64,000 nucleotides of DNA from Candidatus Hydrogenisulfobacillus filiaventi (GTDB lineage: Bacteria; Bacillota; Sulfobacillia; Sulfobacillales; R501): positions 682,001 to 746,000 of the forward strand of contig LR778114.1 in the NCBI GenBank assembly GCA_902809825.1, given 5' to 3'. Positions within the stretch are counted from its first letter, which is position 1; every line of letters starts with the position of its first letter. Both the position numbers and the translations under genes were made by a program. This document shows, piece after piece, positions 1-64,000 of this stretch. Under the pieces are notes generated by a model. It searched no databases. It was not told the origin of the DNA and was given only the letters and a program-made list of their open reading frames with translations.

Positions 1-715
1 GCCGGCCCAGCTGGGGCCAGGGCGGATGGGGGACCGCCAGCAGGGGGGTGCCTCCGGCCGGGTCGAGCAATAGCGCCACCGGTTGGCCCGGCTGCAGGCG
101 GGCCAATTCCGGGACCAGTTCCGGGGGCTGCTGGGCCAGGTCCAGGGTCCACCGCCGGCCGTCGGCCGCCTGCAGGGTGAGGCGGCCGTTGGCGACCGCC
201 TGCACGGTGGTGTCCACACGCCGGGGCGGCGCTGCCAGCAGGGTCACCACCACCCGGGACCCGGTGCGCACCCCGAAGGCGTCGGCCGGATGGCCCGCCG
301 TCAAGGTGGGGAGACCGGCCTGGCGGGCATGTGCGAGGTCGAGGGCGAGGGGCGGTCCCTTGCCGGCGTCCAGGCCCCACCCGTCCAGGCGGCGGACCAG
401 GCGTCCGCGGGCTGCGGGCAGGAGCAGGAGGGTGTGGGGGCGTTTCCCGTCCCCGCTTCCGCCCAGCCAGATCCCCTCCTCTCCCGGCAGCAGGCTGCCC
501 GGGCCGGCCGGATAGGCCAGGGCCCGCAGATGGACCTGCGACCAGGGTAGCTCCAGCAGACGGCCGTGCCCGCCGGCCGCCTGCAGGGTGAGGTGGCCGG
601 TGTCCACCGCCGTGATCTCCACCGGCAGGGCGGGACGGGGGGACGCCGCCGCAGCCGGGACGGCGGCCAGACTCAGGGCCAGCGCCGCCATGCCGGCTAC
701 CCAGTTCCGCGCCAT
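1..715 (-). CDS. Exported protein of unknown function, C-terminus beyond window edge
   Basis: The frame runs from an ATG at 715 to the window edge with no stop, giving 238 visible residues. The N-terminus (MARNW then a hydrophobic stretch rich in Ala/Leu ending near AAAASP) looks like a cleavable signal peptide, so export is likely. The rest is Pro/Leu/Arg-rich with two similar segments containing LTLQAAGGHGRLLEL and LTLQAADGRRWTLDL, which suggests an internal repeat of a beta-rich module. AGAGGTGATG just upstream is a good ribosome site. It is divergent from the SHOCT gene at 857. I do not recognise the family. Confidence 0.75.
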   Translation of the reverse strand, partial: MARNWVAGMAALALSLAAVPAAAASPRPALPVEITAVDTGHLTLQAAGGHGRLLELPWSQVHLRALAYPAGPGSLLPGEEGIWLGGSGDGKRPHTLLLLPAARGRLVRRLDGWGLDAGKGPPLALDLAHARQAGLPTLTAGHPADAFGVRTGSRVVVTLLAAPPRRVDTTVQAVANGRLTLQAADGRRWTLDLAQQPPELVPELARLQPGQPVALLLDPAGGTPLLAVPHPPWPQLGR

Positions 716-805
716 GGGTGCATCACCTCTTTCCGGAAACAGCCGTCTGCCTTTAATCTGCCGGTCCCGCGCCCGGTTATGCGGGGCCCGGGCGGCTGGC
801 GGATG

Positions 806-835
806 TTGGGAGGCGGCCCCCCGGGGACCTATAAT
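806..835 (+). promoter_or_regulatory. Promoter of the SHOCT gene
   Basis: TTGGGA (806-811) and TATAAT (830-835) are 18 bases apart and lie 22 bases before the start codon at 857. The -10 is a perfect consensus. Confidence 0.65.
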
Positions 836-856
836 GGGAGCAGGGGGGTGAAGGCG

Positions 857-1120
857 ATGGCCGTCTTCATGATGGGGCATACAGGCAATCCGTTGCTGGT
901 CCTGGCGGTAATGATGACCAGCAGCATGCTGGTGTTCCTGGGGATGATCACCATGGCCTACCGGGTCCTGACCGGCCCCCGGGACCACCCGGCGCCGCGG
1001 ACGCCGCCGCCGGATCCGCTGGAGGTGGCCCGGGAGCGCTATGCGCGGGGGGAGATCGACCACCGCGAGTTCGAGCGCATCGCCGCCAACCTGCTTAGGA
1101 GCGAGCGGCCGAAGCCGTGA
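857..1120 (+). CDS. Small membrane protein with C-terminal SHOCT domain
   Basis: This 87-residue protein has one hydrophobic segment (about residues 10-38) followed by a Pro-rich linker and a short C-terminal motif (DPLEVARERYARGEIDHREFERI) typical of SHOCT domains, which end many small membrane proteins and are thought to mediate oligomerisation or protein contacts. A GGGGGG-type ribosome site and a consensus -10 sit upstream, supporting the ATG at 857 over upstream starts in the same frame. The last 26 bases overlap the end of the convergent histidine kinase gene. Specific role unknown. Confidence 0.8.
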   Translation: MAVFMMGHTGNPLLVLAVMMTSSMLVFLGMITMAYRVLTGPRDHPAPRTPPPDPLEVARERYARGEIDHREFERIAANLLRSERPKP

Positions 1121-2525
1121 CCGCGTGCGGCGCCGCCAGCGGCAGGACCACCCGGAAGAGGGCGCCGGGTCCGTCACTGCGGTTGGCGGCGCTGACCGTG
1201 CCCTTCTGGGCCTCCACCGAGGCCCGTACGATGGCCAGGCCCAGGCCTGCCCCGCCCTGGTGGCGGCTGCGGCCCCGGTCCCCGCGGTAAAAGCGCTCAA
1301 ACAGGTGGGGGAGGTCGGCCTCGCGGATGCCGGGGCCGCGGTCGGCCACGGTCAGGACCCCCTGGTTGCCTTCCCGGGCGGCGGTGACGGTGATGGGCTG
1401 GCCGGGCGGGGTGTAGCGGTGCGCATTGTCCAGGAGATTGAAGAGCACCTCCTGCATGCGTTCGGGATCGGCCCACACCGTCACCGGCTGGGCCTGCACC
1501 GCCACCCGCCCCTCGCCGTACAGCCCGGTCAGGGTCGGTGCCAGCCCCGCCAGCCAGGCCGCCAGGTCCAGCGCCTGCGGGTGCACCTGGGTTTCCGGGC
1601 TGGCATCCAGGCGGGAGAGGGTGAGCAGCGACTCCACCAGGCGCTGCATGCGGGCCGTCTGCTGGCGCATGGCGGCCAGGGCGGTGGCACTTTCGGCGGC
1701 GTCCAGCTCACCGGCGTCCAGCAGGCTCAAAAATCCGCGGATAGCGGTCAGGGGCGTGCGCAGCTCGTGGGAGGCGTCGGCCAGGAAGCGGCGCATCTGC
1801 TCCTGGCTGGCGCGTTCCCCGGCGAAGGCGTCCGCCACTGCCCGTGACATGGTGTTGATCGCCTCCCCCAGCCGGGCCAGCTCCTCGGGTGCCCCGGCCA
1901 GGTCGGCGGTGGTGCCGTAATTGCCGGCCGCAATGCGGCTGGTGGCCTTCAGCATGCGCTGCAGGGGGGCCAGGCTGCGGTTGACGGAAATGAGCCCCAT
2001 CACGGCGGTGGCCGTGAGCGCCAGCAGGCTGAGGAGGCCGTACACCTCCATGTCGCGGCGCAGGATGGTCCACAGCGGCCCCGCCCCGGTCAGCAGCCAG
2101 AGGGTGCCCAGGGGATGGCGGGGCGGCCCCAGCGCAGCCGAGACCACCACCCGCCCCTGCCAGAGGGCATACCCGGTGGGGGCAGGCGGGGGCAGCCCCT
2201 GGGGGACGGTGCTGGAGCTGGCCATGAGCATGCCATAGCGGTTGGCGATGATCACCTCCACGCCGGGGGCGTGCAGGCGTTCCAGCAGGATGGCCGCCAA
2301 GGCCGAAAAGCCGGCGGGACGGTTGCGGGTCAGGGAGTGGTGGATGATGGGTTCCAGCACCGCCACTTCGCTGCGCAGGCTGGCGGCGGTGGTGTGGAGC
2401 AGCACGCTGCGCAGCACCACGAACTGGGTCGCCCCGATCATCACCAGCAGCAGGGTGAGCAGGATGGTCTGCCGCAGCACCAGGGTCCGGCGCAGGGAAG
2501 GGGGGGCGGGCGCCACCGTGCTCAC
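1095..2525 (-). CDS. Sensor histidine kinase, OmpR-partner type
   Basis: A 476-residue membrane sensor kinase. Two transmembrane segments (about 17-42 and 162-181) flank an extracytoplasmic sensor region of about 120 residues; a HAMP region follows (183-235). The dimerisation/phosphoacceptor box has His253 in ASHELRTPL. The ATP-binding domain shows the N box (NLLDNAHRY, 363-371), G1 (DRGPGI) and G2 (GAGLGLAIV). It starts with GTG, overlapping the response regulator stop by four bases (GTGA), so the two are translationally coupled partners. The signal is not evident. Its 3' end overlaps the SHOCT gene convergently. Confidence 0.93.
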   Translation of the reverse strand: MSTVAPAPPSLRRTLVLRQTILLTLLLVMIGATQFVVLRSVLLHTTAASLRSEVAVLEPIIHHSLTRNRPAGFSALAAILLERLHAPGVEVIIANRYGMLMASSSTVPQGLPPPAPTGYALWQGRVVVSAALGPPRHPLGTLWLLTGAGPLWTILRRDMEVYGLLSLLALTATAVMGLISVNRSLAPLQRMLKATSRIAAGNYGTTADLAGAPEELARLGEAINTMSRAVADAFAGERASQEQMRRFLADASHELRTPLTAIRGFLSLLDAGELDAAESATALAAMRQQTARMQRLVESLLTLSRLDASPETQVHPQALDLAAWLAGLAPTLTGLYGEGRVAVQAQPVTVWADPERMQEVLFNLLDNAHRYTPPGQPITVTAAREGNQGVLTVADRGPGIREADLPHLFERFYRGDRGRSRHQGGAGLGLAIVRASVEAQKGTVSAANRSDGPGALFRVVLPLAAPHAVTASAARS

Positions 2526-3196
2526 GCCCCCAGGCGGTAGCCGAACCCGCGCACGGTCTGGATGAGGGCCTTGTTGTGGTCACCCAGCTTGGACCGCAGG
2601 CTGGAGATGTGCACCTCCACCAGGTTGTCATCCCCGGGATATTCGTAGCCCCACACCCGGTGGATGATCTGGGCCTTGGACAGCACCTGGCCGGGGTTGC
2701 GCAGCAGATAGCGGAGGAGTTCGTATTCCTTGGCTGTGAGCACCAGCTCCCGCCCGCCCCGGGTCACCCGGTGCCGGGCATCGTCCATTTCCACATCCCC
2801 GAAGGCCAGCCGCTGGCCGGCCTGGGGCCGCACGCGGCGCAGCCCGGCCCGCAGGCGGGCCACCAGCTCCTCGAAATCGAAGGGCTTGACCAGGTAGTCG
2901 TCGGCGCCGTCCTCCAGGCCCTGGACGCGGTCCGCCACTGCATCCCGGGCGGTCAGGATCAGGATGTAGAGGTCCCGGTCCTGGCGCAGGCGCCGGCTCA
3001 ATTGAAAGCCGTCCTCCCCCGGCAGCATGATGTCGACGATGGCGGCGTGGGGTGCAAAGGCCCCCACCGCCTGCCAGGCCGACTCCGCGTCCGGGTACGC
3101 AGCGACACGGTAGCCTCGGTGCCGGAGCCCGATGGTCAGCAGGTCCCGCAGGCTGTCCTCGTCGTCCACCACCAGTACCCGGGTTTCGTCGTTCAT
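2522..3196 (-). CDS. OmpR/PhoB-family response regulator
   Basis: This 224-residue regulator has a receiver domain with acidic pair Asp11/Asp12, phosphoacceptor Asp55 (IVDIMLPG), Thr82 and Lys104 (YLVKPFDFEEL), followed by a winged-helix DNA-binding domain (KEYELLRYLL, VEVHISSLRSKLG, TVRGFGYRLG). It is expected to be phosphorylated by the kinase encoded immediately downstream. The ATG at 3196 has a GGCGGG ribosome site and directly precedes MNDETRVLVVDDE; longer in-frame extensions read through the gene upstream and are shadows. A PhoB-type target motif of direct repeats occurs at 45.0 kb, but no link is shown. Confidence 0.95.
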   Translation of the reverse strand: MNDETRVLVVDDEDSLRDLLTIGLRHRGYRVAAYPDAESAWQAVGAFAPHAAIVDIMLPGEDGFQLSRRLRQDRDLYILILTARDAVADRVQGLEDGADDYLVKPFDFEELVARLRAGLRRVRPQAGQRLAFGDVEMDDARHRVTRGGRELVLTAKEYELLRYLLRNPGQVLSKAQIIHRVWGYEYPGDDNLVEVHISSLRSKLGDHNKALIQTVRGFGYRLGA

Positions 3197-3210
3197 GATC
3201 CCGCCTTCCC

Positions 3211-3609
3211 TCACCCCTGGCTGACCGGCTCCCCCCAGGGCGGGGGCAGAAACTCCCGGCCCGTGTCCCAACCGGCGGCGGCAATCACCCGCTCCAGCAG
3301 CTCCCGGTCGGCCAGCAGGCCGTCCAGCTCGCGGGCGAAGGGGGCCGGCGTCTGGGGCAGGGCCTGGGGGAACGTGGAATAGACCAGGTTGTGGACCACC
3401 AGATGGGCGGCCACGCGGTCGGCTTCGTCGGCATTCAGCTCCCCCAGGGTCTTGGGGCGGCCCAGCACCGCCGCGGTAACCTCGGTCTCCGGCACCGGTT
3501 CCCCCCGTAGCCGGCGGTAACGCTCCAGCAGACGGGTGAGGGCAGCCGCCTGTCCCGCGCTCAAGGGCGGGTAAGGCGCATAGCCGAAGGACCGGAGATA
3601 GTGGGCCAC
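3211..3609 (-). CDS. Conserved-looking hypothetical protein heading the two-component operon
   Basis: A 132-residue soluble protein starting at GTG 3609 behind a perfect AAGGAGGAGG ribosome site. It ends 14 bases before the response regulator, so it is the first gene of a three-gene operon with the regulator and kinase. The sequence is Leu/Ala/Glu-rich and probably helical (AALTRLLERYRRLRG, DEADRVAAHLVVHNLVY); there is no signal peptide, membrane segment or Cys cluster. I do not recognise a family. Its position suggests an accessory role to the sensor system, which is inference. Confidence 0.7.
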   Translation of the reverse strand: MAHYLRSFGYAPYPPLSAGQAAALTRLLERYRRLRGEPVPETEVTAAVLGRPKTLGELNADEADRVAAHLVVHNLVYSTFPQALPQTPAPFARELDGLLADRELLERVIAAAGWDTGREFLPPPWGEPVSQG

Positions 3610-3636
3610 CGTCCTCGCCTCCTCCTTCTACCCGGT

Positions 3637-3665
3637 ATTGTGCCCTAGGGCGCGTCCGGGGTCCA
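3637..3665 (-). promoter_or_regulatory. Candidate promoter of the hypothetical-regulator-kinase operon
   Basis: On the minus strand TGGACC (3665-3660) and CACAAT (3642-3637) are separated by 17 bases and lie about 27 bases before the GTG at 3609. Both hexamers are one or two changes from consensus. Confidence 0.45.
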
Positions 3666-3717
3666 GATCGCGCGCACCGGCGGTACCCGGGGGGACCGCC
3701 GGCGGAGGGCGCAGGTG

Positions 3718-4254
3718 TCAGGAGATGGGGGAAAGCGGCCGGGCGCGATCGGACGGCGTCAAGAGGGGGGCCACCTTGCCGGCGACGGTCCCCAGCATGC
3801 GCAGGCCCCGCTGGACCTCCGGATTCCGCATCAGGGCCCAGAGCCCGCCCAGCCCGCCGCCGCCGGCATGGTCCGCCTCCCGCAGGGCTTGGCTGACCGC
3901 CTCGGAAACCGGGCCCAGCCGGGAGAGGCCGCGGCCCGACTGCAGCAGCTTGTCCATCAGGGCGTTGACATCGCTGGCGTCCATGGCTGCCATCAGCATG
4001 CCGATGGCCATGCCCAGGCTGTCCAGGAACCCCGAGCGGTCCAGTTCCACCACCAGGCACAACAGCTTGCGCAGCGCGGGCAGGGTCCCTTCCGGGGCCA
4101 GGGTGGAAAGCTGGTAAACGGTGTCGGTGGCCACGTTACCCAGGGGGCCCGCCAGCGCCTGGTCGACCTTGCTGAACCATTCCCCCAGCCGGGCCAGCCC
4201 CTGCCACTGCTCGGGGCTCAACTCCACGGCCGGGGCTTGGGTTTCGACTGCCAT
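3718..4254 (-). CDS. DUF1641 family protein, SQR-associated
   Basis: A 178-residue protein, predominantly alpha-helical, with the central pattern ELDRSGFLDSLG...LMDKLLQSGRGL and a C-terminal RGLRMLGTVAGKVAPLL segment that resembles DUF1641. Members of this family are often encoded next to sulfide:quinone oxidoreductases or formate-dehydrogenase-like proteins. Here it starts 12 bases after the sqr stop, so the two form an operon. Its biochemical role is not established; an accessory or membrane-docking function for SQR is a reasonable inference only. Confidence 0.75.
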   Translation of the reverse strand: MAVETQAPAVELSPEQWQGLARLGEWFSKVDQALAGPLGNVATDTVYQLSTLAPEGTLPALRKLLCLVVELDRSGFLDSLGMAIGMLMAAMDASDVNALMDKLLQSGRGLSRLGPVSEAVSQALREADHAGGGGLGGLWALMRNPEVQRGLRMLGTVAGKVAPLLTPSDRARPLSPIS

Positions 4255-4266
4255 CGCCCGTCCCTC

Positions 4267-5532
4267 CTATTTGGCGAACATTTCGGCCAGATAGTCGGCG
4301 ACCGGGATGCCCCATTCCGGCACCTTGCCCTTGGTGCGGAAGAACATCTCCTTGTACTGCATCTTCAGCAGGAAGGGCACATGCCCCATGCGGAAGACCT
4401 CGCGGTCGCCGCCGTACCAGGTGTTGGAGCTGATATAAAAGGCCTGCTTGTTGCCGGCGTCGCCGATGCAGTCCACGATGGGCCGGAACGGCTGGTCGGC
4501 CCGGGCCGGGTCCATGCGCCCCAGGTCCTTGGCCACCTGGCGGGCCACGATCTCCGCCTCCAGGTGGGCCAGGATGCCCAGCTTGGGCACCGTCACCGCG
4601 GCGGCGTCCCCGCAGGCGAAGACGTTGGGGTAGTGGGGGTTGCGCATGTACAGGTCGGTCAGGATGAAGCCGCGGTCATCGGAGATGGGCAGGTGCTGCA
4701 GGAAGTCATGCGGCACCCAGTCCGGGAAGATGATCTTGACCTCGGCCTCCACGTGCTGGCCGTTGGCGAACTCGATGCCGTCCGCGGTCAGGCGCTTGAT
4801 GTCCTCGGTCTTGGCCAGGTAGTGATACCCCATGTGCCCCGCATGCTCGAGGAGGGCGTGCACGATGCCCTGGCCCGCGTCCTCGGCGATGAGTTCGGCC
4901 GGCGTGAAGACGGTGACCTTGTCCGGCCCGCCCAGGTTGTGCTGCTGCAGCCAGGCCCCGATGCTGAGCATCACCTCCACCGGCGGCCCTTCACAGGCGG
5001 CCAGGGCGGTAGGTACCAGGTCCTGGGTCATGGTGCCCTGGTGGAACCGGGCGGAACCGATGGCAATGGGCCCGCCCTTGTACTCGTGGAAAAGGTAATG
5101 CCGCAGCTGATTGCCGTAGTAGGTGTCGCTGACCGTGTGGCCGTATTCGGCGAAGCCCTCGATGCGGTCGTAGGCGAGACGGTTGCCGACCGCCACCACC
5201 ACATAGTCGTAGGTCATCCGCCCGGGGGCGGCCCCCGGCCGCTCGGTGGGCACGAACTCCACCACCCGGTGTTCCACGTCCAGGCTTTTGACCTCGGCTT
5301 GCAGGAAGCGGATGTGGTCCTCGGCCAGGGCCGGGGCCAGCGGCATGTGCAGGGTGAGCATGGGGTCGTGGTTCTCGAACACCTCGAAGGGGATGTTGGG
5401 GACGAACAGGAGATAGGGCTTGCGGTCGATTACGGTGATGTCGGCGGTCTCGCCGGCGAACTCCCGGATCTTCTGGGCGGCGGCCAGCCCGGCAAAGTTG
5501 GAGCCCAACACCACCACCTGTGCCTTGGCCAT
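4267..5532 (-). CDS. sqr: Sulfide:quinone oxidoreductase family flavoprotein
   Basis: A 421-residue FAD-dependent oxidoreductase of the SQR/flavocytochrome c sulfide dehydrogenase family. The N-terminal dinucleotide fold is clear (VVVLGSNFAGLAAAQ, then ITVIDRKPY), a second glycine motif follows (YVVVAVGNRL), and the FAD-binding NVFACGDAAA is at about 304-312. Cys180 (AACEGPP) and Cys355 (VDCIGDAG) are placed like the paired catalytic cysteines of SQR; Cys307 lies in the FAD motif. It would oxidise sulfide and reduce membrane menaquinone. The start at ATG 5532 has an AAGGAGGG site; a longer frame upstream lacks support. A related NADH dehydrogenase-like role cannot be excluded. Confidence 0.85.
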   Translation of the reverse strand: MAKAQVVVLGSNFAGLAAAQKIREFAGETADITVIDRKPYLLFVPNIPFEVFENHDPMLTLHMPLAPALAEDHIRFLQAEVKSLDVEHRVVEFVPTERPGAAPGRMTYDYVVVAVGNRLAYDRIEGFAEYGHTVSDTYYGNQLRHYLFHEYKGGPIAIGSARFHQGTMTQDLVPTALAACEGPPVEVMLSIGAWLQQHNLGGPDKVTVFTPAELIAEDAGQGIVHALLEHAGHMGYHYLAKTEDIKRLTADGIEFANGQHVEAEVKIIFPDWVPHDFLQHLPISDDRGFILTDLYMRNPHYPNVFACGDAAAVTVPKLGILAHLEAEIVARQVAKDLGRMDPARADQPFRPIVDCIGDAGNKQAFYISSNTWYGGDREVFRMGHVPFLLKMQYKEMFFRTKGKVPEWGIPVADYLAEMFAK

Positions 5533-5705
5533 GATGTCCCTCCTTGCCTGTGCGGTCGTGAACAGTCTCCCGTCAGGCCTACAGGGTGCCCGCCGCCGGC
5601 CGGGCTGAAGCGGGGAAAATCCTGGCCGGCCTGGGGCGGGGTGCAAAAAAGGACTCCGGCGGCCGATGTCGAAGTGACACCCAAACCGCCGGCGGGGGTG
5701 GGATC

Positions 5706-6960
5706 GTGTTGTTCACGGACTGGGAGACCACCACCGCCGGGGCCTTGCGGGAGTTGTTCCTGCTGCCGCCGACCGACGCCGCCTGGTGGGTGTCCCGCCG
5801 CCGCACGGATGGCATGCCCCTGGAGGTGGTTCTGCATGTACTCTGGCTGCGGGGGGCGCATCCCCTGGCCGGGGAGCGCCTGCCGGATCCCATGACGGTG
5901 GCGGAACTGGGCGGCTGGGCCCGGCTGCTGATGGGGGTGCGCGGTCCCGCCGCCTGGCGGGGGGCTGCGCGCCTAGGTGCGACCGTACTCACCCTGCGGC
6001 CCGGCAAGCCGGCCCCGCTGGCTCCGGCCGGGGGTCTGACCCTGGAACAGGCTTGGCGACGCGGCCTTCGGGAGGCGGCGGAGGCGGCGGTGCTGGAAAC
6101 GGTGGAGCAGGAAGGGCTGGCCGGGGTGCTGGCCCGCGCGGCGGCCCGCCGCCCGCGGGGATGGATGCCGGCCTTGTGGTGGGTGGTGTGGCAGCTGGGG
6201 CAGCGCTGGGGGGGGGACGCCCCCGCCCTGCGCCTAGCCGCCCGCTGGCAGGCGGGCCCCCCGTCAGCAGGGCTGGCCGTGCCGCCCGCGCCGGTCCGCC
6301 GGGGCGGCCTGGAATCGTTGGGGCTGGAGCGGGAGGCGGTGGCGGCGGTGCGGCGGGCCCTCACGGGGGCGGGGCAGGGCGGGACCTATCTCGATCGCCT
6401 GCAGGCGGCAGCGGAGCCGGCCCTGGCCCTGGACACCGCCCCCCTGCGGGACGCGGTGCGGCTGGCGGCGGCGGACCTGCTCCTGGGAGCGGGGGAGGAC
6501 TGGCCGGACCGGGCCCGGCTCCTGGCCTGGACAGTGGCGGTGACCGCCCTGGCCGGATTTGTGCCGGGCGCCCGCAAACGCCGGATCGTGTGGCGGGCGG
6601 CGGCGCGGGTGGCTGCCCTGGCGGCCGCCGGCGGGGGCGGGGGCTGGGGAGGAGGGGGTGCCGGCCAGCGGCGACCCCGCCTTGGATGCCGATCGGCTGT
6701 GGGTGGCGGCGGAGGAGGGGGACAGCGCCGCTGCCGCCCGTCTGGCGCGAGCCCTGGGCGAACGGGGCGAGCCGGCCATGGAGGGCTTGGCCGAGCGCAT
6801 GGGTCTGGCCTTCGACGGGCCGGGGCCGCTCGCTCTGCTGACCCTGCGCGAGGCCTGGACAGCCTCGGTGCGGCCGGAGCGGGTTCGCTTCCTGGAGGCT
6901 ATGGCGTGGCTGACGGCGCGTCAGGCGCAGCGGGATGCCGGACGGCGTGACGTCTACTGA
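5706..6960 (+). CDS. Unknown protein with an apparent frame break at a G-rich tract
   Basis: A frame starting at GTG 5706 (VLFTDWETTTAGALRELF) codes plausibly to about 6640, then becomes Gly/Arg-rich nonsense and stops at 6950. From about 6658 the next frame takes over with good composition (DPALDADRLWVAAEEGDSAA ... RDAGRRDVY) to a stop at 6960. The switch lies in a G-rich tract (6629-6660). Joined, the protein is about 418 residues, rich in Leu/Ala/Trp/Arg, with no signal peptide or motif I recognise. Alternatively a second small gene starts at GTG 6658, behind GGAGGAGGG but with almost no spacing. It is divergent from sqr and overlaps the hisIE end by 62 bases. Confidence 0.55.
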
Positions 6961-7540
6961 GTTCCGCACCCAGGCTGCCCAGGTCGATGCCCTCTCGGAC
7001 CAGGAGGACGGACAGGTGATAGAGGAGGTCGGCCGCCTCCCACACCTGCTCCTCCCGGCCCTCGGCCAGGGCGGCGATGGCGACCTCGCCCGCCTCCTCC
7101 ACCACCTTCTTGACCAGGCGGGTCAAGGGCCCGTGCAGCAGGCGGCTGGTGTAGGACTCCGCTGCCGGGGCGTCCTGCCGTTCCTCCACGCGCGCGCGCA
7201 GGTACGCCAGCAGGTCGGCGGGGGGGCTGGCGATGGCCTCGTCGAAACAGCCTGGGGTGCCACGGTGGCAGACCGGCGCCTGGGGCCGCACCCGGTAGAT
7301 GAAGCTGTCCTGGTCGCAGTCCGCCCACACCGCTTCGACCGGCAGGCGGTGGCCGGAGGTCTCGCCTTTCATCCACAGCGCCTTGCGGCTGCGGCTGTAG
7401 AAGTGAGCCAGGCCGGTGCGCCGGGTGCGCTCCAGGGCTTCCCGGTTGGCATAGGCCACCATCAACACCCGACCGCTGGCCGCGTCCTGTACTACCACCG
7501 GATAGAGTTCCTGTCCGTCCTCCTCTAGGACAACGGCCAC
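6899..7540 (-). CDS. hisIE: Bifunctional phosphoribosyl-AMP cyclohydrolase / phosphoribosyl-ATP pyrophosphatase
   Basis: A 213-residue fusion for steps 2 and 3 of histidine synthesis. The HisI part has ALWMKGETSGH and the Zn/Mg-binding cysteines in ADCDQDSF and VCHRGTPGCF. The HisE part has the helical pyrophosphohydrolase motif (LTRLVKKVVEEAGEVAIAAL, EAADLLYHLSVLL). The likely GTG start at 7540 overlaps the hisF stop by 16 bases. It is the last gene of the his cluster. The C-terminal tail after LSRRHA is an extension that overlaps the convergent unknown gene. Confidence 0.93.
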   Translation of the reverse strand: MAVVLEEDGQELYPVVVQDAASGRVLMVAYANREALERTRRTGLAHFYSRSRKALWMKGETSGHRLPVEAVWADCDQDSFIYRVRPQAPVCHRGTPGCFDEAIASPPADLLAYLRARVEERQDAPAAESYTSRLLHGPLTRLVKKVVEEAGEVAIAALAEGREEQVWEAADLLYHLSVLLVREGIDLGSLGAELSRRHAVRHPAAPDAPSATP

Positions 7541-8295
7541 CGGATGGGCACCCCCTTCTGCTGTAGGCGGCTCTTGATGCCGCCGATGGTGGCGCGGCCG
7601 AAGTGGAGCAGAGAGGCCAGCAGCATGGCATCCACCCCGGTAGCGGCCGCCGCCTCTAGGTCCTCCACGGAGCCGGCGCCGCCGGAAGCGATGATGGGCC
7701 GGTCGGTGGCCATGCGCGCTAGGCGCAGCATCGGCAGGTCGAAGCCGGAACCGGTACCGTCGGTGTCGATGCTGGTGAGCAGAAATTCCCCTGCGCCCAG
7801 GCGGTCGGCGGTGCGGATCCAGTCCAGCAGCTCCCGGCCGGTTCGCACCCGCCCGCCGTGGGAGTAGACCCCGTAGCTGCCGTCGGGTTCCAGCTTGGCG
7901 TCGATGGCCACCACCACGCACTGCCGGCCCCAGCGCTCGGCCACCTCCGTGATGAGGGAGGGTTCGGCCAGGGCCCGGGAGTTGATGGAGACCTTGTCGG
8001 CTCCGGCGGCCAGGATGGCCCGCACGTCCTTGATGCTGGTGATACCGCCGCCGACGGTGAGGGGGATGTCCAGCCGCTGGCGGGCGTGTTCAATCTGGGC
8101 CAGGGCGGCCCGCCGTTCCTCCACCGTGGCCACCACGTCCAGCCAGACCAGCTCATCCGCCCCTTCGGCGGCGTAGCGCCAGGCCAGGGCCACGGGGTCG
8201 CCGGCGTCGACCAGGTTATCGAAATGCACCCCCTTGACCACCCGTCCATGACGGACGTCGAGGCAGGGGATAAGCCGGCAGGCCAATCCGTTCAT
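7525..8295 (-). CDS. hisF: Imidazole glycerol phosphate synthase, cyclase subunit
   Basis: A 256-residue (beta/alpha)8 barrel starting MNGLACRLIPCLDVRHGRVVKG. Asp11 lies in the conserved CLDV motif and Asp130 region matches VVVAIDAKL. Later barrel strands carry LLTSIDTDGTGSGFD and IIASGGAGSVEDL. With HisH it converts PRFAR plus glutamine-derived ammonia to IGP and AICAR. The ATG overlaps the hisA stop by four bases (ATGA), and hisIE begins inside its 3' end. Confidence 0.96.
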   Translation of the reverse strand: MNGLACRLIPCLDVRHGRVVKGVHFDNLVDAGDPVALAWRYAAEGADELVWLDVVATVEERRAALAQIEHARQRLDIPLTVGGGITSIKDVRAILAAGADKVSINSRALAEPSLITEVAERWGRQCVVVAIDAKLEPDGSYGVYSHGGRVRTGRELLDWIRTADRLGAGEFLLTSIDTDGTGSGFDLPMLRLARMATDRPIIASGGAGSVEDLEAAAATGVDAMLLASLLHFGRATIGGIKSRLQQKGVPIRWPLS

Positions 8296-9020
8296 GATGA
8301 GGATGCCTCCGTTTCCGCATCTCCGGCCAGAACCGCCAGGGGAATATCCCCCTCCAGCCAGGCCTTGCCCACGATCGCCTGGCGGATGCCCAGGCGGGCC
8401 AGGGTGTCCAGGTCCGCCGCCGAGCCGATGCCGCCGCCCGCCACCACCCGCGGGTCGCCTCCGAAGCGAGCCCAGAACGCAGGGTCCAGGCCGCGACGGG
8501 TGCCGTCCCGCCCGGTGTCGGTGACGGTGATGCGGGTGAAACCGGCCCCGGTCAGGGCCGCCCACACCGTCTCCCACCCGCCGGCCTCCGCCAGCCAGCC
8601 GCCTACTACCACCGTGTCCCCCCGCAGGTCCAGGGCCGGCGCCACCCGGTCCTGCCAGCCCCGGGCCAGCACCGTCTCCCAGAGCTCCCGGCCGGTGAGC
8701 AGGGCGGTGCCGGCCGCCACCCAGCGGGCCCCCGCCGCCTGGGCGCGGGCGATGGTAGTGGCGTCCCGGAAGCCGCCCCCGGCCTCCACCGTGAAACCTA
8801 AGCGGGCGGCGGTCTCCAGGGTCTCCCAGGCGGTGAAGGTTCCCCGCCGGGCCCCGTCCAGGTCCACCAGGTGCAGACGCCCGATGCCGGCCTCCCGCAG
8901 GCGCTCGAGCCAGGGAGCAGGGGGACCGTAGGGGGTGACGGCGTTGTAGCGCCCTTGGTACAGACGCACCACCTGCCCGTCCAGCAGGTCGAGGGCCGGC
9001 CACACGCTTACCCCTGCCAT
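8292..9020 (-). CDS. hisA: ProFAR isomerase
   Basis: A 242-residue (beta/alpha)8 barrel homologous to HisF. The first strand has WPALDLLDGQVVRLYQG with the catalytic Asp; further strands show LHLVDLDGARRG, VEAGGGFRD, TVTDTGRDGT and VVAGGGIGS. It isomerises ProFAR to PRFAR. Its start overlaps the end of hisH by 13 bases. The C-terminus has a short acidic Ser-rich tail. TrpF-like activity (PriA) is possible in high-GC relatives, but a trpF cannot be assessed from this window. Confidence 0.94.
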   Translation of the reverse strand: MAGVSVWPALDLLDGQVVRLYQGRYNAVTPYGPPAPWLERLREAGIGRLHLVDLDGARRGTFTAWETLETAARLGFTVEAGGGFRDATTIARAQAAGARWVAAGTALLTGRELWETVLARGWQDRVAPALDLRGDTVVVGGWLAEAGGWETVWAALTGAGFTRITVTDTGRDGTRRGLDPAFWARFGGDPRVVAGGGIGSAADLDTLARLGIRQAIVGKAWLEGDIPLAVLAGDAETEASSS

Positions 9021-9670
9021 GGGCCCGCCTCCTGGTCTCCGGTGGCGGCGGCCAGCACGTTGGCCAGCAGGCGGTGCCCGTTGACCCCGCTCAACTCCGG
9101 GTGGAACTGAGCCGCGAACAGCAGGGGCGGCAACGCCAGCGCAGAGGGGAAGACCTCCCCGTAGATGGTCTCCCCGGCGATGACCGCCGGGTCCCGGGGC
9201 CGGACCCGGTAGCTGTGCACGAAGTAGAACCAGGGGGCCTCTCCCAGGCCCGCCCCCAGGGGGGAGTCCGGTCGAAAGCGCACCTGGTTCCAGCCCATGT
9301 GCGGCAGGCGGGGTGCCTGGAGTTCCGGCACATCACCGGCCAGGAAGCCGAACCCGTGCCCGCCCTCCTCGCCGCTTTCGAACAGCAGCTGCATCCCCAG
9401 GCACACCCCGAAGAGGGGGACGGCCCGCGCCCGCGCCTCCAGCACCACCTCCCAGTAGCCTTCGGCTTCCAGGGCCTCGGCGGCGTGGGCCATGGACCCC
9501 ACCCCCGGCAGCACCAGCAGGCGGGGCGGGTCCCGCCGCACCCGATCCAGGGCGCGGGCCCCGTCCCCCGGCGCCCATACCAGCAGGTCCACCGGCTGCC
9601 GGCGCCAGGCGGCCACAATGCTGCCGATATTGCCGATGCCGTAATCGATGACGGCTACCCGCGGGACCAT
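9008..9670 (-). CDS. hisH: Imidazole glycerol phosphate synthase, glutamine amidotransferase subunit
   Basis: A 220-residue class I glutamine amidotransferase. It starts VAVIDYGIGNIGSI, has the oxyanion region LLVLPGVGSM and nucleophile Cys90 in FGVCLGMQLLFE, and the His/Glu pair in AAQFHPELSG near the C-terminus. It supplies ammonia to HisF. The ATG shares one base with the hisB stop (TGATG), a tight translational coupling. Confidence 0.95.
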   Translation of the reverse strand: MVPRVAVIDYGIGNIGSIVAAWRRQPVDLLVWAPGDGARALDRVRRDPPRLLVLPGVGSMAHAAEALEAEGYWEVVLEARARAVPLFGVCLGMQLLFESGEEGGHGFGFLAGDVPELQAPRLPHMGWNQVRFRPDSPLGAGLGEAPWFYFVHSYRVRPRDPAVIAGETIYGEVFPSALALPPLLFAAQFHPELSGVNGHRLLANVLAAATGDQEAGPWQG

Positions 9671-10269
9671 CACAACACCCCCTTGGTGGAGCGCACGTCG
9701 GGGTCCCCGTCCGGCAGCAGGCGGGTGGCGTCCTGCAGGGCCAGACCCAGGGCCTTGAAGGTTGCCTCCAGGGTGTGGTGGGCGTTGCCGGCGGCCAGGG
9801 GACGGGCATGGAGGGTGAGGCCGGCCGCTCCGGCCAGGCCATGGAAGAACTCCGGCCATACCTCGGCTGCCACCCCCGCCACCGGCACCTCCGGGTAGCC
9901 GCTGTAGAAGGCCCGCCCGCGCCCGGAGATGTCCACGGCCACCAGGACCAGCGCCTCATCCATGGGCACCACGCGGTGGGCGAAGCGGGCGATGCCCAGG
10001 CGGTCCCCCAGCGCCTCGGCCAGGGCGGTGCCCAGGGTGATGCCGGTGTCCTCCACCAGGTGGTGGGGATCCACCTCCACATCCCCGCGGGCGGTCAGTT
10101 CCAGCCCCAGCCGGCCGTGGAGGGCCAGGGCGGAGAGGAAGTGGGTCAGGATGGGGAGGTCGGTCTCAATCCGGGCCGGGCGGGGCCGGTCCAGGTCCAG
10201 GGCCACCTCGACGTCGGTCTCGCGGGTGCGCCGGTGGCGCACTGCCCGGCGGGAAGCGGGGGCATCCAC
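9670..10269 (-). CDS. hisB: Imidazoleglycerol-phosphate dehydratase
   Basis: A 199-residue monofunctional dehydratase with the metal-binding motifs HFLSALALHGRL, DPHHLVEDTGI and GNAHHTLEATFKALG. The GTG start at 10269 follows AGGAGG by about eight bases; a much longer open frame upstream is hisD antisense-frame noise. It lacks the histidinol-phosphatase domain of the enterobacterial fusion, so that step must be carried out by another protein not found in this window. Confidence 0.94.
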   Translation of the reverse strand: MDAPASRRAVRHRRTRETDVEVALDLDRPRPARIETDLPILTHFLSALALHGRLGLELTARGDVEVDPHHLVEDTGITLGTALAEALGDRLGIARFAHRVVPMDEALVLVAVDISGRGRAFYSGYPEVPVAGVAAEVWPEFFHGLAGAAGLTLHARPLAAGNAHHTLEATFKALGLALQDATRLLPDGDPDVRSTKGVL

Positions 10270-10280
10270 AGCAGATCCTC

Positions 10281-11537
10281 CTAACGTGGCGAGTCCAGCC
10301 GTTCGGTGAGGGCGCGGGCGTGGAACAGGAGTCCTTCGAGACGGGCCAGCTCCGCCCCCGCCTCCAGGGTTTCGGCCCGGGGCCGTTCCGGCACCCGGAT
10401 CACGGAGGTGCGATGCAGGAAGGTCCGGGTGGAGAGCCCGGCGGCGAAGCGCCCGGTCCCGCCCGTAGGCAGGACATGGGAGGGGCCGGCTACATAGTCC
10501 CCGAAGGCCTGTCCGGCGTAGGGGCCCACGAACACCGCCCCCGCCGTGGTCACCTGCGGGGCGAGGATCTCCGCCTCCCCCAGCAGACCCAGGTGTTCCG
10601 GGGCCAGACGATTCACGAAGGCGACCGCCTCGGCGGGGTCGCGGGCCAGCAGCACCCGGACCGGGCCCAGGCCCTCCCGCTCCCGGGCCAGCGCCTCCAG
10701 TTCGGCCAGGGCCCGCTCCAGCCAGGGGCGATCCCAGCTGACCAGGAAGCCTAGGGCGTCCGGGGCATGCTCCGCCTGGGCCAGGGTATCCAGTACCGCC
10801 CAGCGCACGGGCGCCGAGGGCCCGGCCACCACCGCCACCTCGGAGGGGCCGGCCAGCAGGTCGACCCCCACCAGGCCCCGGCGGTAGACCTCGGCTTTCG
10901 CGGCGGTAACCCAGGCGCTGCCGGGGCCGGCGATGAGGTCGACCGCATCCAGCCGGCCGGGCAGGCCGTAGGCCAGGGCTGCCACTGCCTGGGCCCCACC
11001 CGCGGCCAGCACGGTGCCGACCCCCAGCCGCTGTAGGACGTAACGCCAGGCCGGTTCCAGGCCGGCGGGCCGGACCGCTCCCAGGGCCACCACCAGCTCC
11101 GGGACGCCGGCCACCCGCGCCGGGATCCCGGTCATCAGCAGGCTGGAAAGCAGAGGAAAGCGGCCGCGGGGCACGTACAGGCCCACCCGCTGCAAGGGGG
11201 TCCAGCGCTCCTCGAGGGTGACGGCCGGGTCCGCGCCCGGGACGGTGAGGTCGTGGGGCCGGGTGGCGGTGTGGAAGTGCTCGATGGCGGCAAAGGCACG
11301 GTCGATGGCGGCCCGGAGGGCGGGATCCAGGTCCCCGACCGGGCGCCCGTCGCAGCGCCACACCAGCTCCCCGGGGTCCAGGTCCACGTGGTCGAATCGG
11401 CGGGTGAACTCCACCACCGCCTCCGCCCCCCGGTCCCGCACGGCGTCGACAATGGGGGTGACGTCGGGCCAGGGGAAGGCACGGCCCAGGCGCACCGCCT
11501 CCACGGTTTCGATGGTGAGGGGGGTAGACGCACTCAT
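10281..11537 (-). CDS. hisD: Histidinol dehydrogenase
   Basis: A 418-residue Zn-dependent enzyme that oxidises histidinol to histidine in two NAD steps. Visible landmarks are VGLYVPRGRFPLLSSLLM, the nucleotide-binding region DLIAGPGSAWVTAAK, LLAGPSEVAVVA, the His/Glu residues in LAQAEHAPDA and the catalytic pair in LAPEHLGLL. Length fits the family. It lies three bases after hisG and eleven before hisB in the same operon. Confidence 0.96.
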   Translation of the reverse strand: MSASTPLTIETVEAVRLGRAFPWPDVTPIVDAVRDRGAEAVVEFTRRFDHVDLDPGELVWRCDGRPVGDLDPALRAAIDRAFAAIEHFHTATRPHDLTVPGADPAVTLEERWTPLQRVGLYVPRGRFPLLSSLLMTGIPARVAGVPELVVALGAVRPAGLEPAWRYVLQRLGVGTVLAAGGAQAVAALAYGLPGRLDAVDLIAGPGSAWVTAAKAEVYRRGLVGVDLLAGPSEVAVVAGPSAPVRWAVLDTLAQAEHAPDALGFLVSWDRPWLERALAELEALAREREGLGPVRVLLARDPAEAVAFVNRLAPEHLGLLGEAEILAPQVTTAGAVFVGPYAGQAFGDYVAGPSHVLPTGGTGRFAAGLSTRTFLHRTSVIRVPERPRAETLEAGAELARLEGLLFHARALTERLDSPR

Positions 11538-11540
11538 GCC

Positions 11541-12203
11541 TTACTCCTTTCCCGGGGTGCCGGCCACCGGCACGGCCTGCAGCCGGTCCACCACCGTGCG
11601 CAGGTGGTCGCGTACCTGGGCCAGGTCCTTGGCCCGCCACAGGGCGGGATTGGCGATGAGACGGGCGGTGACGGGCAGCACGGTCTCGATCTCCACCAGC
11701 CCATGCTCGGCCAGGGTCACTCCGGTCTGCACGATGTCCACGATATAGGGGGACAGGCCAATCAGCGGTGCCAGCTCCACGCTGCCGTGCAGCTCCACCA
11801 CCTCCGCCATCAGGCCTTTACGGGCCACGTAGGCGCGGGTCACCGCCGGGTAGCGCGTGGCGATGCGGACGCGCCCGTGGGGGGGTTCGGGGGTGCGTCC
11901 GGCCAGGACCACCCGGCAACGGCCTACCCCCAGGTCCAGGACCTCCAGCACGTTGGCCTGGTGGCGTTCGGCGAGGATGTCCTTGCCCACGATACCGAAA
12001 TCGGCGATGCCGCGTTCCACCAGCACCGGCACATCGTCGCCCTTGACCAGGATGGCGCCCGGACCGGCGGGATCGGGGTCCTTGTACAACCGGCGGCTGT
12101 GCTCGTCGAAGGGCCAGACCCAGCCGGCGGCCTGCCAGAGGGCGACGACCTCGTCCAGAATCCGGCCTTTGGCCACGGCGGCCCGGAACGGGGGCATGCT
12201 CAT
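11541..12203 (-). CDS. hisG: ATP phosphoribosyltransferase, short catalytic form
   Basis: A 220-residue HisG of the short form, which lacks the C-terminal regulatory domain and works as a hetero-octamer with HisZ. It has the phosphoribosyl-binding loop DIVQTGVTLAEHGL and the N-terminal AVAKGRILDEVV. It performs the first committed step of histidine synthesis. The start overlaps the hisZ stop by four bases, consistent with subunit co-production. Confidence 0.95.
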   Translation of the reverse strand: MSMPPFRAAVAKGRILDEVVALWQAAGWVWPFDEHSRRLYKDPDPAGPGAILVKGDDVPVLVERGIADFGIVGKDILAERHQANVLEVLDLGVGRCRVVLAGRTPEPPHGRVRIATRYPAVTRAYVARKGLMAEVVELHGSVELAPLIGLSPYIVDIVQTGVTLAEHGLVEIETVLPVTARLIANPALWRAKDLAQVRDHLRTVVDRLQAVPVAGTPGKE

Positions 12204-13021
12204 GCGCGCGACTCCTTTTCTGCGGGATAGGGAAGGGTGGTCCAGACCTCGGGCTTGACCACGAAGCCGACGCCCCGGACCCCCTCCCCCCAGGTGTAGC
12301 GGCCGCCGGCGACGCCTTCCTGGCCCCAGCCCGGGGCATAAAGATGGAAAACGGTGCCGGTATAATACGGGAAACTGCCTACCAGGGACAGGTCGATGCG
12401 GGATTCACTCCAGGGGCCCGTGGTCCAGCCCGCCAGCTCCTCCCAGCGGGGATCGGCCTCGAGCCCGGTGCGGGCTACCGCCGCCCGCACCGTTTCCAGG
12501 GGCAGGGGCCGCCAGAGGTCCTCCACCCAGGATTCCGGACCCAGGAGCCGCCCGGCGGCCAGGGTGTCCCCCTGCCGCAGCAGGTCCAGCACCCGCGCCC
12601 GCCGGTCCTCCTCCAGGCCTACCGCCGCCAGCAGGGCGTGGAGCAGGCCGATGTGTCCCACCACCAGCCGGCTGGGTTCAGGCAGGGGGAAGCGTTCCAG
12701 CAGGCGGCGCAGCAGCCGCCGGATATCCTCCTCCCCGGCCTGCACGCCGGCCTGCAGCACCTCGACGTCGATGGCGTCCTCCCAGGTGCCGCGGTAGGGC
12801 CGGTACACGGGTCCCCAGCTGAACACCTTCAGGGGGGGCAGGGGGCTGCCCCAGCTGAGGAGACGGGTGATGATGGCGCCGGTGTGGTCCTTGCGCAGGT
12901 CCTGGGGGTTGCCGGGGTCGGTAGGGACCACCTGATAGCCGGCGCGGCGCACCAGCTCCACCATGGCGTGGGAGAGATCCCAGCGGCGCTGGCAGTCGGC
13001 CAGCCAGGAGGCGAGCGGCAT
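12200..13021 (-). CDS. hisZ: ATP phosphoribosyltransferase regulatory subunit
   Basis: A 273-residue HisRS-like protein without aminoacylation capacity. It shows a class II synthetase-like core (DPGNPQDLRKDHTGAIITRLL, VFSWGPVYRPY, and a late GGRYTWGEGVRGVGF). It is short compared with typical HisZ (about 380), with the N-terminal motif region compact. It activates HisG and carries the histidine feedback site. Its ATG is 5' of the hisG overlap, and it follows a strong promoter. Confidence 0.88.
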   Translation of the reverse strand: MPLASWLADCQRRWDLSHAMVELVRRAGYQVVPTDPGNPQDLRKDHTGAIITRLLSWGSPLPPLKVFSWGPVYRPYRGTWEDAIDVEVLQAGVQAGEEDIRRLLRRLLERFPLPEPSRLVVGHIGLLHALLAAVGLEEDRRARVLDLLRQGDTLAAGRLLGPESWVEDLWRPLPLETVRAAVARTGLEADPRWEELAGWTTGPWSESRIDLSLVGSFPYYTGTVFHLYAPGWGQEGVAGGRYTWGEGVRGVGFVVKPEVWTTLPYPAEKESRA

Positions 13022-13072
13022 AGGGACTCCCTTCAGTACGCTGACAATTTAACGCGCTAAAGTCTTGACGGG

Positions 13073-13101
13073 AGCATACGGGTCCGGCCCCGCTTTGTCA
13101 A
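13073..13101 (-). promoter_or_regulatory. Promoter before hisZ
   Basis: On the minus strand a perfect TTGACA (13101-13096) and TATGCT (13078-13073) are 17 bases apart, about 50 bases before hisZ. The -35 sits in the loop of an inverted repeat at 13086-13111 and inside the hisC stop region. Confidence 0.75.
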
Positions 13102-13111
13102 GAGCGGGGCC
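13086..13111. repeat. Inverted repeat overlapping the hisC end and hisZ promoter
   Basis: Nine-base perfect arms GGCCCCGCT and AGCGGGGCC enclose an eight-base loop that contains the TTGACA of the hisZ promoter. No T-run follows on either strand, so it is not a classical terminator; an operator or attenuating hairpin is possible. Confidence 0.6.
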
Positions 13112-14198
13112 CTTCCGCCTGGGCCGCTTCCAGGGCCTCCAGCAGGCGTCCCAGGTGGGCGGCGGGGGGCACGGTGATGCGCACGTGGCCGGGCAGACCG
13201 AAGCTCTCGGTCGCCCGCACCGCGATGCCGGCGGTTTCCAGGCGGGCGGCGAAGGCGCTGCCGGATTCCGGCCGCACGTCCAGCAGCACGAAGTTGGTCT
13301 GGCTGGGGGTGAAGCGCAGGCCCCGCCGGCTCAGCCCCTCCTCCAGGCGTCGACGCGCCGCCAGGGTCTCCGCCTGCACGTGGGCCGTCCAGGCGCGGTC
13401 GGCCAGGGCCGCCTCCGCTGCTGCCAGGCCCAGGCTGTTGTTGGCGAAGGGATCGCGCGCCCGCCAGAGCAGCTCGGCCAGCCCGGCGGGCAGGGCCGCC
13501 CATCCCACTCGCAGCCCGGCCAGGGCATAGAGCTTGGAGAAGGTGCGCACGTGAATGACGGGCCGGCCCTCCCGCACGGCGGCCAGGGTATCCGGGTAGG
13601 CAGGGTCGGTGACGAACTCCCGGTAGGCTTCATCGCTGACCACCACCACCCCCTGGGGCAGCCGGTCCAGGAAGCGCTCCCAGGCGGCGCGGGGGGTGAC
13701 CACCCCGGTGGGATTGTTGGGGTTGCAAAGGAAGACCACCCGGGTGCGGCTGCTCACGGCGGCAGCCATGGCCTCCAGGTCCATGCCGCCGTCGGGGCCC
13801 AAGGGGACCTCCCGCACGGCGGCCCCCGCCAGGGCGGCGTACAGGCGGTAGGCGGCGAAACTGGGCGCGGGCAGCACCGCCTCCGTTCCCGCCTCCAGGA
13901 AGACCGTCGTCACCAGGCGCAGGATCTCGTCGGCCCCGTTGCCCACCACCACCTGGGCGGGGTCGAGGCCGGCCGCGTCCGCCAGGGCCCGGCGCAGACC
14001 GGTCGCGGCCGGATCGGGATAGCGGTACACTTCCCCGGCCAGCGCCCGTAGCCGCTCCTGCACAGCGGGGGAGGGGCCCCAAAGGCTTTCGTTGGAGGAG
14101 AGCTTGAGCGGCGGGGCGCCGCCGGATCCGGCGGCCGGGGCCCGGCCGGCCTCATAGGCGGGCACCGCCTCCAAGGCCTTGCGATACCAGACTGCCAT
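13098..14198 (-). CDS. hisC: Histidinol-phosphate aminotransferase
   Basis: A 366-residue fold-type I PLP aminotransferase. Landmarks: LKLSSNESLWGPSP near the N-terminus, FLCNPNNPTG at 157-165, DEAYREF, and the PLP lysine Lys222 in TFSKLYALAGLRVGW. The Arg of the C-terminal HVRITV motif is present. It converts imidazole acetol phosphate to histidinol phosphate. Start chosen at ATG 14198 (MAVWYRKALE) with AGAAGGGA upstream; the frame extends upstream into non-coding sequence. It precedes hisZ by 76 bases. Confidence 0.94.
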   Translation of the reverse strand: MAVWYRKALEAVPAYEAGRAPAAGSGGAPPLKLSSNESLWGPSPAVQERLRALAGEVYRYPDPAATGLRRALADAAGLDPAQVVVGNGADEILRLVTTVFLEAGTEAVLPAPSFAAYRLYAALAGAAVREVPLGPDGGMDLEAMAAAVSSRTRVVFLCNPNNPTGVVTPRAAWERFLDRLPQGVVVVSDEAYREFVTDPAYPDTLAAVREGRPVIHVRTFSKLYALAGLRVGWAALPAGLAELLWRARDPFANNSLGLAAAEAALADRAWTAHVQAETLAARRRLEEGLSRRGLRFTPSQTNFVLLDVRPESGSAFAARLETAGIAVRATESFGLPGHVRITVPPAAHLGRLLEALEAAQAEGPRS

Positions 14199-14359
14199 GA
14201 CGGCTCTCGTCCCTTCTGCCGAGGTCGGGCGGCCGCGGACGGGATCCCCGCCCGGGGGCGGGAAAACCGGGCCGTCGCTCCGCCACGATTCCGGTTCAGC
14301 ATATCTTAGTAGACCGGCGCCCACAATCGGGCCATGTGGCGCTAGTCCGGAGGGTGGGT

Positions 14360-14365
14360 TATACT
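14360..14365 (+). promoter_or_regulatory. -10 element of sod
   Basis: TATACT 62 bases before the sod start, preceded by GGT. No convincing -35 hexamer is visible at the usual distance. Confidence 0.4.
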
Positions 14366-14426
14366 GCAGGCGAACCGAATCCCATCCCGCCCGCGAGGGC
14401 GCCGGAGTGCAAGGAGGGGGTCACCC

Positions 14427-15026
14427 ATGGCCGAAGTGCGTCCCTATAAGGAACTGAAGGCGTCTTGCCTCAACATGGACGGGATCAGCAAGGAAGAGGT
14501 CGACCAGCATTACGGCATCCTTTACAAGGGCTACGTCAACAAGCTCAACGAAATCCGCCAGAACCTGGAGACGGTCGACTACTCCGCTGCCAACCAGAGC
14601 TACAGCGCGCTGCGGGCGGCCAAGGTGGACGAGACCTTCTGCCTCAATGGTGCCAAGCTGCATGAATGGTACTTCGACAACCTGGGCGGCAAGGGTGGGC
14701 CCGCCACCGGCCGCATCCGCGAGCTCATCGACCGCGACTTCGGGTCCTGGGAACGCTTCGAGCTCGAGTTCAAGGCCACCGGCATGGCGGTCCGCGGCTG
14801 GGCGGTGCTGGCTTATGACCTCGACGACGGCAAGCTCCACATCTACGGCCAGGATGCCCACAATGTGGGCGTGCCCTGGGGCGCCTACCCGCTGCTCATC
14901 CTGGACGTCTACGAGCACGCCTACGGGATCGACTACGGCGTGAAGCGGGCCCCTTACATCGATGCCTTCATGAAGAACATCGACTGGGACGAGGTCAACG
15001 CCCGCCTGGCCAAATACAACATATAG
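14427..15026 (+). CDS. sod: Superoxide dismutase, Fe/Mn family, divergent N-terminal site
   Basis: A 199-residue cytoplasmic Fe/Mn superoxide dismutase. The four metal ligands appear as His28 (QHYG), His79 (KLHEWYF), Asp160 and His164 (LDVYEHAYGIDYG); Tyr36 matches the active-site gateway Tyr. The usual KHH after the first ligand is replaced by Ile-Leu-Tyr, so the second-sphere His is missing. Gln142 in YGQDAH fits the Mn-type glutamine position. AAGGAGGGGG precedes the ATG. It stands alone, convergent with proC. Confidence 0.9.
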   Translation: MAEVRPYKELKASCLNMDGISKEEVDQHYGILYKGYVNKLNEIRQNLETVDYSAANQSYSALRAAKVDETFCLNGAKLHEWYFDNLGGKGGPATGRIRELIDRDFGSWERFELEFKATGMAVRGWAVLAYDLDDGKLHIYGQDAHNVGVPWGAYPLLILDVYEHAYGIDYGVKRAPYIDAFMKNIDWDEVNARLAKYNI

Positions 15027-15086
15027 CGAGCAGGCCGGCCCCTGGGGCCGGGCAGCGCGGGCGGGCGAGGCCCGCCCGTCCTGTCC

Positions 15087-15911
15087 CTACCGGGCCGGGG
15101 CCGACACCCGCCCCAACGCCTGGGCCTTTGCGCCGGCGGAGCGGATGGCCTCCACCAGGCGGTCCGGCACCTCCTGGGCCTCCAGCACCCGCAAGGCGGC
15201 CTCGGTGGTGCCGCCGGGGGAGGCGACCTCGGCGATCAGCCGGGCGGGGGGACGGTCCGGGTAGGCCAGGGCCATGCTGCCGGCGCCCCGCACGGTGCGC
15301 GCGGCCAGCTCGCGGGCCAGGTCCGCCGGCAGGCCCAGCGCGGTGCCCGCGCGCACCAGGGCGTCGATGACCAGGTACAGGTAGGCCGGGCCGCTCCCGG
15401 ACAGGGCGGTAACGGCATCCAGCTGTTCCTCAGGGACCTCCGCCAGGTAGCCCAAGGGTGCGAAGAGCCGGCGTGTCCACTGCCGGGCCTCCTCGGGGCC
15501 GGTGCCGCCGTAGGCGGCGGCCGTGGTGCCTTCCCCCACCGCGATGCAGACATTGGGCATGACCCGCGCCAGGGGGTGGCCGGGCCACCAGGTTTCCAGG
15601 CGGGCGAGGGGAATGCCGGCGGCCACCGAGATCACCGGCACCCCCCGTGCCACCCGTTCCGCCAGGGCCAGGCTGGTCTCCTCGATGTCCTTGGGCTTCA
15701 CCGCCAGGACCAGGACCTCCGCCGTCTCCACGACGGCCGCCTCCCGCGTGATGAGGGACTCCAGGTCCGGGTCCCAGCCCTTCTCCCGGTACGACGCCGA
15801 ACGCGCCAACACCCGGACGACCCGGTCGGTCCCCCCCGTCCGGTCGGGGGCGTGCCACCCCCGAACCAGCGCATGGGCCAGGTTGCCGGCCCCTACCACG
15901 ACCACGGTCAT
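15087..15911 (-). CDS. proC: Pyrroline-5-carboxylate reductase
   Basis: A 274-residue NAD(P)H-dependent enzyme for the last step of proline synthesis. The Rossmann motif VVVVGAGNLAHALVRGW opens the protein; VLAVKPKDI and the C-terminal signature LSGSGPAYLYLVIDALV, then VASPGGTTEAALRVLE are typical. The ATG at 15911 follows a GGGAGGGATGGGAGAGG region. A T-box leader with terminator lies directly upstream, so expression should rise when a cognate tRNA is uncharged. Confidence 0.95.
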   Translation of the reverse strand: MTVVVVGAGNLAHALVRGWHAPDRTGGTDRVVRVLARSASYREKGWDPDLESLITREAAVVETAEVLVLAVKPKDIEETSLALAERVARGVPVISVAAGIPLARLETWWPGHPLARVMPNVCIAVGEGTTAAAYGGTGPEEARQWTRRLFAPLGYLAEVPEEQLDAVTALSGSGPAYLYLVIDALVRAGTALGLPADLARELAARTVRGAGSMALAYPDRPPARLIAEVASPGGTTEAALRVLEAQEVPDRLVEAIRSAGAKAQALGRVSAPAR

Positions 15912-15945
15912 CCTCTCCCATCCCTCCCGCCGAATGATGCCAAAC

Positions 15946-15976
15946 AAAAAAGCGCCGTCCTCGAAGGGCGAGCGCT
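15946..15976 (-). terminator. T-box leader terminator
   Basis: Stem with AGCGC/GCGCT arms and a loop around CTTCGA, followed by six T residues on the minus strand, ending about 35 bases before proC. Confidence 0.85.
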
Positions 15977-16190
15977 AACCCGCGGTACCACCTTGATTCG
16001 GGCCCCTTCTGGGCCCCTCGCTTCTTCGCTAACGGGAAGAAACCGCCGGTTTTACCGGAGCTCCGGAGGCGGGCCGCCCGCCCGCGGTCGCGGCCTTGCA
16101 CCGGACGCCGCTCGCTGGGGACCGCCGGGACGCGGGCATTTCCTCCTTCATTGCCGGTCACGGGACCTTGGCTTTCAGCATAAGGATGGA
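15946..16190 (-). promoter_or_regulatory. T-box riboswitch controlling proC
   Basis: On the minus strand the antiterminator bulge AAGGTGGTACCGCGGG (15994-15979) is a near-perfect T-box sequence. It is followed by a terminator hairpin with AGCGC arms and a six-T tail (15976-15946). Upstream, a GC-rich Stem I region has GGTGCAAGGCC resembling the conserved distal loop. The gene downstream suggests a proline specifier, but I could not place the specifier codon confidently. Transcription start not identified; the 5' limit is approximate. Confidence 0.9.
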
Positions 16191-16216
16191 ACGGGATCCC
16201 GTCAAGGTTGGCAGGC

Positions 16217-16978
16217 CTACCGGCTCGCGGAACGGAGGCCCCGCCACCCCGGCCGGTAGGCGGCGGCCGCCAGGATGGTGGCGCCTTCCAGGATCCAGAG
16301 CCCCGCGGCCGGGACCGGCACCCCCAGCAGGCCGGCCGCCACCGCCAGCAGCACCAGACTGCCGCCGGCCGCCAGGATGCGGCGGCGGGTCAGGTCGCCC
16401 GGCCCTGGGCGCCGCCATTGCATGAGGCTGGCAAGCAGGGTGGCGGCAAAGCCGGCGGCCACCGAGACCGCCACCATCAGCAATAACAGGGGATGGACCG
16501 TCAGCTGCAGGTGGCCGAGGCGGTGCGTCTCCAGGCCGTAGAGCAGCATGAGGGTCACCAGGGCCGCCATGAGCTGGGCGGGGGCATACAGGCGCCGCAG
16601 GCGGGCGGGGATCCGGGCAGGCCAGAGGTTGAGGGCGGTGCCGGCCAGGATGAGGGCGGTCAAGAGGCTCTGGTACGGCAGCTGCAGGGCCCGCAGAGGG
16701 CCCACCAGCAGGGCTACGGCCCAGGCCGGCGGCAGCACCAGCAGATAGACGCGGGCCAGCAGCCAGCCCTGCCGCCACCAGGGACCGGCGGCCGCCGGCA
16801 GCAGGGAGGCGGTGGTGACCACCCCGGCCCCGCTGAAGGCCAGCATGCCGACCAGCACCGCCATCGACCAGTGGTTGAGCCGGCCGGACAGGACCATGGA
16901 CAGGAAGTAGCCGTCAATCAGCGGCAGCAGCAGCAACCGCAGCAGGTCCGCCGGGGTCTTGCGGGTGGCGGCAGCCAA
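16217..16978 (-). CDS. Polytopic membrane protein of unknown function
   Basis: A 253-residue protein with about seven or eight hydrophobic segments separated by short Arg-rich loops. The start is TTG at 16978, supported by AAGGAGGAAAGG at ideal spacing. No catalytic motif, transporter signature or Cys cluster is visible; the C-terminal tail is Arg-rich and cytoplasmic by the positive-inside rule. It lies upstream of the proC T-box on the same strand, but the leader terminator separates the units. I do not recognise the family. Confidence 0.75.
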   Translation of the reverse strand: MAAATRKTPADLLRLLLLPLIDGYFLSMVLSGRLNHWSMAVLVGMLAFSGAGVVTTASLLPAAAGPWWRQGWLLARVYLLVLPPAWAVALLVGPLRALQLPYQSLLTALILAGTALNLWPARIPARLRRLYAPAQLMAALVTLMLLYGLETHRLGHLQLTVHPLLLLMVAVSVAAGFAATLLASLMQWRRPGPGDLTRRRILAAGGSLVLLAVAAGLLGVPVPAAGLWILEGATILAAAAYRPGWRGLRSASR

Positions 16979-17060
16979 CGGGCCTTTCCTCCTTCCGCCG
17001 GTTTCCTACCAGTATTGTAGGGCCCGTCCCGGGCGGGGGACAACCGCCGCCCGGCCCGGT

Positions 17061-17459
17061 TTACGTCCCCACCACCTGGACCCAGACCGACCGGCGCCGG
17101 GGGCCGTCGAACTCGCAAAAGAAGATGCCCTGCCATTGGCCCAACCGTACGCTACCCCCGCTGACCACCAGGGTGACGGAAGGCCCCACCAGGCTGGTCA
17201 GGATGTGGCTGTCCGAATTCCCCTCGGCGTGCCGGAAGTCGGGATGGCGGTGGGGAACGGCCCCGGCCAGGAAGTGCAGAAGGTCCCGCTGCACGTCCGG
17301 ATCCCAGTTTTCGTTGACGGTCACCGCCCCGGTGGTATGGGGGGAATAGACCACCAACAGCCCCTCCCGGATCCCGGCCCGTTCTACCACTGCCCGCACC
17401 GGTCCGGTGATGTCCACCATTTCCTGGCGCTGCCGGGTTTCGATGCGGATCTCCTCCAT
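17061..17459 (-). CDS. YjbQ (UPF0047) family protein
   Basis: A 132-residue single-domain protein with the conserved core VYSPHTTGAVTVNENWDPDV and C-terminal GQWQGIFFCEFDGPRRR, matching the YjbQ/UPF0047 family, some members of which have weak thiamin phosphate synthase activity. The family usually spans 130-140 residues. AAGGAGGG abuts a first ATG at 17468; the second ATG at 17459 has proper ten-base spacing, so I prefer it. The true substrate is unknown. Confidence 0.88.
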   Translation of the reverse strand: MEEIRIETRQRQEMVDITGPVRAVVERAGIREGLLVVYSPHTTGAVTVNENWDPDVQRDLLHFLAGAVPHRHPDFRHAEGNSDSHILTSLVGPSVTLVVSGGSVRLGQWQGIFFCEFDGPRRRSVWVQVVGT

Positions 17460-17610
17460 CAGGGTCATCCCTCCTTGGCGTCGGGTGCCGGCTGCGGACG
17501 GCCGGCGGATCGCACCCCCGGACGGCCGGTCCCGCCTGACTTCCACCCTACCGCCCACGGGGCGGGAAAGCCAGTGCCCGGGTCCCGGCCTGGACGGGCA
17601 GGGATGAATC

Positions 17611-17619
17611 TGCTAGATT
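17611..17619 (+). promoter_or_regulatory. Extended -10 before metX
   Basis: TGCTAGATT (TGn plus TAGATT) ends 11 bases before the metX ATG, so a transcript would begin only about five bases upstream of the start codon. This is compatible with a leaderless message. Confidence 0.35.
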
Positions 17620-17630
17620 AGCGCATAACC

Positions 17631-18761
17631 ATGGCAGTACACAGCGGATGGCCGGCCAGCCTGCGCCTCATGGGTTGGCACCGGCATGAGGGGTTTCCGT
17701 ACCGGGACAGCCGGTTCCTCACCTGGGACGAACCGCTGACCCTCGACAACGGCGCCGAGCTGCCCGGCATCACCCTCTGCTACGAGGAGTGGGGCGACCG
17801 GGAGCACGGGGAGCCGGTGCTGGTGTTCCACGCCCTCACCGGGGACAGCCACGTGGCCCGCCATGCGCCTGACGACCGCCCGGGCTGGTGGGAGGGCATC
17901 CTGGGGCCGGGGGAGACGTACGCCTTCGACCCGGCTCGCCACTATGTCCTGGCCGCCAACACGTTGGGCGGCGTGATGGGGTCCACCGGCCCGGCCAGCC
18001 TCGACCCGGCCGGCCGGCCCTGGGGATCCCGCTTCCCGCGCTTGAGCCTGTTTGACATGGTGCGGGCCGAGGCTCGCCTGCTGGATGCGCTGGGCGTCCG
18101 GCAGCCGCTCACGGTGGTGGGGGCGTCCATGGGAGGCATGAAGGCCCTGGCCTTCGCCGCCTTGTATCCCGAACGCACGCGCCGTGTGGTGGCCATCGGG
18201 GCCCCGGTGCGCCACTCGCCCTGGGCCATCGCCTATCATACCGTCGGCCGGCAGGCGGTGGAGACCGATCCCGATTTTGCCGGCGGCGACTATTACGACC
18301 GCCCGGCGGGTCCCGAACGTGGGCTGGCCCTGGCCCGCATGGCCGACATGATCTCCTACCGCTCCCCGGCCGCCTTCCAGGCCCGCTTCGGCCGGCGCCT
18401 GCAGCCCGACCGCCCCGGTCTCTATCAGGTGAGTTCCTACCTGCTTTATCAGGGCGGGAAGCTGGTACGGCGGTTTGACGCCAACTCCTACCTGGTGCTC
18501 ACCCGCGCCATGGATGACTTCGACCTGGCCGAGCACGGCGTCCGCTGGACGCGGCCCTTGCCGGTGCTGATGGTTGGCATTTCCAGTGACATGCTGTATC
18601 CGCCCGCCGAGATTGAGGAGGCCGCCCACTGGCTGACCCGTCAGGGCTGCCGGGCCGAGTTCACCGTGCTCCAGGGCATCTGGGGGCACGACACCTTCCT
18701 GGTGGATGTGCCCAGAACTGTGGAAATCCTCCGCGCATTTCTCGAGGACCGCCCCGCATAA
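17631..18761 (+). CDS. metX: Homoserine O-acetyltransferase
   Basis: A 376-residue alpha/beta-hydrolase of the MetX family. The nucleophile is Ser166 in VVGASMGGMKAL; the catalytic Asp and His lie in GISSDMLYPP (about 316) and GIWGHDTFL (about 357). ALTGDSH and DMVRAEARLLDALG are also typical. It activates homoserine for methionine synthesis, matching the PLP enzyme at 21.7 kb. Some MetX-like proteins use succinyl-CoA, which cannot be settled here. No ribosome site precedes the ATG at 17631. Confidence 0.92.
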   Translation: MAVHSGWPASLRLMGWHRHEGFPYRDSRFLTWDEPLTLDNGAELPGITLCYEEWGDREHGEPVLVFHALTGDSHVARHAPDDRPGWWEGILGPGETYAFDPARHYVLAANTLGGVMGSTGPASLDPAGRPWGSRFPRLSLFDMVRAEARLLDALGVRQPLTVVGASMGGMKALAFAALYPERTRRVVAIGAPVRHSPWAIAYHTVGRQAVETDPDFAGGDYYDRPAGPERGLALARMADMISYRSPAAFQARFGRRLQPDRPGLYQVSSYLLYQGGKLVRRFDANSYLVLTRAMDDFDLAEHGVRWTRPLPVLMVGISSDMLYPPAEIEEAAHWLTRQGCRAEFTVLQGIWGHDTFLVDVPRTVEILRAFLEDRPA

Positions 18762-18877
18762 GGTTCCGGATCCCCGGCACCCCTGCCGACCGCCACCCAT
18801 ACCGTGGTTATTGCCTTCGGCTAAGACAGTCTGCCGGGGCTAAGAATCCTTATCAACGGGCAAGGGCGGCGAGACGG

Positions 18878-20203
18878 ATGTCGGAGGGGCTGTTGGGACC
18901 GGATCGGGAGGAAACGGCCAGGGCCGGGGACCGGCTGCAGGTGTGGCGGGCCCGGCAGGGAGGCCGGCGGTGGCTGGCCTGGTGGCTGCTGGTGGGGCCG
19001 GGGGTGCTGGTGATGCTGGGCGAGAACGACGCGCCCAGCATGCTGTCCTACGCCGCCTCCGGCGCCACCTACGGCATCGGGTTCTTTCTGCCCTTTGTGC
19101 TCCTGACCTTCGCCATGGCCTACGTGGCCCAGGAGATGACGGTGCGGCTGGGGGCGGTGACCAAGTCCGGCCATGCCGAGCTCATCTACCGCCGCTTCGG
19201 GCGTTTCTGGGGGCGGTTTGCCATGGCCGACCTCCTATTCACCAATTTCCTGACCTTGATCACCGAATTCGTGGGGATTGTGGCCGGGGCGGGATACTTC
19301 GGCGTCCCGGCACCGGCGGCGGTAGCCCTAGGGTGGGCGGTGGTGGGGGTGGCCCTCTTCACCCGGCGCTACGCCCGCTGGGAGCGCATCACCATGGCCC
19401 TGGCCGCCTGCAATTTCCTTTTCGTGCCGGTGGCGCTCCTGACCCGCCCGCGCTGGGGCCAAGTGGCGCATGCCCTGCTGTTCTGGTCGCCCCTGCCGCG
19501 TCCCTGGAACGGGCAGACCATCATCCTGCTGATGGCCGACATCGGTGCCACCGTCACCCCCTGGATGCTCTTCTTCCAGCAGGGGGCGGTGACCGACAAG
19601 GGCCTGGCCGTGACCGACGTGCGCGAAGGGCGGGGGGACACGGCCCTGGGGGCACTGCTGGCGGCGTTGGCGGCCATGGCCACCATCGTGGCCACCGCCC
19701 CCCTTGCAGCCCGCGGCATGAATGCCGGCCAGTTCGGGGCAGCCCAGTTCGCGCAGGCGCTGGTGCCGGTAATAGGCCGGACGGGTGGGGCCCTGTTCGC
19801 GCTGGGGGTGATGGAGGCGGGCCTGGTGGCGGCGGCCACCATCTCCACCTCCTCCGCCTACGCCTTCGGGGAGGTCACGGGGCGGGCCCACAGCCTCAAC
19901 CGGCCCTGGGCGCAAGCCCGGGGCTTCTACCTGGTGCTGTGGGGGGTGGCGGTCCTGGCGGGCCTGCTGGTATTGCTGCCGGGCTTCCCCCTGGAGCGGG
20001 TGGTGCTGATGGTGAATGTGCTGGCAGTCCTGACCATGCCGCCGGCCATCGGCTTCCTGCTGCTGCTGGTGAACGATGCCGAACTGATGGGGCAATGGAA
20101 GAACGGCCTGTGGGCCAATGTGCTCGGGATCGGGGTGGGGGCCTTCATCTCCCTGGCCGGGGTGGTGTACGCCGGCTCGGTGGTGTGGAGCCTGCTGCGG
20201 TGA
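18878..20203 (+). CDS. NRAMP-like divalent metal transporter with non-canonical site motifs
   Basis: A 441-residue membrane protein of about 11 transmembrane helices with overall NRAMP-like architecture (GPGVLVMLGENDAPS in helix 1, AYVAQEMTVRLG in helix 2-3). The canonical helix 1 DPGN is replaced by Asp-Ala-Pro-Ser, and the helix 6 MPH region reads GATVTPWMLFF, without Met or His. Only the helix 1 Asp of the classical metal site is kept. Import of manganese, iron or magnesium is possible but specificity is uncertain. The ribosome site is weak. A small TM protein follows 38 bases downstream. Confidence 0.8.
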   Translation: MSEGLLGPDREETARAGDRLQVWRARQGGRRWLAWWLLVGPGVLVMLGENDAPSMLSYAASGATYGIGFFLPFVLLTFAMAYVAQEMTVRLGAVTKSGHAELIYRRFGRFWGRFAMADLLFTNFLTLITEFVGIVAGAGYFGVPAPAAVALGWAVVGVALFTRRYARWERITMALAACNFLFVPVALLTRPRWGQVAHALLFWSPLPRPWNGQTIILLMADIGATVTPWMLFFQQGAVTDKGLAVTDVREGRGDTALGALLAALAAMATIVATAPLAARGMNAGQFGAAQFAQALVPVIGRTGGALFALGVMEAGLVAAATISTSSAYAFGEVTGRAHSLNRPWAQARGFYLVLWGVAVLAGLLVLLPGFPLERVVLMVNVLAVLTMPPAIGFLLLLVNDAELMGQWKNGLWANVLGIGVGAFISLAGVVYAGSVVWSLLR

Positions 20204-20241
20204 CCGGGGCGGCTGCGGATATGGGAAAGGGGGCGCCGGTG

Positions 20242-20463
20242 ATGGAAGAGCAGGTGTTCGGGGGACGGCGGTGGGGGGACCCGGAGGAAGCCGGCCGGTG
20301 GGCGGCGGCGTTGTTGGGGGAGCACCGGGCCAGCCGCGAGCGCATCGCCCGCCTGGGCCTGCGGCCGCTGGGGCCGGGTCTGCGGGCGCTCATCTGGGCC
20401 CTGCGGGTCTATGTGCTGTTGATGGTGGTGCTGACGGTGGTGAGCGTGCTGCGGGCCCCCTGA
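20242..20463 (+). CDS. Small single-pass membrane protein
   Basis: A 73-residue protein with a charged, Arg/Glu-rich N-terminal half and one C-terminal transmembrane helix (about 48-70, ALIWALRVYVLLMVVLTVV). ATG 20242 is preferred over ATG 20221 because AAAGGGGG lies upstream at good spacing. It follows the NRAMP-like gene closely and may be co-transcribed. Family not recognised. Confidence 0.6.
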   Translation: MEEQVFGGRRWGDPEEAGRWAAALLGEHRASRERIARLGLRPLGPGLRALIWALRVYVLLMVVLTVVSVLRAP

Positions 20464-20501
20464 GGTACAATGGGGGCCAGAAGCTGCAGGGGGGCGGGAG
20501 C

Positions 20502-21023
20502 GTGCTCTACCGGGACCGGGAGGGGCGGCCGTACCGGGTGCGGGCGGCCGCACCCGCCGACGCCGCCGCACTGGTGCAGATGCTGGAACGGGTGGGAGCC
20601 GAGGAGCGCTACCTGGTGGCGGACGGCGCCGGGCGCACGGCGGCGGAACAGGAACGCCTCCTGGCCGCCGCCCCGCCCGGCTATCTGGTGCTGGTGGCGG
20701 AGGTGGAGGAGGCAGGCCCGGTCGGCTTCCTCGAGATCCTGACCGGCGCCTACCGCAAGAACCGGCACACCGCCACCTTGGGCATGGCCCTGCTGCCGGA
20801 ATGGCGGGGCCGGCGGCTGGGGGACGGTCTGCTGGAGGCGGCTGAAGCCTGGGCCCGGGCCCGGGAGGTGGAGAAGATCAGCCTGGCGGTGTTTGCCAGC
20901 AACACCGCCGCCCTCCGTTTCTATGCGCGCCATGGCTATGCGGAGGAGGGCCGCCGCTTCCGCCAGTACCGCATCGACGGGCGCGAGGTGGACGAGGTGT
21001 GGCTGGCCAAGTTTCTGGCCTAG
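20502..21023 (+). CDS. GNAT family N-acetyltransferase
   Basis: A 173-residue acetyltransferase. The acetyl-CoA-binding motif is visible as LPEWRGRRLGDGLLEAAEAWAR, followed by ISLAVFASNTAALRFYARHGYAEEGR, the classic motif B. N-terminal YRVRAAAPADAAAL is typical of the fold. Substrate is unknown; RimI/PhnO-like small molecule or protein targets are equally possible. The GTG start has GGGGCGGGAG upstream. The stop overlaps the convergent gene's stop by four bases. Confidence 0.88.
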   Translation: MLYRDREGRPYRVRAAAPADAAALVQMLERVGAEERYLVADGAGRTAAEQERLLAAAPPGYLVLVAEVEEAGPVGFLEILTGAYRKNRHTATLGMALLPEWRGRRLGDGLLEAAEAWARAREVEKISLAVFASNTAALRFYARHGYAEEGRRFRQYRIDGREVDEVWLAKFLA

Positions 21024-21589
21024 GACCCCTTGGGTACGGCCTCCACCAGGGTCCAGAACAGGTCCTCCGCCTGGGGGGCACGGGTGATTTCGGCAGCGGC
21101 CGCCTCCGCCGCCCGCCGGAAGGAGTCGGCATAGAAGAAGAACACCTGCCGCCCCTCCATCCGGTCCTGCGGCCGCCCGGGGTCCGGAGCCGGCCAGAGG
21201 GCGGCGAAGCTCCAGGCGGCCAGTAGGCTGCGGGCCTCCTCCTCCCGTTCTTCCCACACTGAGGCCAGCACCTCGTCGATGATGGCCCAGGCCTGCGCAC
21301 CCCATTCCGCCGCCTCCGGCCAGCGCGTGTGCAGGGCGGCGCGGGTGGCTTCCGCATGCCGGCGGCGCAGGGCCTCCCAATCGAATTCGGCGTGCGGGGG
21401 CTCCAGGACCGGCCGGTCGGCGTAGTTACGCCGCGTCCAGCCCGCCTGCAGCAGCGCCTGCTGCTGATCCCGGTCCAGGCGTTCGGGCGGGATGGTGCCG
21501 AACAGCTGCCCCTCAGTCAGATGCAGGCGGTCCACCGCCGCGCGCAGGGCCGGGGGGACAGGGTTTTGCAGTTCGAGGGGTTCCGGCAT
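21020..21589 (-). CDS. Hypothetical protein
   Basis: A 189-residue soluble protein, acidic and rich in Ala/Glu/Trp, probably helical (LRRRHAEATRAALHTRWPEAAEWGAQAW). No catalytic motif, signal peptide or membrane segment is apparent. The ATG at 21589 has AAGGAGCC upstream. It is convergent with the GNAT gene and divergent from the PLP enzyme gene. Family not recognised. Confidence 0.65.
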   Translation of the reverse strand: MPEPLELQNPVPPALRAAVDRLHLTEGQLFGTIPPERLDRDQQQALLQAGWTRRNYADRPVLEPPHAEFDWEALRRRHAEATRAALHTRWPEAAEWGAQAWAIIDEVLASVWEEREEEARSLLAAWSFAALWPAPDPGRPQDRMEGRQVFFFYADSFRRAAEAAAAEITRAPQAEDLFWTLVEAVPKGS

Positions 21590-21692
21590 GGGGAACGGCT
21601 CCTTCCGGTAGGAATTGCAGGTTGTCGGACATAGCCTGCCCCGCGCGGGGCCGGCCCTGCCGTCATCATACTGCGGAAAAGGGGGTGCGAGG

Positions 21693-22862
21693 GTGGGTGA
21701 GCGTGAGAACCCGGGGCCGGTGACCCGTTTCGTTCATCCCGGCCCGGAAATGGACCCGGTGACGGGGGCATTGGCGGTACCGGTCTACCGGGCCGCCAGC
21801 TACCATCAGCCGGATCCGTGGGCACCAGGCCCGTACGACTATGGCCGCTCCGGCAACCCCACCCGCCAGGCGCTGGAAGAAGCCATCGCCGCCCTTGAAC
21901 ACGGGGTGGGCGGCTTTGCTTTCGCCTCCGGTATGGCGGCCATCACGGCCGCCCTGCTGCTGTTCGGGGCCGGGGACCATCTGCTGGTGACCCGGGATTG
22001 CCAGGGCGGCACCCAGCGCCTGCTGCGAGGGGTGTTTGCGCGCTGGGGCCTGCGGGTCACCTACGTGGACACCGACCGGTTGGAGGAGGTGGCCGCCGCC
22101 CGCGAGCCGGCCACGCGGGCGGTGTACGTCGAGAATTTCTCCAACCCTTTCCTGCGCGTGACCGACCTACCGGCGCTGGCGGAATGGGCGCACCGCGAGG
22201 GGCTGCTGGTCCTGGTGGACAATACCTTTATCACCCCCGCCCTGCAGCAGCCCCTCGACCTGGGGGCCGATCTGGTGCTGCACAGCGCCAGCAAGCTGAT
22301 CGGTGGCCATGCAGACGTCACCGCGGGGCTGGCGGTCACCGCCGATCCGGCGCTGGCCCGCCGCCTGTACTTCATCCAGAACGCCACCGGGGGGGTGCTG
22401 GGGCCGGATGACGCCTTTGCGGTGCTGCGGGGGCTGCGCACCCTGCCCCTGCGGATGGAGCGGGCGGCGGCCAACGCCCGCCGGCTGGCGGCCTGGCTGG
22501 CGGAGCGGCCGGAGGTGCGGGCGGTGTATTACCCCGGCCTGGCCTCCGATCCCGGTCATGCCACCGCGGCCCGCACCCTGCGGGGCTTCGGGCAGATGGT
22601 CACCATCCGCTTGGCTTCGGGGGAAGCCGTGATGGCGGCCGCCCGCGCCTTCCGCCTGGTGCGGGTGGGGGCCGGTTTCGGGGGGTTGGAGACCTCAGTC
22701 TCCCTGCCCGAGCTGCACTGCCATGCCGCTCTCACCTCCGAGGAACGGGCGGAACGGGCCATCACCCCCGACGTGTTGCGCATCTCGGTGGGGCTGGAGG
22801 ACCCGGAGGACCTGCTGGCCGATTTCGCCGCGGCACTGGAGGCAGCAGCCGGCGCATCCTAG
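21693..22862 (+). CDS. Cys/Met metabolism PLP-dependent enzyme (cystathionine synthase/lyase type)
   Basis: A 389-residue enzyme of the trans-sulfuration family. YGRSGNPTRQALEEAIAALE binds PLP phosphate from the neighbouring subunit; FASGMAAI and VDNTF are conserved, and Lys201 in LHSASKLIGGHADV is the PLP lysine. Late LGGLETSVS-like residues (GFGGLETSVSLP) fit. Length favours cystathionine gamma-synthase or beta/gamma-lyase over the longer O-acetylhomoserine sulfhydrylase. With metX nearby it probably serves methionine synthesis. GTG 21693 follows GGGGG at good spacing. Confidence 0.88.
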   Translation: MGERENPGPVTRFVHPGPEMDPVTGALAVPVYRAASYHQPDPWAPGPYDYGRSGNPTRQALEEAIAALEHGVGGFAFASGMAAITAALLLFGAGDHLLVTRDCQGGTQRLLRGVFARWGLRVTYVDTDRLEEVAAAREPATRAVYVENFSNPFLRVTDLPALAEWAHREGLLVLVDNTFITPALQQPLDLGADLVLHSASKLIGGHADVTAGLAVTADPALARRLYFIQNATGGVLGPDDAFAVLRGLRTLPLRMERAAANARRLAAWLAERPEVRAVYYPGLASDPGHATAARTLRGFGQMVTIRLASGEAVMAAARAFRLVRVGAGFGGLETSVSLPELHCHAALTSEERAERAITPDVLRISVGLEDPEDLLADFAAALEAAAGAS

Positions 22863-22943
22863 TCGGCGGCGGCCCGGACGGGCGGCCGGGCCCGGGCGGG
22901 TGCCGCAAAGGCGGCCTGGCCCGCAGGGGCCGGCCGCCGCCGT

Positions 22944-22952
22944 TGCTATAAT
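22944..22952 (+). promoter_or_regulatory. Extended -10 promoter of the CobS-like/gatD pair
   Basis: TGCTATAAT is an extended -10 with perfect TATAAT, 30 bases before the start at 22982. No -35 is evident. The same TGCTATAAT precedes tatA. Confidence 0.7.
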
Positions 22953-22981
22953 GGCCCTGACCGGCAAGGGGAGGTGGGCTG

Positions 22982-23683
22982 ATGGCGGCGACGGTCGGGC
23001 GGCGGATCCGGCAAGCGGCGGCGCAAGGCGCGACCGACCTGGCCTGGGCCGTGGCCACCCTGACCGGCTGGGTGCCGCATCCGCCCCGCCGCGCCGGACC
23101 CGGGACCCTGCTCTGGTTTCCGGTGCTGGGGGCGATGCTGGGGCTGGTGTGGGAAGGCCTGGCCCGGCGGTCCCCCTGGTCCGGGCTGGTGACGGCGGCC
23201 CTGGCCTGGGGGGTGGAGGCGCTGGCCACCCGGGGCCGCAGCTGGAGCGGCTGGGCGGCCGGTTTTGCCGGCCGGGCGCCGGGGGTGGCTGCGGCCGCCA
23301 CCAGCCTGGGGGTGGTGGCGGCGGTGGCGGCCTGGGCCGGCGCCCGCCACCTTGCCGGCATCCCCTTTGCGGCCGCCACCGGCGGCTACGGGGCGATGGC
23401 TGTGAGCCTGGAATGGCTCCCGCCGCCCGTGCCGGGGCAGGCCGCCCGCTGGCTGGGTCGCACCCGCCGGCCTTGGGCGGGCAGCGCCGCCGGCCTGCTG
23501 GCCCTGGCGCTCACCCTGGTTGCCGGCGGGGCGGGGGCGGCGGTGTGGACTTGGGTGGGGCTGGCGGCCGGGGTGGCGGGCAGCTGGGCCGCGGCCTGGC
23601 GGCGGGGCGGCCTGGACGGGTCCGCCCTGCGTACGGGGGGGCTGGTGGCCATGATGACGGTGCTGCTGGGGGCGGGCTTATGA
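22982..23683 (+). CDS. Membrane protein with distant CobS-like pattern
   Basis: A 233-residue polytopic protein, Ala/Gly/Trp-rich, with about six hydrophobic segments. The opening (WAVATLTGWVPHP... LLWFPVLGAMLGLVWEGL) and spacing resemble cobalamin-5-phosphate synthase CobS, but the Asp-rich GLHLDGLADTADG metal motif is absent (LATRGRSWSGWAAGF). Either a degenerate paralogue or an unrelated protein. It overlaps the amidotransferase gene by four bases (ATGA), so the two products likely work together. GGGGAGGTGG is a strong ribosome site. Confidence 0.6.
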   Translation: MAATVGRRIRQAAAQGATDLAWAVATLTGWVPHPPRRAGPGTLLWFPVLGAMLGLVWEGLARRSPWSGLVTAALAWGVEALATRGRSWSGWAAGFAGRAPGVAAAATSLGVVAAVAAWAGARHLAGIPFAAATGGYGAMAVSLEWLPPPVPGQAARWLGRTRRPWAGSAAGLLALALTLVAGGAGAAVWTWVGLAAGVAGSWAAAWRRGGLDGSALRTGGLVAMMTVLLGAGL

Positions 23684-24467
23684 CGGAACGGCGGCTGGTG
23701 CTGGCCCATCTCTACCCGGAACACATGAACCTCTACGGTGACCGCGGCAACGTGCTGGCCCTGGCCCGCCGGGCGCGCTGGCGGGGCATTGGTTTCACGG
23801 TGCAGGCGGTGGAGGTGGGCGACAGCTGGGACCCGGCGGCGGCCGACCTGGTGTTCATGGGTGGGGGCGAGGACCGGCAGCAGACCCGCATCGCCGCTGA
23901 CTTCCTGGCCCGGGGGGACCGGTTGGTGGCGGCCTTGGCGAACGGCCTGCCCATGCTGGCGGTGTGCGGGGGCTACCAGCTCCTGGGCCGCTACTACCGG
24001 ACCGCCGGCGGCGAGCGTCTGCCGGGACTGGGCTGGTTTTCCGCCTACACCGAGCCCGGGGCCGGCCGGGCGGTAGGGGATGTGGTGGCGGAGACGGACC
24101 TGGGGATCGATCCCCCGACCCTGGTGGGGTTCGAGAACCACGGCGGGCGGACCTTTCTCGACGGCGGCGATACCCGGCCCTTGGGGCGGGTGCTGCTGGG
24201 GCAGGGCAACAACGGCCGCGACCGCGGGAGGGGGCGGTGAAGGGGCGGGTGGTAGGCACCTACCTGCACGGCTCCCTGCTGCCCAAGAATCCGCACCTGG
24301 CCGATCTGCTGCTGCGCTGGGCCCTGGAGCGCCGCGGGCAGGACCCGGCCCTGGAGCCCCTGGATGCGGCGGAAGAATGGGCGGCCCATGCGGTCCTTGT
24401 CGGGCGGGTCCCGGGCGGCCGTTTAACCCGGGAGGCGGGCAAGAAAAGGGCCCTTGAACGCGGGTAG
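23680..24467 (+). CDS. gatD: GatD-like (CobB/CobQ-type) glutamine amidotransferase with a frame break
   Basis: The frame from ATG 23680 gives a class I amidotransferase of the GatD/CobQ type: HLYPEHMNLYGDRGNVLAL, FMGGGEDRQQ and nucleophile Cys96 in LPMLAVCGGYQLLG, then LLGQGNNGRD before a stop at 24240. The expected remainder, KGRVVGTYLHGSLLPKNPHL with the catalytic His, continues in another frame to 24467. A one-base change in the G-rich tract at 24226-24237 restores continuity. GatD normally pairs with MurT to amidate lipid II glutamate; no MurT is adjacent here. Confidence 0.75.
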
Positions 24468-24497
24468 GGTGATGGTGGCCCTCCCCTGGCCCGGGGG

Positions 24498-24506
24498 TGC
24501 TATAAT
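24498..24506 (+). promoter_or_regulatory. Extended -10 promoter of tatA
   Basis: TGCTATAAT, identical to the element before the CobS-like gene, 45 bases before the tatA ATG. No clear -35. Confidence 0.65.
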
Positions 24507-24550
24507 GGACCGCGAAGGGGCAGGCACGCGCACGAAAGGAGCCCACATCC

Positions 24551-24787
24551 ATGGACATCTTCTCCCCGGTCCATATCATCATCCTGCTGGTGGTGGCCCT
24601 CCTCATCTTCGGGCCCAAGCGGCTGCCGGAGATCGGGGCCGGGCTGGGCAAGAGCTTCCGGGAGTTCAAGAACGCGGTGAACCCCAACACCTACAATCCC
24701 GAGCCGCCATCCCCCCCGCAGCCGCCGGTGCGGCCGCAGGAGTTCGACACCACGGCCGTGGTCAAGGATCAGGAGCCGCGTCCCTGA
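24551..24787 (+). CDS. tatA: Sec-independent translocase component TatA/TatE
   Basis: A 78-residue protein with one N-terminal transmembrane helix (about 5-20, VHIIILLVVALLIF), the conserved FGP hinge, and an amphipathic helix (KRLPEIGAGLGKSFREFKNAV), followed by a Pro-rich tail. It oligomerises to form the Tat pore for folded proteins. AAAGGAG precedes the ATG. No tatC is adjacent. It stands alone between gatD and the thiC riboswitch. Confidence 0.93.
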   Translation: MDIFSPVHIIILLVVALLIFGPKRLPEIGAGLGKSFREFKNAVNPNTYNPEPPSPPQPPVRPQEFDTTAVVKDQEPRP

Positions 24788-24815
24788 GCGCGGCCCCTGG
24801 CCGGCGGGAAAAGGA

Positions 24816-24845
24816 TTGACGGGGTTCGGCGGGAAATGGTAGGCT
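24816..24845 (+). promoter_or_regulatory. Promoter of the thiC leader
   Basis: TTGACG (24816-24821) and TAGGCT (24840-24845), spacing 18, about 70 bases upstream of the TPP aptamer. Confidence 0.6.
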
Positions 24846-24917
24846 AGCGCCAGTTAGGGAGAATCTTTTTCAATCGGGTTGTCCATGGAGGCGTGAGCGC
24901 GCCTGCCCAGGGCGACC

Positions 24918-26849
<1,932 letters not shown>

Positions 26850-26867
26850 CGCTTCCTGGCCCGCGCA

Positions 26868-26893
26868 GGCCCGCCGGGTTATCCCGGCGGGCC
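26868..26893 (+). terminator. Hairpin after thiC
   Basis: Perfect GGCCCGCCGGG/CCCGGCGGGCC stem with a short TTAT loop, 19 bases after thiC. The following TTGCTG is T-poor, so termination may be weak; that same TTGCTG serves as the next promoter's -35. Confidence 0.6.
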
Positions 26894-26922
26894 TTGCTGC
26901 GTGGGGGCGGAGGGGGTACCAT
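26894..26922 (+). promoter_or_regulatory. Promoter of the men operon
   Basis: TTGCTG (26894-26899) and TACCAT (26917-26922) spaced 17 bases. A palindromic operator begins ten bases after the -10, covering the predicted start of transcription. Confidence 0.6.
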
Positions 26923-26931
26923 AAGGGGCAG

Positions 26932-26949
26932 TGAATGATCGTTCATTCA
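26932..26949 (+). promoter_or_regulatory. FadR-type (TetR family) operator before menB
   Basis: TGAATGATCGTTCATTCA is an 18-base inverted repeat with perfect seven-base arms. The arms equal those of the Bacillus subtilis FadR consensus (TGAATGA, four bases, TCATTCA). It overlaps the likely transcription start, a repressing position. The cognate regulator is not identified; the TetR gene at 60.9 kb is a candidate only. Confidence 0.75.
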
Positions 26950-26963
26950 GTAGGGGGGAGAGC

Positions 26964-27779
26964 ATGTTCGACTGGCAGCCGATTCGGGAATACCGCGACA
27001 TCCGCTTCGAGCGCCTGGGCGGCATCGCCAAGATCACCATCAACCGCCCTGAGGTGCGCAACGCCTTCCGGCCCCTGACCCTGTTCGAGCTCTCCGATGC
27101 CTTCCACCGGGTCCAGGAGGACCCCACGCTGGGGGTGGCCATCCTGACCGGGGCGGGCGAGAAGGCCTTCTGCTCGGGGGGGGACCAGAAGGTGCGCGGG
27201 GAGGGCGGCTACGTGGATGAGGAAGGCGTGCCCCGCCTCAACGTGCTGGAACTGCAGCGGCAGATCCGGTACCTGCCCAAGCCGGTGATCGCCATGGTGG
27301 CCGGCTACGCCATCGGCGGCGGCAACGTGCTGCAGCTGGTCTGCGATCTCACCATCGCGGCCGATAACGCCGTCTTCGGCCAGACCGGTCCCAAGGTGGG
27401 CAGTTTCGACGCCGGCTACGGCGCGGCCCTGCTGGCGCGGGTTGTGGGCCACAAGAAAGCCCGCGAAATTTGGTACCTCTGCCGGCAGTACTCGGCCCAG
27501 GAGGCGCTGGAGATGGGCCTGGTGAACGCGGTGGTGCCCCTGGCGCGGCTGGAGGAGGAGACGGTGGCCTGGGCCAACGAGATCCTCGCCAAGAGCCCGC
27601 TCGCCATCCGCTTCCTGAAGGCGGCCTTCAACGCCGACACCGACGGTCTGGCCGGTCTGCAGCAGCTGGCGGGGGATGCCACCATGCTCTATTACATGAC
27701 CGACGAGGCCCGGGAGGGGAAGAACGCCTTCCTGGAGAAGCGGGCGCCCGACTTCAGCCGGTTCCCGCGGTTGCCCTGA
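26964..27779 (+). CDS. menB: 1,4-dihydroxy-2-naphthoyl-CoA synthase
   Basis: A 271-residue crotonase-fold enzyme that cyclises o-succinylbenzoyl-CoA. It has [11 protein letters not shown] (oxyanion hole and MenB-typical Gln/Lys), [20 protein letters not shown] and [21 protein letters not shown], a MenB hallmark. It ends with the typical [13 protein letters not shown] 26964 follows GGGGGGAG; an earlier in-frame ATG at 26934 lies inside the operator. First gene of the men operon, 16 bases before menE. Confidence 0.96.
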
Positions 27780-27795
27780 GCGGGAGGTGCCGCGG

Positions 27796-29304
27796 GTGGA
27801 AACCGGGATCTGGGACTGGGTGGCCCGGCAGGCCTGGCGCCGGCCCTCGGCGCCGGCGCTGGTGGCCGGGGAGCGGCGCTGGGACTTCCGCACCCTGGAC
27901 CAGGCGGTGGGGCGGGCGGCGGCCCGCCTCCGGCAGGCCGGGCTGGGGCCCGGGGACCGCGTGGCCATGCTGTTGCCGCCGGGGACGGCGGCGGTGGTGC
28001 TGGTGTACGCTTCCCTGCGCCTGGGCACGGCGCTGGTGCCGGTCAACCTCCGCCTGACCGCGGCGGAGGCGGCGGCCATCCTGGCCGATGCGGAACCGGC
28101 AGCCGCGGTGGTGGCGCCGGAGTACCTGCCCCTCCTGGAGGCGGCGGCGCCCGACCTGCCCCGGCTGGTCACGGGGCCGGAGGAGGCCTGGTGGGCGGCG
28201 GCCGCCGGCACGGAGGCGCCCGGGCGGGCACCGCGCGGGGAGGACCTGGCCACCCTGGTCTACACCTCCGGCACCAGCGGCCGGGCCAAAGGGGTGCCGC
28301 TGACGGTGGCCAACCACTGGTGGAACGCCCTCGGCTCCCAGCTGCACTTGGGGCAGTTTCCCGGGGACCGCTGGCTCTTGTGTGTGCCCCTCTATCACGT
28401 GTCGGGGCTGTCCATCCTCTACCGTGCCGCCATCAGCGGGGCGGCGGTGGTGGTGCATCCCCGCTTTGACCCGGCGGCAGTGTGGCGGGACCTGGAGGGG
28501 GAGGGGATCACCCTGCTGTCGGTGGTGCCAACCATGCTGCAGCGTCTGCTGGATGCCCGGCCGGAGGCGCCGGCGCCGGCTTCCCTGCGGGTGGTGCTGC
28601 TGGGCGGGGCCGGAGCCGGCACGGCGCTGGTGGAGGCCGCCCGGGCGCGGGGGTTTCCGGTGCTGCGCACCTACGGGTTGACCGAGACCGGGTCCCAGGC
28701 GGCCACCGAGTTGCCCGGTCAGGAGGGGGAGGGGGCCCGGCCCCTGTTCTTTACCGACCTGGCGGTGCTGGACGAGGCGGGGCGGCCGCTGCCCCCGGGT
28801 TCCATCGGCGAGATCGCGGTCCGGGGCCCCGCCGTCACCGCCGGCTATTGGCGGCGGCCGGAGGAGAACCGGCGGCGCTTCGCCCCCGACGGGTGGCTGC
28901 GGACCGGGGACGTGGGGGTGCTGGCGGCGGACGGCCGGCTCACGGTGCTGGACCGGCGCGCCGACCTGATCATCTCCGGGGGGGAGAACATTGCGCCCGC
29001 CGAGGTGGAGGCGGTATTGAACGCCCATCCTGCCGTGGCCGGGTCGGTGGTGGTGGGCATCCCCGACCCGGAGTGGGGCCAGGTGCCGGTGGCCTGGGCG
29101 GTCCCGGCCCCGGGGACGCCGCCGGTGGCGGCGGAGGAGGTGCTGCAGTTTGCGGCCGGGCGCCTGGCCGGCTACAAGCGGCCGCGGGCCCTGCGCTGGA
29201 CCCCGTCCCTGCCCCTGACCGCCAACGGCAAGCTGCGGCGGGCGGTGGCCCGGGCGGCCTGGTTGGAGGGTGCGGCCACGGCGGAAGGGAGGAACCCGGC
29301 ATGA
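27796..29304 (+). CDS. menE: o-Succinylbenzoate-CoA ligase
   Basis: A 502-residue acyl-adenylate-forming enzyme. The phosphate-binding loop VYTSGTSGRAKGVP, the motif RTYGLTETGSQ, the adenylate motif WLRTGDVG, the hinge LDRRADLIISGGENI and the late catalytic Lys in LTANGKLRRA are visible. It makes OSB-CoA, the MenB substrate. GTG 27796 has GGGAGG eight bases upstream and is preferred over GTG 27787. Its stop overlaps the menA start (ATGA). Confidence 0.93.
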   Translation: METGIWDWVARQAWRRPSAPALVAGERRWDFRTLDQAVGRAAARLRQAGLGPGDRVAMLLPPGTAAVVLVYASLRLGTALVPVNLRLTAAEAAAILADAEPAAAVVAPEYLPLLEAAAPDLPRLVTGPEEAWWAAAAGTEAPGRAPRGEDLATLVYTSGTSGRAKGVPLTVANHWWNALGSQLHLGQFPGDRWLLCVPLYHVSGLSILYRAAISGAAVVVHPRFDPAAVWRDLEGEGITLLSVVPTMLQRLLDARPEAPAPASLRVVLLGGAGAGTALVEAARARGFPVLRTYGLTETGSQAATELPGQEGEGARPLFFTDLAVLDEAGRPLPPGSIGEIAVRGPAVTAGYWRRPEENRRRFAPDGWLRTGDVGVLAADGRLTVLDRRADLIISGGENIAPAEVEAVLNAHPAVAGSVVVGIPDPEWGQVPVAWAVPAPGTPPVAAEEVLQFAAGRLAGYKRPRALRWTPSLPLTANGKLRRAVARAAWLEGAATAEGRNPA

Positions 29305-30176
29305 CCGTCCGGCAATGGTGGGCGCTGGCCCGTCCCGCCACCCTGCCCGCCTCCGTGGTCCCGGTGGCGGTGGGGGCGGCGGTGGCGGCGGAGCGGGGAC
29401 CCTGGTCCTGGCCCCTCAGCCTGGTGATGCTGGTGGTGGCCCTGCTGCTGCAGATCGGGACCAACATGGTCAATGAGTGGGCGGACTTCCACCGGGGGGT
29501 GGATGCCCCCGACTCGGTCGGCATCGCCGGCGTGATCGTGGCCGGCCACCTGTCCCCCGCCACCGTCTGGCGGTGGGCGGTGGGCACCTACGCCCTGGCC
29601 TTCGGCCTGGGCCTGGGCCTGGTGGCGGTGCGGGGCTGGCCCCTGCTGGCCCTGGGTCTGGCCGGCATCGGGGCCGGATTCCTGTACAACGCCGGGCCCC
29701 GGCCCCTCTCTGCCACCCCTTGGGGGGAAGCCCTGGTGTTCGCCATCATGGGGCCGGTGGAGGTGCTGGCCAGCGAGGTGGCGGCCGCCGGCACTATCAG
29801 CCCCGGCGGGTGGGCCGCCTCAGTGGCGGTGGGCTTTTCGGTGGCGGCCATCCTCACCGCCAACAACCTGCGCGACCGGGACAAGGACGGGGCGCGGGGA
29901 CGGCGCACCCTGGCGGTGCTGCTGGGGGATCGGGGCGGGGCCCGGCTGCTGGCGGCGCTGGTGGCCGCCCCCTTCCTGTGGCTGGCCCTGGCGGCCGGCC
30001 TGGGGTGGCTGCCGGTGACCGTCCTGGCCGCCTGGTTGGCGGTGCCGGTGGCGGTGGCGGGGGTGCGCCGCCTGATGCAGCCCGGACCCGGGCGTCGGCG
30101 GGCGGTGGCGGTGGTGGGCCGGATCCATTTGCTGGCCGGCCTGCTGCTGGCCATGGGATTGTTGCTGGCCCGGTAA
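29301..30176 (+). CDS. menA: 1,4-dihydroxy-2-naphthoate polyprenyltransferase
   Basis: A 291-residue UbiA-family membrane enzyme with about eight or nine helices. The first Asp-rich prenyl diphosphate motif appears as NMVNEWADFHRGVDAPDS and the second as NNLRDRDKDGARGRRTL; LARPATLPAS opens the protein. It attaches the isoprenoid tail to DHNA in the membrane. It overlaps the menE stop by four bases. Confidence 0.94.
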   Translation: MTVRQWWALARPATLPASVVPVAVGAAVAAERGPWSWPLSLVMLVVALLLQIGTNMVNEWADFHRGVDAPDSVGIAGVIVAGHLSPATVWRWAVGTYALAFGLGLGLVAVRGWPLLALGLAGIGAGFLYNAGPRPLSATPWGEALVFAIMGPVEVLASEVAAAGTISPGGWAASVAVGFSVAAILTANNLRDRDKDGARGRRTLAVLLGDRGGARLLAALVAAPFLWLALAAGLGWLPVTVLAAWLAVPVAVAGVRRLMQPGPGRRRAVAVVGRIHLLAGLLLAMGLLLAR

Positions 30177-30201
30177 GCGGAAGCCGGGAAGGAGGCGCAG
30201 G

Positions 30202-31572
30202 ATGAACGGGCAGCGTGAGGCCCTGGAACAGTGGCTGGCGGAAGGGCTGGCGGCCGTCCGCCGCCGGCCCGGCTGGTATGTGGCCGGGACCACGGCGGCC
30301 GCCCTGGGTCTGGAGGGGGAGGACTGGCGGCGGTGGGCCGCCCATCCCGCTGCAGTATGGGCCTGGGAGGAGGCGGACGGCCTGACCGTGGGCCTAGGCC
30401 GCGCCTGGATCCGCCGGGTGCCCTGGGGGCAGGACCCCTGGCCGCTGCTGGCGGCTGCGGTGCGGGAACTGGCGCGCGTCCCCGGGCTGCCCCCGCAGCT
30501 GCGCCTGGGAGGCGGGGTGGCCTTTCAGCCGGCGGCGGCCCCCGGTCCGGACTGGGCAGCCTGGGGGGCCGCCGCCCTGACCCTGCCCCTGTTGACCATT
30601 ACGGCCCGGCGCGGCCAGCCTGCGCGGCTGACCCTGGTGCTGCCCCCCGCCGCTTCCGCTACCGGGCGCCTGGCGGCGCAGGAGCTGCCGCGGCTGGCCC
30701 GGGGACCGCTCCCGGCCGCGCCGGAGGCGGTGCGGGTGGTGGCGGAGTCCGGGACCGGTCCGGCCGCCTGGACGCAGCGGGTGGAGCGGGCCCGGGCTGC
30801 CATCCGGGCCGGGGAACTGGACAAGGTGGTGCTGGCCCGTTCTCGGACCCTGACCTTCGAGCGCGGCCTGGGAGTGGCGGAGGTCTGGGACCGGCTGGGC
30901 GACCGGGCCGGGGAGGCCACCCTCTTCCTGCTAGCGGACCCGGGCGGAGGGCCGGCCCGCTTTGTGGGGGCCAGCCCGGAACTCCTGGTGCGGACGCGGG
31001 CGGGCCGGGTCGAGACCATGTGCGTGGCGGGATCCGCCCCGCCCGAGGCCGACCCCGTGCGGGCGCTGCTGGCCAGCCCCAAGAACCGGGGCGAGCACGC
31101 ATGGGTGCGCGAGCACATCCTGGCGCGGCTGGCGCCCTGGTGCACCGCAGTGGAGGCGCCGGCAGAGCCGGAGGTGGTACGCCGCTCCTACATCCAGCAC
31201 CTGGTCACCCCCGTGCAGGGCCGGCTGCGGCCGGGGGCCGGGCTGCTGGAGGTGGCGGGGGCGCTCCACCCCACCCCGGCGGTGGGCGGGGCGCCGGCGG
31301 AGGCCGCCCTGGCCTGGCTGGCACGCGAGGAAGGCCTGGAACGCGGCTGGTACGCGGGGGCGGTCGGGTACGTGGACCTGGTGGGGGAAGGGGCCTTTTG
31401 GGTGGGACTGCGCTCCGCCCTGCTGCAGGGGCGGCAGGCGGTGCTGTACGCCGGTTGTGGGATTGTGGCCGATTCCGATCCTGCGGCAGAGTACCGGGAG
31501 TCGGGTTGGAAGATGCGGCCGATGCTGGAGGCCCTGGGAACGGAGGCGGCGGCATGGCGGATGCAGGCATGA
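30202..31572 (+). CDS. menF: Isochorismate synthase
   Basis: A 456-residue chorismate-utilising enzyme. The C-terminal catalytic domain has LDKVVLARSRTL, FVGASPELLVRTR, TMCVAGSAPP, KNRGEHAWVREHI and ALHPTPAVGGAP, as in MenF/EntC; ERGWYAGAVGYVD closes it. The N-terminal 190 residues are less conserved. It diverts chorismate to menaquinone. GGAAGGAGG upstream; the stop lies 19 bases inside menD. Confidence 0.93.
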   Translation: MNGQREALEQWLAEGLAAVRRRPGWYVAGTTAAALGLEGEDWRRWAAHPAAVWAWEEADGLTVGLGRAWIRRVPWGQDPWPLLAAAVRELARVPGLPPQLRLGGGVAFQPAAAPGPDWAAWGAAALTLPLLTITARRGQPARLTLVLPPAASATGRLAAQELPRLARGPLPAAPEAVRVVAESGTGPAAWTQRVERARAAIRAGELDKVVLARSRTLTFERGLGVAEVWDRLGDRAGEATLFLLADPGGGPARFVGASPELLVRTRAGRVETMCVAGSAPPEADPVRALLASPKNRGEHAWVREHILARLAPWCTAVEAPAEPEVVRRSYIQHLVTPVQGRLRPGAGLLEVAGALHPTPAVGGAPAEAALAWLAREEGLERGWYAGAVGYVDLVGEGAFWVGLRSALLQGRQAVLYAGCGIVADSDPAAEYRESGWKMRPMLEALGTEAAAWRMQA

Positions 31573-33233
31573 CCCGGGCGGTGGCGGCCCTGGTGGCCGG
31601 CTTGCGGGAAGGCGGGGTGCGGCATGCGGTGGCCTGCCCGGGTTCGCGGTCCACCCCGCTCACCGTGCGCCTCCGGGAGGAGCCGGGCATCCGCCTGTGG
31701 ATGCACCTGGATGAGCGCTCGGCGGCCTTTTTCGCGCTGGGACTGGCCCGTAGCACCCAAAGCCCGGTGGTACTGGTTTCCACCTCCGGCACCGCCGCCG
31801 CCAACTTCCTGCCGGGCGTGGTGGAGGCCTTTCTCAGCCGGGTGCCGCTGGTGGTGCTGACCGCCGACCGCCCGCCCGAACTGCGGGATACGGGGGCGCC
31901 CCAGACCATCGACCAGGTGCGCTTGTACGGCAGCCATGTCAAGTGGTTCCTGGACCTGGCGGTGCCGGACGGCCACACCATCCCACCCCGCTATGCGCGG
32001 CTGACCGGAACCCGGGCCGCCCGCACCGCTGCCATCGGCCCGGCGGGGCCGGTGCACCTCAACGTCCCCCTGCGCGAACCGCTGGTGCCGGATCTGGGCC
32101 CGGTGGAGCCGGCCGGACAGCCGAGCAGCCTGTCGGTCCGGCCCCGGCTGCTCGACCCGTCCCCCCTGGCGGCCCTGGCCGGCCGCCAGGGGGTGGTGGT
32201 GGCGGGGGCGGCCGACCTGGCCCGTTGGGAGCGGGCCTTGCGGACCCTGGCCCGTCGGCTGAACTGGCCGCTGCTGGCGGATCCCCTCTCCAACCTGCGG
32301 GCGGGGGACCCTGAGGCCCCCCTGGCCGCCTATGACGCGGTGGTACGCGCCCCCGCCGCCCGGACGTTGCGGCCGGAGGTGGCGGTGCGGTTCGGTCCGC
32401 CGCCCACCTCCAAGGCCCTCAACACCTTTCTGGAGGGGGCTGAATTGTGGGTCGTGGATGCTGATGGCTGGCGGGAGCCGTCCCTGGCCGGGGCGCAGGT
32501 GCTGTGGGCGGAGGACCTCTCCCCGCTGGAAGACTGGGACCCCGGCCGTCCGGGCCCCCGCGGCTGGTTGGAGGCCTGGCGGACTGCGGAGGCGGGGGCG
32601 CGGGCAGCCATGGCCGCCTACCTGCATCAGGAGGCGCCCCCGGCCTTTGAAGGGCTCCTCTATCACCGCCTGGGACGGCGCCTGGACCCGGCGGCGCCGG
32701 TGCTGGCGGGCAACAGCATGCCGGTGCGGGACCTCGACAGCTTCTATTGGGGATCCGACCCGCCGCTGCGCCTGTGGGGCAACCGCGGGGCCAACGGCAT
32801 CGACGGCGTGGTTTCCACCGCCCTCGGCCTGGCGGCGGGGGCCGGACGGGCGGTGGCCATCCTGGGGGACCTCTCCTTTTATCACGACATGAACGGTCTC
32901 CTGGCCGCCAAATGGCACCGCCTGCAGGGGGCGGTGGTGGTGGTCAACAATGATGCCGGTGGCATCTTCCGCTACCTGCCGCAGGCTGCGCTGCCGGGTG
33001 ACCTGTACCGGGAGCTCTTCGACACCCCGCACGGCATCGATTTCTCCGGCGTCGCCACCCTCTACGGCCTCCCCTACCGGCGGGCGGCCACGGTGGGCGA
33101 GGTCGAGGAGGCGCTGGCGCGGGCGGAGGTCGAGGGCGGGTTGTGGGTGATCGACTGGCGGGTGCTGGATCCGGCCGAGAGCGCGGCGGTGCACCGCACG
33201 CTCTGGCGGCGGGTGGAGGAGCGGTTGGGGTGA
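31554..33233 (+). CDS. menD: SEPHCHC synthase
   Basis: A 559-residue ThDP-dependent enzyme adding a succinyl semialdehyde unit from 2-oxoglutarate to isochorismate. N-terminal VACPGSRSTPLTV and the catalytic Glu region WMHLDERSAAFFALGLA are MenD hallmarks. The ThDP motif spans ILGDLSFYHDMNGLLAAK to VVVVNNDAGGIF. ATG 31554 has GGAGG upstream and overlaps menF by 19 bases; a very long upstream extension in this frame is menF shadow. Confidence 0.95.
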   Translation: MADAGMTRAVAALVAGLREGGVRHAVACPGSRSTPLTVRLREEPGIRLWMHLDERSAAFFALGLARSTQSPVVLVSTSGTAAANFLPGVVEAFLSRVPLVVLTADRPPELRDTGAPQTIDQVRLYGSHVKWFLDLAVPDGHTIPPRYARLTGTRAARTAAIGPAGPVHLNVPLREPLVPDLGPVEPAGQPSSLSVRPRLLDPSPLAALAGRQGVVVAGAADLARWERALRTLARRLNWPLLADPLSNLRAGDPEAPLAAYDAVVRAPAARTLRPEVAVRFGPPPTSKALNTFLEGAELWVVDADGWREPSLAGAQVLWAEDLSPLEDWDPGRPGPRGWLEAWRTAEAGARAAMAAYLHQEAPPAFEGLLYHRLGRRLDPAAPVLAGNSMPVRDLDSFYWGSDPPLRLWGNRGANGIDGVVSTALGLAAGAGRAVAILGDLSFYHDMNGLLAAKWHRLQGAVVVVNNDAGGIFRYLPQAALPGDLYRELFDTPHGIDFSGVATLYGLPYRRAATVGEVEEALARAEVEGGLWVIDWRVLDPAESAAVHRTLWRRVEERLG

Positions 33234-34057
33234 GGGCCTGGCTGGAACGGGAGGCCGGTTTACGCCTGGCCTACCAGGTCTGGGGCCGCGAGGACGGGGT
33301 GCCGGTGCTCTGCCTGCACGGATTCACCGGTTCGGGCACCACCTGGCGGGGGGTGTGGGACCCGTCCTGGCCGGCCCGCTGCTGGGCCCCGGACCTGTGG
33401 GGGCATGGGGCGAGCACGGTGCCGGCCGACCCCGCCCGGTTGAGCCTGGAGGCGACGGCCGCCGACCTGGCCGCCCTGCTGGATGCCGGCGGTCTGGCGC
33501 GCGTCCTGGTGGCGGGCTATTCCATGGGCGGTCGTGTCGCCCTCGAGTTTGCCTGCCGGTATCCGGAGCGGGTGGCGGGCCTGCTGCTGGAAAGCGCCTC
33601 GCCGGGCATCGCCGACCCGGCGGAGCGGGCCCGGCGGGCCGCGGCCGACGATGCCCTCGCGGATCGGATCGAGCGGGAGGGTATGGACTGGTTTACCGCT
33701 TTCTGGGAGGCGCTGCCCCTCTTCGCTTCCCACCGGCGCCTCCCGCCCGAGGTGCAGGCCGCCCTGCACCGCTTGCGCCGGAGCCAGTCCCCGGCCGGGC
33801 TGGCTCAGAGCCTGCGCGGGGCGGGGACCGGCCGGCAGTCCTCCTGGTGGGACGCCCTGCCGACCATTCAGGTGCCGGTGGTGCTGGTGACCGGCAGCCT
33901 GGACCCCAAGTTCACCGCCATTGCCCGCGCCATGGCCGCCCGCCTGCCGCACGTGCGCCATTGGCAGTGCGCCGGGGCCGGGCATACCCCCCACCTGGAG
34001 CGGCCCGACTGCTTCCGGGCCGCCTTAGCCGCCCTCCTGGCCGCAACCCGGGTCTAA
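33230..34057 (+). CDS. menH: SHCHC synthase (alpha/beta hydrolase)
   Basis: A 275-residue alpha/beta-hydrolase with the oxyanion segment LCLHGFTGSG, nucleophile Ser in VAGYSMGGRVAL, an acid in TGSLDPKF and the catalytic His in GAGHTPHLE. It eliminates pyruvate from SEPHCHC. GTG 33230 overlaps the menD stop by four bases. Last gene of menBEAFDH; menC (OSB synthase) is absent here and must lie elsewhere. Confidence 0.93.
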   Translation: MRAWLEREAGLRLAYQVWGREDGVPVLCLHGFTGSGTTWRGVWDPSWPARCWAPDLWGHGASTVPADPARLSLEATAADLAALLDAGGLARVLVAGYSMGGRVALEFACRYPERVAGLLLESASPGIADPAERARRAAADDALADRIEREGMDWFTAFWEALPLFASHRRLPPEVQAALHRLRRSQSPAGLAQSLRGAGTGRQSSWWDALPTIQVPVVLVTGSLDPKFTAIARAMAARLPHVRHWQCAGAGHTPHLERPDCFRAALAALLAATRV

Positions 34058-34341
34058 GCCGACCTCCGGGCGCGCAGCGCCCCACCCGGTGGCCCGGCCT
34101 GGGGAATTGCCCCGATGGGACGGTATCCCTACCCCGCGAGCCCTTCAGCCGGGAACCCGGCCCTAGATTCCCATGGTGCGGGCGGGAGCGCGGACCGGCC
34201 ACCACGGAGGCGGGCCGTTGCCCCGAATGGCGGCAGGGTACCGCCAACGTGCCCCCGGCCGCGCTCGTATTCCCCAAGACCCGCCCTTGCAAATGCCGTC
34301 GGTGACACGGCGCCGCCGGACTGGTGCCGCTATTTTCCCTA
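34058..34341. other. Intergenic stretch without a recognised gene
   Basis: The 284 bases between menH and the lacI promoter contain only composition-driven open frames. No hairpin with T-run is evident after menH. Confidence 0.5.
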
Positions 34342-34370
34342 TTGCGACAACGCGCGCCCGCTAGTACAAT
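34342..34370 (+). promoter_or_regulatory. Promoter of the lacI-ABC transporter operon
   Basis: TTGCGA (34342-34347) and TACAAT (34365-34370) are exactly 17 bases apart. The paired operator lies 17 bases after the -10. Confidence 0.7.
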
Positions 34371-34387
34371 CGGGCCAGACGGGTCAG

Positions 34388-34412
34388 GGAAAACGTTTTC
34401 CTAAACGTTTTC
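34388..34412 (+). promoter_or_regulatory. Tandem LacI-family operators
   Basis: GGAAAACGTTTTCC (34388-34401) is a perfect 14-base palindrome with the central CG of LacI/CcpA-type sites. A second AAACGTTTTC (34403-34412) follows at once. They sit between the promoter and the regulator gene, so autoregulation is likely. Confidence 0.85.
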
Positions 34413-34429
34413 TTATGGGGAGGGCCGCG

Positions 34430-35443
34430 ATGGGCGCTACACTCAAGGATGTCGCGCGTCGGGCGGGCGTTTCCCTGGCCACTGTCTCCCGGGTCGTGAA
34501 CCATGTTGGAGGCGTCAGCCCGGCCATTGTGGAGCGGGTGGAACGGGCCCTGGCCGAACTGGACTACCGGCCGAATGAAATCGCCCGGGGACTGCGCGCC
34601 GGGTCCACCCACATGGTGGCGGCGATCGTGTCCGATGTCACGAACCCGTTTTTCATGGAAGTGATCCGGGGCCTGGAAGACGGCCTGCGGTCGCAAGGGT
34701 ACACCGTCCTCATCGCCAGCACCGACGAGGACCTGACCAAGGAGGAGGAATACTGCCGGGTCCTGCACCGGCGGCAGATGGACGGCATCGTGCTGGCGTC
34801 TTCCGGGCAGACCTATGCCGGGCTATCCCACCTGGTGGGGAAGACGCCGGTGGTGCTGGTCGACCGGCTGGTGGAGGGGGCGCCCTATGATGCCGTCCTG
34901 GACGACAACCGCCAGGGGGTCGACCTGCTGGTGGATTACCTGGTGGCGCGCGGCCACCGGCACATCGGGATGGTGGCGGGGAACCAGGCCTTCACCTCCG
35001 GCCAGGAACGGCTGGCGGCCTTCCGGGAGGCCCTCGGGCGTCACGGGCTGCCGGCGGAGCCGGATTGGATCCCGGTGGGGCCGTTTACGGTGGCCTTCGG
35101 CCGGGAAGCCGCCCGCCGCCTGCTCGCCCTGTCCCGGCGGCCCACCGCCATGGTGGCGGCCAACAACCGTCTTGCCCTTGGCCTCCTCACCGGCCTGCTG
35201 GAGGCCGGCCTGCAGTTGCCTGAGGAGATGACCATCGTGTCCTACGGGGACCTTTCCCACGCCGACCTGTTCCGGGTTCCGATTACGGTGGTGCGGCAAT
35301 CCGGCTATGCCATCGGCCAGGAGGCGGCCGCCCGTATCCTGGACCGCATCCGTGGGGACGGGCGGCCGCCGCTGATCCGGCGCATGCAGCTCGAGCTGCT
35401 GGACCGCATGCCGCCAGGCCCGGCCGGCCGGGTGCAGCCATGA
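34430..35443 (+). CDS. LacI-family transcriptional regulator of a sugar ABC operon
   Basis: A 337-residue regulator. The N-terminal helix-turn-helix and hinge helix (TLKDVARRAGVSLATVSRVVN ... NEIARGLRAGS) are followed by a periplasmic-binding-like core (MVAAIVSDVTNPFFMEVIRGLEDGL, MDGIVLASS, VVLVDRLV, FTSGQERLAAFREAL). It should bind a sugar-type ligand and repress its own operon through the tandem operators upstream. ATG 34430 follows GGGGAGGG. The ABC genes begin 29 bases after its stop. Confidence 0.95.
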   Translation: MGATLKDVARRAGVSLATVSRVVNHVGGVSPAIVERVERALAELDYRPNEIARGLRAGSTHMVAAIVSDVTNPFFMEVIRGLEDGLRSQGYTVLIASTDEDLTKEEEYCRVLHRRQMDGIVLASSGQTYAGLSHLVGKTPVVLVDRLVEGAPYDAVLDDNRQGVDLLVDYLVARGHRHIGMVAGNQAFTSGQERLAAFREALGRHGLPAEPDWIPVGPFTVAFGREAARRLLALSRRPTAMVAANNRLALGLLTGLLEAGLQLPEEMTIVSYGDLSHADLFRVPITVVRQSGYAIGQEAAARILDRIRGDGRPPLIRRMQLELLDRMPPGPAGRVQP

Positions 35444-35472
35444 CCCCTGTACACCGGAAGGAGGAAAGGGCC

Positions 35473-36267
35473 ATGCCCTCCTTGACTGCAGCCGCCCCGC
35501 GGGCGCTGCCGGATGCCAAGGTGCTGGAGCTGGACCGCCTCTCCAAGCATTTCGGCCACCTGACCGCGGTGGCCGAGGCCAGCCTCAACGTGGGCCCAGG
35601 GGAGGTGGTGGGCCTGGTAGGCGACAACGGGGCCGGCAAATCGACCCTGGTGCGCATGGTCTCCGGGGCTCTCACCCCCAGTTCGGGCCGGATCGTGCTC
35701 GACGGGGAGGTCCGCCACTTCCGCAGCCCGGCCGAGGCCCGGGCGGCGGGCATCGAGACCGTCTACCAGGATCTCGCCCTCGCCCCCCATCTAAACGTGG
35801 TGCAGAACCTGTTTCTGGGGCGCGTGCACCTGGCCCCGGGTCTCCCCGGCCGCTGGTGGGGCCATCTGGATTACCGGCGGATGCGGGAGGAAGCGGCTCA
35901 GGCCCTGGACAGCCTGGGCATCCGAATCCGGTCGCTTGACCAGCCGGTGGCGGAGCTGTCGGGCGGCCAGCGCCAGGCGGTGGCCATCGCCCGGGCCGTG
36001 ATGTGGGGCAAGCACGTGCTGCTGTTAGATGAGCCGACCAATCACCTGGGCGTTCGGGAAGTGGACCTGGTCCTGGATCTGGTCCGGCGGGTGAGCGGAC
36101 ATGGGGTGGCGGTCATCTATATCTCCCACACCCTGCCGCATGTATTTGCCATCGCCCACCGGATCGCCGTGATGCGGCTGGGTCGGATGGCCGCCGTGAA
36201 AGCGGCCGCGGACACCTCACTGGACGAAGTCGTGGCCTACATCACGGGCGCGAAGGAAGGGGAGTAG
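35473..36267 (+). CDS. Sugar-type ABC transporter ATP-binding protein, single domain
   Basis: A 264-residue ATPase with Walker A GDNGAGKSTL, signature LSGGQRQAVAIARA and Walker B VLLLDEPTNHL, followed by the switch His in YISHTLPHV. It has only one ATPase domain, unlike the fused double-domain RbsA/XylG/AraG proteins, and so resembles FrcA-type partners that dimerise. GGAAGGAGGAAAGG precedes ATG 35473. It is followed one base later by the permease gene. Confidence 0.93.
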   Translation: MPSLTAAAPRALPDAKVLELDRLSKHFGHLTAVAEASLNVGPGEVVGLVGDNGAGKSTLVRMVSGALTPSSGRIVLDGEVRHFRSPAEARAAGIETVYQDLALAPHLNVVQNLFLGRVHLAPGLPGRWWGHLDYRRMREEAAQALDSLGIRIRSLDQPVAELSGGQRQAVAIARAVMWGKHVLLLDEPTNHLGVREVDLVLDLVRRVSGHGVAVIYISHTLPHVFAIAHRIAVMRLGRMAAVKAAADTSLDEVVAYITGAKEGE

Positions 36268-36268
36268 C

Positions 36269-37285
36269 ATGGCGACGCAGCAGGTCCCGGCGCCCGAGGC
36301 CGGGCCGTCGGCCGCCGGTTGGCGTCAGGCGCTGCGGCAGTGGTGGATGGCCCTGATTCTCCTGGGCCTGGTAGGGGTGTTCACGCTGGTCGCCCCCGGG
36401 TTCTTCTCCCTGGAGAACCTCCGCAGCACGACCCTGTTTGCCTCGGACACCCTGCTGTTGGGTATCGGCGAGACCCTGGTCATCATCACCGGCGGGATCG
36501 ACCTGTCGGTGGGGGCCATCCTGGGATTGGCCGGCATGACCGCCGGCTGGGCCATGCAGGCGGTGCTCACGGCCGATGCCCGGGCCGGGGCGGCAGCCCT
36601 GCTGCTGGGCTTCGCTGTCGCCCTGGCTACCGGCACCGCCGCCGGGCTGGTGAATGGGCTGGTGATCACCCGGATGGGTATCACGCCCTTCATTGCCACC
36701 CTGGGGATGTTAGGGATCGCCACCGGCTTTACCTTCCTCATCACCAACGGCACCGACATCACCATCCTCCCGGCGGCCCTCAATGCGGTGGGCAACACTG
36801 CACTCGCGGGTTGGCTACCGGTGCCGTTTCTGGTGGCACTGGGGGTGGCACTGGCGGCGCACTACGTCCTGACCCGCACCCGGTTCGGCCTCTATACCTA
36901 CGCCATCGGCTCCAATCCGGAAGGTGCCCGGGTCAGCGGCATCGACGTGCCTCTTCACCTGTTGAAGGTCTACACCCTGTCCGGGCTCATCGCCGGATTG
37001 GCCGGGATCCTGGTGGTGGCACGGTTGATGGCGGCTTCGCCCCTGGAAGGGGCCAACGACGAACTCAACGCCATCGCCGCCGTGGTCATCGGCGGGGCCA
37101 GCCTGTTCGGAGGCCGGGGACGGGTCCTGGGCACCCTCATCGGCGGGCTGGTCATTTCCGTGTTGGTCACGGGCCTGGTCATCGCCGGGGTGCAGCCCTA
37201 CTGGCAGACGGTGGCGATCGGGGCCACCATCATCCTGGCAGTTTACATCGATCAATCCCAACAGCGGGCTGGTCAGGACGGGTAG
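36269..37285 (+). CDS. Sugar-type ABC transporter permease
   Basis: A 338-residue inner-membrane protein of the RbsC/XylH/FrcB family with 8-10 helices. Typical signatures are LVIITGGIDLSVGAILGLAG and LNAIAAVVIGGASLFGGRGRVLGTLIG, plus AIGSNPEGARVSGI. It would form a homodimeric channel with the single-domain ATPase. GGAAGGGGAG sits before its ATG inside the ATPase gene end. Confidence 0.94.
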   Translation: MATQQVPAPEAGPSAAGWRQALRQWWMALILLGLVGVFTLVAPGFFSLENLRSTTLFASDTLLLGIGETLVIITGGIDLSVGAILGLAGMTAGWAMQAVLTADARAGAAALLLGFAVALATGTAAGLVNGLVITRMGITPFIATLGMLGIATGFTFLITNGTDITILPAALNAVGNTALAGWLPVPFLVALGVALAAHYVLTRTRFGLYTYAIGSNPEGARVSGIDVPLHLLKVYTLSGLIAGLAGILVVARLMAASPLEGANDELNAIAAVVIGGASLFGGRGRVLGTLIGGLVISVLVTGLVIAGVQPYWQTVAIGATIILAVYIDQSQQRAGQDG

Positions 37286-37338
37286 AAGCGGCCGCAAGCG
37301 TACGATCCCCCACCATAGAAAGGATTGGTGAATAACCC

Positions 37339-38325
37339 ATGCTGCATCGTCTCTGGCAACGGCGGGCCGCCATCGGCGCAGGCGCCGCCCTGGCTTTGGG
37401 ACTCAGCCTAGCTGGCTGCGGACAGTCCGCCGCGCCCGCGGGCGGAAAGACCCTGACCATCGGTTTTGTTCCCGGTATGACCACCGACCCCTTCTTTATC
37501 TCGATGCAGGCCGGGGCTGAAGCGGAGGCGCATAAGCTGGGCGTGAAGCTCCTCTGGGAAGGGGCCTCCCAATACAGCCCCTCCCAGCAGACCCCCTATG
37601 TGGACTCGCTGGTGGCGCGGGGGGTCTCCGCCCTGATTGTGGCGCCTACGGACGCTCAGGCGATGATCCCGCCCATCCGGCAGGCGGTGGACCCCCATAT
37701 CCCGGTTATTACGGTGGATTCCACCATCAATGACCATGCCTTACTGAAGTCCCGCATCACCTCCAACAACGTGGGAGGCGGGGAGCAGGCGGCTGCCATC
37801 CTGGCCCGGCAGATCGGGTATCACGGGACGGTTGCCATCCTGTCCCCGGCGCCGGGGATTACCACCGACGCGGCCCGGATTCAGGGCTTCGTGGCCCAGA
37901 TCCGCAAATACCCCCACATCCGGTATGTCGGCATCGAATACGACCAGGAGCAGAACACCAAGGCGGCGACCCTGGCTCAGGACCTGGTCCTGCATCACCC
38001 GCACCTGGCCGGCATCTTTGCCACCGACGATACTTCCGCTTCGGGCGCTGCCTCCGGACTGCGGACCGCCGGCAAGGCGGGGACGGTCAAGATCGTAGCC
38101 TATGACGCGGAGCCGGCCGAAGTACAGGGGTTGGAGAACGGTTCCATTTCCGCCCTGATTGCCCAAAAGCCCGCGATTGAAGGACAGCTGGCGGTGGAGT
38201 ACGCCTATGACCTGCTGACCGGCAAGGCCAAGGCGGTGCGGCCGTTCGTAGAGCTGCAGAACGTGGTGCTCGACCGCGCCAATCTGGCGGCTAACCGTCA
38301 ATGGGAATACCGCACGACGCCCTAA
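37339..38325 (+). CDS. Substrate-binding lipoprotein of the sugar ABC transporter
   Basis: A 328-residue binding protein of the ribose/fructose/autoinducer-2 type. A signal peptide ends in the lipobox LAGC, so it is a membrane-anchored lipoprotein. The mature part has TIGFVPGMTTDPFFISMQAGAEAEA, LIVAPTDAQAMIPPI, VITVDSTI, GIFATDDTSASGAASGL and VAYDAEPAEVQGL. The sugar cannot be deduced. A terminator follows. Confidence 0.94.
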   Translation: MLHRLWQRRAAIGAGAALALGLSLAGCGQSAAPAGGKTLTIGFVPGMTTDPFFISMQAGAEAEAHKLGVKLLWEGASQYSPSQQTPYVDSLVARGVSALIVAPTDAQAMIPPIRQAVDPHIPVITVDSTINDHALLKSRITSNNVGGGEQAAAILARQIGYHGTVAILSPAPGITTDAARIQGFVAQIRKYPHIRYVGIEYDQEQNTKAATLAQDLVLHHPHLAGIFATDDTSASGAASGLRTAGKAGTVKIVAYDAEPAEVQGLENGSISALIAQKPAIEGQLAVEYAYDLLTGKAKAVRPFVELQNVVLDRANLAANRQWEYRTTP

Positions 38326-38345
38326 CCGGGCCTCGGCTCCTCCTG

Positions 38346-38382
38346 CCGGCCCCGCCCGTTGAGGACGGGGCCGGTACAGTTT
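38346..38382 (+). terminator. Terminator of the lacI-ABC operon
   Basis: CCGGCCCCG and CGGGGCCGG arms around an 11-base loop, followed by TACAGTTTT, 20 bases after the binding-protein stop. Confidence 0.7.
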
Positions 38383-38589
38383 TCCGTCGGGTTGTGATGC
38401 CAGTTTCGGCGCGCGGATAGGGGGCCACTTCGGTACACGCCGCCCAGGCTGAGGGGATAGGCGGCAATCGGACCTGCCCGGCTCCGCCCGTGACAGCCCC
38501 GGACGAGGTGGGCCTATGCTCTCCGGCGTGCCGCCGCTCCATTCATGCCGTGGCATCTGACCGGGGAACGATAGGCCCTACGATCCCGG

Positions 38590-38975
38590 TCGGCGTAGTT
38601 TCCGGTTGCAGGTGACAGCTGGCCAGCGGGCCTGGGGTGAGCAGAAACGGACCGCCAGCAGGGCAGCGACCCGGGCGATGGCGGCGGCGAATGCGAAGCG
38701 GGTATCGGTCAGGCCTGGCGCGACTGCGGCTCCGGCGTAACCGCCGTCGCGCCGGAGGCGAAAGACGCCTGGGATGCCGCCGCGTGGGGTCGGGGGACGA
38801 GGTCGGCGACGGTGGAGGAGAGAACCGGACAGAGGGCGGTGGTTCCCAGCCCGGCCAGGCCCACGCTGACCATCCGGCCGCAGAGGCTGTTGCCGGCTGG
38901 AAGCTCGGCGCCCCGAGCGCGATGAGGGCAAGGCCGCCCAGGATTAGGGGCCGGCGGCCCCCCGATCGGAGCAGG
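38590..38975 (-). pseudogene. Relic of a major facilitator superfamily transporter
   Basis: Three minus-strand frames in turn carry MFS-like pieces: GGRRPLILGGLALIALGA (motif A, about 38970-38900), then VGLAGLGTTALCPVLSSTVADLVP (about 38880-38810), then AGAAVAPGLTDTRFAFAAAIARVAALL. At least two frame changes and missing ends make it non-functional. The upstream and downstream thirds of a normal transporter are not found. The substrate cannot be told. Confidence 0.6.
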
Positions 38976-39189
38976 CGGGCCCGCCGCCACGTTCACGACC
39001 GCCTTGCTGAGCCCCGACCCAGGCCATAAACCTCAGGATGAGCACCCCGTTGGTGAGGTGAAAGAGGCTGTGCGCCATGACCGGCACCACGGTGCGGTCG
39101 CTTGTCCAGAGCCTGCCGACCAAAAACACCAGTGCCACCAGGGGAATGAACGGCCCCGGTGGGCGCGAAGTCCCAGTTCCAATCGCCAC
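38976..39189 (-). pseudogene. Relic resembling a CPBP (Abi) intramembrane protease C-terminus
   Basis: A minus-strand stretch reads IPLVALVFLVGRLWTSDRTV then VPVMAHSLFHLTNGVLI, which resembles the final helices of CPBP-family proteases (conserved His in the AHSLFHLTNG-like motif). The N-terminal catalytic EExxxR region is not found upstream in any frame. Most likely a decayed fragment. It is head-to-tail with the MFS relic. Confidence 0.45.
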
Positions 39190-39404
39190 CTCTTTTCCGG
39201 CAGCCCGGGCTAGGGCCGCGCCGGGCAGTATACTAACGCCTGCGAATATATGCAGCCGGCCGGTCGACCCTGGACGCCGGGGGCGGAGGGGCTAGACTGC
39301 GGGCACGAAAAACGATCCCGCTGCCCACCGGGGCGGCGCTCCCTGCAAAAAGGAGCGGATGATAAGCCGTTCGTCCGCGCCTGAAACCGCCGTGGTACGC
39401 GCTG

Positions 39405-39655
39405 GGGTACGGTGCTGGCGGATCCGGCCCGCCAGACCATCTTGTGCTGACCGGGGGAAGCCCGGCGTGCTGCCGGCCGGTGTCCGCCGGGTCCCCGCCG
39501 GTACCGCCCCGCGGGCTGTGCTGCAGGACTTGGCGACGTCCCTGGCCGCCCTGCGCGCGGTGGCCTGGCGCAGCTCCACAAGGCCGGCGGTTTGTTTATT
39601 ACCTCCCAACGAGCCGGTGCTGGAACGTTTGAAACAAGCCGTCAGGTGGGGGTGA
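39405..39655 (+). pseudogene. Relic of an ArsR-family regulator
   Basis: Pieces of a winged-helix ArsR protein appear in different frames: VLADPARQTIL at about 39412, LATSLAALRAVAW at about 39530, QGRRFVYYLP in another frame, and NEPVLERLKQAVRWG ending at the stop 39655. Assembled they follow the family order, with stops and frame changes between. Non-functional remnant next to the tRNA-Sec promoter. Confidence 0.6.
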
Positions 39656-39669
39656 GCCCCGGGCCGGAT

Positions 39670-39698
39670 TTGACACCGCCCCTAGGGGCAGGTATCAT
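39670..39698 (+). promoter_or_regulatory. Promoter of tRNA-Sec
   Basis: Perfect TTGACA (39670-39675), 17-base spacer, TATCAT (39693-39698). The tRNA begins 14 bases after the -10. The spacer contains the palindrome CCCCTAGGGG. Confidence 0.85.
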
Positions 39699-39711
39699 GG
39701 GAAGCCGGTAG

Positions 39712-39807
39712 GGGGGCAGGTGGCGGGCTGGTGCCCTCCTTGGACTTCAAATCCAGTGGCGGGCCTGGACGGTCCGCGGTGGGTTCGATTCCCACATGCT
39801 CCCGCCA
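39712..39807 (+). tRNA. selC: tRNA-Sec (anticodon TCA)
   Basis: A 96-base tRNA including encoded CCA. The acceptor pairs GGGGGCA with TGCTCCC (one G-U). The anticodon arm is TGGA-CTTCAAA-TCCA with anticodon TCA (39747-39749), reading UGA. The long variable arm (GGCGGGCC...GGTCCGC region) and TGGGTTCGATTCCCA T-arm fit selenocysteine tRNA, whose 90-100 base length exceeds ordinary tRNAs. This implies selenoprotein synthesis; selA, selB and selD are not in the window. Confidence 0.92.
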
Positions 39808-39830
39808 GATTTTTGCGTGTGTTTTTTGCG

Positions 39831-39855
39831 GATGGCGGCCGTACCGGCCGCCATC
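39831..39855. repeat. Perfect inverted repeat after tRNA-Sec
   Basis: Arms GATGGCGGCCG and CGGCCGCCATC (11 bases) around TAC, 24 bases downstream of the tRNA. T-rich sequence precedes it on the plus strand, so it is not an ordinary terminator of either neighbour. Confidence 0.7.
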
Positions 39856-39909
39856 GTCCCTTGACGGGCCTGGCGGGCCGTATAGGCACGCCCGGGCGGT
39901 TCCCCCCAG

Positions 39910-40389
39910 CTAGACGTCCTCCGGCACGGTTGACGCCAGGCGGGCGGCCAGGGCGGCGACCGCCTCATTGACGGCCTCCGCCGCGCCCAGCAGGGCGGCC
40001 AGGGCCTGATTGCCGGTGTTGCTGGCCGCCTCGGCGGCTTCCACCTGGTGCACCGCTTCCGCCAGGTCGGTGACGATGCGGCCGGTCTCCTTCTGCGTGC
40101 GGTCGGCCAGGGCGCGGACGTCGCCGGCGATGACGGAAAAGCCCCGGCCGGCCTCGCCGGCCCGGGCGGCCTCGATGGCGGCATTGAGGGCCAGCAGGTT
40201 GGTGGTGCGGGCGATGTCGCCGATGATGGCACTGACGGCGTTGGCCCCGGCCAGCCGTTCCCGCAAGGCCTCCACCGCCGTCCGGATGGTGGCGAAGGCG
40301 GCGGCCGCATCCTCCACCGCCCGCCCTGCCTCCTGGACCATCTGCCGTAGCTGCTCCACCGCCTGCCGGGTCGCTTCCGCCTCCGCCAT
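39910..40389 (-). CDS. Short cytoplasmic methyl-accepting-type signalling domain protein
   Basis: A 159-residue protein consisting only of the chemoreceptor signalling hairpin: [44 protein letters not shown] is the near-invariant tip that contacts CheA and CheW. There is no membrane segment, HAMP or sensor domain, and flanks are coiled coil. AAGGAGG lies upstream of the ATG. Full receptors exceed 400 residues, so this is either a soluble adaptor or a truncated receptor. No che genes are nearby. Confidence 0.8.
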
Positions 40390-40494
40390 GGTGGGTGCCT
40401 CCTTCCGGTCGGCTACGCCGGCCTGACCATGCGTCGTAAACCTCCGGTCAATAGGATTCGCGGCCCCGCGCCGGGATCCTGCCGGCTGGACAGG

Positions 40495-40526
40495 AAAAGG
40501 CCCGGATGCCGGCCGGCATCCGGGCC
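40495..40526 (-). terminator. Terminator of the qox operon
   Basis: A perfect 28-base palindrome (arms GGCCCGGATGCCGG and CCGGCATCCGGGCC) is followed on the minus strand by TTTT, about 50 bases after qoxD. Confidence 0.85.
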
Positions 40527-40575
40527 TGACGGGGCGGGGGATAGCGGGGCTGCACCCCCCGGTCCCGGCCGGGAA

Positions 40576-40962
40576 TCAGGAGACCCCCGACTTGAACATC
40601 ATAATCCAGATTGAGCCCGCCACCAGCCCGAAGGCGAACAGGAAGGCCAGGCTGATCATGGGCACATGCCAGGCGGTGCTGCGGCTCTCGTACAGGTGCA
40701 TGAAGGCGGCTAACTGCACCAGGGCCTGCACCAGGGCCAGGGCCAGGATGGCGGCCACCAGCGCAGTGCCGGGCAGCACGTGCAGCAGCACCATCGCGAA
40801 GGCCACTGCCGTCAATGCCAGCGAGGTGCCGTACCCGGCCACTTGCTTCCAGGGGAAGGGGTGTTCGTCGAAGCGGGGGGCTAGCGACCCGACCTCCAGG
40901 GGCAGGTCGTCCTCGTGGGCCCCGTCCTCGTGGGACAGCACCTTGGCCGTGGGTTCGTTCAT
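40576..40962 (-). CDS. qoxD: Quinol oxidase subunit IV
   Basis: A 128-residue membrane protein with three hydrophobic helices (about 45-65, 70-92, 100-122) and AAFMHLYESRSTAWHVPMIS, as in CyoD/QoxD/CtaF small subunits. It stabilises the oxidase. Last gene of qoxABCD. A hydrophilic acidic N-terminus of about 40 residues lies on the cytoplasmic side. Confidence 0.88.
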   Translation of the reverse strand: MNEPTAKVLSHEDGAHEDDLPLEVGSLAPRFDEHPFPWKQVAGYGTSLALTAVAFAMVLLHVLPGTALVAAILALALVQALVQLAAFMHLYESRSTAWHVPMISLAFLFAFGLVAGSIWIMMFKSGVS

Positions 40963-40999
40963 GAGACCTCACCCTCCTTGCTGCAATGTGGCATCGTGC

Positions 41000-41641
41000 C
41001 TACAGCACCATGTGCAGGGCCGCCGCCTCACCCAGGTAGACCGTGGAGAAGATGAAGATCCACACCAGGTCGAGGAAGTGCCAGTACAGGGCGAAGGTGT
41101 AGAGCTTACGGGTGGTGCGGGCGGTAAGGCCCCTGCGCAGCAGCTGGATGACCAGCAGCACTGCCATCAGGATCCCGAAGCTCACGTGCGCACCGTGGGT
41201 GCCGACCAGCACGAACAGGGCGGAGAGGAACGCGCTGCGCGACCAGCTGGCGCCAGCGGCCAGGTACGAGCCGAACTCGTGCAGCTCGGTGCCGATGAAC
41301 AGCAGGCCCAGGGCCAGGGTCACGACCATCCAGAAGACGGTGCCCCCCAAGCGCCGGGCGCGGGCCTGGAAGAGGGCCAGGGACATGGTGAAGCTGCTGG
41401 TCAACAGCGCCCCGGTCTCCACCAGCAACGGTCCCAGATGGTAGAGGTGGACCGGGGTGGGGCCGTTGGCGAAGTCGAAGCGCGCCACGGCGAAGGTGGC
41501 GAACAGGCTCGCGAACAGCAGCAGGTCGGTAGCCAGGAAGAACCAGAAGCCGGTGATCTTGAGACTCTCATGATAGTCGGCGAACTCGAGCGGCAGCCGT
41601 TCGTACGACTGCGGCTCCTCGATGCGGACGGCTTGACTCAT
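41000..41641 (-). CDS. qoxC: Heme-copper oxidase subunit III
   Basis: A 213-residue membrane protein with five helices, typical of CyoC/QoxC. It has the conserved GFWFFLATDLLLFASLFATF, GTELHEFG, LVGTHGAHVSFGI and YWHFLDLVWIFIFSTVYL. Forms the oxidase core with subunits I and II. The start is 60 bases after qoxB stop. Confidence 0.93.
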   Translation of the reverse strand: MSQAVRIEEPQSYERLPLEFADYHESLKITGFWFFLATDLLLFASLFATFAVARFDFANGPTPVHLYHLGPLLVETGALLTSSFTMSLALFQARARRLGGTVFWMVVTLALGLLFIGTELHEFGSYLAAGASWSRSAFLSALFVLVGTHGAHVSFGILMAVLLVIQLLRRGLTARTTRKLYTFALYWHFLDLVWIFIFSTVYLGEAAALHMVL

Positions 41642-41701
41642 CGGTGCCCGGTGCCCCCTTTCCCGGGTGCGGCGGCCGCACCCTGTGCGGTTGCCCCTTG
41701 C

Positions 41702-43693
41702 TTACGCGTTCACGCTGGTGGCGCGGACCCGCTCGGGGTCGTACAGTTCGGTGTCGTTGTACTCGAAGCTGTTGGCCACCAGGCAGACGGCGATGCCGAT
41801 GAGGCCGATGATGGCCACGACCCACCACTGGAAGACCACGCCGATGCTCCCCACAAAGAAGCTCAGCCCCAGCAGGAAGGGGACGGCCGAGTTCTTCGGC
41901 AGCACCACCGGCCGCGGGGTAAGGATCCGGGACCGGAACTCCGCTGCCTTGCCGCTCTGCTTGATGGCCCACCAGGCGTCCCGTTCGGACACCTTGGGGA
42001 TGAGGGCAAAGTTGTACACCGGAGCCGGCGAAGGCAGGGCCCACTCCAGGGTGCGGCCGCCCCAGGGGTCGCCGGTGAGGTCCCGCTCCCCGTAGCGCAT
42101 GCTCCACAGGATGTTGTAGACCAGCACCAGGAAGCCCAGCGCCTGGATGTAGGCGCCGATGGTGGAGGTCAGGTTGAGGCCCGTCCAGCCCAGGCCGGCC
42201 GGGTAGGTGTACATGCGCCGGGTCATGCCGTCCAGGCCCAGGAAGAACTGGGGCACGAAGGTGGTGAAGAAGCCCACGAAGATGAGCCAGAAGGCGATCT
42301 TGCCCTGGCGCTCGTTGAGCATGTAGCCGAACATCTTCGGCCACCAGTAGTAGAGCCCGGACAGCAGCCCGAAGACCACACCGCCGATGAGGGCGAAGTG
42401 GAAGTGGGAGATGAGGAAGTAGCTGTTGTGCAGCTGGTAGTCGACCGGCACCGTGGCCAGCAGCACACCGCTGGCGCCCGCCACCAGGAAGGCGGGGATG
42501 AAGGCCAGCTGCCAGAGCATGGCGGTGGTGAGCCGCACCTGGCCGCCCCACATGGTCAGCACCCAGTTGAAGATCTTGACCCCCGTGGGGATGGCGATGA
42601 GCATGGTCGAGATGCCGAAGAAGGCGTTGACCGTGGGGCCGGCTCCCATGGTGAAGAAGTGGTGCACCCACACGAAGTAGCTGATGACGGTGATCATCAC
42701 CACCGAGGCCACCATCAGCGGGTAGCCGAAGAGGGCCTTGCGGGAGAAGACCGGCACCACCTCGGAGAAGACCCCGAAAGCGGGCAGCACCACGATGTAG
42801 ACCTCAGGATGGCCGAACAGCCAGAACAGGTTGACGAACTGCATGGGCAGGCCGCCGTGACCCAGGGTGAAGAAGTGGGACCCGGCCACCCGGTCCAGCA
42901 GGGTGAGGGCGAAGGCCACGGTTAGGGGCGGGAAGGCGAACAGGATGAGGGCGCCCGTCACCACCGTGGTCCAGGCGAACATGGGCATCTTCATCAGGGT
43001 CATGCCCGGCGCGCGCATGCGCAGGACGGTGGCCATGAAGTTGATGGCGGTGATGGTGGTCCCGATCCCGCTGACCAGCACCGAGAGCAGCAGGTAGTTC
43101 TCCCCCACGCCGGGGTTGAAGCGCAGCTCGGTGTAGGGCGGGTAGGCCGACCAGCCGGCATTGGGCGATCCACCGATCACGAAGGAGATGTTGAGCAGGA
43201 TGGCCCCGAAGGCGAACAGCCAGAAGCTGACCGCGTTCATGCGCGGGTACGCCACGTCCCGCGCCCCGATCATCAGCGGAATCACCGCGTTCCAGAGCGC
43301 GAAGATGAGGGGCATGGCCATGAAGAAGATCATGACGGTGCCGTGGGTGGTGAAGATTTCGTCGTACTGTCCGGCCGGCAGCACGTGCAGGTCGGGCAGG
43401 GCCAGCTGGGTCCGCATCATCTCGGCGTCGATGCCGCCACGGATGAGCATCAGGATGGCCGAGATCAGGTACATGATTGCGATGCGCTTGTGGTCGGTGG
43501 TGGTGATCCATTCCCGCCACAACCAGCCCCAACGGCGGGCCTTGGTCATGTACGCGATCAGGGCCAACCCGCCCAGCAGGCCGACGAAGAGCAGGAAGAC
43601 CTCGTCAGGCCGCTGCGTCTGCGGCGGGAACAGCTGGCGGATCAGCGGGTGCAGGAAGGCCGGCGAGATCCGCAGGAGCAGATGCGTCACCAT
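41702..43693 (-). CDS. qoxB: Heme-copper oxidase subunit I (menaquinol oxidase)
   Basis: A 663-residue catalytic subunit with about 15 helices. Heme and copper ligands are visible: His in HGTVMIFFMAMPL (low-spin heme), His-xxx-Tyr in LFGHPEVYIVVLP (CuB and cross-linked Tyr), the CuB pair in WVHHFFTMG, and the heme ligands in SHFHFALIGG. It reduces oxygen to water and pumps protons. Length and the C-terminal extension fit QoxB/CyoB. ATG 43693; GGGGTGA upstream. Confidence 0.96.
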   Translation of the reverse strand: MVTHLLLRISPAFLHPLIRQLFPPQTQRPDEVFLLFVGLLGGLALIAYMTKARRWGWLWREWITTTDHKRIAIMYLISAILMLIRGGIDAEMMRTQLALPDLHVLPAGQYDEIFTTHGTVMIFFMAMPLIFALWNAVIPLMIGARDVAYPRMNAVSFWLFAFGAILLNISFVIGGSPNAGWSAYPPYTELRFNPGVGENYLLLSVLVSGIGTTITAINFMATVLRMRAPGMTLMKMPMFAWTTVVTGALILFAFPPLTVAFALTLLDRVAGSHFFTLGHGGLPMQFVNLFWLFGHPEVYIVVLPAFGVFSEVVPVFSRKALFGYPLMVASVVMITVISYFVWVHHFFTMGAGPTVNAFFGISTMLIAIPTGVKIFNWVLTMWGGQVRLTTAMLWQLAFIPAFLVAGASGVLLATVPVDYQLHNSYFLISHFHFALIGGVVFGLLSGLYYWWPKMFGYMLNERQGKIAFWLIFVGFFTTFVPQFFLGLDGMTRRMYTYPAGLGWTGLNLTSTIGAYIQALGFLVLVYNILWSMRYGERDLTGDPWGGRTLEWALPSPAPVYNFALIPKVSERDAWWAIKQSGKAAEFRSRILTPRPVVLPKNSAVPFLLGLSFFVGSIGVVFQWWVVAIIGLIGIAVCLVANSFEYNDTELYDPERVRATSVNA

Positions 43694-43725
43694 GGTGCGC
43701 TATCACCCCAATCGTGCCAGTGGGC

Positions 43726-44616
43726 TTAGGATCCGGAGTCCGGCATCGGCATGGGCATGGTGCCGTTCAAGGTGAAGCCGTGCGTCTTCTTAGGGAAGAT
43801 CCCCGGCGGATAGGACGAGTAGGTGTGTTCGCCGGTGGTGTTCTCGACCAGCAGGCCGCGGTAGTCGGCCTCGGTCATGGGCGGCGCGGTACGCTTGACC
43901 TGCTGCTCCCACTGGCGGAAGGCCTGCGGGGAGACCGCCTCGGTCTTGAACACCATGTGTACGAACCCGACCCCCGAGAATTGGCCGCTGCGGCCCAGGT
44001 AGACCCCGGGCTTGCTGGCCTCCAGCCACAGGGGCAGGACCTCCCCGGGCATGCAGAACTCCATCCCGCCCAGGCGCGGAATCCAGAAGGTATTCATGGG
44101 CGAATCCGCCGTGAGCTTGAACAGGACCGGCTCGCCGACCGGGATTTTGATGTAGTTCACGGTGGCGATCCCGGCACCGGGATATTGGAACAGCCATTTG
44201 TAGTCCAGTGAGGTCACGTCGATGATGACCGGGTCCTTGGCCGGCGGCAGCCGGTCGAGGGCGTAGGTCTTCTGGGTCATGGGAATGGCGATGAAGGTCA
44301 CCACCAGCAGGGGGATCCCCCAAAGCACCACCTCCAGCAGGCGGCTGTGCTGCCATTTGGGGGTGCGGGGACCGGGATGCCCCGGGCGGTCATGAAACCG
44401 GATCAGCGCAATGGCCGCCAGGATCCACACCGTCACGACGACGATGGCCATGGCGGTGACCGAGAGTTCCATCAGGTGCAGCTCTGTGCGCGCAACCGGC
44501 CCCGCGGGGTCCAGTACGGCCATCTTGGAGCCGCAGCCGGAAACGAAGAGGGGAGTGGTCAGCAGCAGCGGGCCCAGGAGCCGGTATGCCCATTTGGGGC
44601 CCTTTCTGGTCGACAT
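43726..44616 (-). CDS. qoxA: Quinol oxidase subunit II without CuA site
   Basis: A 296-residue lipoprotein (lipobox VSGC) with two transmembrane helices and a cupredoxin domain. The CuA motif CxxxC...HxxM is missing: the aligned region reads GRSGQFSGVGFVHMVF with no cysteines. This is the mark of quinol rather than cytochrome c oxidases. Conserved DYKWLFQYP and SPMNTFWIPRLGG are present. With menA-F nearby the donor is probably menaquinol. AGGTGACC precedes the ATG. Confidence 0.93.
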   Translation of the reverse strand: MSTRKGPKWAYRLLGPLLLTTPLFVSGCGSKMAVLDPAGPVARTELHLMELSVTAMAIVVVTVWILAAIALIRFHDRPGHPGPRTPKWQHSRLLEVVLWGIPLLVVTFIAIPMTQKTYALDRLPPAKDPVIIDVTSLDYKWLFQYPGAGIATVNYIKIPVGEPVLFKLTADSPMNTFWIPRLGGMEFCMPGEVLPLWLEASKPGVYLGRSGQFSGVGFVHMVFKTEAVSPQAFRQWEQQVKRTAPPMTEADYRGLLVENTTGEHTYSSYPPGIFPKKTHGFTLNGTMPMPMPDSGS

Positions 44617-45130
44617 GACTCAGGTCACCTCACTATGAGGTTCCTTATCCGGAAACCCCCCGACCGGGGCCGCTATAACCAGAGCGTAGGAACTAGTGCC
44701 CACAGGGGTATTTTTGGATACGGTCCCGCCCCGTTACGACGGGCCGTTAATGATTATTAAGGGTTAGTTCACAAAATGTGCAAGTGCGTACCGGACCCCG
44801 CGAAGAGTAGAAACCGTCCGTTTTCATCGATTTGGGGCCGTTTGCTCGGTTTTTTGCGGGCCGTTCGCTTGAAGACCTGGTCCGCTTTCGATCTTGCTCC
44901 CCGTCAGATTGTCTGTCTCGTAATGGCCCAAATGGCCCTAACAAATAGGGCTGAACGGGCAAAACCGGCCCGGTACCCCGGCGGGAACCAGCGGGCGCGG
45001 GCTGCACCGGGGGTGCAGGGCCTCCTCATCGCACCTTAACCGGGTTTTTACAATCGTTAACCGGCCTATCCCTCATTCTTAACCCCCGGTATTTATGCTG
45101 GGTCCAACACCCGCAGGGGAGGCACAGAGG
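44617..45130. other. AT-richer intergenic region between qoxA and an unknown gene
   Basis: About 510 bases with markedly lower G+C than neighbours and no convincing gene. It holds AATGGCCC direct repeats near 44930, AT-rich GTTAATGATTATTAA near 44747, and three TTAACC direct repeats described separately. It must contain the qox promoter on the minus strand, but I cannot place it firmly. Confidence 0.6.
45036..45084 (+). promoter_or_regulatory. Three phased TTAACC direct repeats
   Basis: TTAACC occurs at 45036, 45057 and 45079, spaced 21 and 22 bases, about two helical turns. A possible -10 TATGCT follows at 45094-45099. This resembles tandem half-sites for PhoB/OmpR-type activators. Confidence 0.55.
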
Positions 45131-45634
45131 ATGGGGGACAGGCGTCGGATCATCATCCTGGGCGAGCGGGCCGAGGACTGGCCGCCGGCCCTGCGGCTGT
45201 TGCGCCAGCTACAGGAGGGGCCGGTGCCGCCGGCGGTCGGCTTCTGGGTCCTGACCGGCTGGCCGCCGGCTTGGTGGGCCGATGACGGCAGCGGCGGGGG
45301 CTGGCTGTGGTGGCGGCAGGAAATGCTGGCGGCGGCGGAGGAGACACTGCGCGCGGGCCGGCGCCAGGCTGGCCTGGCAGGGTATGGCTCCGCCGGCGAC
45401 CGCATTTGGGTCGGGGCCGGGCGGGCGCAACTGGCGACGGCCCTGGTGGCGGAACGGGTCTCGTTGCTGGTGGCGGCCTCGCCCGGGGGGAGCCGCCTGC
45501 GTCGCCTGCTGGCCGCGCTCATCGTGGGCGGGCCGGTACCGGTGGCGGTGGCGGTCCGCAGCCGTCCCCCGCTGCCCTTCCCGGTTGGTGCGGTCCTCGC
45601 GGCACCGGAGGCGGAAGGGCGGGGCGAACCGTGA
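45131..45634 (+). CDS. Hypothetical protein
   Basis: A 167-residue protein starting MGDRRRIIILGERAEDWPPAL behind AGGGGAGG. It has alternating hydrophobic strands (RRIIILGE, SLLVAAS, GPVPVAVAVRS) suggestive of an alpha/beta fold and an unusual Trp-rich stretch (WPPAWWADDGSGGGWLWWRQ). No signal peptide or catalytic motif is recognised. It overlaps the next small gene by four bases and lies behind the phased TTAACC repeats. Confidence 0.65.
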   Translation: MGDRRRIIILGERAEDWPPALRLLRQLQEGPVPPAVGFWVLTGWPPAWWADDGSGGGWLWWRQEMLAAAEETLRAGRRQAGLAGYGSAGDRIWVGAGRAQLATALVAERVSLLVAASPGGSRLRRLLAALIVGGPVPVAVAVRSRPPLPFPVGAVLAAPEAEGRGEP

Positions 45635-45858
45635 GGCGGTTGGGGCTCGGGCTGCTGCTGGCCCTGGTGGGACTGGGGGCGGGCGGGCACCTGCCCGCTG
45701 CGGCCTGGGGCCTGGCTACAGGCCTGCTGGCCGGGGGCCGGCCGGGGCCGGCCGCCCCGCGGGCGGGGCCGGGGATCCCGCAGAGCAGGATGCGGGGGCC
45801 CGGTCCGGTGGGGCCCACAGCCGCCCAGCACCTGGGGAAGGAGGCATGGAACCGGTGA
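45631..45858 (+). CDS. Small hydrophobic protein
   Basis: A 75-residue frame starting at GTG 45631, overlapping the upstream stop (GTGA). The N-terminus has one hydrophobic helix (LGLGLLLALVGLGAGG) followed by a Gly/Pro/Arg-rich tail with little structure. It may be a small membrane protein or a remnant. Coding signal beyond residue 35 is weak. Confidence 0.4.
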   Translation: MRRLGLGLLLALVGLGAGGHLPAAAWGLATGLLAGGRPGPAAPRAGPGIPQSRMRGPGPVGPTAAQHLGKEAWNR

Positions 45859-46171
45859 ACTGGACCACCGCCCTGGCCCTCCTTGCCATGTTCCGGCAGG
45901 AATGGGGGACGCTCCTCGCCGGCTGGCGGGGTGGCTGCGCGGACGCCGTTCCCCGTCCGGCTGCCAGGCCTGGCTGCTGGTGTGGGGCACGGTGCCGGCC
46001 GGCCTGTTGAGGTTCCTGCTCCGGCACCGGCTGGTCCTCCTCTTCGGCCAGCCCCGAGTTGCGGCCGTCCTGCTGATGGTGAACGGGGTCCTCATGTTCG
46101 GGCTGATCGCCGGGCCCGCCGCCGGGCAGCCGGGCGGGGCTGGCGGGGTTCGCAACTGCTGGCGGTTTTAG
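45846..46171 (+). pseudogene. uppP: Undecaprenyl-diphosphatase-like relic, left part
   Basis: The frame from 45846 (VNWTTALALLAMFRQEWGTLLAGW) and the next frame (CQAWLLVWGTVPAGLLRFLLRH ... VLLMVNGVLMF) together match UppP/BacA after its first motif. A frame change lies near 45930. The N-terminal QGxTEFLP-type catalytic region is missing. The rest of the gene resumes at 48105, after the IS607-type insertion. Confidence 0.65.
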
Positions 46172-46211
46172 TGACGGATGACCTGGAATATGGCATGCTG
46201 TTCCCCTGAAA

Positions 46212-46778
46212 TTGTCAGACTGGGCACGGGCCAACGGCATCTCCTATAAGACCGCCTGGCTGTGGTGGAAGCGGGGCAAGCTCCCCGTGCCCGCCCGCCA
46301 GACGCCGACGGGCACGATCCTGGTCGAGGCGCCCGAGCGGGAGACAGCGGGTGTGGTGCTGTACGCGCGCGTGGCGTCCGCTGATCAGAAAGCAGACCTG
46401 GATCGCCAGGTGGCGCGGCTCGCGGCGTTTGCCGCCGAGAAGCGCATGCGGGTGGCGAAGGTGGTGGCCGAGGTGGGTAGCGGCCTCAACGGACACCGGA
46501 AGGGCCTGCTTTCCGTTCTTCGCTCGCCTGACTATGGCGCCATCGTGGTGGAGCATCGGGATCGCTTGGCGCGGTTCGGCTCGGAATACCGCGAGGCCGC
46601 GCTCGCCGCGTCCGGGAGGCGGCTGATCGTCCTGGAGCCGGACGAGGTGCGGGACGATCTCGTGCGGGACAGGATCGACGTGCTGACCAGCTTCTGCGCC
46701 CGGCGGTACGGTCGCCGCTCGGCCCGGCGGCGGGCGGAACGGGCGCTGGCCTGCGCGGCGGAGGAGGACCCCGCGTGA
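46212..46778 (+). CDS. tnpA: IS607-type serine recombinase with Ala at catalytic Ser position
   Basis: A 188-residue recombinase. An N-terminal MerR-like helix-turn-helix (SDWARANGISYKTAWLWWKRGKLPVP) is followed by a resolvase catalytic domain: VVLYARVASADQK, then VEHRDRLARFG with the active-site arginines. The family consensus is YARVSS; Ala55 replaces the serine that matches the resolvase nucleophile. The start may be TTG 46212 or CTG 46206; LKLSDW would fit relatives. The stop overlaps tnpB by four bases. Confidence 0.88.
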   Translation: MSDWARANGISYKTAWLWWKRGKLPVPARQTPTGTILVEAPERETAGVVLYARVASADQKADLDRQVARLAAFAAEKRMRVAKVVAEVGSGLNGHRKGLLSVLRSPDYGAIVVEHRDRLARFGSEYREAALAASGRRLIVLEPDEVRDDLVRDRIDVLTSFCARRYGRRSARRRAERALACAAEEDPA

Positions 46779-48040
46779 AGACGCTCCAAGCCTTCCGGTT
46801 CGCCCTGGATCCCTCTCCCCGGGTCGAGCGGGCGCTGGCCTCCCACGTGGGGGCCCGCCGTTTCGCCTTCAACGGGGGGCTGGCGCTGGTCAAGGCGCGC
46901 CTGGACGCCCATGCCCGGGGCGAGGCCGTGGCGGTGCCCTGGACGCTGCCCGCCCTGCGCCGGGAGTGGAACCGGGCCAAGGAGGCCCTCGCCCCCTGGT
47001 GGCGGGAGCACTCCAAGGAAGCCTATGCGTCCGGCCTGGCGGGCCTGGCGGACGCGCTCCGGAACTGGTCCGCCAGTCGCCAGGGTCATCGGGCCGGACG
47101 CCGCATGGGCTTTCCCCGCTTCCGCAAGAAGGGCCGGGGCCGGGAGTCGGTGGGCTTCACCACCGGGGCGATCCGGGTGGACGACCAAAGCCCCGTCGTC
47201 CTGCCCCGGATCGGCCGGGTGCGCACCCATGAGCCGACCATGAAGCTGCTGGCGCGGCTGCGGGCGGGGACGGCGCGCATCCTGCGGGCCACGGTGAGCC
47301 GGGAGGGCGGGCGCTGGTATGTGAGCTTCACCTGCGAGGTGGAGCGGGAGCCCGGCACGCCCCGGCGTCCGGAGGCGGTGGTGGGGGTGGACGCCGGGGT
47401 GCGCCATCTGGCGGTGCTGTCCACGGGAGAGCGGGTGCCGAACCCGCGACCGTTGCGGAAGGCGCTCCGGAAGCTCGCCCGCCTGAACCGGAAGCTGGCC
47501 CGTCGGCAACGGGGCAGCCGGCATTGGCGGGCGACCCGCCGCCGCCTCGCCCGGTTGCACGCCCGGGTGGCGCACATTCGCCGGGACGCGATGCATCAGC
47601 TCACCACCAGACTGGCCCGCACGTACGGGACCGTGGGGGTGGAGCAGCTCCGCCTGGCGGGTCTGCTGCGCAACCGGCGCCTGAGCCGGGCGCTCGCCGA
47701 CGCCGCCCTGGCGGAGCTGCGCCGCCAGCTGGCGTACAAGACGGCCTGGTACGGATCCCGCCTGATCGAGGCGGATCCCTGCTACCCGAGCAGCAAGCGG
47801 TGTTCCGGCTGCGGCGCCGTCAAAGACACCCTGCCGCTCGGGGAGCGGACCTTCCGCTGCGACGCCTGCGGGCTCGTCCTCGACCGGGACGCGAACGCGG
47901 GCCGCAATCTCGCGGCCTTGGCGGCCGCCGTCGCCGGGAGTGGCCCGGAGACGGAAAACGCCCGTGGACGGGATGCAAGCCCCGCCGTCAGGCGGGCAAT
48001 CCCGGAAGAAGCGGGAAGCCGGCGGGGCGCCTGCCCGTAA
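46775..48040 (+). CDS. tnpB: TnpB RNA-guided nuclease of the IS607-type element
   Basis: A 421-residue TnpB/OrfB. RuvC-like residues are intact: Asp206 (VGVDAGVRHLAVLS), Glu290 (VGVEQLRL) and Asp372 (LDRDANAGRNLA). The zinc ribbon has Cys343/346 and Cys362/365. TnpB proteins are ancestors of Cas12 and use a guide RNA (omega-RNA) encoded at the 3' end of the element. A C-terminal extension after NLAALAAAVAG overlaps that region. Apparently functional. Confidence 0.94.
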   Translation: MKTLQAFRFALDPSPRVERALASHVGARRFAFNGGLALVKARLDAHARGEAVAVPWTLPALRREWNRAKEALAPWWREHSKEAYASGLAGLADALRNWSASRQGHRAGRRMGFPRFRKKGRGRESVGFTTGAIRVDDQSPVVLPRIGRVRTHEPTMKLLARLRAGTARILRATVSREGGRWYVSFTCEVEREPGTPRRPEAVVGVDAGVRHLAVLSTGERVPNPRPLRKALRKLARLNRKLARRQRGSRHWRATRRRLARLHARVAHIRRDAMHQLTTRLARTYGTVGVEQLRLAGLLRNRRLSRALADAALAELRRQLAYKTAWYGSRLIEADPCYPSSKRCSGCGAVKDTLPLGERTFRCDACGLVLDRDANAGRNLAALAAAVAGSGPETENARGRDASPAVRRAIPEEAGSRRGACP

Positions 48041-48104
48041 GCCCGGCACCTCCGCCCGGCAACGGGCGGATGTCGGGAACAGATTGCTATGTTCCTGGCA
48101 ACGG

Positions 48105-48454
48105 CATGGCAGCAAGGGATGCCCTGGTCATCGGCGGCTGGCAGACGCTGGCCCTCCTGCCGGGCCTCTCCCGCTCGGGGCTGACCATTGCCGGCGGGGT
48201 GAACCGGGACCTGCCCTTCGCCGAAGCCGCCCCCTGCAGCTTCCTGCTGCTACGCCCTTGATCCTGGCCGCCGGGCTGGTGGAGCTCCCCTGGCCGGCAG
48301 CGGGGCGCACGGTCCGGGGGCGGCGGCCCTGGGCGGGAGCCTCACCGCCTGGGCATCCGCCCGTTACCTCCTGTGCTACTGCCCGACCCACAACCTGTTC
48401 TGGTTGGCGCTTGCCTCCACCCTGCCGGGGGCCGCGGCCCTGGTCCTGCTCTAG
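48105..48454 (+). pseudogene. uppP: Undecaprenyl-diphosphatase-like relic, right part
   Basis: RDALVIGGWQTLALLPGLSRSG is the second UppP motif with its catalytic SRSG; FLLL...LILAAGLVELPW follows in another frame, and TAWASARYLLCYCPTHNLFW to the stop 48454 in a third. The order matches the C-terminal half of UppP. At least two frame changes plus the insertion make it inactive. It is convergent with panE. Confidence 0.7.
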
Positions 48455-48457
48455 ACC

Positions 48458-49384
48458 TCAGCCCAAGGCCCGCACCAGCGTGGTCAGGGTGGCGTGGGTG
48501 GGGGCGGCCAGGCCCCACCGCCCTGCTTCCCGTACCACGAAGCCGTTGATGTAATCCACCTCGGTAGGCCGCCGGTGGAGGACGTCCTGCAGCATGGAGG
48601 AACGGTTCGGGCCGGTGCGGCGGGCCAGGGCCTCCACCGCCTGCAGCACCTCGGCCGGGGCCCCCAGCCGGACTCCCCGGCGGGCAGCCACCGGCAGCAC
48701 CTCGCCCACCAGGGCCGGCGCCAGCCGCCAGGCGATCTGGTCGGGCAGCTCACCGTTGGGCCGTCCGGTGAGGGCGCTCAGGGGGTTGATCACCGCGTTC
48801 TGCACCAGCTTGGTCCAGCGGGCCCGTTCCATGTCCGCCTCCTCGAGCCAGCGCCAGCGGACGCCGGCCGCGGTCTTGAGCACGCCCTCCACCGCCTGAC
48901 GGGCGCGGCGCCCGGCCGGCCCTCGCCCCGCCGGGTTGCCGAGCAGGGTTTCCCCGCGGGCGTTGACCACCACCAAGTTGGTGTTGCGATCCAGGGTGAC
49001 GGCGTCGGTGGTGACGCCCAGCACCAGGCGTTCACTGCCGGCGGCTTGCCCTAGCACCCCCTCGTAGCCCATGCCGTTCATGAGGGACACCACCGCCGCG
49101 GGGGGTGCGGGCAACTGGGCCAGCCAGGCGGCGGCCGTCTCCGCGGCCGGTGCCTTCACCAGCACCCACACCACCCCCGGACCGGGGCCGATCCAGGGTT
49201 CCTGCCAGGACCGGAAGCGCGGGACCCACTCCGGCTCCGGCTCCGCCCGGGCTGTCGGGGCCAGGCGCACCACCGGCGGCTCGCGCCCCACCAGCACCGG
49301 GTCGAGCACGCGCAGGGCCCGGGCCCAGAAACGGGCGAGGGCGCCGGTGCCGAGGATGACGGGCGGCGGCAGCGGCTCATTCAT
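48458..49384 (-). CDS. panE: 2-dehydropantoate 2-reductase
   Basis: A 308-residue NADPH-dependent enzyme converting ketopantoate to pantoate. The N-terminal motif is GTGALARFWARAL, and the catalytic Lys lies in RARWTKLVQNAVINPLSALTG, with the Glu/Asn motif GPNRSSMLQDVLHRRPTEVDYINGFVV. The glycine motif reads GTGALA rather than GAGAxG, slightly unusual. It overlaps the panB stop by eight bases, so the two are coupled. panC and panD are not here. Confidence 0.92.
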   Translation of the reverse strand: MNEPLPPPVILGTGALARFWARALRVLDPVLVGREPPVVRLAPTARAEPEPEWVPRFRSWQEPWIGPGPGVVWVLVKAPAAETAAAWLAQLPAPPAAVVSLMNGMGYEGVLGQAAGSERLVLGVTTDAVTLDRNTNLVVVNARGETLLGNPAGRGPAGRRARQAVEGVLKTAAGVRWRWLEEADMERARWTKLVQNAVINPLSALTGRPNGELPDQIAWRLAPALVGEVLPVAARRGVRLGAPAEVLQAVEALARRTGPNRSSMLQDVLHRRPTEVDYINGFVVREAGRWGLAAPTHATLTTLVRALG

Positions 49385-50231
49385 GGGCCGCCGCCTGCCA
49401 AAGGGCTAAAAACCGGTCCCATTCCGCATCCGGCAGGTGGTAGCTTTCCGCATCGGCGGGGAAGCTTCCCGCCAGCACGTCCTCCCGGTAACGGGTGAGG
49501 GCGTCGGTGATAAGGGGCGCCAGGCGGGCATAGGCGCGGACGAATTTGGGCTGCCGTTCCGACAGGCCCAGCAGGTCGTGCCAGACCAGCACCTGGCCGT
49601 CCACCGCCGCCCCCGCCCCGATGCCGATGGTGGGGATGCCGACCTGGCGGGTGATGAAGCCGGCGACCCGGTCGGGTATGCCCTCCAGCACCAGGGCAAA
49701 GATGCCGGCCGCCTCCAGGGCGCGGGCGTCCTCGACCAGTCCCAGGGCCGCCTCCGCCGCCCGCCCCTGCACCTTGTAGCCCCCCATCACCTGCACCTGC
49801 TGGGGGGTGAGACCGATGTGGCCCACGACCGGGATGCCCTCCGCCACCAGCCGTTCCACCACCGGCGCCACCCGCCGGCCCCCTTCCAACTTGACGGCGT
49901 CGGCGCCGGCCTCCTGCAGCAGGCGGCCGGCGGCGGCCAAGGCGGCGGCGGGGTCGGGGTAGGTGAGGAAGGGCAGGTCCACGGCCAGGAAGGTGGCCGG
50001 GGCGCCCCGGCGCACCGCGCGGGCGTGGTGTACCATCATATCGAGGGTGACGGGCAGGGTGCTGGCGAAACCCAGGGTGGTCATGCCCAGGGAGTCGCCC
50101 ACCAGGATGACATCCACCCCGGCCCCCTCGGCCAGGCGGGCCTGGGAGACGTCGTAGGCGGTGACCCAGACCTGCCGGCGCTGTCCCTTGAGGGCGGCCA
50201 CGGCCGGGGCGGTGAGGACGGTACGGCTCAC
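49377..50231 (-). CDS. panB: 3-methyl-2-oxobutanoate hydroxymethyltransferase
   Basis: A 284-residue TIM-barrel enzyme producing ketopantoate from 2-ketoisovalerate and methylene-THF. Conserved blocks: VTAYDVSQARLAEGAGVDVILVGDSLGM, DLPFLTY, AVKLEGG, VVGHIGLTPQQV, and TIGIGAGAAVDGQVLVWHDLLGL. Catalytic Glu in VLEGIP is present. Starts at GTG 50231 with AAGGTGG upstream. Divergent from the Trp-rich protein gene. Confidence 0.95.
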   Translation of the reverse strand: MSRTVLTAPAVAALKGQRRQVWVTAYDVSQARLAEGAGVDVILVGDSLGMTTLGFASTLPVTLDMMVHHARAVRRGAPATFLAVDLPFLTYPDPAAALAAAGRLLQEAGADAVKLEGGRRVAPVVERLVAEGIPVVGHIGLTPQQVQVMGGYKVQGRAAEAALGLVEDARALEAAGIFALVLEGIPDRVAGFITRQVGIPTIGIGAGAAVDGQVLVWHDLLGLSERQPKFVRAYARLAPLITDALTRYREDVLAGSFPADAESYHLPDAEWDRFLALWQAAAHE

Positions 50232-50313
50232 GTGCAGCCACCTTCCCCTCGCTGTTTTCCTAGCCAGTATAGCCCATGCCGGCTCCGGCCGGCGGGGAAG
50301 GGAGGACGGGCGG

Positions 50314-51018
50314 ATGCCGAGACGGGGCCGGCCGGCAGGCGGAGGTTGGCGCTGGTGGTCCCCGCAGGGTCCGGCGGAGACGGATCCCGATGCGCCTGTG
50401 CTGGTGGTGCGGGACGGGCGGGGGGCCGCCTGGGTGTTCGATCACCGCGCCCTGGCAGCGGCGCTGGCCTGGTGGAGGGAGCCGGGCCGGGGCCGGCCGG
50501 CGGCCCCCCCGCCCTGGTTGGGGTGGGTATCGGCCCTGGTAGAGGGCCCCGTGGGCTTGTGGCCGGTGCCGGCCCGGGGGCCGGGGGTGACGTATCGGGA
50601 TGCGGCCGGCCGCCGGTGGGCCTTTCATCCCCTGGTGCTGGGCCCCTGGGCGGCCTGGGACGCCGGCGACCGGCCGCTGGCCTTGGCCGACGTGGCCGTT
50701 ACAGCAGCGGCGGGGGCGGTGCGGGTGCGCGGCCCCCGCCTGGCCTTGGGGCTGGTCCATGGGCGGGAGTGGCGGCCGCTGGCCGATCCGGGCGGCTGGC
50801 TGGTCCTGGCGCGCCCAGCGGTGGCCGACCCGCTGCCGGAGGCCGGCTTATTCCCAGCGCCAGGTACGGGCGGTGGCCAGCACGGCCACCACGATCCAGG
50901 CGGTGAGGCCGAGGGCGTCGCGGGTGATGGCAGGGGTCCAGCCGGTGCCGTTATTCATGAGGGTGCGGGCGGCATCGACCAGGTAGGTGAGGGGCAGGAA
51001 GGCGATGAAGTGCCGTAA
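50314..51018 (+). CDS. Trp/Pro-rich hypothetical protein, 3' end runs into the next gene
   Basis: Starting at ATG 50314 behind GGGAAGGGAGG, the frame is 234 residues. Up to about residue 178 it is Trp/Gly/Pro-rich with plausible coding features (VLVVRDGRGAAWVFDHRALAAAL, VGLWPVPARGPGVTYRDAAG). The last 56 residues lie antisense to the ABC permease end and are low complexity (Gly/His/Glu). The native stop seems to have been lost. Family not recognised. Confidence 0.55.
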   Translation: MPRRGRPAGGGWRWWSPQGPAETDPDAPVLVVRDGRGAAWVFDHRALAAALAWWREPGRGRPAAPPPWLGWVSALVEGPVGLWPVPARGPGVTYRDAAGRRWAFHPLVLGPWAAWDAGDRPLALADVAVTAAAGAVRVRGPRLALGLVHGREWRPLADPGGWLVLARPAVADPLPEAGLFPAPGTGGGQHGHHDPGGEAEGVAGDGRGPAGAVIHEGAGGIDQVGEGQEGDEVP

Positions 51019-51921
51019 GGCCGGCGGCCAGGTGGAAAGGGGGAAGAACACCCCGCTGAAGAACATCATGGGGAAGGCGATGATGTTGACGATGGGCATC
51101 ACCGCCTCCGTGGTCTGAGCGATGCCTCCGATGAAGAACCCGATGGCCAGGAAGCAGGCCATACCCAGCACCAGGATGACGGTCAGGGCCAGGGGGGGAA
51201 GGTATTCCTGTGCCCCCAGGGCGCCCACCGCCAGTCCCAGCACGATGCCCAGGCTGACCAGCCCCACCAGCAGCTGATTGACCACGCTGGCCCCTAAAAA
51301 GGTCACCGGCTGGACGGGGGTGGCCAGCAGCCGCCGCAGCACCCCCTTTTCCTTCCAGCGGGTGAGGAGGGCGGCCAGGCCGAAGAGGCTGTTGTTCATG
51401 GCCATCAGGGCCAGGATGCCGGGAACCAGGAAATCGAGATAGGTGACGTTGCGGCCGTTGATGCGGTGAAAGCGGGGCACCAGGGTGGGGGGCTGCCCGG
51501 ACAGGCGCTGGTTCAAGGCCTGGGTCAGGGCGGCGGTCAGGCTTTGGGTCTGCCGGGCCGTCACCAGATTGGCGGTGTTGAGGTAGATATCCAGGGCCGC
51601 GGGATGGCCGGGGTCCACCGTGGCCGGCGGCTTGAGCACCGCATCCAGGCGGCCCTGGCGCAGGGCCCCCAGGGCCGCGGCCAGGGAGGGTTCGGCCGCC
51701 AGCCGTACGGCCCGGTTGCCGGCCAGGGCCGCCTTCAGCCAGCGGCCGCCGGCGGTGTGCGTGCGGGCCACGTACAGGCGCGCCGGCGCCGGGTTCTGGT
51801 TGCCGATGAAGGCGAAGACGATCATGAACACCAGGGGCGAGAAGAAGGTCCAGAAGAGGCCGCGGCGGTTGCGGATGGTGGACAGGAACAGGCCCCGGAA
51901 CAGGGCGGTAAATGCCCGCAT
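50848..51921 (-). CDS. ABC-2 type transporter permease
   Basis: A 357-residue membrane protein of the ABC-2 family. One N-terminal helix (about 22-42), a large extracellular domain of about 150 residues, then five helices with the typical MMFFSGVFFPLSTWPPALRHFIAFLPLTYLVDAAR signature. It exports drugs, lipids or peptides with the ATPase encoded upstream. ATG 51921 follows AAAGGAG. Its end overlaps the Trp-rich gene by 171 bases. Confidence 0.92.
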   Translation of the reverse strand: MRAFTALFRGLFLSTIRNRRGLFWTFFSPLVFMIVFAFIGNQNPAPARLYVARTHTAGGRWLKAALAGNRAVRLAAEPSLAAALGALRQGRLDAVLKPPATVDPGHPAALDIYLNTANLVTARQTQSLTAALTQALNQRLSGQPPTLVPRFHRINGRNVTYLDFLVPGILALMAMNNSLFGLAALLTRWKEKGVLRRLLATPVQPVTFLGASVVNQLLVGLVSLGIVLGLAVGALGAQEYLPPLALTVILVLGMACFLAIGFFIGGIAQTTEAVMPIVNIIAFPMMFFSGVFFPLSTWPPALRHFIAFLPLTYLVDAARTLMNNGTGWTPAITRDALGLTAWIVVAVLATARTWRWE

Positions 51922-51944
51922 GGTAGGTCTCCTTTCGGGGGCGC

Positions 51945-52862
51945 CTAATCGCGCAGGCTGCGCCCGGTCAGGGTCAGGAACAGGTCCTCCAGGGTGGGTG
52001 TACGGGTGCTGAGCCCGGTGAGGGGTACCCCGGCCCCGGCCGCCCATTGCACCAGGGCGGTGAGGGCGGCGGCCGGTGCGGTGGTGTAGAGGCGCAGCCG
52101 GCCGGTGTCCACCTCCTGCCGGCTGATCCCCGGCAGGTCGGGTGGCGGCAGCGCCGCCGGCACCGCGAATTCGATGACCGCCTGGGGCAGGTGGCGGGCG
52201 ATGAGCTCCTGCGGGCTGCCTTCGGCAATGACGCGGCCGTGGTCGACGATCACCAGCCGGTCGCAGAGGGCCTCAGCTTCCTCCATATAATGGGTGGTCA
52301 GTACCACCGTCTTGCCCTCCGTGCGCAGGGCGGCCACCGCCTCCCACAGCGCCCGCCGGGACTGGGGATCCAGACCGGCGGTGGGCTCATCCAGGAACAC
52401 CAGCCCGGGATCGTTGACCAGGGCCAGGGCCACCGCCAGGCGCTGGCGCTGGCCGCCGGAAAGCAGGCGTACCTGGGTGCGGGCCTTGTCCTCGAGACCG
52501 AAGCGGGCGATGAGGTCGTGCGCGGGCAAGGCGCGCGGGTAGCACCGGCCGAACATCTCCAGGGTCTCCTGTACCGTCAGGTAGTCGAAGAAGCTGGTGG
52601 ATTGCAGCTGCAGGCCGATGCGGCTTTTGACCCGCTGCCGGTGGGACCAGACCTCGAGCCCCTCCAGGCGGATGTGGCCGGCATCCGCCCGGCGCAGGCC
52701 TTCGCACAGCTCCAGGGTGGTGGTCTTGCCGGCCCCGTTGGGGCCCAGCAGTCCGAACACGATCCCGGCCGGCACCGTGAAGCTGATGCCGTCGACGGCG
52801 GTCACCGGCCCGTAGCGCTTGCGGATGTCCTCCACTTCCAGCAGGGCATCCCCGCGAACCAT
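51945..52862 (-). CDS. ABC transporter ATP-binding protein, drug-export type
   Basis: A 305-residue ATPase with Walker A GPNGAGKTTT, signature LLSGGQRQRLAVALAL, Walker B LVFLDEPTAGLDP and the switch His in VVLTTHYMEEAE. The C-terminal 80 residues resemble the DUF4162 tail of DrrA/CcmA-like exporters. It begins behind AGGAGGGA, and the permease follows after 23 bases. The adjacent NarL-type two-component system may control it, as is common in Firmicutes. Confidence 0.94.
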   Translation of the reverse strand: MVRGDALLEVEDIRKRYGPVTAVDGISFTVPAGIVFGLLGPNGAGKTTTLELCEGLRRADAGHIRLEGLEVWSHRQRVKSRIGLQLQSTSFFDYLTVQETLEMFGRCYPRALPAHDLIARFGLEDKARTQVRLLSGGQRQRLAVALALVNDPGLVFLDEPTAGLDPQSRRALWEAVAALRTEGKTVVLTTHYMEEAEALCDRLVIVDHGRVIAEGSPQELIARHLPQAVIEFAVPAALPPPDLPGISRQEVDTGRLRLYTTAPAAALTALVQWAAGAGVPLTGLSTRTPTLEDLFLTLTGRSLRD

Positions 52863-52976
52863 GGCGTTCCCTCCTGCGCGGGCGGTCTTGCCTTCACCCT
52901 AGCACGCCGCCGGCCCGGCCGCCCAGTGCGGGCGGTCACGGGGCGGGCGTGACAATCGTCACGCCCCGGCCGGCGG

Positions 52977-53588
52977 TCAGATCCAGCCCTGTTCGCGGGC
53001 CCAGGCCAGGGCCTGGGCGCGGGTGCGCAGGCCGAGCTTGGCCAGGATGGTGGAGATGTGGTTGCGGAGGGTGCCGGGAGCAATGCCGAGGCTGCGGGCC
53101 ACCAGGCGGGTGTCGGCCCCCTCCCCGGCGGCGTCCAGGGCGGCCAGGACCTCCAGCTCGCGGGCGGCCAGGGGCGGCTGCCCGGCCGCCAGGGCCAGGC
53201 GCACCAGTTCCGGATCCACCACCGTCTCCCCCCGGGCCAGGTCGCGGATACGGGCGGCCAGCTCCGCTACCGGCCGGTTCTTGAGCAGAAAGCCGCGGGC
53301 GCCGCCTTCCAGGGCCCGGCGGATGTAGCCGGGGCGGGCGAAGGTGGTGAGGAAGGCCAGGGCGGGGGCGCCGGGCCGCCGGACCCCGGCCAGGAGGTCC
53401 AGTCCGCTGCCGTCAGGCAGCTGGATGTCCACCAGAGCCACCTCGGCCGCGACGGTGGCCAGCAGGGTCCGCGCTTCGCCCAGGGTGGCGGCCTGCCCGG
53501 TCACGGTGAGATCGGCTTCCGCTTCCAGCAGGCGGGCGAGGGCATCGCGCACCAGGTATTGGTCCTCCACCAGCAGTACCCGGATCAC
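52977..53588 (-). CDS. NarL/FixJ-family response regulator
   Basis: A 203-residue regulator. The receiver has Glu8/Asp9, phosphoacceptor Asp54 (LVDIQLPDGSG), a Thr in FLTTFA and Lys in FLLKNRPV. The C-terminal LuxR-type helix-turn-helix spans AARELEVLAAL to GIAPGTLRNHISTILAKLGLRTRAQAL. Its ATG overlaps the kinase stop by four bases. It probably regulates the neighbouring ABC exporter. Confidence 0.94.
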   Translation of the reverse strand: MIRVLLVEDQYLVRDALARLLEAEADLTVTGQAATLGEARTLLATVAAEVALVDIQLPDGSGLDLLAGVRRPGAPALAFLTTFARPGYIRRALEGGARGFLLKNRPVAELAARIRDLARGETVVDPELVRLALAAGQPPLAARELEVLAALDAAGEGADTRLVARSLGIAPGTLRNHISTILAKLGLRTRAQALAWAREQGWI

Positions 53589-54721
53589 CGGGAGGATCCC
53601 TCCTCTTGTGCCGCGGGCGCGGGCAGGGTCACCTGCAGGCGGAAGCCCCGGCCTCCCAGCCCGTGATCATCCACCCGTACCGTCCCGCCCGCCCCCCAGC
53701 GGGCCACCCGTTCGGCGATCCCCTGCAGTCCGTGCCCCCAGGGCCGGCCGGCCCCGCCGGTCCCGTCATCGGCCACCTCCAGCTCCACCTGCGGCCCGGC
53801 GGTCGCCAGGCGCACCCGGCAGCGGCGGGCCCGGCTGTGGCGGACCACATTGGTGAGGGCCTCGCGCAGGATCCAGGCCAGGGTGGTCTCCAGCTGCGGC
53901 GGAACGGGGTCTGCCAGCCCTTCCGCCTCCACCGCCACCCCGACCGCGGTCAGCAGGTCCCGGCCCCGCCGCCATTCGCCCTCCAGGGTAGGCCGCCAGT
54001 CGTGGACCACCGCCTGCAGTTCGGCCAAGGCCTGGCGGGCCAGCCCGGCTACCTGCTCCATTTCCGCTGCGGCGGCCGGGACGGCGGCGCGGACCTCCAG
54101 GGCGGCCACCTCCGCTCGGTAGGCCAGGGCGGTAAGGGTGTGCCCCAGGCCGTCATGCAGGTCCCGGCTCAGCCGCAGCCGCTCCTCGTCCACGGCCAGG
54201 GCCTGTTCGGCCTCCTGCAGGGCGGAGTGGGTGCGGGCGAAGCGCACCCAGCCATGGACGCCCGCGGATACGATAAGGGTGGGAACGATGACATTCCACC
54301 AGGCTGCGGCCCAGGGCTGCCGCAGCGGCAGCACCGCTGCAGCCGCCACCTCCCCGGCCACGATGCCCCCCAGCGCCGCCAGCCAGTGGCCGGTGCCGGG
54401 GGCGAGGGCGGCCACCGGGCCGGCGAACACCGCCAGGCTCAGGAAGTCGGGATCCCCGGTGAGGAGGGCGCCGGCAAACCCGCCGCCCAGGGAGGCTACC
54501 ACCGCGGCCAGGCGGATGGCGGGGCGCGTGGCCCGCCCGCCGGTCAGCAGCCGGCCGTAAAGGAGTGTGAAGCCGGCGGCCAGGGCCACCCCCAGGCCGC
54601 GGCGGGCGGCCGGCAGGGGGATCTGCCAGAGGGAGGCCACCGGGAACAGCACGTAGGCCATCCACACCCACAACCAGCGCCAGGTGCGGTCGCGGGGCGG
54701 GGCGGCCGGCCGCTCGGCCAT
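53585..54721 (-). CDS. Sensor histidine kinase, NarL-partner (DesK-like) type
   Basis: A 378-residue kinase with four to six N-terminal transmembrane helices (about 15-158) and no large external domain, as in DesK. The HisKA_3 motif RLSRDLHDGLGHTLTAL places the phosphoacceptor at His189. The ATPase domain shows ILREALTNVVRHS (N box) and VADDGTGG, then GHGLQGIAERV. ATG 54721 is preferred over an upstream in-frame start. Overlaps its regulator by four bases. Confidence 0.92.
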   Translation of the reverse strand: MAERPAAPPRDRTWRWLWVWMAYVLFPVASLWQIPLPAARRGLGVALAAGFTLLYGRLLTGGRATRPAIRLAAVVASLGGGFAGALLTGDPDFLSLAVFAGPVAALAPGTGHWLAALGGIVAGEVAAAAVLPLRQPWAAAWWNVIVPTLIVSAGVHGWVRFARTHSALQEAEQALAVDEERLRLSRDLHDGLGHTLTALAYRAEVAALEVRAAVPAAAAEMEQVAGLARQALAELQAVVHDWRPTLEGEWRRGRDLLTAVGVAVEAEGLADPVPPQLETTLAWILREALTNVVRHSRARRCRVRLATAGPQVELEVADDGTGGAGRPWGHGLQGIAERVARWGAGGTVRVDDHGLGGRGFRLQVTLPAPAAQEEGSSR

Positions 54722-54808
54722 GGGGATCCCTGCCTTTCTCCCCGCTCGGGGTCCGGATTCCCCTTTATGGTACACGGCCGGCCGGCCGGCGGGCAGCAGG
54801 AGGGCGGT

Positions 54809-55537
54809 TCAGGCCTCCGTGCGCCCCACCAGGAAGCCGATGGCCGCCCCGACGGTGGCGGAGAGGGCGGTCAGGGCCATGAACTCGAGGCCGCTCAACC
54901 AACCGCGGCCGCGGGTAAAGCGGGCCTTGGCGAAGCCCAGCAGGAAGGAGGAGGCGAGGGCCAGCCCCCAGGCCAGGTTGCGGGCGGCCAGGGTGGGGAG
55001 CGGCAGCAGGAAGGGCAGGGTGGCGGGGATGGATCCCAGGATGACGGCGATCCCCATGGCGACGGCGTTGACCAGGGGGCGCTCCAGATGGCGGTGGTGG
55101 ATGCCGAGTTCCTCCCGCACCATGAAGCGGATCCAGTGCGCCTTGTTGCCCACAATGTGGCGCTGGACTTCGGGGATGAGGCGGGGCGGCATGCCCATCT
55201 CCCCCAGCAGGTCCCGCACCTCCCGGCGTTCCTGTTCAGGGCGAGTCTCGATCTCCTCCCGCTCCTCCTCGATCTGGCTGCGCAGGAGGTCGTTGGCGGA
55301 GGAGGAAGCCAGGTAGGAGCCGACCGCCATGGAGATGGTGGCGGCGCCGGCGGCGGAGAGGGCGGCGATGATGATGGCGGCATGGCTCTGCCGGGAAAGG
55401 GCCTCCCCCGAGACCAGCCCGATGGTGCTGACGGTGCCGTCGTTGATGCCGAAAACCAGCTCCCGGATGAGACTGCGGGAGAGGATGCCGCCGTCCGGTG
55501 CCGTTTCCCGGCCGGGGCGGGGGGCGCGTTCAGCCAC
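54809..55537 (-). CDS. VIT1/CCC1-family iron/manganese transporter
   Basis: A 242-residue membrane protein. N-terminal LIRELVFGINDGTVSTIGLVSG and SMAVGSYLASSSANDLL are classic VIT1/CCC1 motifs. A charged cytoplasmic insert (EEEREEIETRPEQERREV) resembles the metal-binding domain of VIT1, followed by three helices. It should move Fe2+ or Mn2+ out of the cytoplasm. GTG 55537 follows AAGGAGG. Divergent from the SOS cassette. Confidence 0.9.
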   Translation of the reverse strand: MAERAPRPGRETAPDGGILSRSLIRELVFGINDGTVSTIGLVSGEALSRQSHAAIIIAALSAAGAATISMAVGSYLASSSANDLLRSQIEEEREEIETRPEQERREVRDLLGEMGMPPRLIPEVQRHIVGNKAHWIRFMVREELGIHHRHLERPLVNAVAMGIAVILGSIPATLPFLLPLPTLAARNLAWGLALASSFLLGFAKARFTRGRGWLSGLEFMALTALSATVGAAIGFLVGRTEA

Positions 55538-55609
55538 GGTCCTTGCCTCCTTCGGGCGTCCTTGGGCCTAGCATGGCCGGCGGGGCCGGCTTCATGCCCC
55601 CGGCCGCCC

Positions 55610-55638
55610 TTGTGGGACGGGGGAGGGCTGCCTATACT
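55610..55638 (+). promoter_or_regulatory. Promoter of the SOS mutagenesis cassette
   Basis: TTGTGG (55610-55615) and TATACT (55633-55638) spaced 17 bases, followed six bases later by a LexA box. Confidence 0.7.
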
Positions 55639-55643
55639 ATGTG

Positions 55644-55657
55644 CGAACAAATGTTCC
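55644..55657 (+). promoter_or_regulatory. LexA (SOS) box
   Basis: CGAACAAATGTTCC matches the Bacillus-type LexA consensus CGAACnnnnGTTCG/YC at all key positions. It covers the expected transcription start just after the -10, so LexA binding would block the imuB-dnaE2 operon. Confidence 0.9.
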
Positions 55658-55675
55658 TTTTGCGGAGGCGGGAAC

Positions 55676-56728
55676 ATGGCCGTGATCTACTGGCAACTGG
55701 GGAGCTTCACCCGTCCGCTGCCGCCGGGCCCCTGGGTGCGGGTGACCGCGGGGCGGGTGGCCGATACCGACGCCGCCGGCTGGGATCGGGGGGTGCGGCC
55801 CGGCATGGCGGCGGGGGAGATCAAGTGGCGGTACCCGGAGGCCCGGTTGTGGCCGGCGGACAGCCGGCAGGGGCCGGACCTGGCGGCATGGCTGGCGGGC
55901 ACGGCATGGGCCTTCCGCTGGGACCGGGAGGCCGGCTGCGGCTGGTGGGAATGGCCGCGCCTGACCGGCGACCGTTATCGGGAACTGGTGGCGGTAGTGG
56001 TGCCGGCCCGCGCCGCCCGGCTGGCGGGCGGGGCCGCCGGCCATCCCTGGCTGGCGCGCTGGGTGGCGGAGGCCGGGGAACAGCTGGGGCTGCCGGCTTG
56101 GCGGGGGGACGGCTGGGTCACCTTCTATCTGCCGCCGGCGGTGGAAGCCGTCTGGGCCCGGCGCCTGCCTTTGATCTATGTGGAGGCACCGGCGGCGCTG
56201 CACCGGCAATGGGCCGACCAGGGCTGGCGGACGGCGGGGGAGGTGCCCGGCCTGCTGCCGCTTCCGCCCCGTCCCCTGCCGCCATCGGCGGCCGTCTGGG
56301 AGCGCCGTTACCCGCTGACGGAGGCCGACCGGCGGCAGTGGGGGATCCGGGCCCCGGAGCTGGCACGCCGGGTGGTGGCGGAAGCCCTGGCGGATCACCC
56401 GGCCTGGACGGGGTGGGCGGTGCGGTGGGAGGGGACGGCCCTGCCGCCCCGCCGGCGCCACTGGTCCCCCTCCGGGGACCGGCGCATCCTGGCCGCCCGT
56501 CTGCTCACCCTGCTGCTGCCCCTCCCGGCCGGATCCCCGGCGGGGGTTGGCATTGGCGGTCAGACCGGGATGCCGGCGCTGGGGACGGCCCAACAGCATT
56601 GGGGATGGGCGCCGGTAGCCCGGGCCCCGGCGGATCCCCCGCCGGGGGCGGTGCGCGGCCGCCGGCTCAGCCGGCGGGAGCAGATGCTCGCCTACTGGGA
56701 TCCCTGGCGGGGGGGTGACCGGCGGTGA
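55676..56728 (+). CDS. imuB: Compact ImuB-like Y-family polymerase-related protein
   Basis: A 350-residue protein related to Y-family polymerases by position and by an N-terminal segment in which the catalytic Asp of the DxDxFFAxVE motif is replaced (VIYWQLGSF). ImuB proteins are similarly inactive and act as adaptors between DnaE2 and the beta clamp. It is shorter than usual ImuB (about 500). LTEADRRQWG and a late LRAREQ-like RRLSRREQML occur. ATG 55676 lies 18 bases after the LexA box. Identity partly rests on context. Confidence 0.7.
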   Translation: MAVIYWQLGSFTRPLPPGPWVRVTAGRVADTDAAGWDRGVRPGMAAGEIKWRYPEARLWPADSRQGPDLAAWLAGTAWAFRWDREAGCGWWEWPRLTGDRYRELVAVVVPARAARLAGGAAGHPWLARWVAEAGEQLGLPAWRGDGWVTFYLPPAVEAVWARRLPLIYVEAPAALHRQWADQGWRTAGEVPGLLPLPPRPLPPSAAVWERRYPLTEADRRQWGIRAPELARRVVAEALADHPAWTGWAVRWEGTALPPRRRHWSPSGDRRILAARLLTLLLPLPAGSPAGVGIGGQTGMPALGTAQQHWGWAPVARAPADPPPGAVRGRRLSRREQMLAYWDPWRGGDRR

Positions 56729-57000
56729 AGGGGACAGACGGGGACATCCCTGCCCCGGAGGAGGCGGTGGCCCCCATCCCGCCGCCGGACCGGGAAGGGG
56801 GGACCCTGCGCGGGTTCCGCTACCGGCGCCATTACCGGCCGGTGGTGGAGGTGCTGGAGGTATGGACCGATGTGGGGGCCTGGTGGGCCGGGGAGCCGGA
56901 ACGCCGCTTCTGGCGTGTGCGCACCGCCGATCACGGCCTGTACGAGCTGGCGGACGACGGATCCGGCCGCCACTGGTGGCTGTACCGGATCTACGACTGA
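56725..57000 (+). CDS. DUF6504-like small protein of the mutasome cassette
   Basis: A 91-residue protein whose C-terminal two-thirds (VEVLEVWTDVGAWWAGEPERRFWRVRTADHGLYEL ending in WWLYRIYD) resembles the small DUF6504 proteins encoded between imuB and dnaE2 in actinobacteria and relatives. No catalytic residues are evident; a structural or adaptor role is probable. It overlaps the imuB stop by four bases and ends 13 before dnaE2. Confidence 0.75.
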   Translation: MKGTDGDIPAPEEAVAPIPPPDREGGTLRGFRYRRHYRPVVEVLEVWTDVGAWWAGEPERRFWRVRTADHGLYELADDGSGRHWWLYRIYD

Positions 57001-57013
57001 GGAGGCGGCGGGG

Positions 57014-60000
57014 ATGGCCGGGATCGGGGTGCATCTGCACGTGCATTCCGCGTTCTCCTTTCTGGACGGGGCCAGCCTGCCCGAAACCCTGGTGCAGACG
57101 GCGGCGGAACGGGGGATTGGGGTGCTGGCCCTGACCGACCATCATGGGGTGTCGGGCCTGGTGCGGTTTCTGATGGCCGCCCGTGCCGCCGGCATCAAGG
57201 GGATCGCAGGGGCCACGGTGGAGCTGGCCGGTTACGGCCGGCTGGTGCTGCTGGTGCCGGAGGCGGCGGCCTATGCCCGCCTGACCGCTCTGCTGACCGC
57301 TGCCCACGAGCGGTCCCCCCGCAGGCAGCCGGCGGTGGACTGGCCCCTGCTGGAGGCGTGGGGGGCCGGGCTGGTGGCGCTGACCGGCGGCCGCGACGGG
57401 GCGGTGGTGCAGACCTGGCTGCGGGCAGGGCCGGCGGCGGCGGAAGCCCTGGTGCGGCGGCTGCAGGGGGTGTTCGGGCCGGCCAACCTGTTCCTGGAGC
57501 TGGCCCCCAACCGGCTGCCCGGCGACCGGCGGATCTTCGCCGGCCTGGCCGAGCTGGGGGAACGGACAGGGACACCGCTGGTGGCGGCGGGCGATGTCCA
57601 CTATGCCCGCAAGCAGGATTTTCCTACGTATGACCTCCTGACCTGCATCCGCACCGGCACCCGTCTGGAGGAGGCTCATCCCGCCCGGCGCCTGAATGCC
57701 GAGAACGATCTCAAGCCCTGGCGGGAATGGGAGGAGCTGCTGGGGGACCGGCCGCAGGTGCTGGCAGCCACCCGCGAACTGGGGGAGCGTCTGCAGCCGG
57801 TGGATGGGGTCCTGCTGGACCGGCGGCGGGCCCCCCGCTTTGCGGTCCCGGCGGGGACCAGCGCCGATGCCCTGCTGGCCCGGCTGGCGGAGGCCGGCGC
57901 CCGCCGGCGCTACGGCCACCCCCTGCCGCCGGGGCTGCGGGAGCGCCTGCACCGGGAACTGGCCGTCATCCGGGAGCTGGGGTTCGCCGACTACTTTCTG
58001 GTGGTGTGGGATGTGGCCCGTTTTGCCCGCCGGCAGGGCATCCGCTTTGCGGGGCGGGGATCGGCGGCGGACTCGGTGACCGCCTATTGCCTGGGCATCA
58101 CCGGGGTGGACGCCTGGCGCCGCAACCTCCTGTTTGAACGCTTTCTGAGCCGGGAGCGGGCGGAGACCCCGGACATTGATATCGATTTTGACGCCCGCTA
58201 CCGCGACCGGGTGGCGGACTACGTCCGCCGCCGCTACGGGGAGGCCTACGTGGCCCAGGTGGCCACCTATCAGACCTACCGCGCCCGCCTGGCGGTACGG
58301 GAGGTGGGCAAGGCGATGGGGTTTCCGCCGGCGGAGCTGGAGGCGCTGGCCCGTTCCCTGCCCGAAGGGGCACTGGAGCCGCTGGAGGCGCGCTGGGAGG
58401 CGGTGCCGGAACTGCGGGCCCTGGCGGAGCCGGAACGGCTGCGCGCCCTCCTGCGCTGGGCGGCCCGGCTGGAAGGGCTGCCGCGCCATCTGGGCATGCA
58501 CCTGGGCGGGCTGGTGGTGAGCGCGGATCCCCTGGATACCGTAAGCCCCCGGCAGCCCTCCGCTAAAGGGCCCCGCATCATCCAGTTCGATAAGCGGGAT
58601 GTGGAGACCCTGGGGCTGCTGAAGCTGGACCTGCTGTCCCTGCGCATCTTCACGGCGGTGGAGGAAACCGAACGGGTCATCCGTCGCCGCCGTCCCGGTT
58701 TCCGCTACGACCACCTGCCCCTGGAGGATGCCGCCACCTATGCCCGCCTGCGGGCGGGGGAGGGAATCGGGGTGTTTCAGCTGGAGAGCCCCGCCCAGCG
58801 GGCTCTGGCCCGCCGCCTGCAGCCCGATCGTTGGGAGGACCTGGTGGCCAGTCTGGCCCTGATCCGGCCCGGCCCCATCAAGGGCAACATGGTGGACCCC
58901 TTCATCGCCCGCCGGCGGGGGGAGGAGCCGGTGACCTATCCCCATCCCGCCCTGGAACCCATCCTGGCCAAGACCTACGGGGTGGTGCTGTTCCAGGAGC
59001 AGGTGATCGCCATCGCCAGTGCCCTGGCCGGCTTCACGCCGGGGGAGGCCGACCTGTTGCGGCGGGTGATGACCCATGGCCGGTCCCGGGAGGAGATGGA
59101 GCGGCTGGGGGTGGCGTTCCGGCGCAAGGCGGAGGCGCGGGGGGTGGCGGCGGACGTGGCGGCGGCGGTGTTTGCCCAGATCGCCGGGTATGCCAGCTAC
59201 GGCTTCAACGAGGCCCACGCCGCCGCCTTTGCTGAGACCGCCTACCGCACCGCCTACCTGTGGGAGCATTTCCCGCGCGACTACCTCATCGGGTTGTTGA
59301 ATGCCGAGCCGCTGGGCTACTACCCCATTGACGTGCTGCTGGTGGAGGGCCGGCGGCGCGGTATCCGCATCCTGCCGCTGGACATCAACCGCAGCGGGGT
59401 GGGGGCGGAACCGGAGGGGCCCGGCGGCATCCGCATCGGTCTGGCGTTCCTCAAGGGGTGGGGGCGGGAGACGGCGGAACGGGTGGTAGCGGCCCGCCCG
59501 CCGGGGGGTTACCGCCATCCCCGGGAGGTGGAGCGCCGGGCGGGGATTGACCGCGGGCAGCTGCTGGCCCTGGTGCAGGCGGGGGGATTCGACAGCCTGT
59601 CCCGCGACCGCCGGGCCTGGATTGCCGCCCTGGCGGGGGAGAACCCGCTGGGGCTGGCCTTCGCCGCCCCTGGCGGAAGCGGGGCCCCGGACGCCGCAGA
59701 GGAGGTGTACTGGGATTACCGTCACCTGGGATTCGGTCAGCACCGCCATCTCCTGGCCCTCTACCGGAACCGCCTGCGGCAGGAGGGCTACCTGAGCGCG
59801 GCCGAGGCCGCGGCCCTGGAGGAGGGCCGTTGGGTGCGGATGGTGGCGATGGCCGTGCGCCCGCACCGCCCGCCGACCCGTAGCGGGCGGGTGGTGGTGT
59901 TTGTCTCCCTGCTGGATGAAAGCGGCTTGTTGGAGGCCCGGCTGTCGGAGGCGGGCTACCAGCGGTACGGCCGCTGGCTGTTCGGGGACCGTCCGCCGGT

Positions 60001-60097
60001 GCTGGCGGTGGGCGGGCGGAAGGAGGCACAGGGCCTGGACATCCGGTTCCTGGGGCCCTGGCAGCCGGCTCCGCAGGAGGGCCCGTCCGGTCCTTGA
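57014..60097 (+). CDS. dnaE2: Error-prone DNA polymerase DnaE2 (ImuC)
   Basis: A 1027-residue C-family polymerase. The PHP domain has HLHVHSAFSFLDGAS and LTDHHGVSG. The polymerase core includes RGSAADSVTAY and the catalytic acidic motif PDIDIDFD (Asp387, Asp389), then GMHLGGLVVS, FQLESPAQR, VVLFQEQVI and ASYGFNEAHAA. An OB-fold C-terminus follows. Length and lack of beta-clamp-rich tail fit DnaE2. It synthesises across damage with ImuB under SOS control. GGAGG 8 bases before ATG 57014. Confidence 0.95.
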   Translation: MAGIGVHLHVHSAFSFLDGASLPETLVQTAAERGIGVLALTDHHGVSGLVRFLMAARAAGIKGIAGATVELAGYGRLVLLVPEAAAYARLTALLTAAHERSPRRQPAVDWPLLEAWGAGLVALTGGRDGAVVQTWLRAGPAAAEALVRRLQGVFGPANLFLELAPNRLPGDRRIFAGLAELGERTGTPLVAAGDVHYARKQDFPTYDLLTCIRTGTRLEEAHPARRLNAENDLKPWREWEELLGDRPQVLAATRELGERLQPVDGVLLDRRRAPRFAVPAGTSADALLARLAEAGARRRYGHPLPPGLRERLHRELAVIRELGFADYFLVVWDVARFARRQGIRFAGRGSAADSVTAYCLGITGVDAWRRNLLFERFLSRERAETPDIDIDFDARYRDRVADYVRRRYGEAYVAQVATYQTYRARLAVREVGKAMGFPPAELEALARSLPEGALEPLEARWEAVPELRALAEPERLRALLRWAARLEGLPRHLGMHLGGLVVSADPLDTVSPRQPSAKGPRIIQFDKRDVETLGLLKLDLLSLRIFTAVEETERVIRRRRPGFRYDHLPLEDAATYARLRAGEGIGVFQLESPAQRALARRLQPDRWEDLVASLALIRPGPIKGNMVDPFIARRRGEEPVTYPHPALEPILAKTYGVVLFQEQVIAIASALAGFTPGEADLLRRVMTHGRSREEMERLGVAFRRKAEARGVAADVAAAVFAQIAGYASYGFNEAHAAAFAETAYRTAYLWEHFPRDYLIGLLNAEPLGYYPIDVLLVEGRRRGIRILPLDINRSGVGAEPEGPGGIRIGLAFLKGWGRETAERVVAARPPGGYRHPREVERRAGIDRGQLLALVQAGGFDSLSRDRRAWIAALAGENPLGLAFAAPGGSGAPDAAEEVYWDYRHLGFGQHRHLLALYRNRLRQEGYLSAAEAAALEEGRWVRMVAMAVRPHRPPTRSGRVVVFVSLLDESGLLEARLSEAGYQRYGRWLFGDRPPVLAVGGRKEAQGLDIRFLGPWQPAPQEGPSGP

Positions 60098-60150
60098 ATA
60101 TACAATCATCACATCATAGGATTACCTTGAATTATAAATCACAGCGCCGG
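60096..60150 (+). promoter_or_regulatory. AT-rich promoter region of the tauE-tetR operon
   Basis: TTGAAT (60096-60101), 17-base spacer, TAGGAT (60119-60124) make a promoter. TTGAAT recurs at 60128 beside TATAAA, so an operator or second promoter may overlap. The patch stands out for low G+C. Confidence 0.5.
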
Positions 60151-60186
60151 CGGAGAACGGACCGGGTGTGCACGGGGGTGGCGGCG

Positions 60187-60924
60187 ATGCAGTGGCTCGC
60201 GGCAGGCCTCATCTTCCTGGTTTCCGGCTTCTTTGCCATGCTGGGGATGGGCGGGGGGATGCTGCACGTCCCCATTCTGATCTGGCTCGGGTATGATTTG
60301 AAGCAGCAGGCGCAACCGATCGGGATCCTGCTCAACGGGCTTACCGGGTTGGTGGCACTGGTAACCTACGCCCGTCACCGGCTGGTGGACTGGAAGGGCG
60401 GCCTGCCGATGGCGGGCGCGGCGCTGGTTCTGGCCCCGGCAGGGGCGCTCACGGCCCGGCTGCTGCCCGATCGCTGGCTGGTGGGCCTGTTCGCGGGGGT
60501 GGTGCTGGCGGCCGCCATCCGGACCTTGCGCAGTGCCGCCGATCCGGATCCGGACCACCGGCCGCCGCTGGGGAGACGGCTGCTGTTGGGCAGCCTGGGC
60601 GCGGGACTGGCCGCCTTCCTGGGGGGCATGCTGGGCCTGGGTGGCGGCACCTTCGTGAGCCCGCTGCTGATGTGGATGGGGTACCCCACCAAGGAGGCGG
60701 TGGCCACCACCGCCTATATTGTGACGTTTTCGAGCTTTTCCGGTTTTGTGGGCCGGATGGGTTACCTCAGCGCCTCCTGGAGCCTGGTGCTGTTGCTGGC
60801 GCTGGCGGCGGTGGCCGCCGCGGCTGCGGGCAGCCATCTCATGGCCACCCGTGCCAAGCCGCATTGGGTCAAGGTGGCCTACAGCATGCTGTTGATGGGA
60901 GTGGGGGTCAAGCTGCTATGGTAG
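60187..60924 (+). CDS. TauE/SafE family sulfite or organosulfur exporter
   Basis: A 245-residue membrane protein with seven or eight helices. It has the duplicated TauE motif: FFAMLGMGGGMLHVPILIWLGYDLKQQAQPIG and, in the second half, FLGGMLGLGGGTFVSPLLMWMGYPTKEAVATTA. The family exports sulfite, sulfoacetate or similar anions. ATG 60187 follows GGGGGTGG. It overlaps the TetR gene by seven bases, so its expression is probably under that regulator. Confidence 0.9.
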   Translation: MQWLAAGLIFLVSGFFAMLGMGGGMLHVPILIWLGYDLKQQAQPIGILLNGLTGLVALVTYARHRLVDWKGGLPMAGAALVLAPAGALTARLLPDRWLVGLFAGVVLAAAIRTLRSAADPDPDHRPPLGRRLLLGSLGAGLAAFLGGMLGLGGGTFVSPLLMWMGYPTKEAVATTAYIVTFSSFSGFVGRMGYLSASWSLVLLLALAAVAAAAAGSHLMATRAKPHWVKVAYSMLLMGVGVKLLW

Positions 60925-61577
60925 GGGAGTCCGCAGGAGGCAGCCCCGGCAAGCGGGCGGTACGGGGGCCGGCGGAGGACGAGAAACCGGCCGTCCGCGA
61001 CCGCATCCTGGCCGGGGCACGGCAGATGTTCGCCCGGAAGGGCTTCCGGGCCTCGGTCAAGGACATTGCCCAAGCCGCAGGGCTGGTGGCGCCCAGCCTC
61101 ATCTTCTGGTACTTCGAGGACAAGGAGAGCCTGCTGCTGGAGGCCACCACCACCATGTCCCCTCTGCATCAGGTTACCCGCGTTCTGGATGAGGCGGGGG
61201 AGGCGGACGTCCTCACCATGCTGGCCCGCGTAGCCGACCGCTACCTGGAGGTCTATCAGGACTCCCTGAACCGGCGGATCCTACTGCAGCTGGTGGGATC
61301 CGCTCCGCAGCAGCCGCGGGTGCAGGGGCTGCTGCGCCGGCAGCTCACCGAAGCCACGGTCGGTCGCATGGCGGAGCTGATGCGGCGGGGCCAGGCGGAG
61401 GGCAGTGTGCGGCGCGACCTGGAGCCGGAGTGGCTGGCGCAAAGCTTCCTGGGCGTCCTGTATGCCCTGGTGACGCGGTGGGAGGTGGATGAGGGACTGC
61501 CCTGGGACGCGCCGGCCATCCGGCGGCAACTGCTGGAGCTGGTTCAGGGCCCGGGTTTCCGCCCGCAACACCCTTGA
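60918..61577 (+). CDS. TetR-family transcriptional regulator
   Basis: A 219-residue regulator. The N-terminal helix-turn-helix (RDRILAGARQMFARKGFRASVKDIAQAAGLVAPSLIFWYFEDKESLLLEAT) is typical TetR; the C-terminal ligand domain is helical. It has an extra 25-residue N-terminal tail. Co-transcribed with the TauE-like exporter. Its operator may lie in the AT-rich region at 60.1 kb; whether it also binds the FadR-type site before menB is unknown. Confidence 0.92.
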   Translation: MVGESAGGSPGKRAVRGPAEDEKPAVRDRILAGARQMFARKGFRASVKDIAQAAGLVAPSLIFWYFEDKESLLLEATTTMSPLHQVTRVLDEAGEADVLTMLARVADRYLEVYQDSLNRRILLQLVGSAPQQPRVQGLLRRQLTEATVGRMAELMRRGQAEGSVRRDLEPEWLAQSFLGVLYALVTRWEVDEGLPWDAPAIRRQLLELVQGPGFRPQHP

Positions 61578-61602
61578 CCAAAGCCGGTAGCGCCCCTATA
61601 AT
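61574..61602 (+). promoter_or_regulatory. Promoter of the tRNA cluster
   Basis: TTGACC (61574-61579), 17-base spacer, TATAAT (61597-61602). The -35 overlaps the tetR stop codon. The first tRNA begins 31 bases later. Confidence 0.85.
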
Positions 61603-61633
61603 GAGGAAGCGCCGCGGGTTGAGCGGCCGATGT

Positions 61634-61709
61634 GGGGATGTAGCTCAGTTGGGAGAGCGCGTGAATGGCATTCACGAGGTCAGGGGTTCGACTCCCCTCA
61701 TCTCCACCA
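61634..61709 (+). tRNA. tRNA-Ala (anticodon GGC)
   Basis: Acceptor GGGGATG/CATCTCC, anticodon arm CGTGA-ATGGCAT-TCACG with GGC at 61667-61669, T-arm GGGGTTCGACTCCCC, encoded CCA. Confidence 0.93.
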
Positions 61710-61719
61710 TTTTATATGC

Positions 61720-61795
61720 GACCCCATGGTCTAGAGGCCTAGGACATCACCCTTTCAAGGTGGTAACCCGGGTTCGAATCCCGGTGGGGTCACCA
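61720..61795 (+). tRNA. tRNA-Glu (anticodon TTC)
   Basis: Acceptor GACCCCA/TGGGGTC, anticodon loop CTTTCAA with TTC at 61754-61756, T-arm CCGGGTTCGAATCCCGG, encoded CCA. Confidence 0.95.
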
Positions 61796-61799
61796 CCAC

Positions 61800-61875
61800 G
61801 GGCCATTAGCTCAGTTGGTAGAGCGTCCGCCTTTTAAGCGGAGTGTCGAAGGTTCGAGCCCTTCATGGCCCACCA
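61800..61875 (+). tRNA. tRNA-Lys (anticodon TTT)
   Basis: Acceptor GGGCCAT/ATGGCCC, anticodon loop CTTTTAA with TTT at 61833-61835, encoded CCA. Confidence 0.95.
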
Positions 61876-61886
61876 GTATCGGACAT

Positions 61887-61962
61887 AGGCCAGTAGCTCT
61901 AACGGTAGAGCGGCGGACTCCAAATCCGCGGGTTGGGGGTTCGAATCCCTCCTGGCCTGCCA
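61887..61962 (+). tRNA. tRNA-Trp (anticodon CCA)
   Basis: Acceptor AGGCCAG/CTGGCCT with G73, anticodon arm GCGGA-CTCCAAA-TCCGC with CCA at 61920-61922, encoded CCA. Confidence 0.94.
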
Positions 61963-61978
61963 TTTTTTTAGGCTTTGG

Positions 61979-62053
<75 letters not shown>

Positions 62054-62060
62054 GCTTTTG

Positions 62061-62136
62061 GGGGCTTTAGCTCAGCTGGGAGAGCGCCTGCTTTGCAAGC
62101 AGGAGGTCAGCGGTTCGATCCCGCTAAGCTCCACCA
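62061..62136 (+). tRNA. tRNA-Ala (anticodon TGC)
   Basis: Acceptor GGGGCTT/AAGCTCC, anticodon arm CCTGC-TTTGCAA-GCAGG with TGC at 62094-62096, encoded CCA. Confidence 0.95.
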
Positions 62137-62139
62137 TCC

Positions 62140-62171
62140 GGACCCCGCATCCCGCAAGGGCTGCGGGGTCC
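62140..62171 (+). terminator. Hairpin ending the tRNA cluster
   Basis: GGACCCCGCA and TGCGGGGTCC arms around a 12-base loop, three bases after the last tRNA. The tail is only GCCATTTCC. Confidence 0.7.
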
Positions 62172-62666
62172 GCCATTTCCAGGTGATTGCCGGTTTGGGG
62201 TCCATGGGCCGCACGAGCGCAGCCGAGCCATATTGGGCGCAGAAGGCAGGCAGGCAACGCCGGTGTGGGCCGCCGCCCTGCAGCGCGGCTAGGCCGTCAT
62301 CCGCCGGGAGCTGCCGGCCTGGCGCAAGGCACGCGAGGGACGCACCCTTCCCGCAGGGGGCTCCGGGCCATGGGTGGCGAGTGCCCCAGCTGCTCGGCCT
62401 GGATGCGGCCTCCGGAAGGGCGGACACAGGCCTGCCCCCTGCGCCGGCGGGGCCCGGGGCGGTCGCGCCGCCAGCAGACGCGGCCGCGGCTGGATGGTCA
62501 GGAACAGCCCGGGAATCAGGCCGTCGCAGTTTCCAGATGCTACCGGGCCGGTTGCGGGCATCTGCCGGCCGCGGGCGGCCGTGCGCCATCCGGTACGGCC
62601 TCCGGCGATGAGACCCCTACCAAGGGCACCGGAATGGCGGGATGCCGGCAGCACACGGAAGCCGCC
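62172..62666. other. Intergenic stretch without a recognised gene
   Basis: Nearly 500 bases with only composition-driven open frames on both strands. No protein motif, RNA structure or repeat stands out before the inverted repeat at 62667. Confidence 0.5.
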
Positions 62667-62696
62667 AAAGGGTGCCTCCTCAGGGAGGCACCCTTT
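62667..62696. terminator. Bidirectional hairpin downstream of the BNR-like relic
   Basis: Perfect 13-base arms AAAGGGTGCCTCC and GGAGGCACCCTTT with a TCAG loop, 25 bases after the minus-strand frame ends. Short T-runs on both strands. Confidence 0.6.
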
Positions 62697-62720
62697 CCGG
62701 GTTCCGGGGCACCGGTCGTG

Positions 62721-63540
62721 TCAACCGGCGGTCCAGGTGCGCCCGTCGTTGTTCGAGGTCCAGGTATGGCTCTGGAACGACAGGGTGATGGTGCCCCGGT
62801 AGGGCACCTGCCAGTGCAGGCCGTCCCGGCTGCCCTGGCCGCTGGCGGCTACCGGCTGCCAGGTGGTCCCGCCGTTGGCGGTAACCCAGAGCGCCATCAC
62901 GGCACCGGGCACGCGGCCCAGCGCCCCGAAATAGCCGGCCAGGATGCCATCGGGGAGCGACACCAACGCCGGCGGTTGCAGGGTCAGCGGCTGCTGCGGG
63001 GCGCCGGGGGGCAGGGGAAGCGCCACCGGCTGCGAGGAGCGGCCGCCGTCGGTGGTCTCAAACAGCAAGGGGGTGGGCTTGGCCGCCATCGGGTAGGCCC
63101 CTGTGCGCCATCCCCCGGTGGGGGGGACAAAGGCCAGGCCTACTTTGTAACCGCCGGCCGGGAGACCCTCTCGGATGCAGCGGGGGTCGGGGCGGCCACC
63201 GGCTGCCGTCGTCCCGGGAGGTGGACAATACGGCCGATTCCGATCCCGCCGCTACCCCGTGGTGGTCAATTTCCAGCCCTAGACCGGTGAAAGAAAGGTT
63301 TCCAGGGCGTTGGTCGGGTACCGTTGATGGTTGGGAAGAGCCGGTACGGGGACGGGACCGGACCACGGGCCGGGTGCCCGGATGCCGCCGCCGGGTGAAG
63401 GCTGGCCGGGACCGCCGGTTGTGCCGACGGACCGGCACCGCCGCCCGCGAGCAGGGCACCGCCTACGACGAAGAGGATTGCTTGGCGCCAACCGCGCCGG
63501 ATTAGCGGGCACCGGCAGTGCGGAGGGGGAACGGTTGCCT
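62721..63540 (-). pseudogene. Decayed exported BNR/YCF48-like repeat protein
   Basis: Reading the minus strand, a signal-like segment (QAILFVVGGALLAGGGAG, about 63480-63430) appears in one frame, NLSFTGLGLEIDHHGVAAGS to STSRDDGSRW in a second, and GGYKVGLAFVPPTGGWRTGAYP to the stop at 62721 in a third. FETTDGG, WVTANGGTTWQPV and TWTSNNDGRTW are repeats typical of BNR/YCF48 beta-propellers. Two frame changes break it. The last frame alone (62721-63089) could still be read as a 122-residue open frame. Confidence 0.6.
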
Positions 63541-63777
63541 GCACCTCCACTGGAAGAATGGGGCCAGGTGGACCTGGGCCGGTCGTAGCAGCCGCTACCG
63601 CGGTCGCGGCCGTCCCCGCCCGGGCGGGGGGACGGGCTTGCGCCCCTTGGCCTCCCTAAAAAGGGATGAGCGGTCGCGCCGGGCGGCCGGGGCGGGCCGG
63701 CATAATGGCAGGCAGGGGATAGAGCGGCTAGGGGGCCGGATGGGGCCTCCGGCCGCAGGGCAGAGGAGGAGTCTCCA
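63541..63777. other. Intergenic region before the Crp/Fnr gene
   Basis: No gene seen. CATAAT at 63701-63706 is a possible -10 for the gene at 63778. Confidence 0.35.
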
Positions 63778-64000
63778 TTGGCTGTGCAGGCCACGACCAT
63801 GCTCCCCGCCGATCTTCCGCTCTTCCGGGCGGTGCCGCCCGAGGTGCTGGCCGCCAACAGCGTCCTCCGCACCTTCCGGGCCGGGGAGGTGGTCTTTGTC
63901 CAGGATGCCCCCACCACCGGCTTGTGGGTGATCCTCCGGGGCCGGGTGGCCATGGACCGGATGGGGCCGGACGGCATGGAGTTCACCACCGGCGTGCACC
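63778..64000 (+). CDS. Crp/Fnr-family regulator, N-terminus only
   Basis: The frame from TTG 63778, behind AGAGGAGGAG at good spacing, runs off the window edge with 74 codons. It reads LFRAVPPEVLAANSVLRTFRAGEVVFVQDAPTTGLWVILRGRVAM, the opening of a cyclic-nucleotide-binding-type beta barrel as in Crp/Fnr regulators. The DNA-binding domain is beyond the window. No N-terminal Fe-S cysteines are seen. Confidence 0.82.
   Translation, partial: MAVQATTMLPADLPLFRAVPPEVLAANSVLRTFRAGEVVFVQDAPTTGLWVILRGRVAMDRMGPDGMEFTTGVH

Follow-up and report, generated by a model that had tools for sequence, protein, structure and literature searches.

The question raised by this locus is which regulator, if any, acts on a perfect inverted repeat in front of the menaquinone genes. 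The window (the whole 64,000-nucleotide stretch of DNA that was analysed) contains an exact copy of the repeat, with TGAATGA and TCATTCA as its arms and TCGT as the spacer. A preliminary description had placed it ahead of a menBEAFDH operon and compared it with the operator of FadR, the fatty-acid degradation regulator of Bacillus. The operon is as described there, with menB starting at 26964 and followed by menE, menA, menF, menD and menH, and the arms are indeed equal to those of the Bacillus FadR box, which we take to be TGAATGA-n4-TCATTCA. The interval originally given starts at the putative -35 box, and the palindrome is its last 18 bp (Table 1).

The putative menB promoter has a 17-nt spacer between its -35 and -10 boxes; downstream of it come the palindrome, a Shine-Dalgarno-like sequence and the ATG of menB, in that order. 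This promoter is weak, with 7 of the 12 consensus bases, and the promoter scan made no call for TTGCTG-17-TACCAT; its position supports it, since strong promoters occupy the corresponding place in relatives. The hairpin that follows thiC is probably the thiC terminator, separating thiC from men. Elsewhere in the window, GAAAACGTTTTCCTAAACGTTTTC (34389-34412) lies immediately 5' of a LacI-family gene (34415-35443) and is a probable LacI-type autoregulatory operator.

Table 1. Features of the men promoter region and operon, in window coordinates.
Feature	Position	Strand	Remarks
GC-rich strong hairpin AGGCCCGCCGGGTTATCCCGGCGGGCCT	26867..26894	+	after thiC
Putative -35 box TTGCTG	26894..26899	+	weak match; placed by spacing and analogy with relatives
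Putative -10 box TACCAT	26917..26922	+	weak match
Putative operator TGAATGATCGTTCATTCA	26932..26949	.	7-bp arms, 4-bp spacer; sole exact genome site
14-bp core TGAA-N6-TTCA, TGAATGATCGTTCA	26932..26945	.	aligns with order-mates' sites
menB, 1,4-dihydroxy-2-naphthoyl-CoA synthase	26964..27779	+	first gene; TIGR01929 436 bits, NF005637 494 bits, both above cut-off
menE, o-succinylbenzoate-CoA ligase	27796..29304	+	TIGR01923 343.9 bits, above cut-off; start 27787 or 27796
menA, DHNA prenyltransferase	29301..30176	+	TIGR00751 104 bits, above cut-off
menF, isochorismate synthase	30202..31572	+	TIGR00543 287 bits, above cut-off
menD, SEPHCHC synthase	31569..33233	+	TIGR00173 414 bits, above cut-off; start uncertain, 31554 or 31569
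menH-like alpha/beta hydrolase	33230..34057	+	last gene; homologs 37-52% identical, matching place in relatives' men operons

The palindrome stands in DNA of 71.6% G+C, and the whole 2.57-Mb genome holds one exact copy (n=1), where base composition predicts 1.4e-4 exact copies of both arms (~4e-6 in the window). A genome scan allowing up to 2 mismatches gave one copy with 2 mismatches as the next-best match; at up to 1 mismatch no second site was found. Shuffles of the window gave 0.23 palindrome copies at up to 3 mismatches. The other places in this genome with TGAA-N6-TTCA are a CRISPR-like array, two positions in coding sequence and two intergenic ones; a CRISPR-like array with the repeat GTTTCAATTCCTCATAGGTAGGCTA was seen at C1 ~74,260 (L142). 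A perfect palindrome of the TGAA-N6-TTCA type, TTGAATATATATTCAA, is located at C1:155184-155197 (L143:1501-1514), about 20 bp 5' of an FmdE-family gene that is followed by a TauE-like gene; it may be a second target, whether of the TetR protein discussed below or of a different one.

The comparison of men operon starts covered 37 order-mates and one class-mate. The layout of the window, menB-menE-menA-menF-menD-menH, is also that of f1 and f2, and G016 is likewise menB-first; most of f3 has menF-menD-menH-menB-menE-menA. TGAA-N6-TTCA is found at the first-gene promoter in both the menB-first and the menF-first layout, and the order-mate sites that align with the 14-bp core include TGAACGGACGTTCA, the men site of G016, and TGAACCGCGGTTCA in G003. 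In G000 the 18-bp register is centred 2 bp away from the 14-bp register of the relatives. The f2 genomes carry TGAACCGCGGTTCA and variants of it, frequently as tandem pairs, and in the six of them with TGAACCNNGGTTCA that sequence was confined to men in a genome-wide scan. Much of f3 has TGAACACGCATTCA, which overlaps the menF start codon. Coding constraint was considered as the cause of this conservation and rejected, since the site is kept under both layouts and is untranslated in f1 and f2 but in f3 overlaps the start of menF. In the relatives, good promoters lie directly ahead of the site or overlap it, for instance TTGACG-17-GAAAAT, which runs into the site, and TTGATT-17-TATTAT; judged from the sequences, this placement is that of a repressor operator. 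The putative operator of L058, L059, L061, L066 and others in f3 contains the menF start codon, approximately at the expected transcription start, which suggests leaderless menF messages in these genomes.

Three TetR proteins scoring over the Pfam cut-off are encoded in the genome. The gene for the candidate repressor (~C1:968753-969385; L094:1633-2262:+; 210 aa) lies ~260 kb from men, and its orthologs in order-mates are 44-55% identical to it. Among the order-mates with the men operon start in hand, TGAA-N6-TTCA was found at that start in 25/25 of those with an ortholog and in 0/12 of those without (Fisher p 5e-10). On the Men-protein tree the split is a single change, so the p-value overstates the association, the 37 genomes not being independent cases, and further cases outside the order matter. 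The other two TetR proteins (C1:1776084-1776698 and window 60918-61577) were rejected as partners of the site because they are absent from all f2, which has it; both are also missing from further genomes that keep it. The second of these genes follows a TauE/SafE sulfite-exporter gene in the window (60094-61577), and the AT-rich sequences TTGAATATAC and TTGAATTATA, located just upstream (~60096-60140), resemble the L143 FmdE-TauE palindrome; just 3' of the tetR gene about six tRNA genes are densely clustered by eye (61640-62135).

No site was visible at the candidate's own promoter, and autoregulation was discarded as a general feature, since among 29 upstream regions of tetR orthologs a site was found in G028 only. 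In that genome (L231, 908-5426) a divergent gene of the ornithine-cyclodeaminase family is separated from tetR by a stretch with two tandem sites, and downstream of tetR come acyl-CoA dehydrogenase genes. G028 and G014 have kept the TetR ortholog and show no close MenB match. Menaquinone genes are thus not the target in every genome, which implies at least one redeployment of the regulator or else an incomplete assembly. In a wider genome scan, members of the close TetR clade turned up almost exclusively in Sulfobacillus and in related MAGs of the Bacillota; homologs at a greater distance, from Actinobacteria and other phyla, are often near fadD/menE-like CoA ligase genes.

Beyond the order, the pairing of such a TetR protein with the site at menaquinone genes was seen in cis in G050, in trans in G052 and with a distant TetR homolog in G047. 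Class-mate G050 has a homologous tetR with the promoter TTGACA-17-TAAAAT and, next to it, TGAATATGTATTCA between the -10 box and the start codon of the tetR itself. This tetR heads a run of genes with mqnL (TIGR03701 647 bits, cut-off 496), an MqnP-like prenyltransferase gene and ubiX, and since an MqnA/MqnD-family gene (PF02621) is also present, G050 uses the futalosine route. In class-mate G052, TGAACCTGAGTTCA is found at the mqnL promoter and the homologous tetR is on another contig. The TetR proteins of both are sister to the men TetR clade (85/87 support). In G047, TGAATGGTCATTCA lies at the menF start, and a 36% identical TetR is encoded on the same contig. G042 and G044 have a more distant TetR, and their mqnL promoters carry a different palindrome, ACTGACGCGTCGGTC or GACCGACGCGTCAGTC (loci L239 in G042, L247 and L238 in G044), which in G044 is present, in its GACCGACGCGTCAGTC form, at the tetR promoter too. 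The recognition helix of these TetR proteins differs, and a shifted operator specificity is possible.

The candidate has a TetR_N domain (PF00440, 52.7 bits, cut-off 24), matched by all 29 orthologs, and its AlphaFold2 model (pLDDT 88.8) has nine helices in the all-helical two-domain TetR fold. Foldseek returned TetR regulators as the top matches to the model, with FasR the best (6o6n, E 3.4e-07), and a profile search against solved structures put Bacillus FadR first, over the full length, at 105 bits. The candidate belongs in a FadR/FasR-like branch with acyl-CoA-sensing relatives, but as a clade of its own. Its helix-turn-helix is close to that of FadR, which fits the common TGAA half-site, and the palindromic operator at or near the target promoter that is typical of the TetR family is found here by association. 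Cys40 and Cys55, in or beside the DNA-binding domain, are near-invariant in the men TetRs (alignment A1); a role as a quinone redox switch was set aside as a lead, the pair not being present in all orthologs (G030 is without both).

From fold and homology, an acyl-CoA-type or other long hydrophobic ligand is plausible. The men and futalosine pathways are common only in their end part, and the futalosine route has neither OSB-CoA nor DHNA-CoA. A ligand common to both would therefore be likelier than an intermediate of one route, and a prenylated naphthoquinone (such as menaquinone), another isoprenoid or a long-chain acyl-CoA would be more likely than a men intermediate.

The site is real, common across the order and paired with one repressor gene, which argues for dedicated control and against a fatty-acid regulon. 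We consider it probable that a dedicated, pathway-specific repressor of the TetR family governs menaquinone synthesis and has the palindrome as its operator. We infer its binding, repression and ligand as follows. The repressor would be encoded in trans by the candidate gene; its dimer would occupy TGAA-N6-TTCA at the menBEAFDH transcription start, block RNA polymerase and keep the operon off, and a small ligand would release it.

The reading from which the work started, that menaquinone synthesis is one branch of a true FadR regulon with several operators under acyl-CoA-responsive control of fatty-acid degradation, has more in its favour than the shared arms. Class-mates G048, G050 and G052 have true FadRs (227-242 bits), which adjoin exact or one-mismatch FadR boxes (in G048, for example, TGAATGAACGTTCATTCA precedes fadD), and the candidate TetR is itself FadR-like. 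We nevertheless regard it as very unlikely. The preliminary description had held that a lack of further sites together with a lack of a FadR homologue would refute it, and this is what was found: further TGAATGA-n4-TCATTCA sites are missing from the genome within 1 mismatch, and no TetR protein reaches the NCBIfam FadR cut-off (NF053878, 200 bits), the best scoring 61.8. The only crotonase-family match in the genome is MenB, where order-mates have up to 25 such matches; acyl-CoA dehydrogenases are likewise represented by a single match, and the candidate TetR groups with the mqn-linked TetRs in a clade (85/87) separate from that of the FadRs (99/98). The suspicion of a FadR-type TetR acting on men was therefore partly supported. 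The motif was fairly read, a TetR with FadR and FasR as its closest solved relatives does exist, and the broader idea of a FadR-like TetR acting on men is backed by strong comparative evidence, but the protein is not FadR, and the FadR regulon is absent.

A narrower form of the preferred reading, in which the dedicated men repressor has a long-chain acyl-CoA as effector and menaquinone follows membrane-lipid supply, appears possible, if somewhat doubtful. The nearest relatives in fold and sequence, FadR and the FasR-C20-CoA complex, speak for it, as do the CoA ligase genes near distant homologs and the acyl-CoA dehydrogenases that accompany the G028 ortholog. Against it, there is little fatty-acid degradation machinery in the genome, the C-terminal half gives weak scores with the FadR C-terminal Pfam family (6/29 members), and the invariant Arg75 of the men TetRs aligns with a methionine in B. 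halodurans FadR. Palindromes of this kind are used by many regulators, and the site might be bound by one of the other two TetR proteins or by a regulator of another family. This is improbable, given the absence of both those proteins from site-keeping genomes and the need for a regulator of any other family to have the same distribution as the site. Lastly, the repeat, which could fold and is probably located in the 5' untranslated region, might be a chance palindrome or an mRNA hairpin of the menB leader that no protein binds. The expected number of exact copies per genome speaks against chance, and neither chance nor a hairpin is easily reconciled with a core conserved at men starts in 25 relatives. 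Some of the relatives' sites continue directly from the -10 box, and hence would hardly be transcribed, and tandem copies occur too; we find this explanation scarcely credible.

Compared with known systems, the candidate shares with the FadRs of Bacillus subtilis and B. halodurans the TetR fold, the TGAATGA arms and an operator at the promoter. It differs from them in falling far below the equivalog cut-off and in its separate clade, and its predicted target is one menaquinone operon, whereas Bacillus FadR targets fatty-acid degradation. FasR of Mycobacterium tuberculosis, a TetR protein with a C20-CoA ligand, is its best structural match but is only 22% identical, and the candidate scores 55 bits against an NCBIfam FasR cut-off of 330; FasR is moreover named an activator, whereas the site layout here suggests repression. 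Azoarcus MbdR offers a parallel in layout: it represses a single pathway operon from a palindrome that extends across the transcription start, and its release by the aromatic 3-methylbenzoyl-CoA is a precedent for an aromatic CoA ester in that role (PMC4424350). The MbdR structure (4uds) matches the candidate in sequence, if distantly, but MbdR controls a catabolic pathway and its operator is ATAC-N10-GTAT (PMC4424350).

How bacteria set their quinone level is described as poorly understood, the known controls being enzyme feedback and global regulators (PMC12421875). For menaquinone synthesis, DHNA is described as an inhibitor of MenD (PMC9835592), and men promoters are described as being under CRP or CcpA control (PMC12421875, PMC9835592). 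Like the predicted repressor these all limit or tune the quinone level; unlike it, they act by enzyme feedback or as global regulators. A dedicated TetR repressor of men or mqn genes was not found in the open-access papers searched, and dedicated TetR control of respiratory-quinone synthesis is apparently undescribed.

Tentatively, and at somewhat less than even chances, the pairs in the class-mates can be taken further: FadR/FasR-related TetR repressors may serve menaquinone supply class-wide, kept through the switch between two unrelated routes, the classical men route in the order and the late futalosine mqnL route in class-mates, and sense a product common to both, eg menaquinone or a prenyl compound. 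If this is true, there would be end-product feedback, at the level of transcription, on the pool of respiratory quinone. A pathway-specific repressor with a defined operator and gene, on two routes, would allow direct tests of quinone-pool control at the transcriptional level, and would also show how the scaffold of an acyl-CoA sensor can be transferred to respiration genes.
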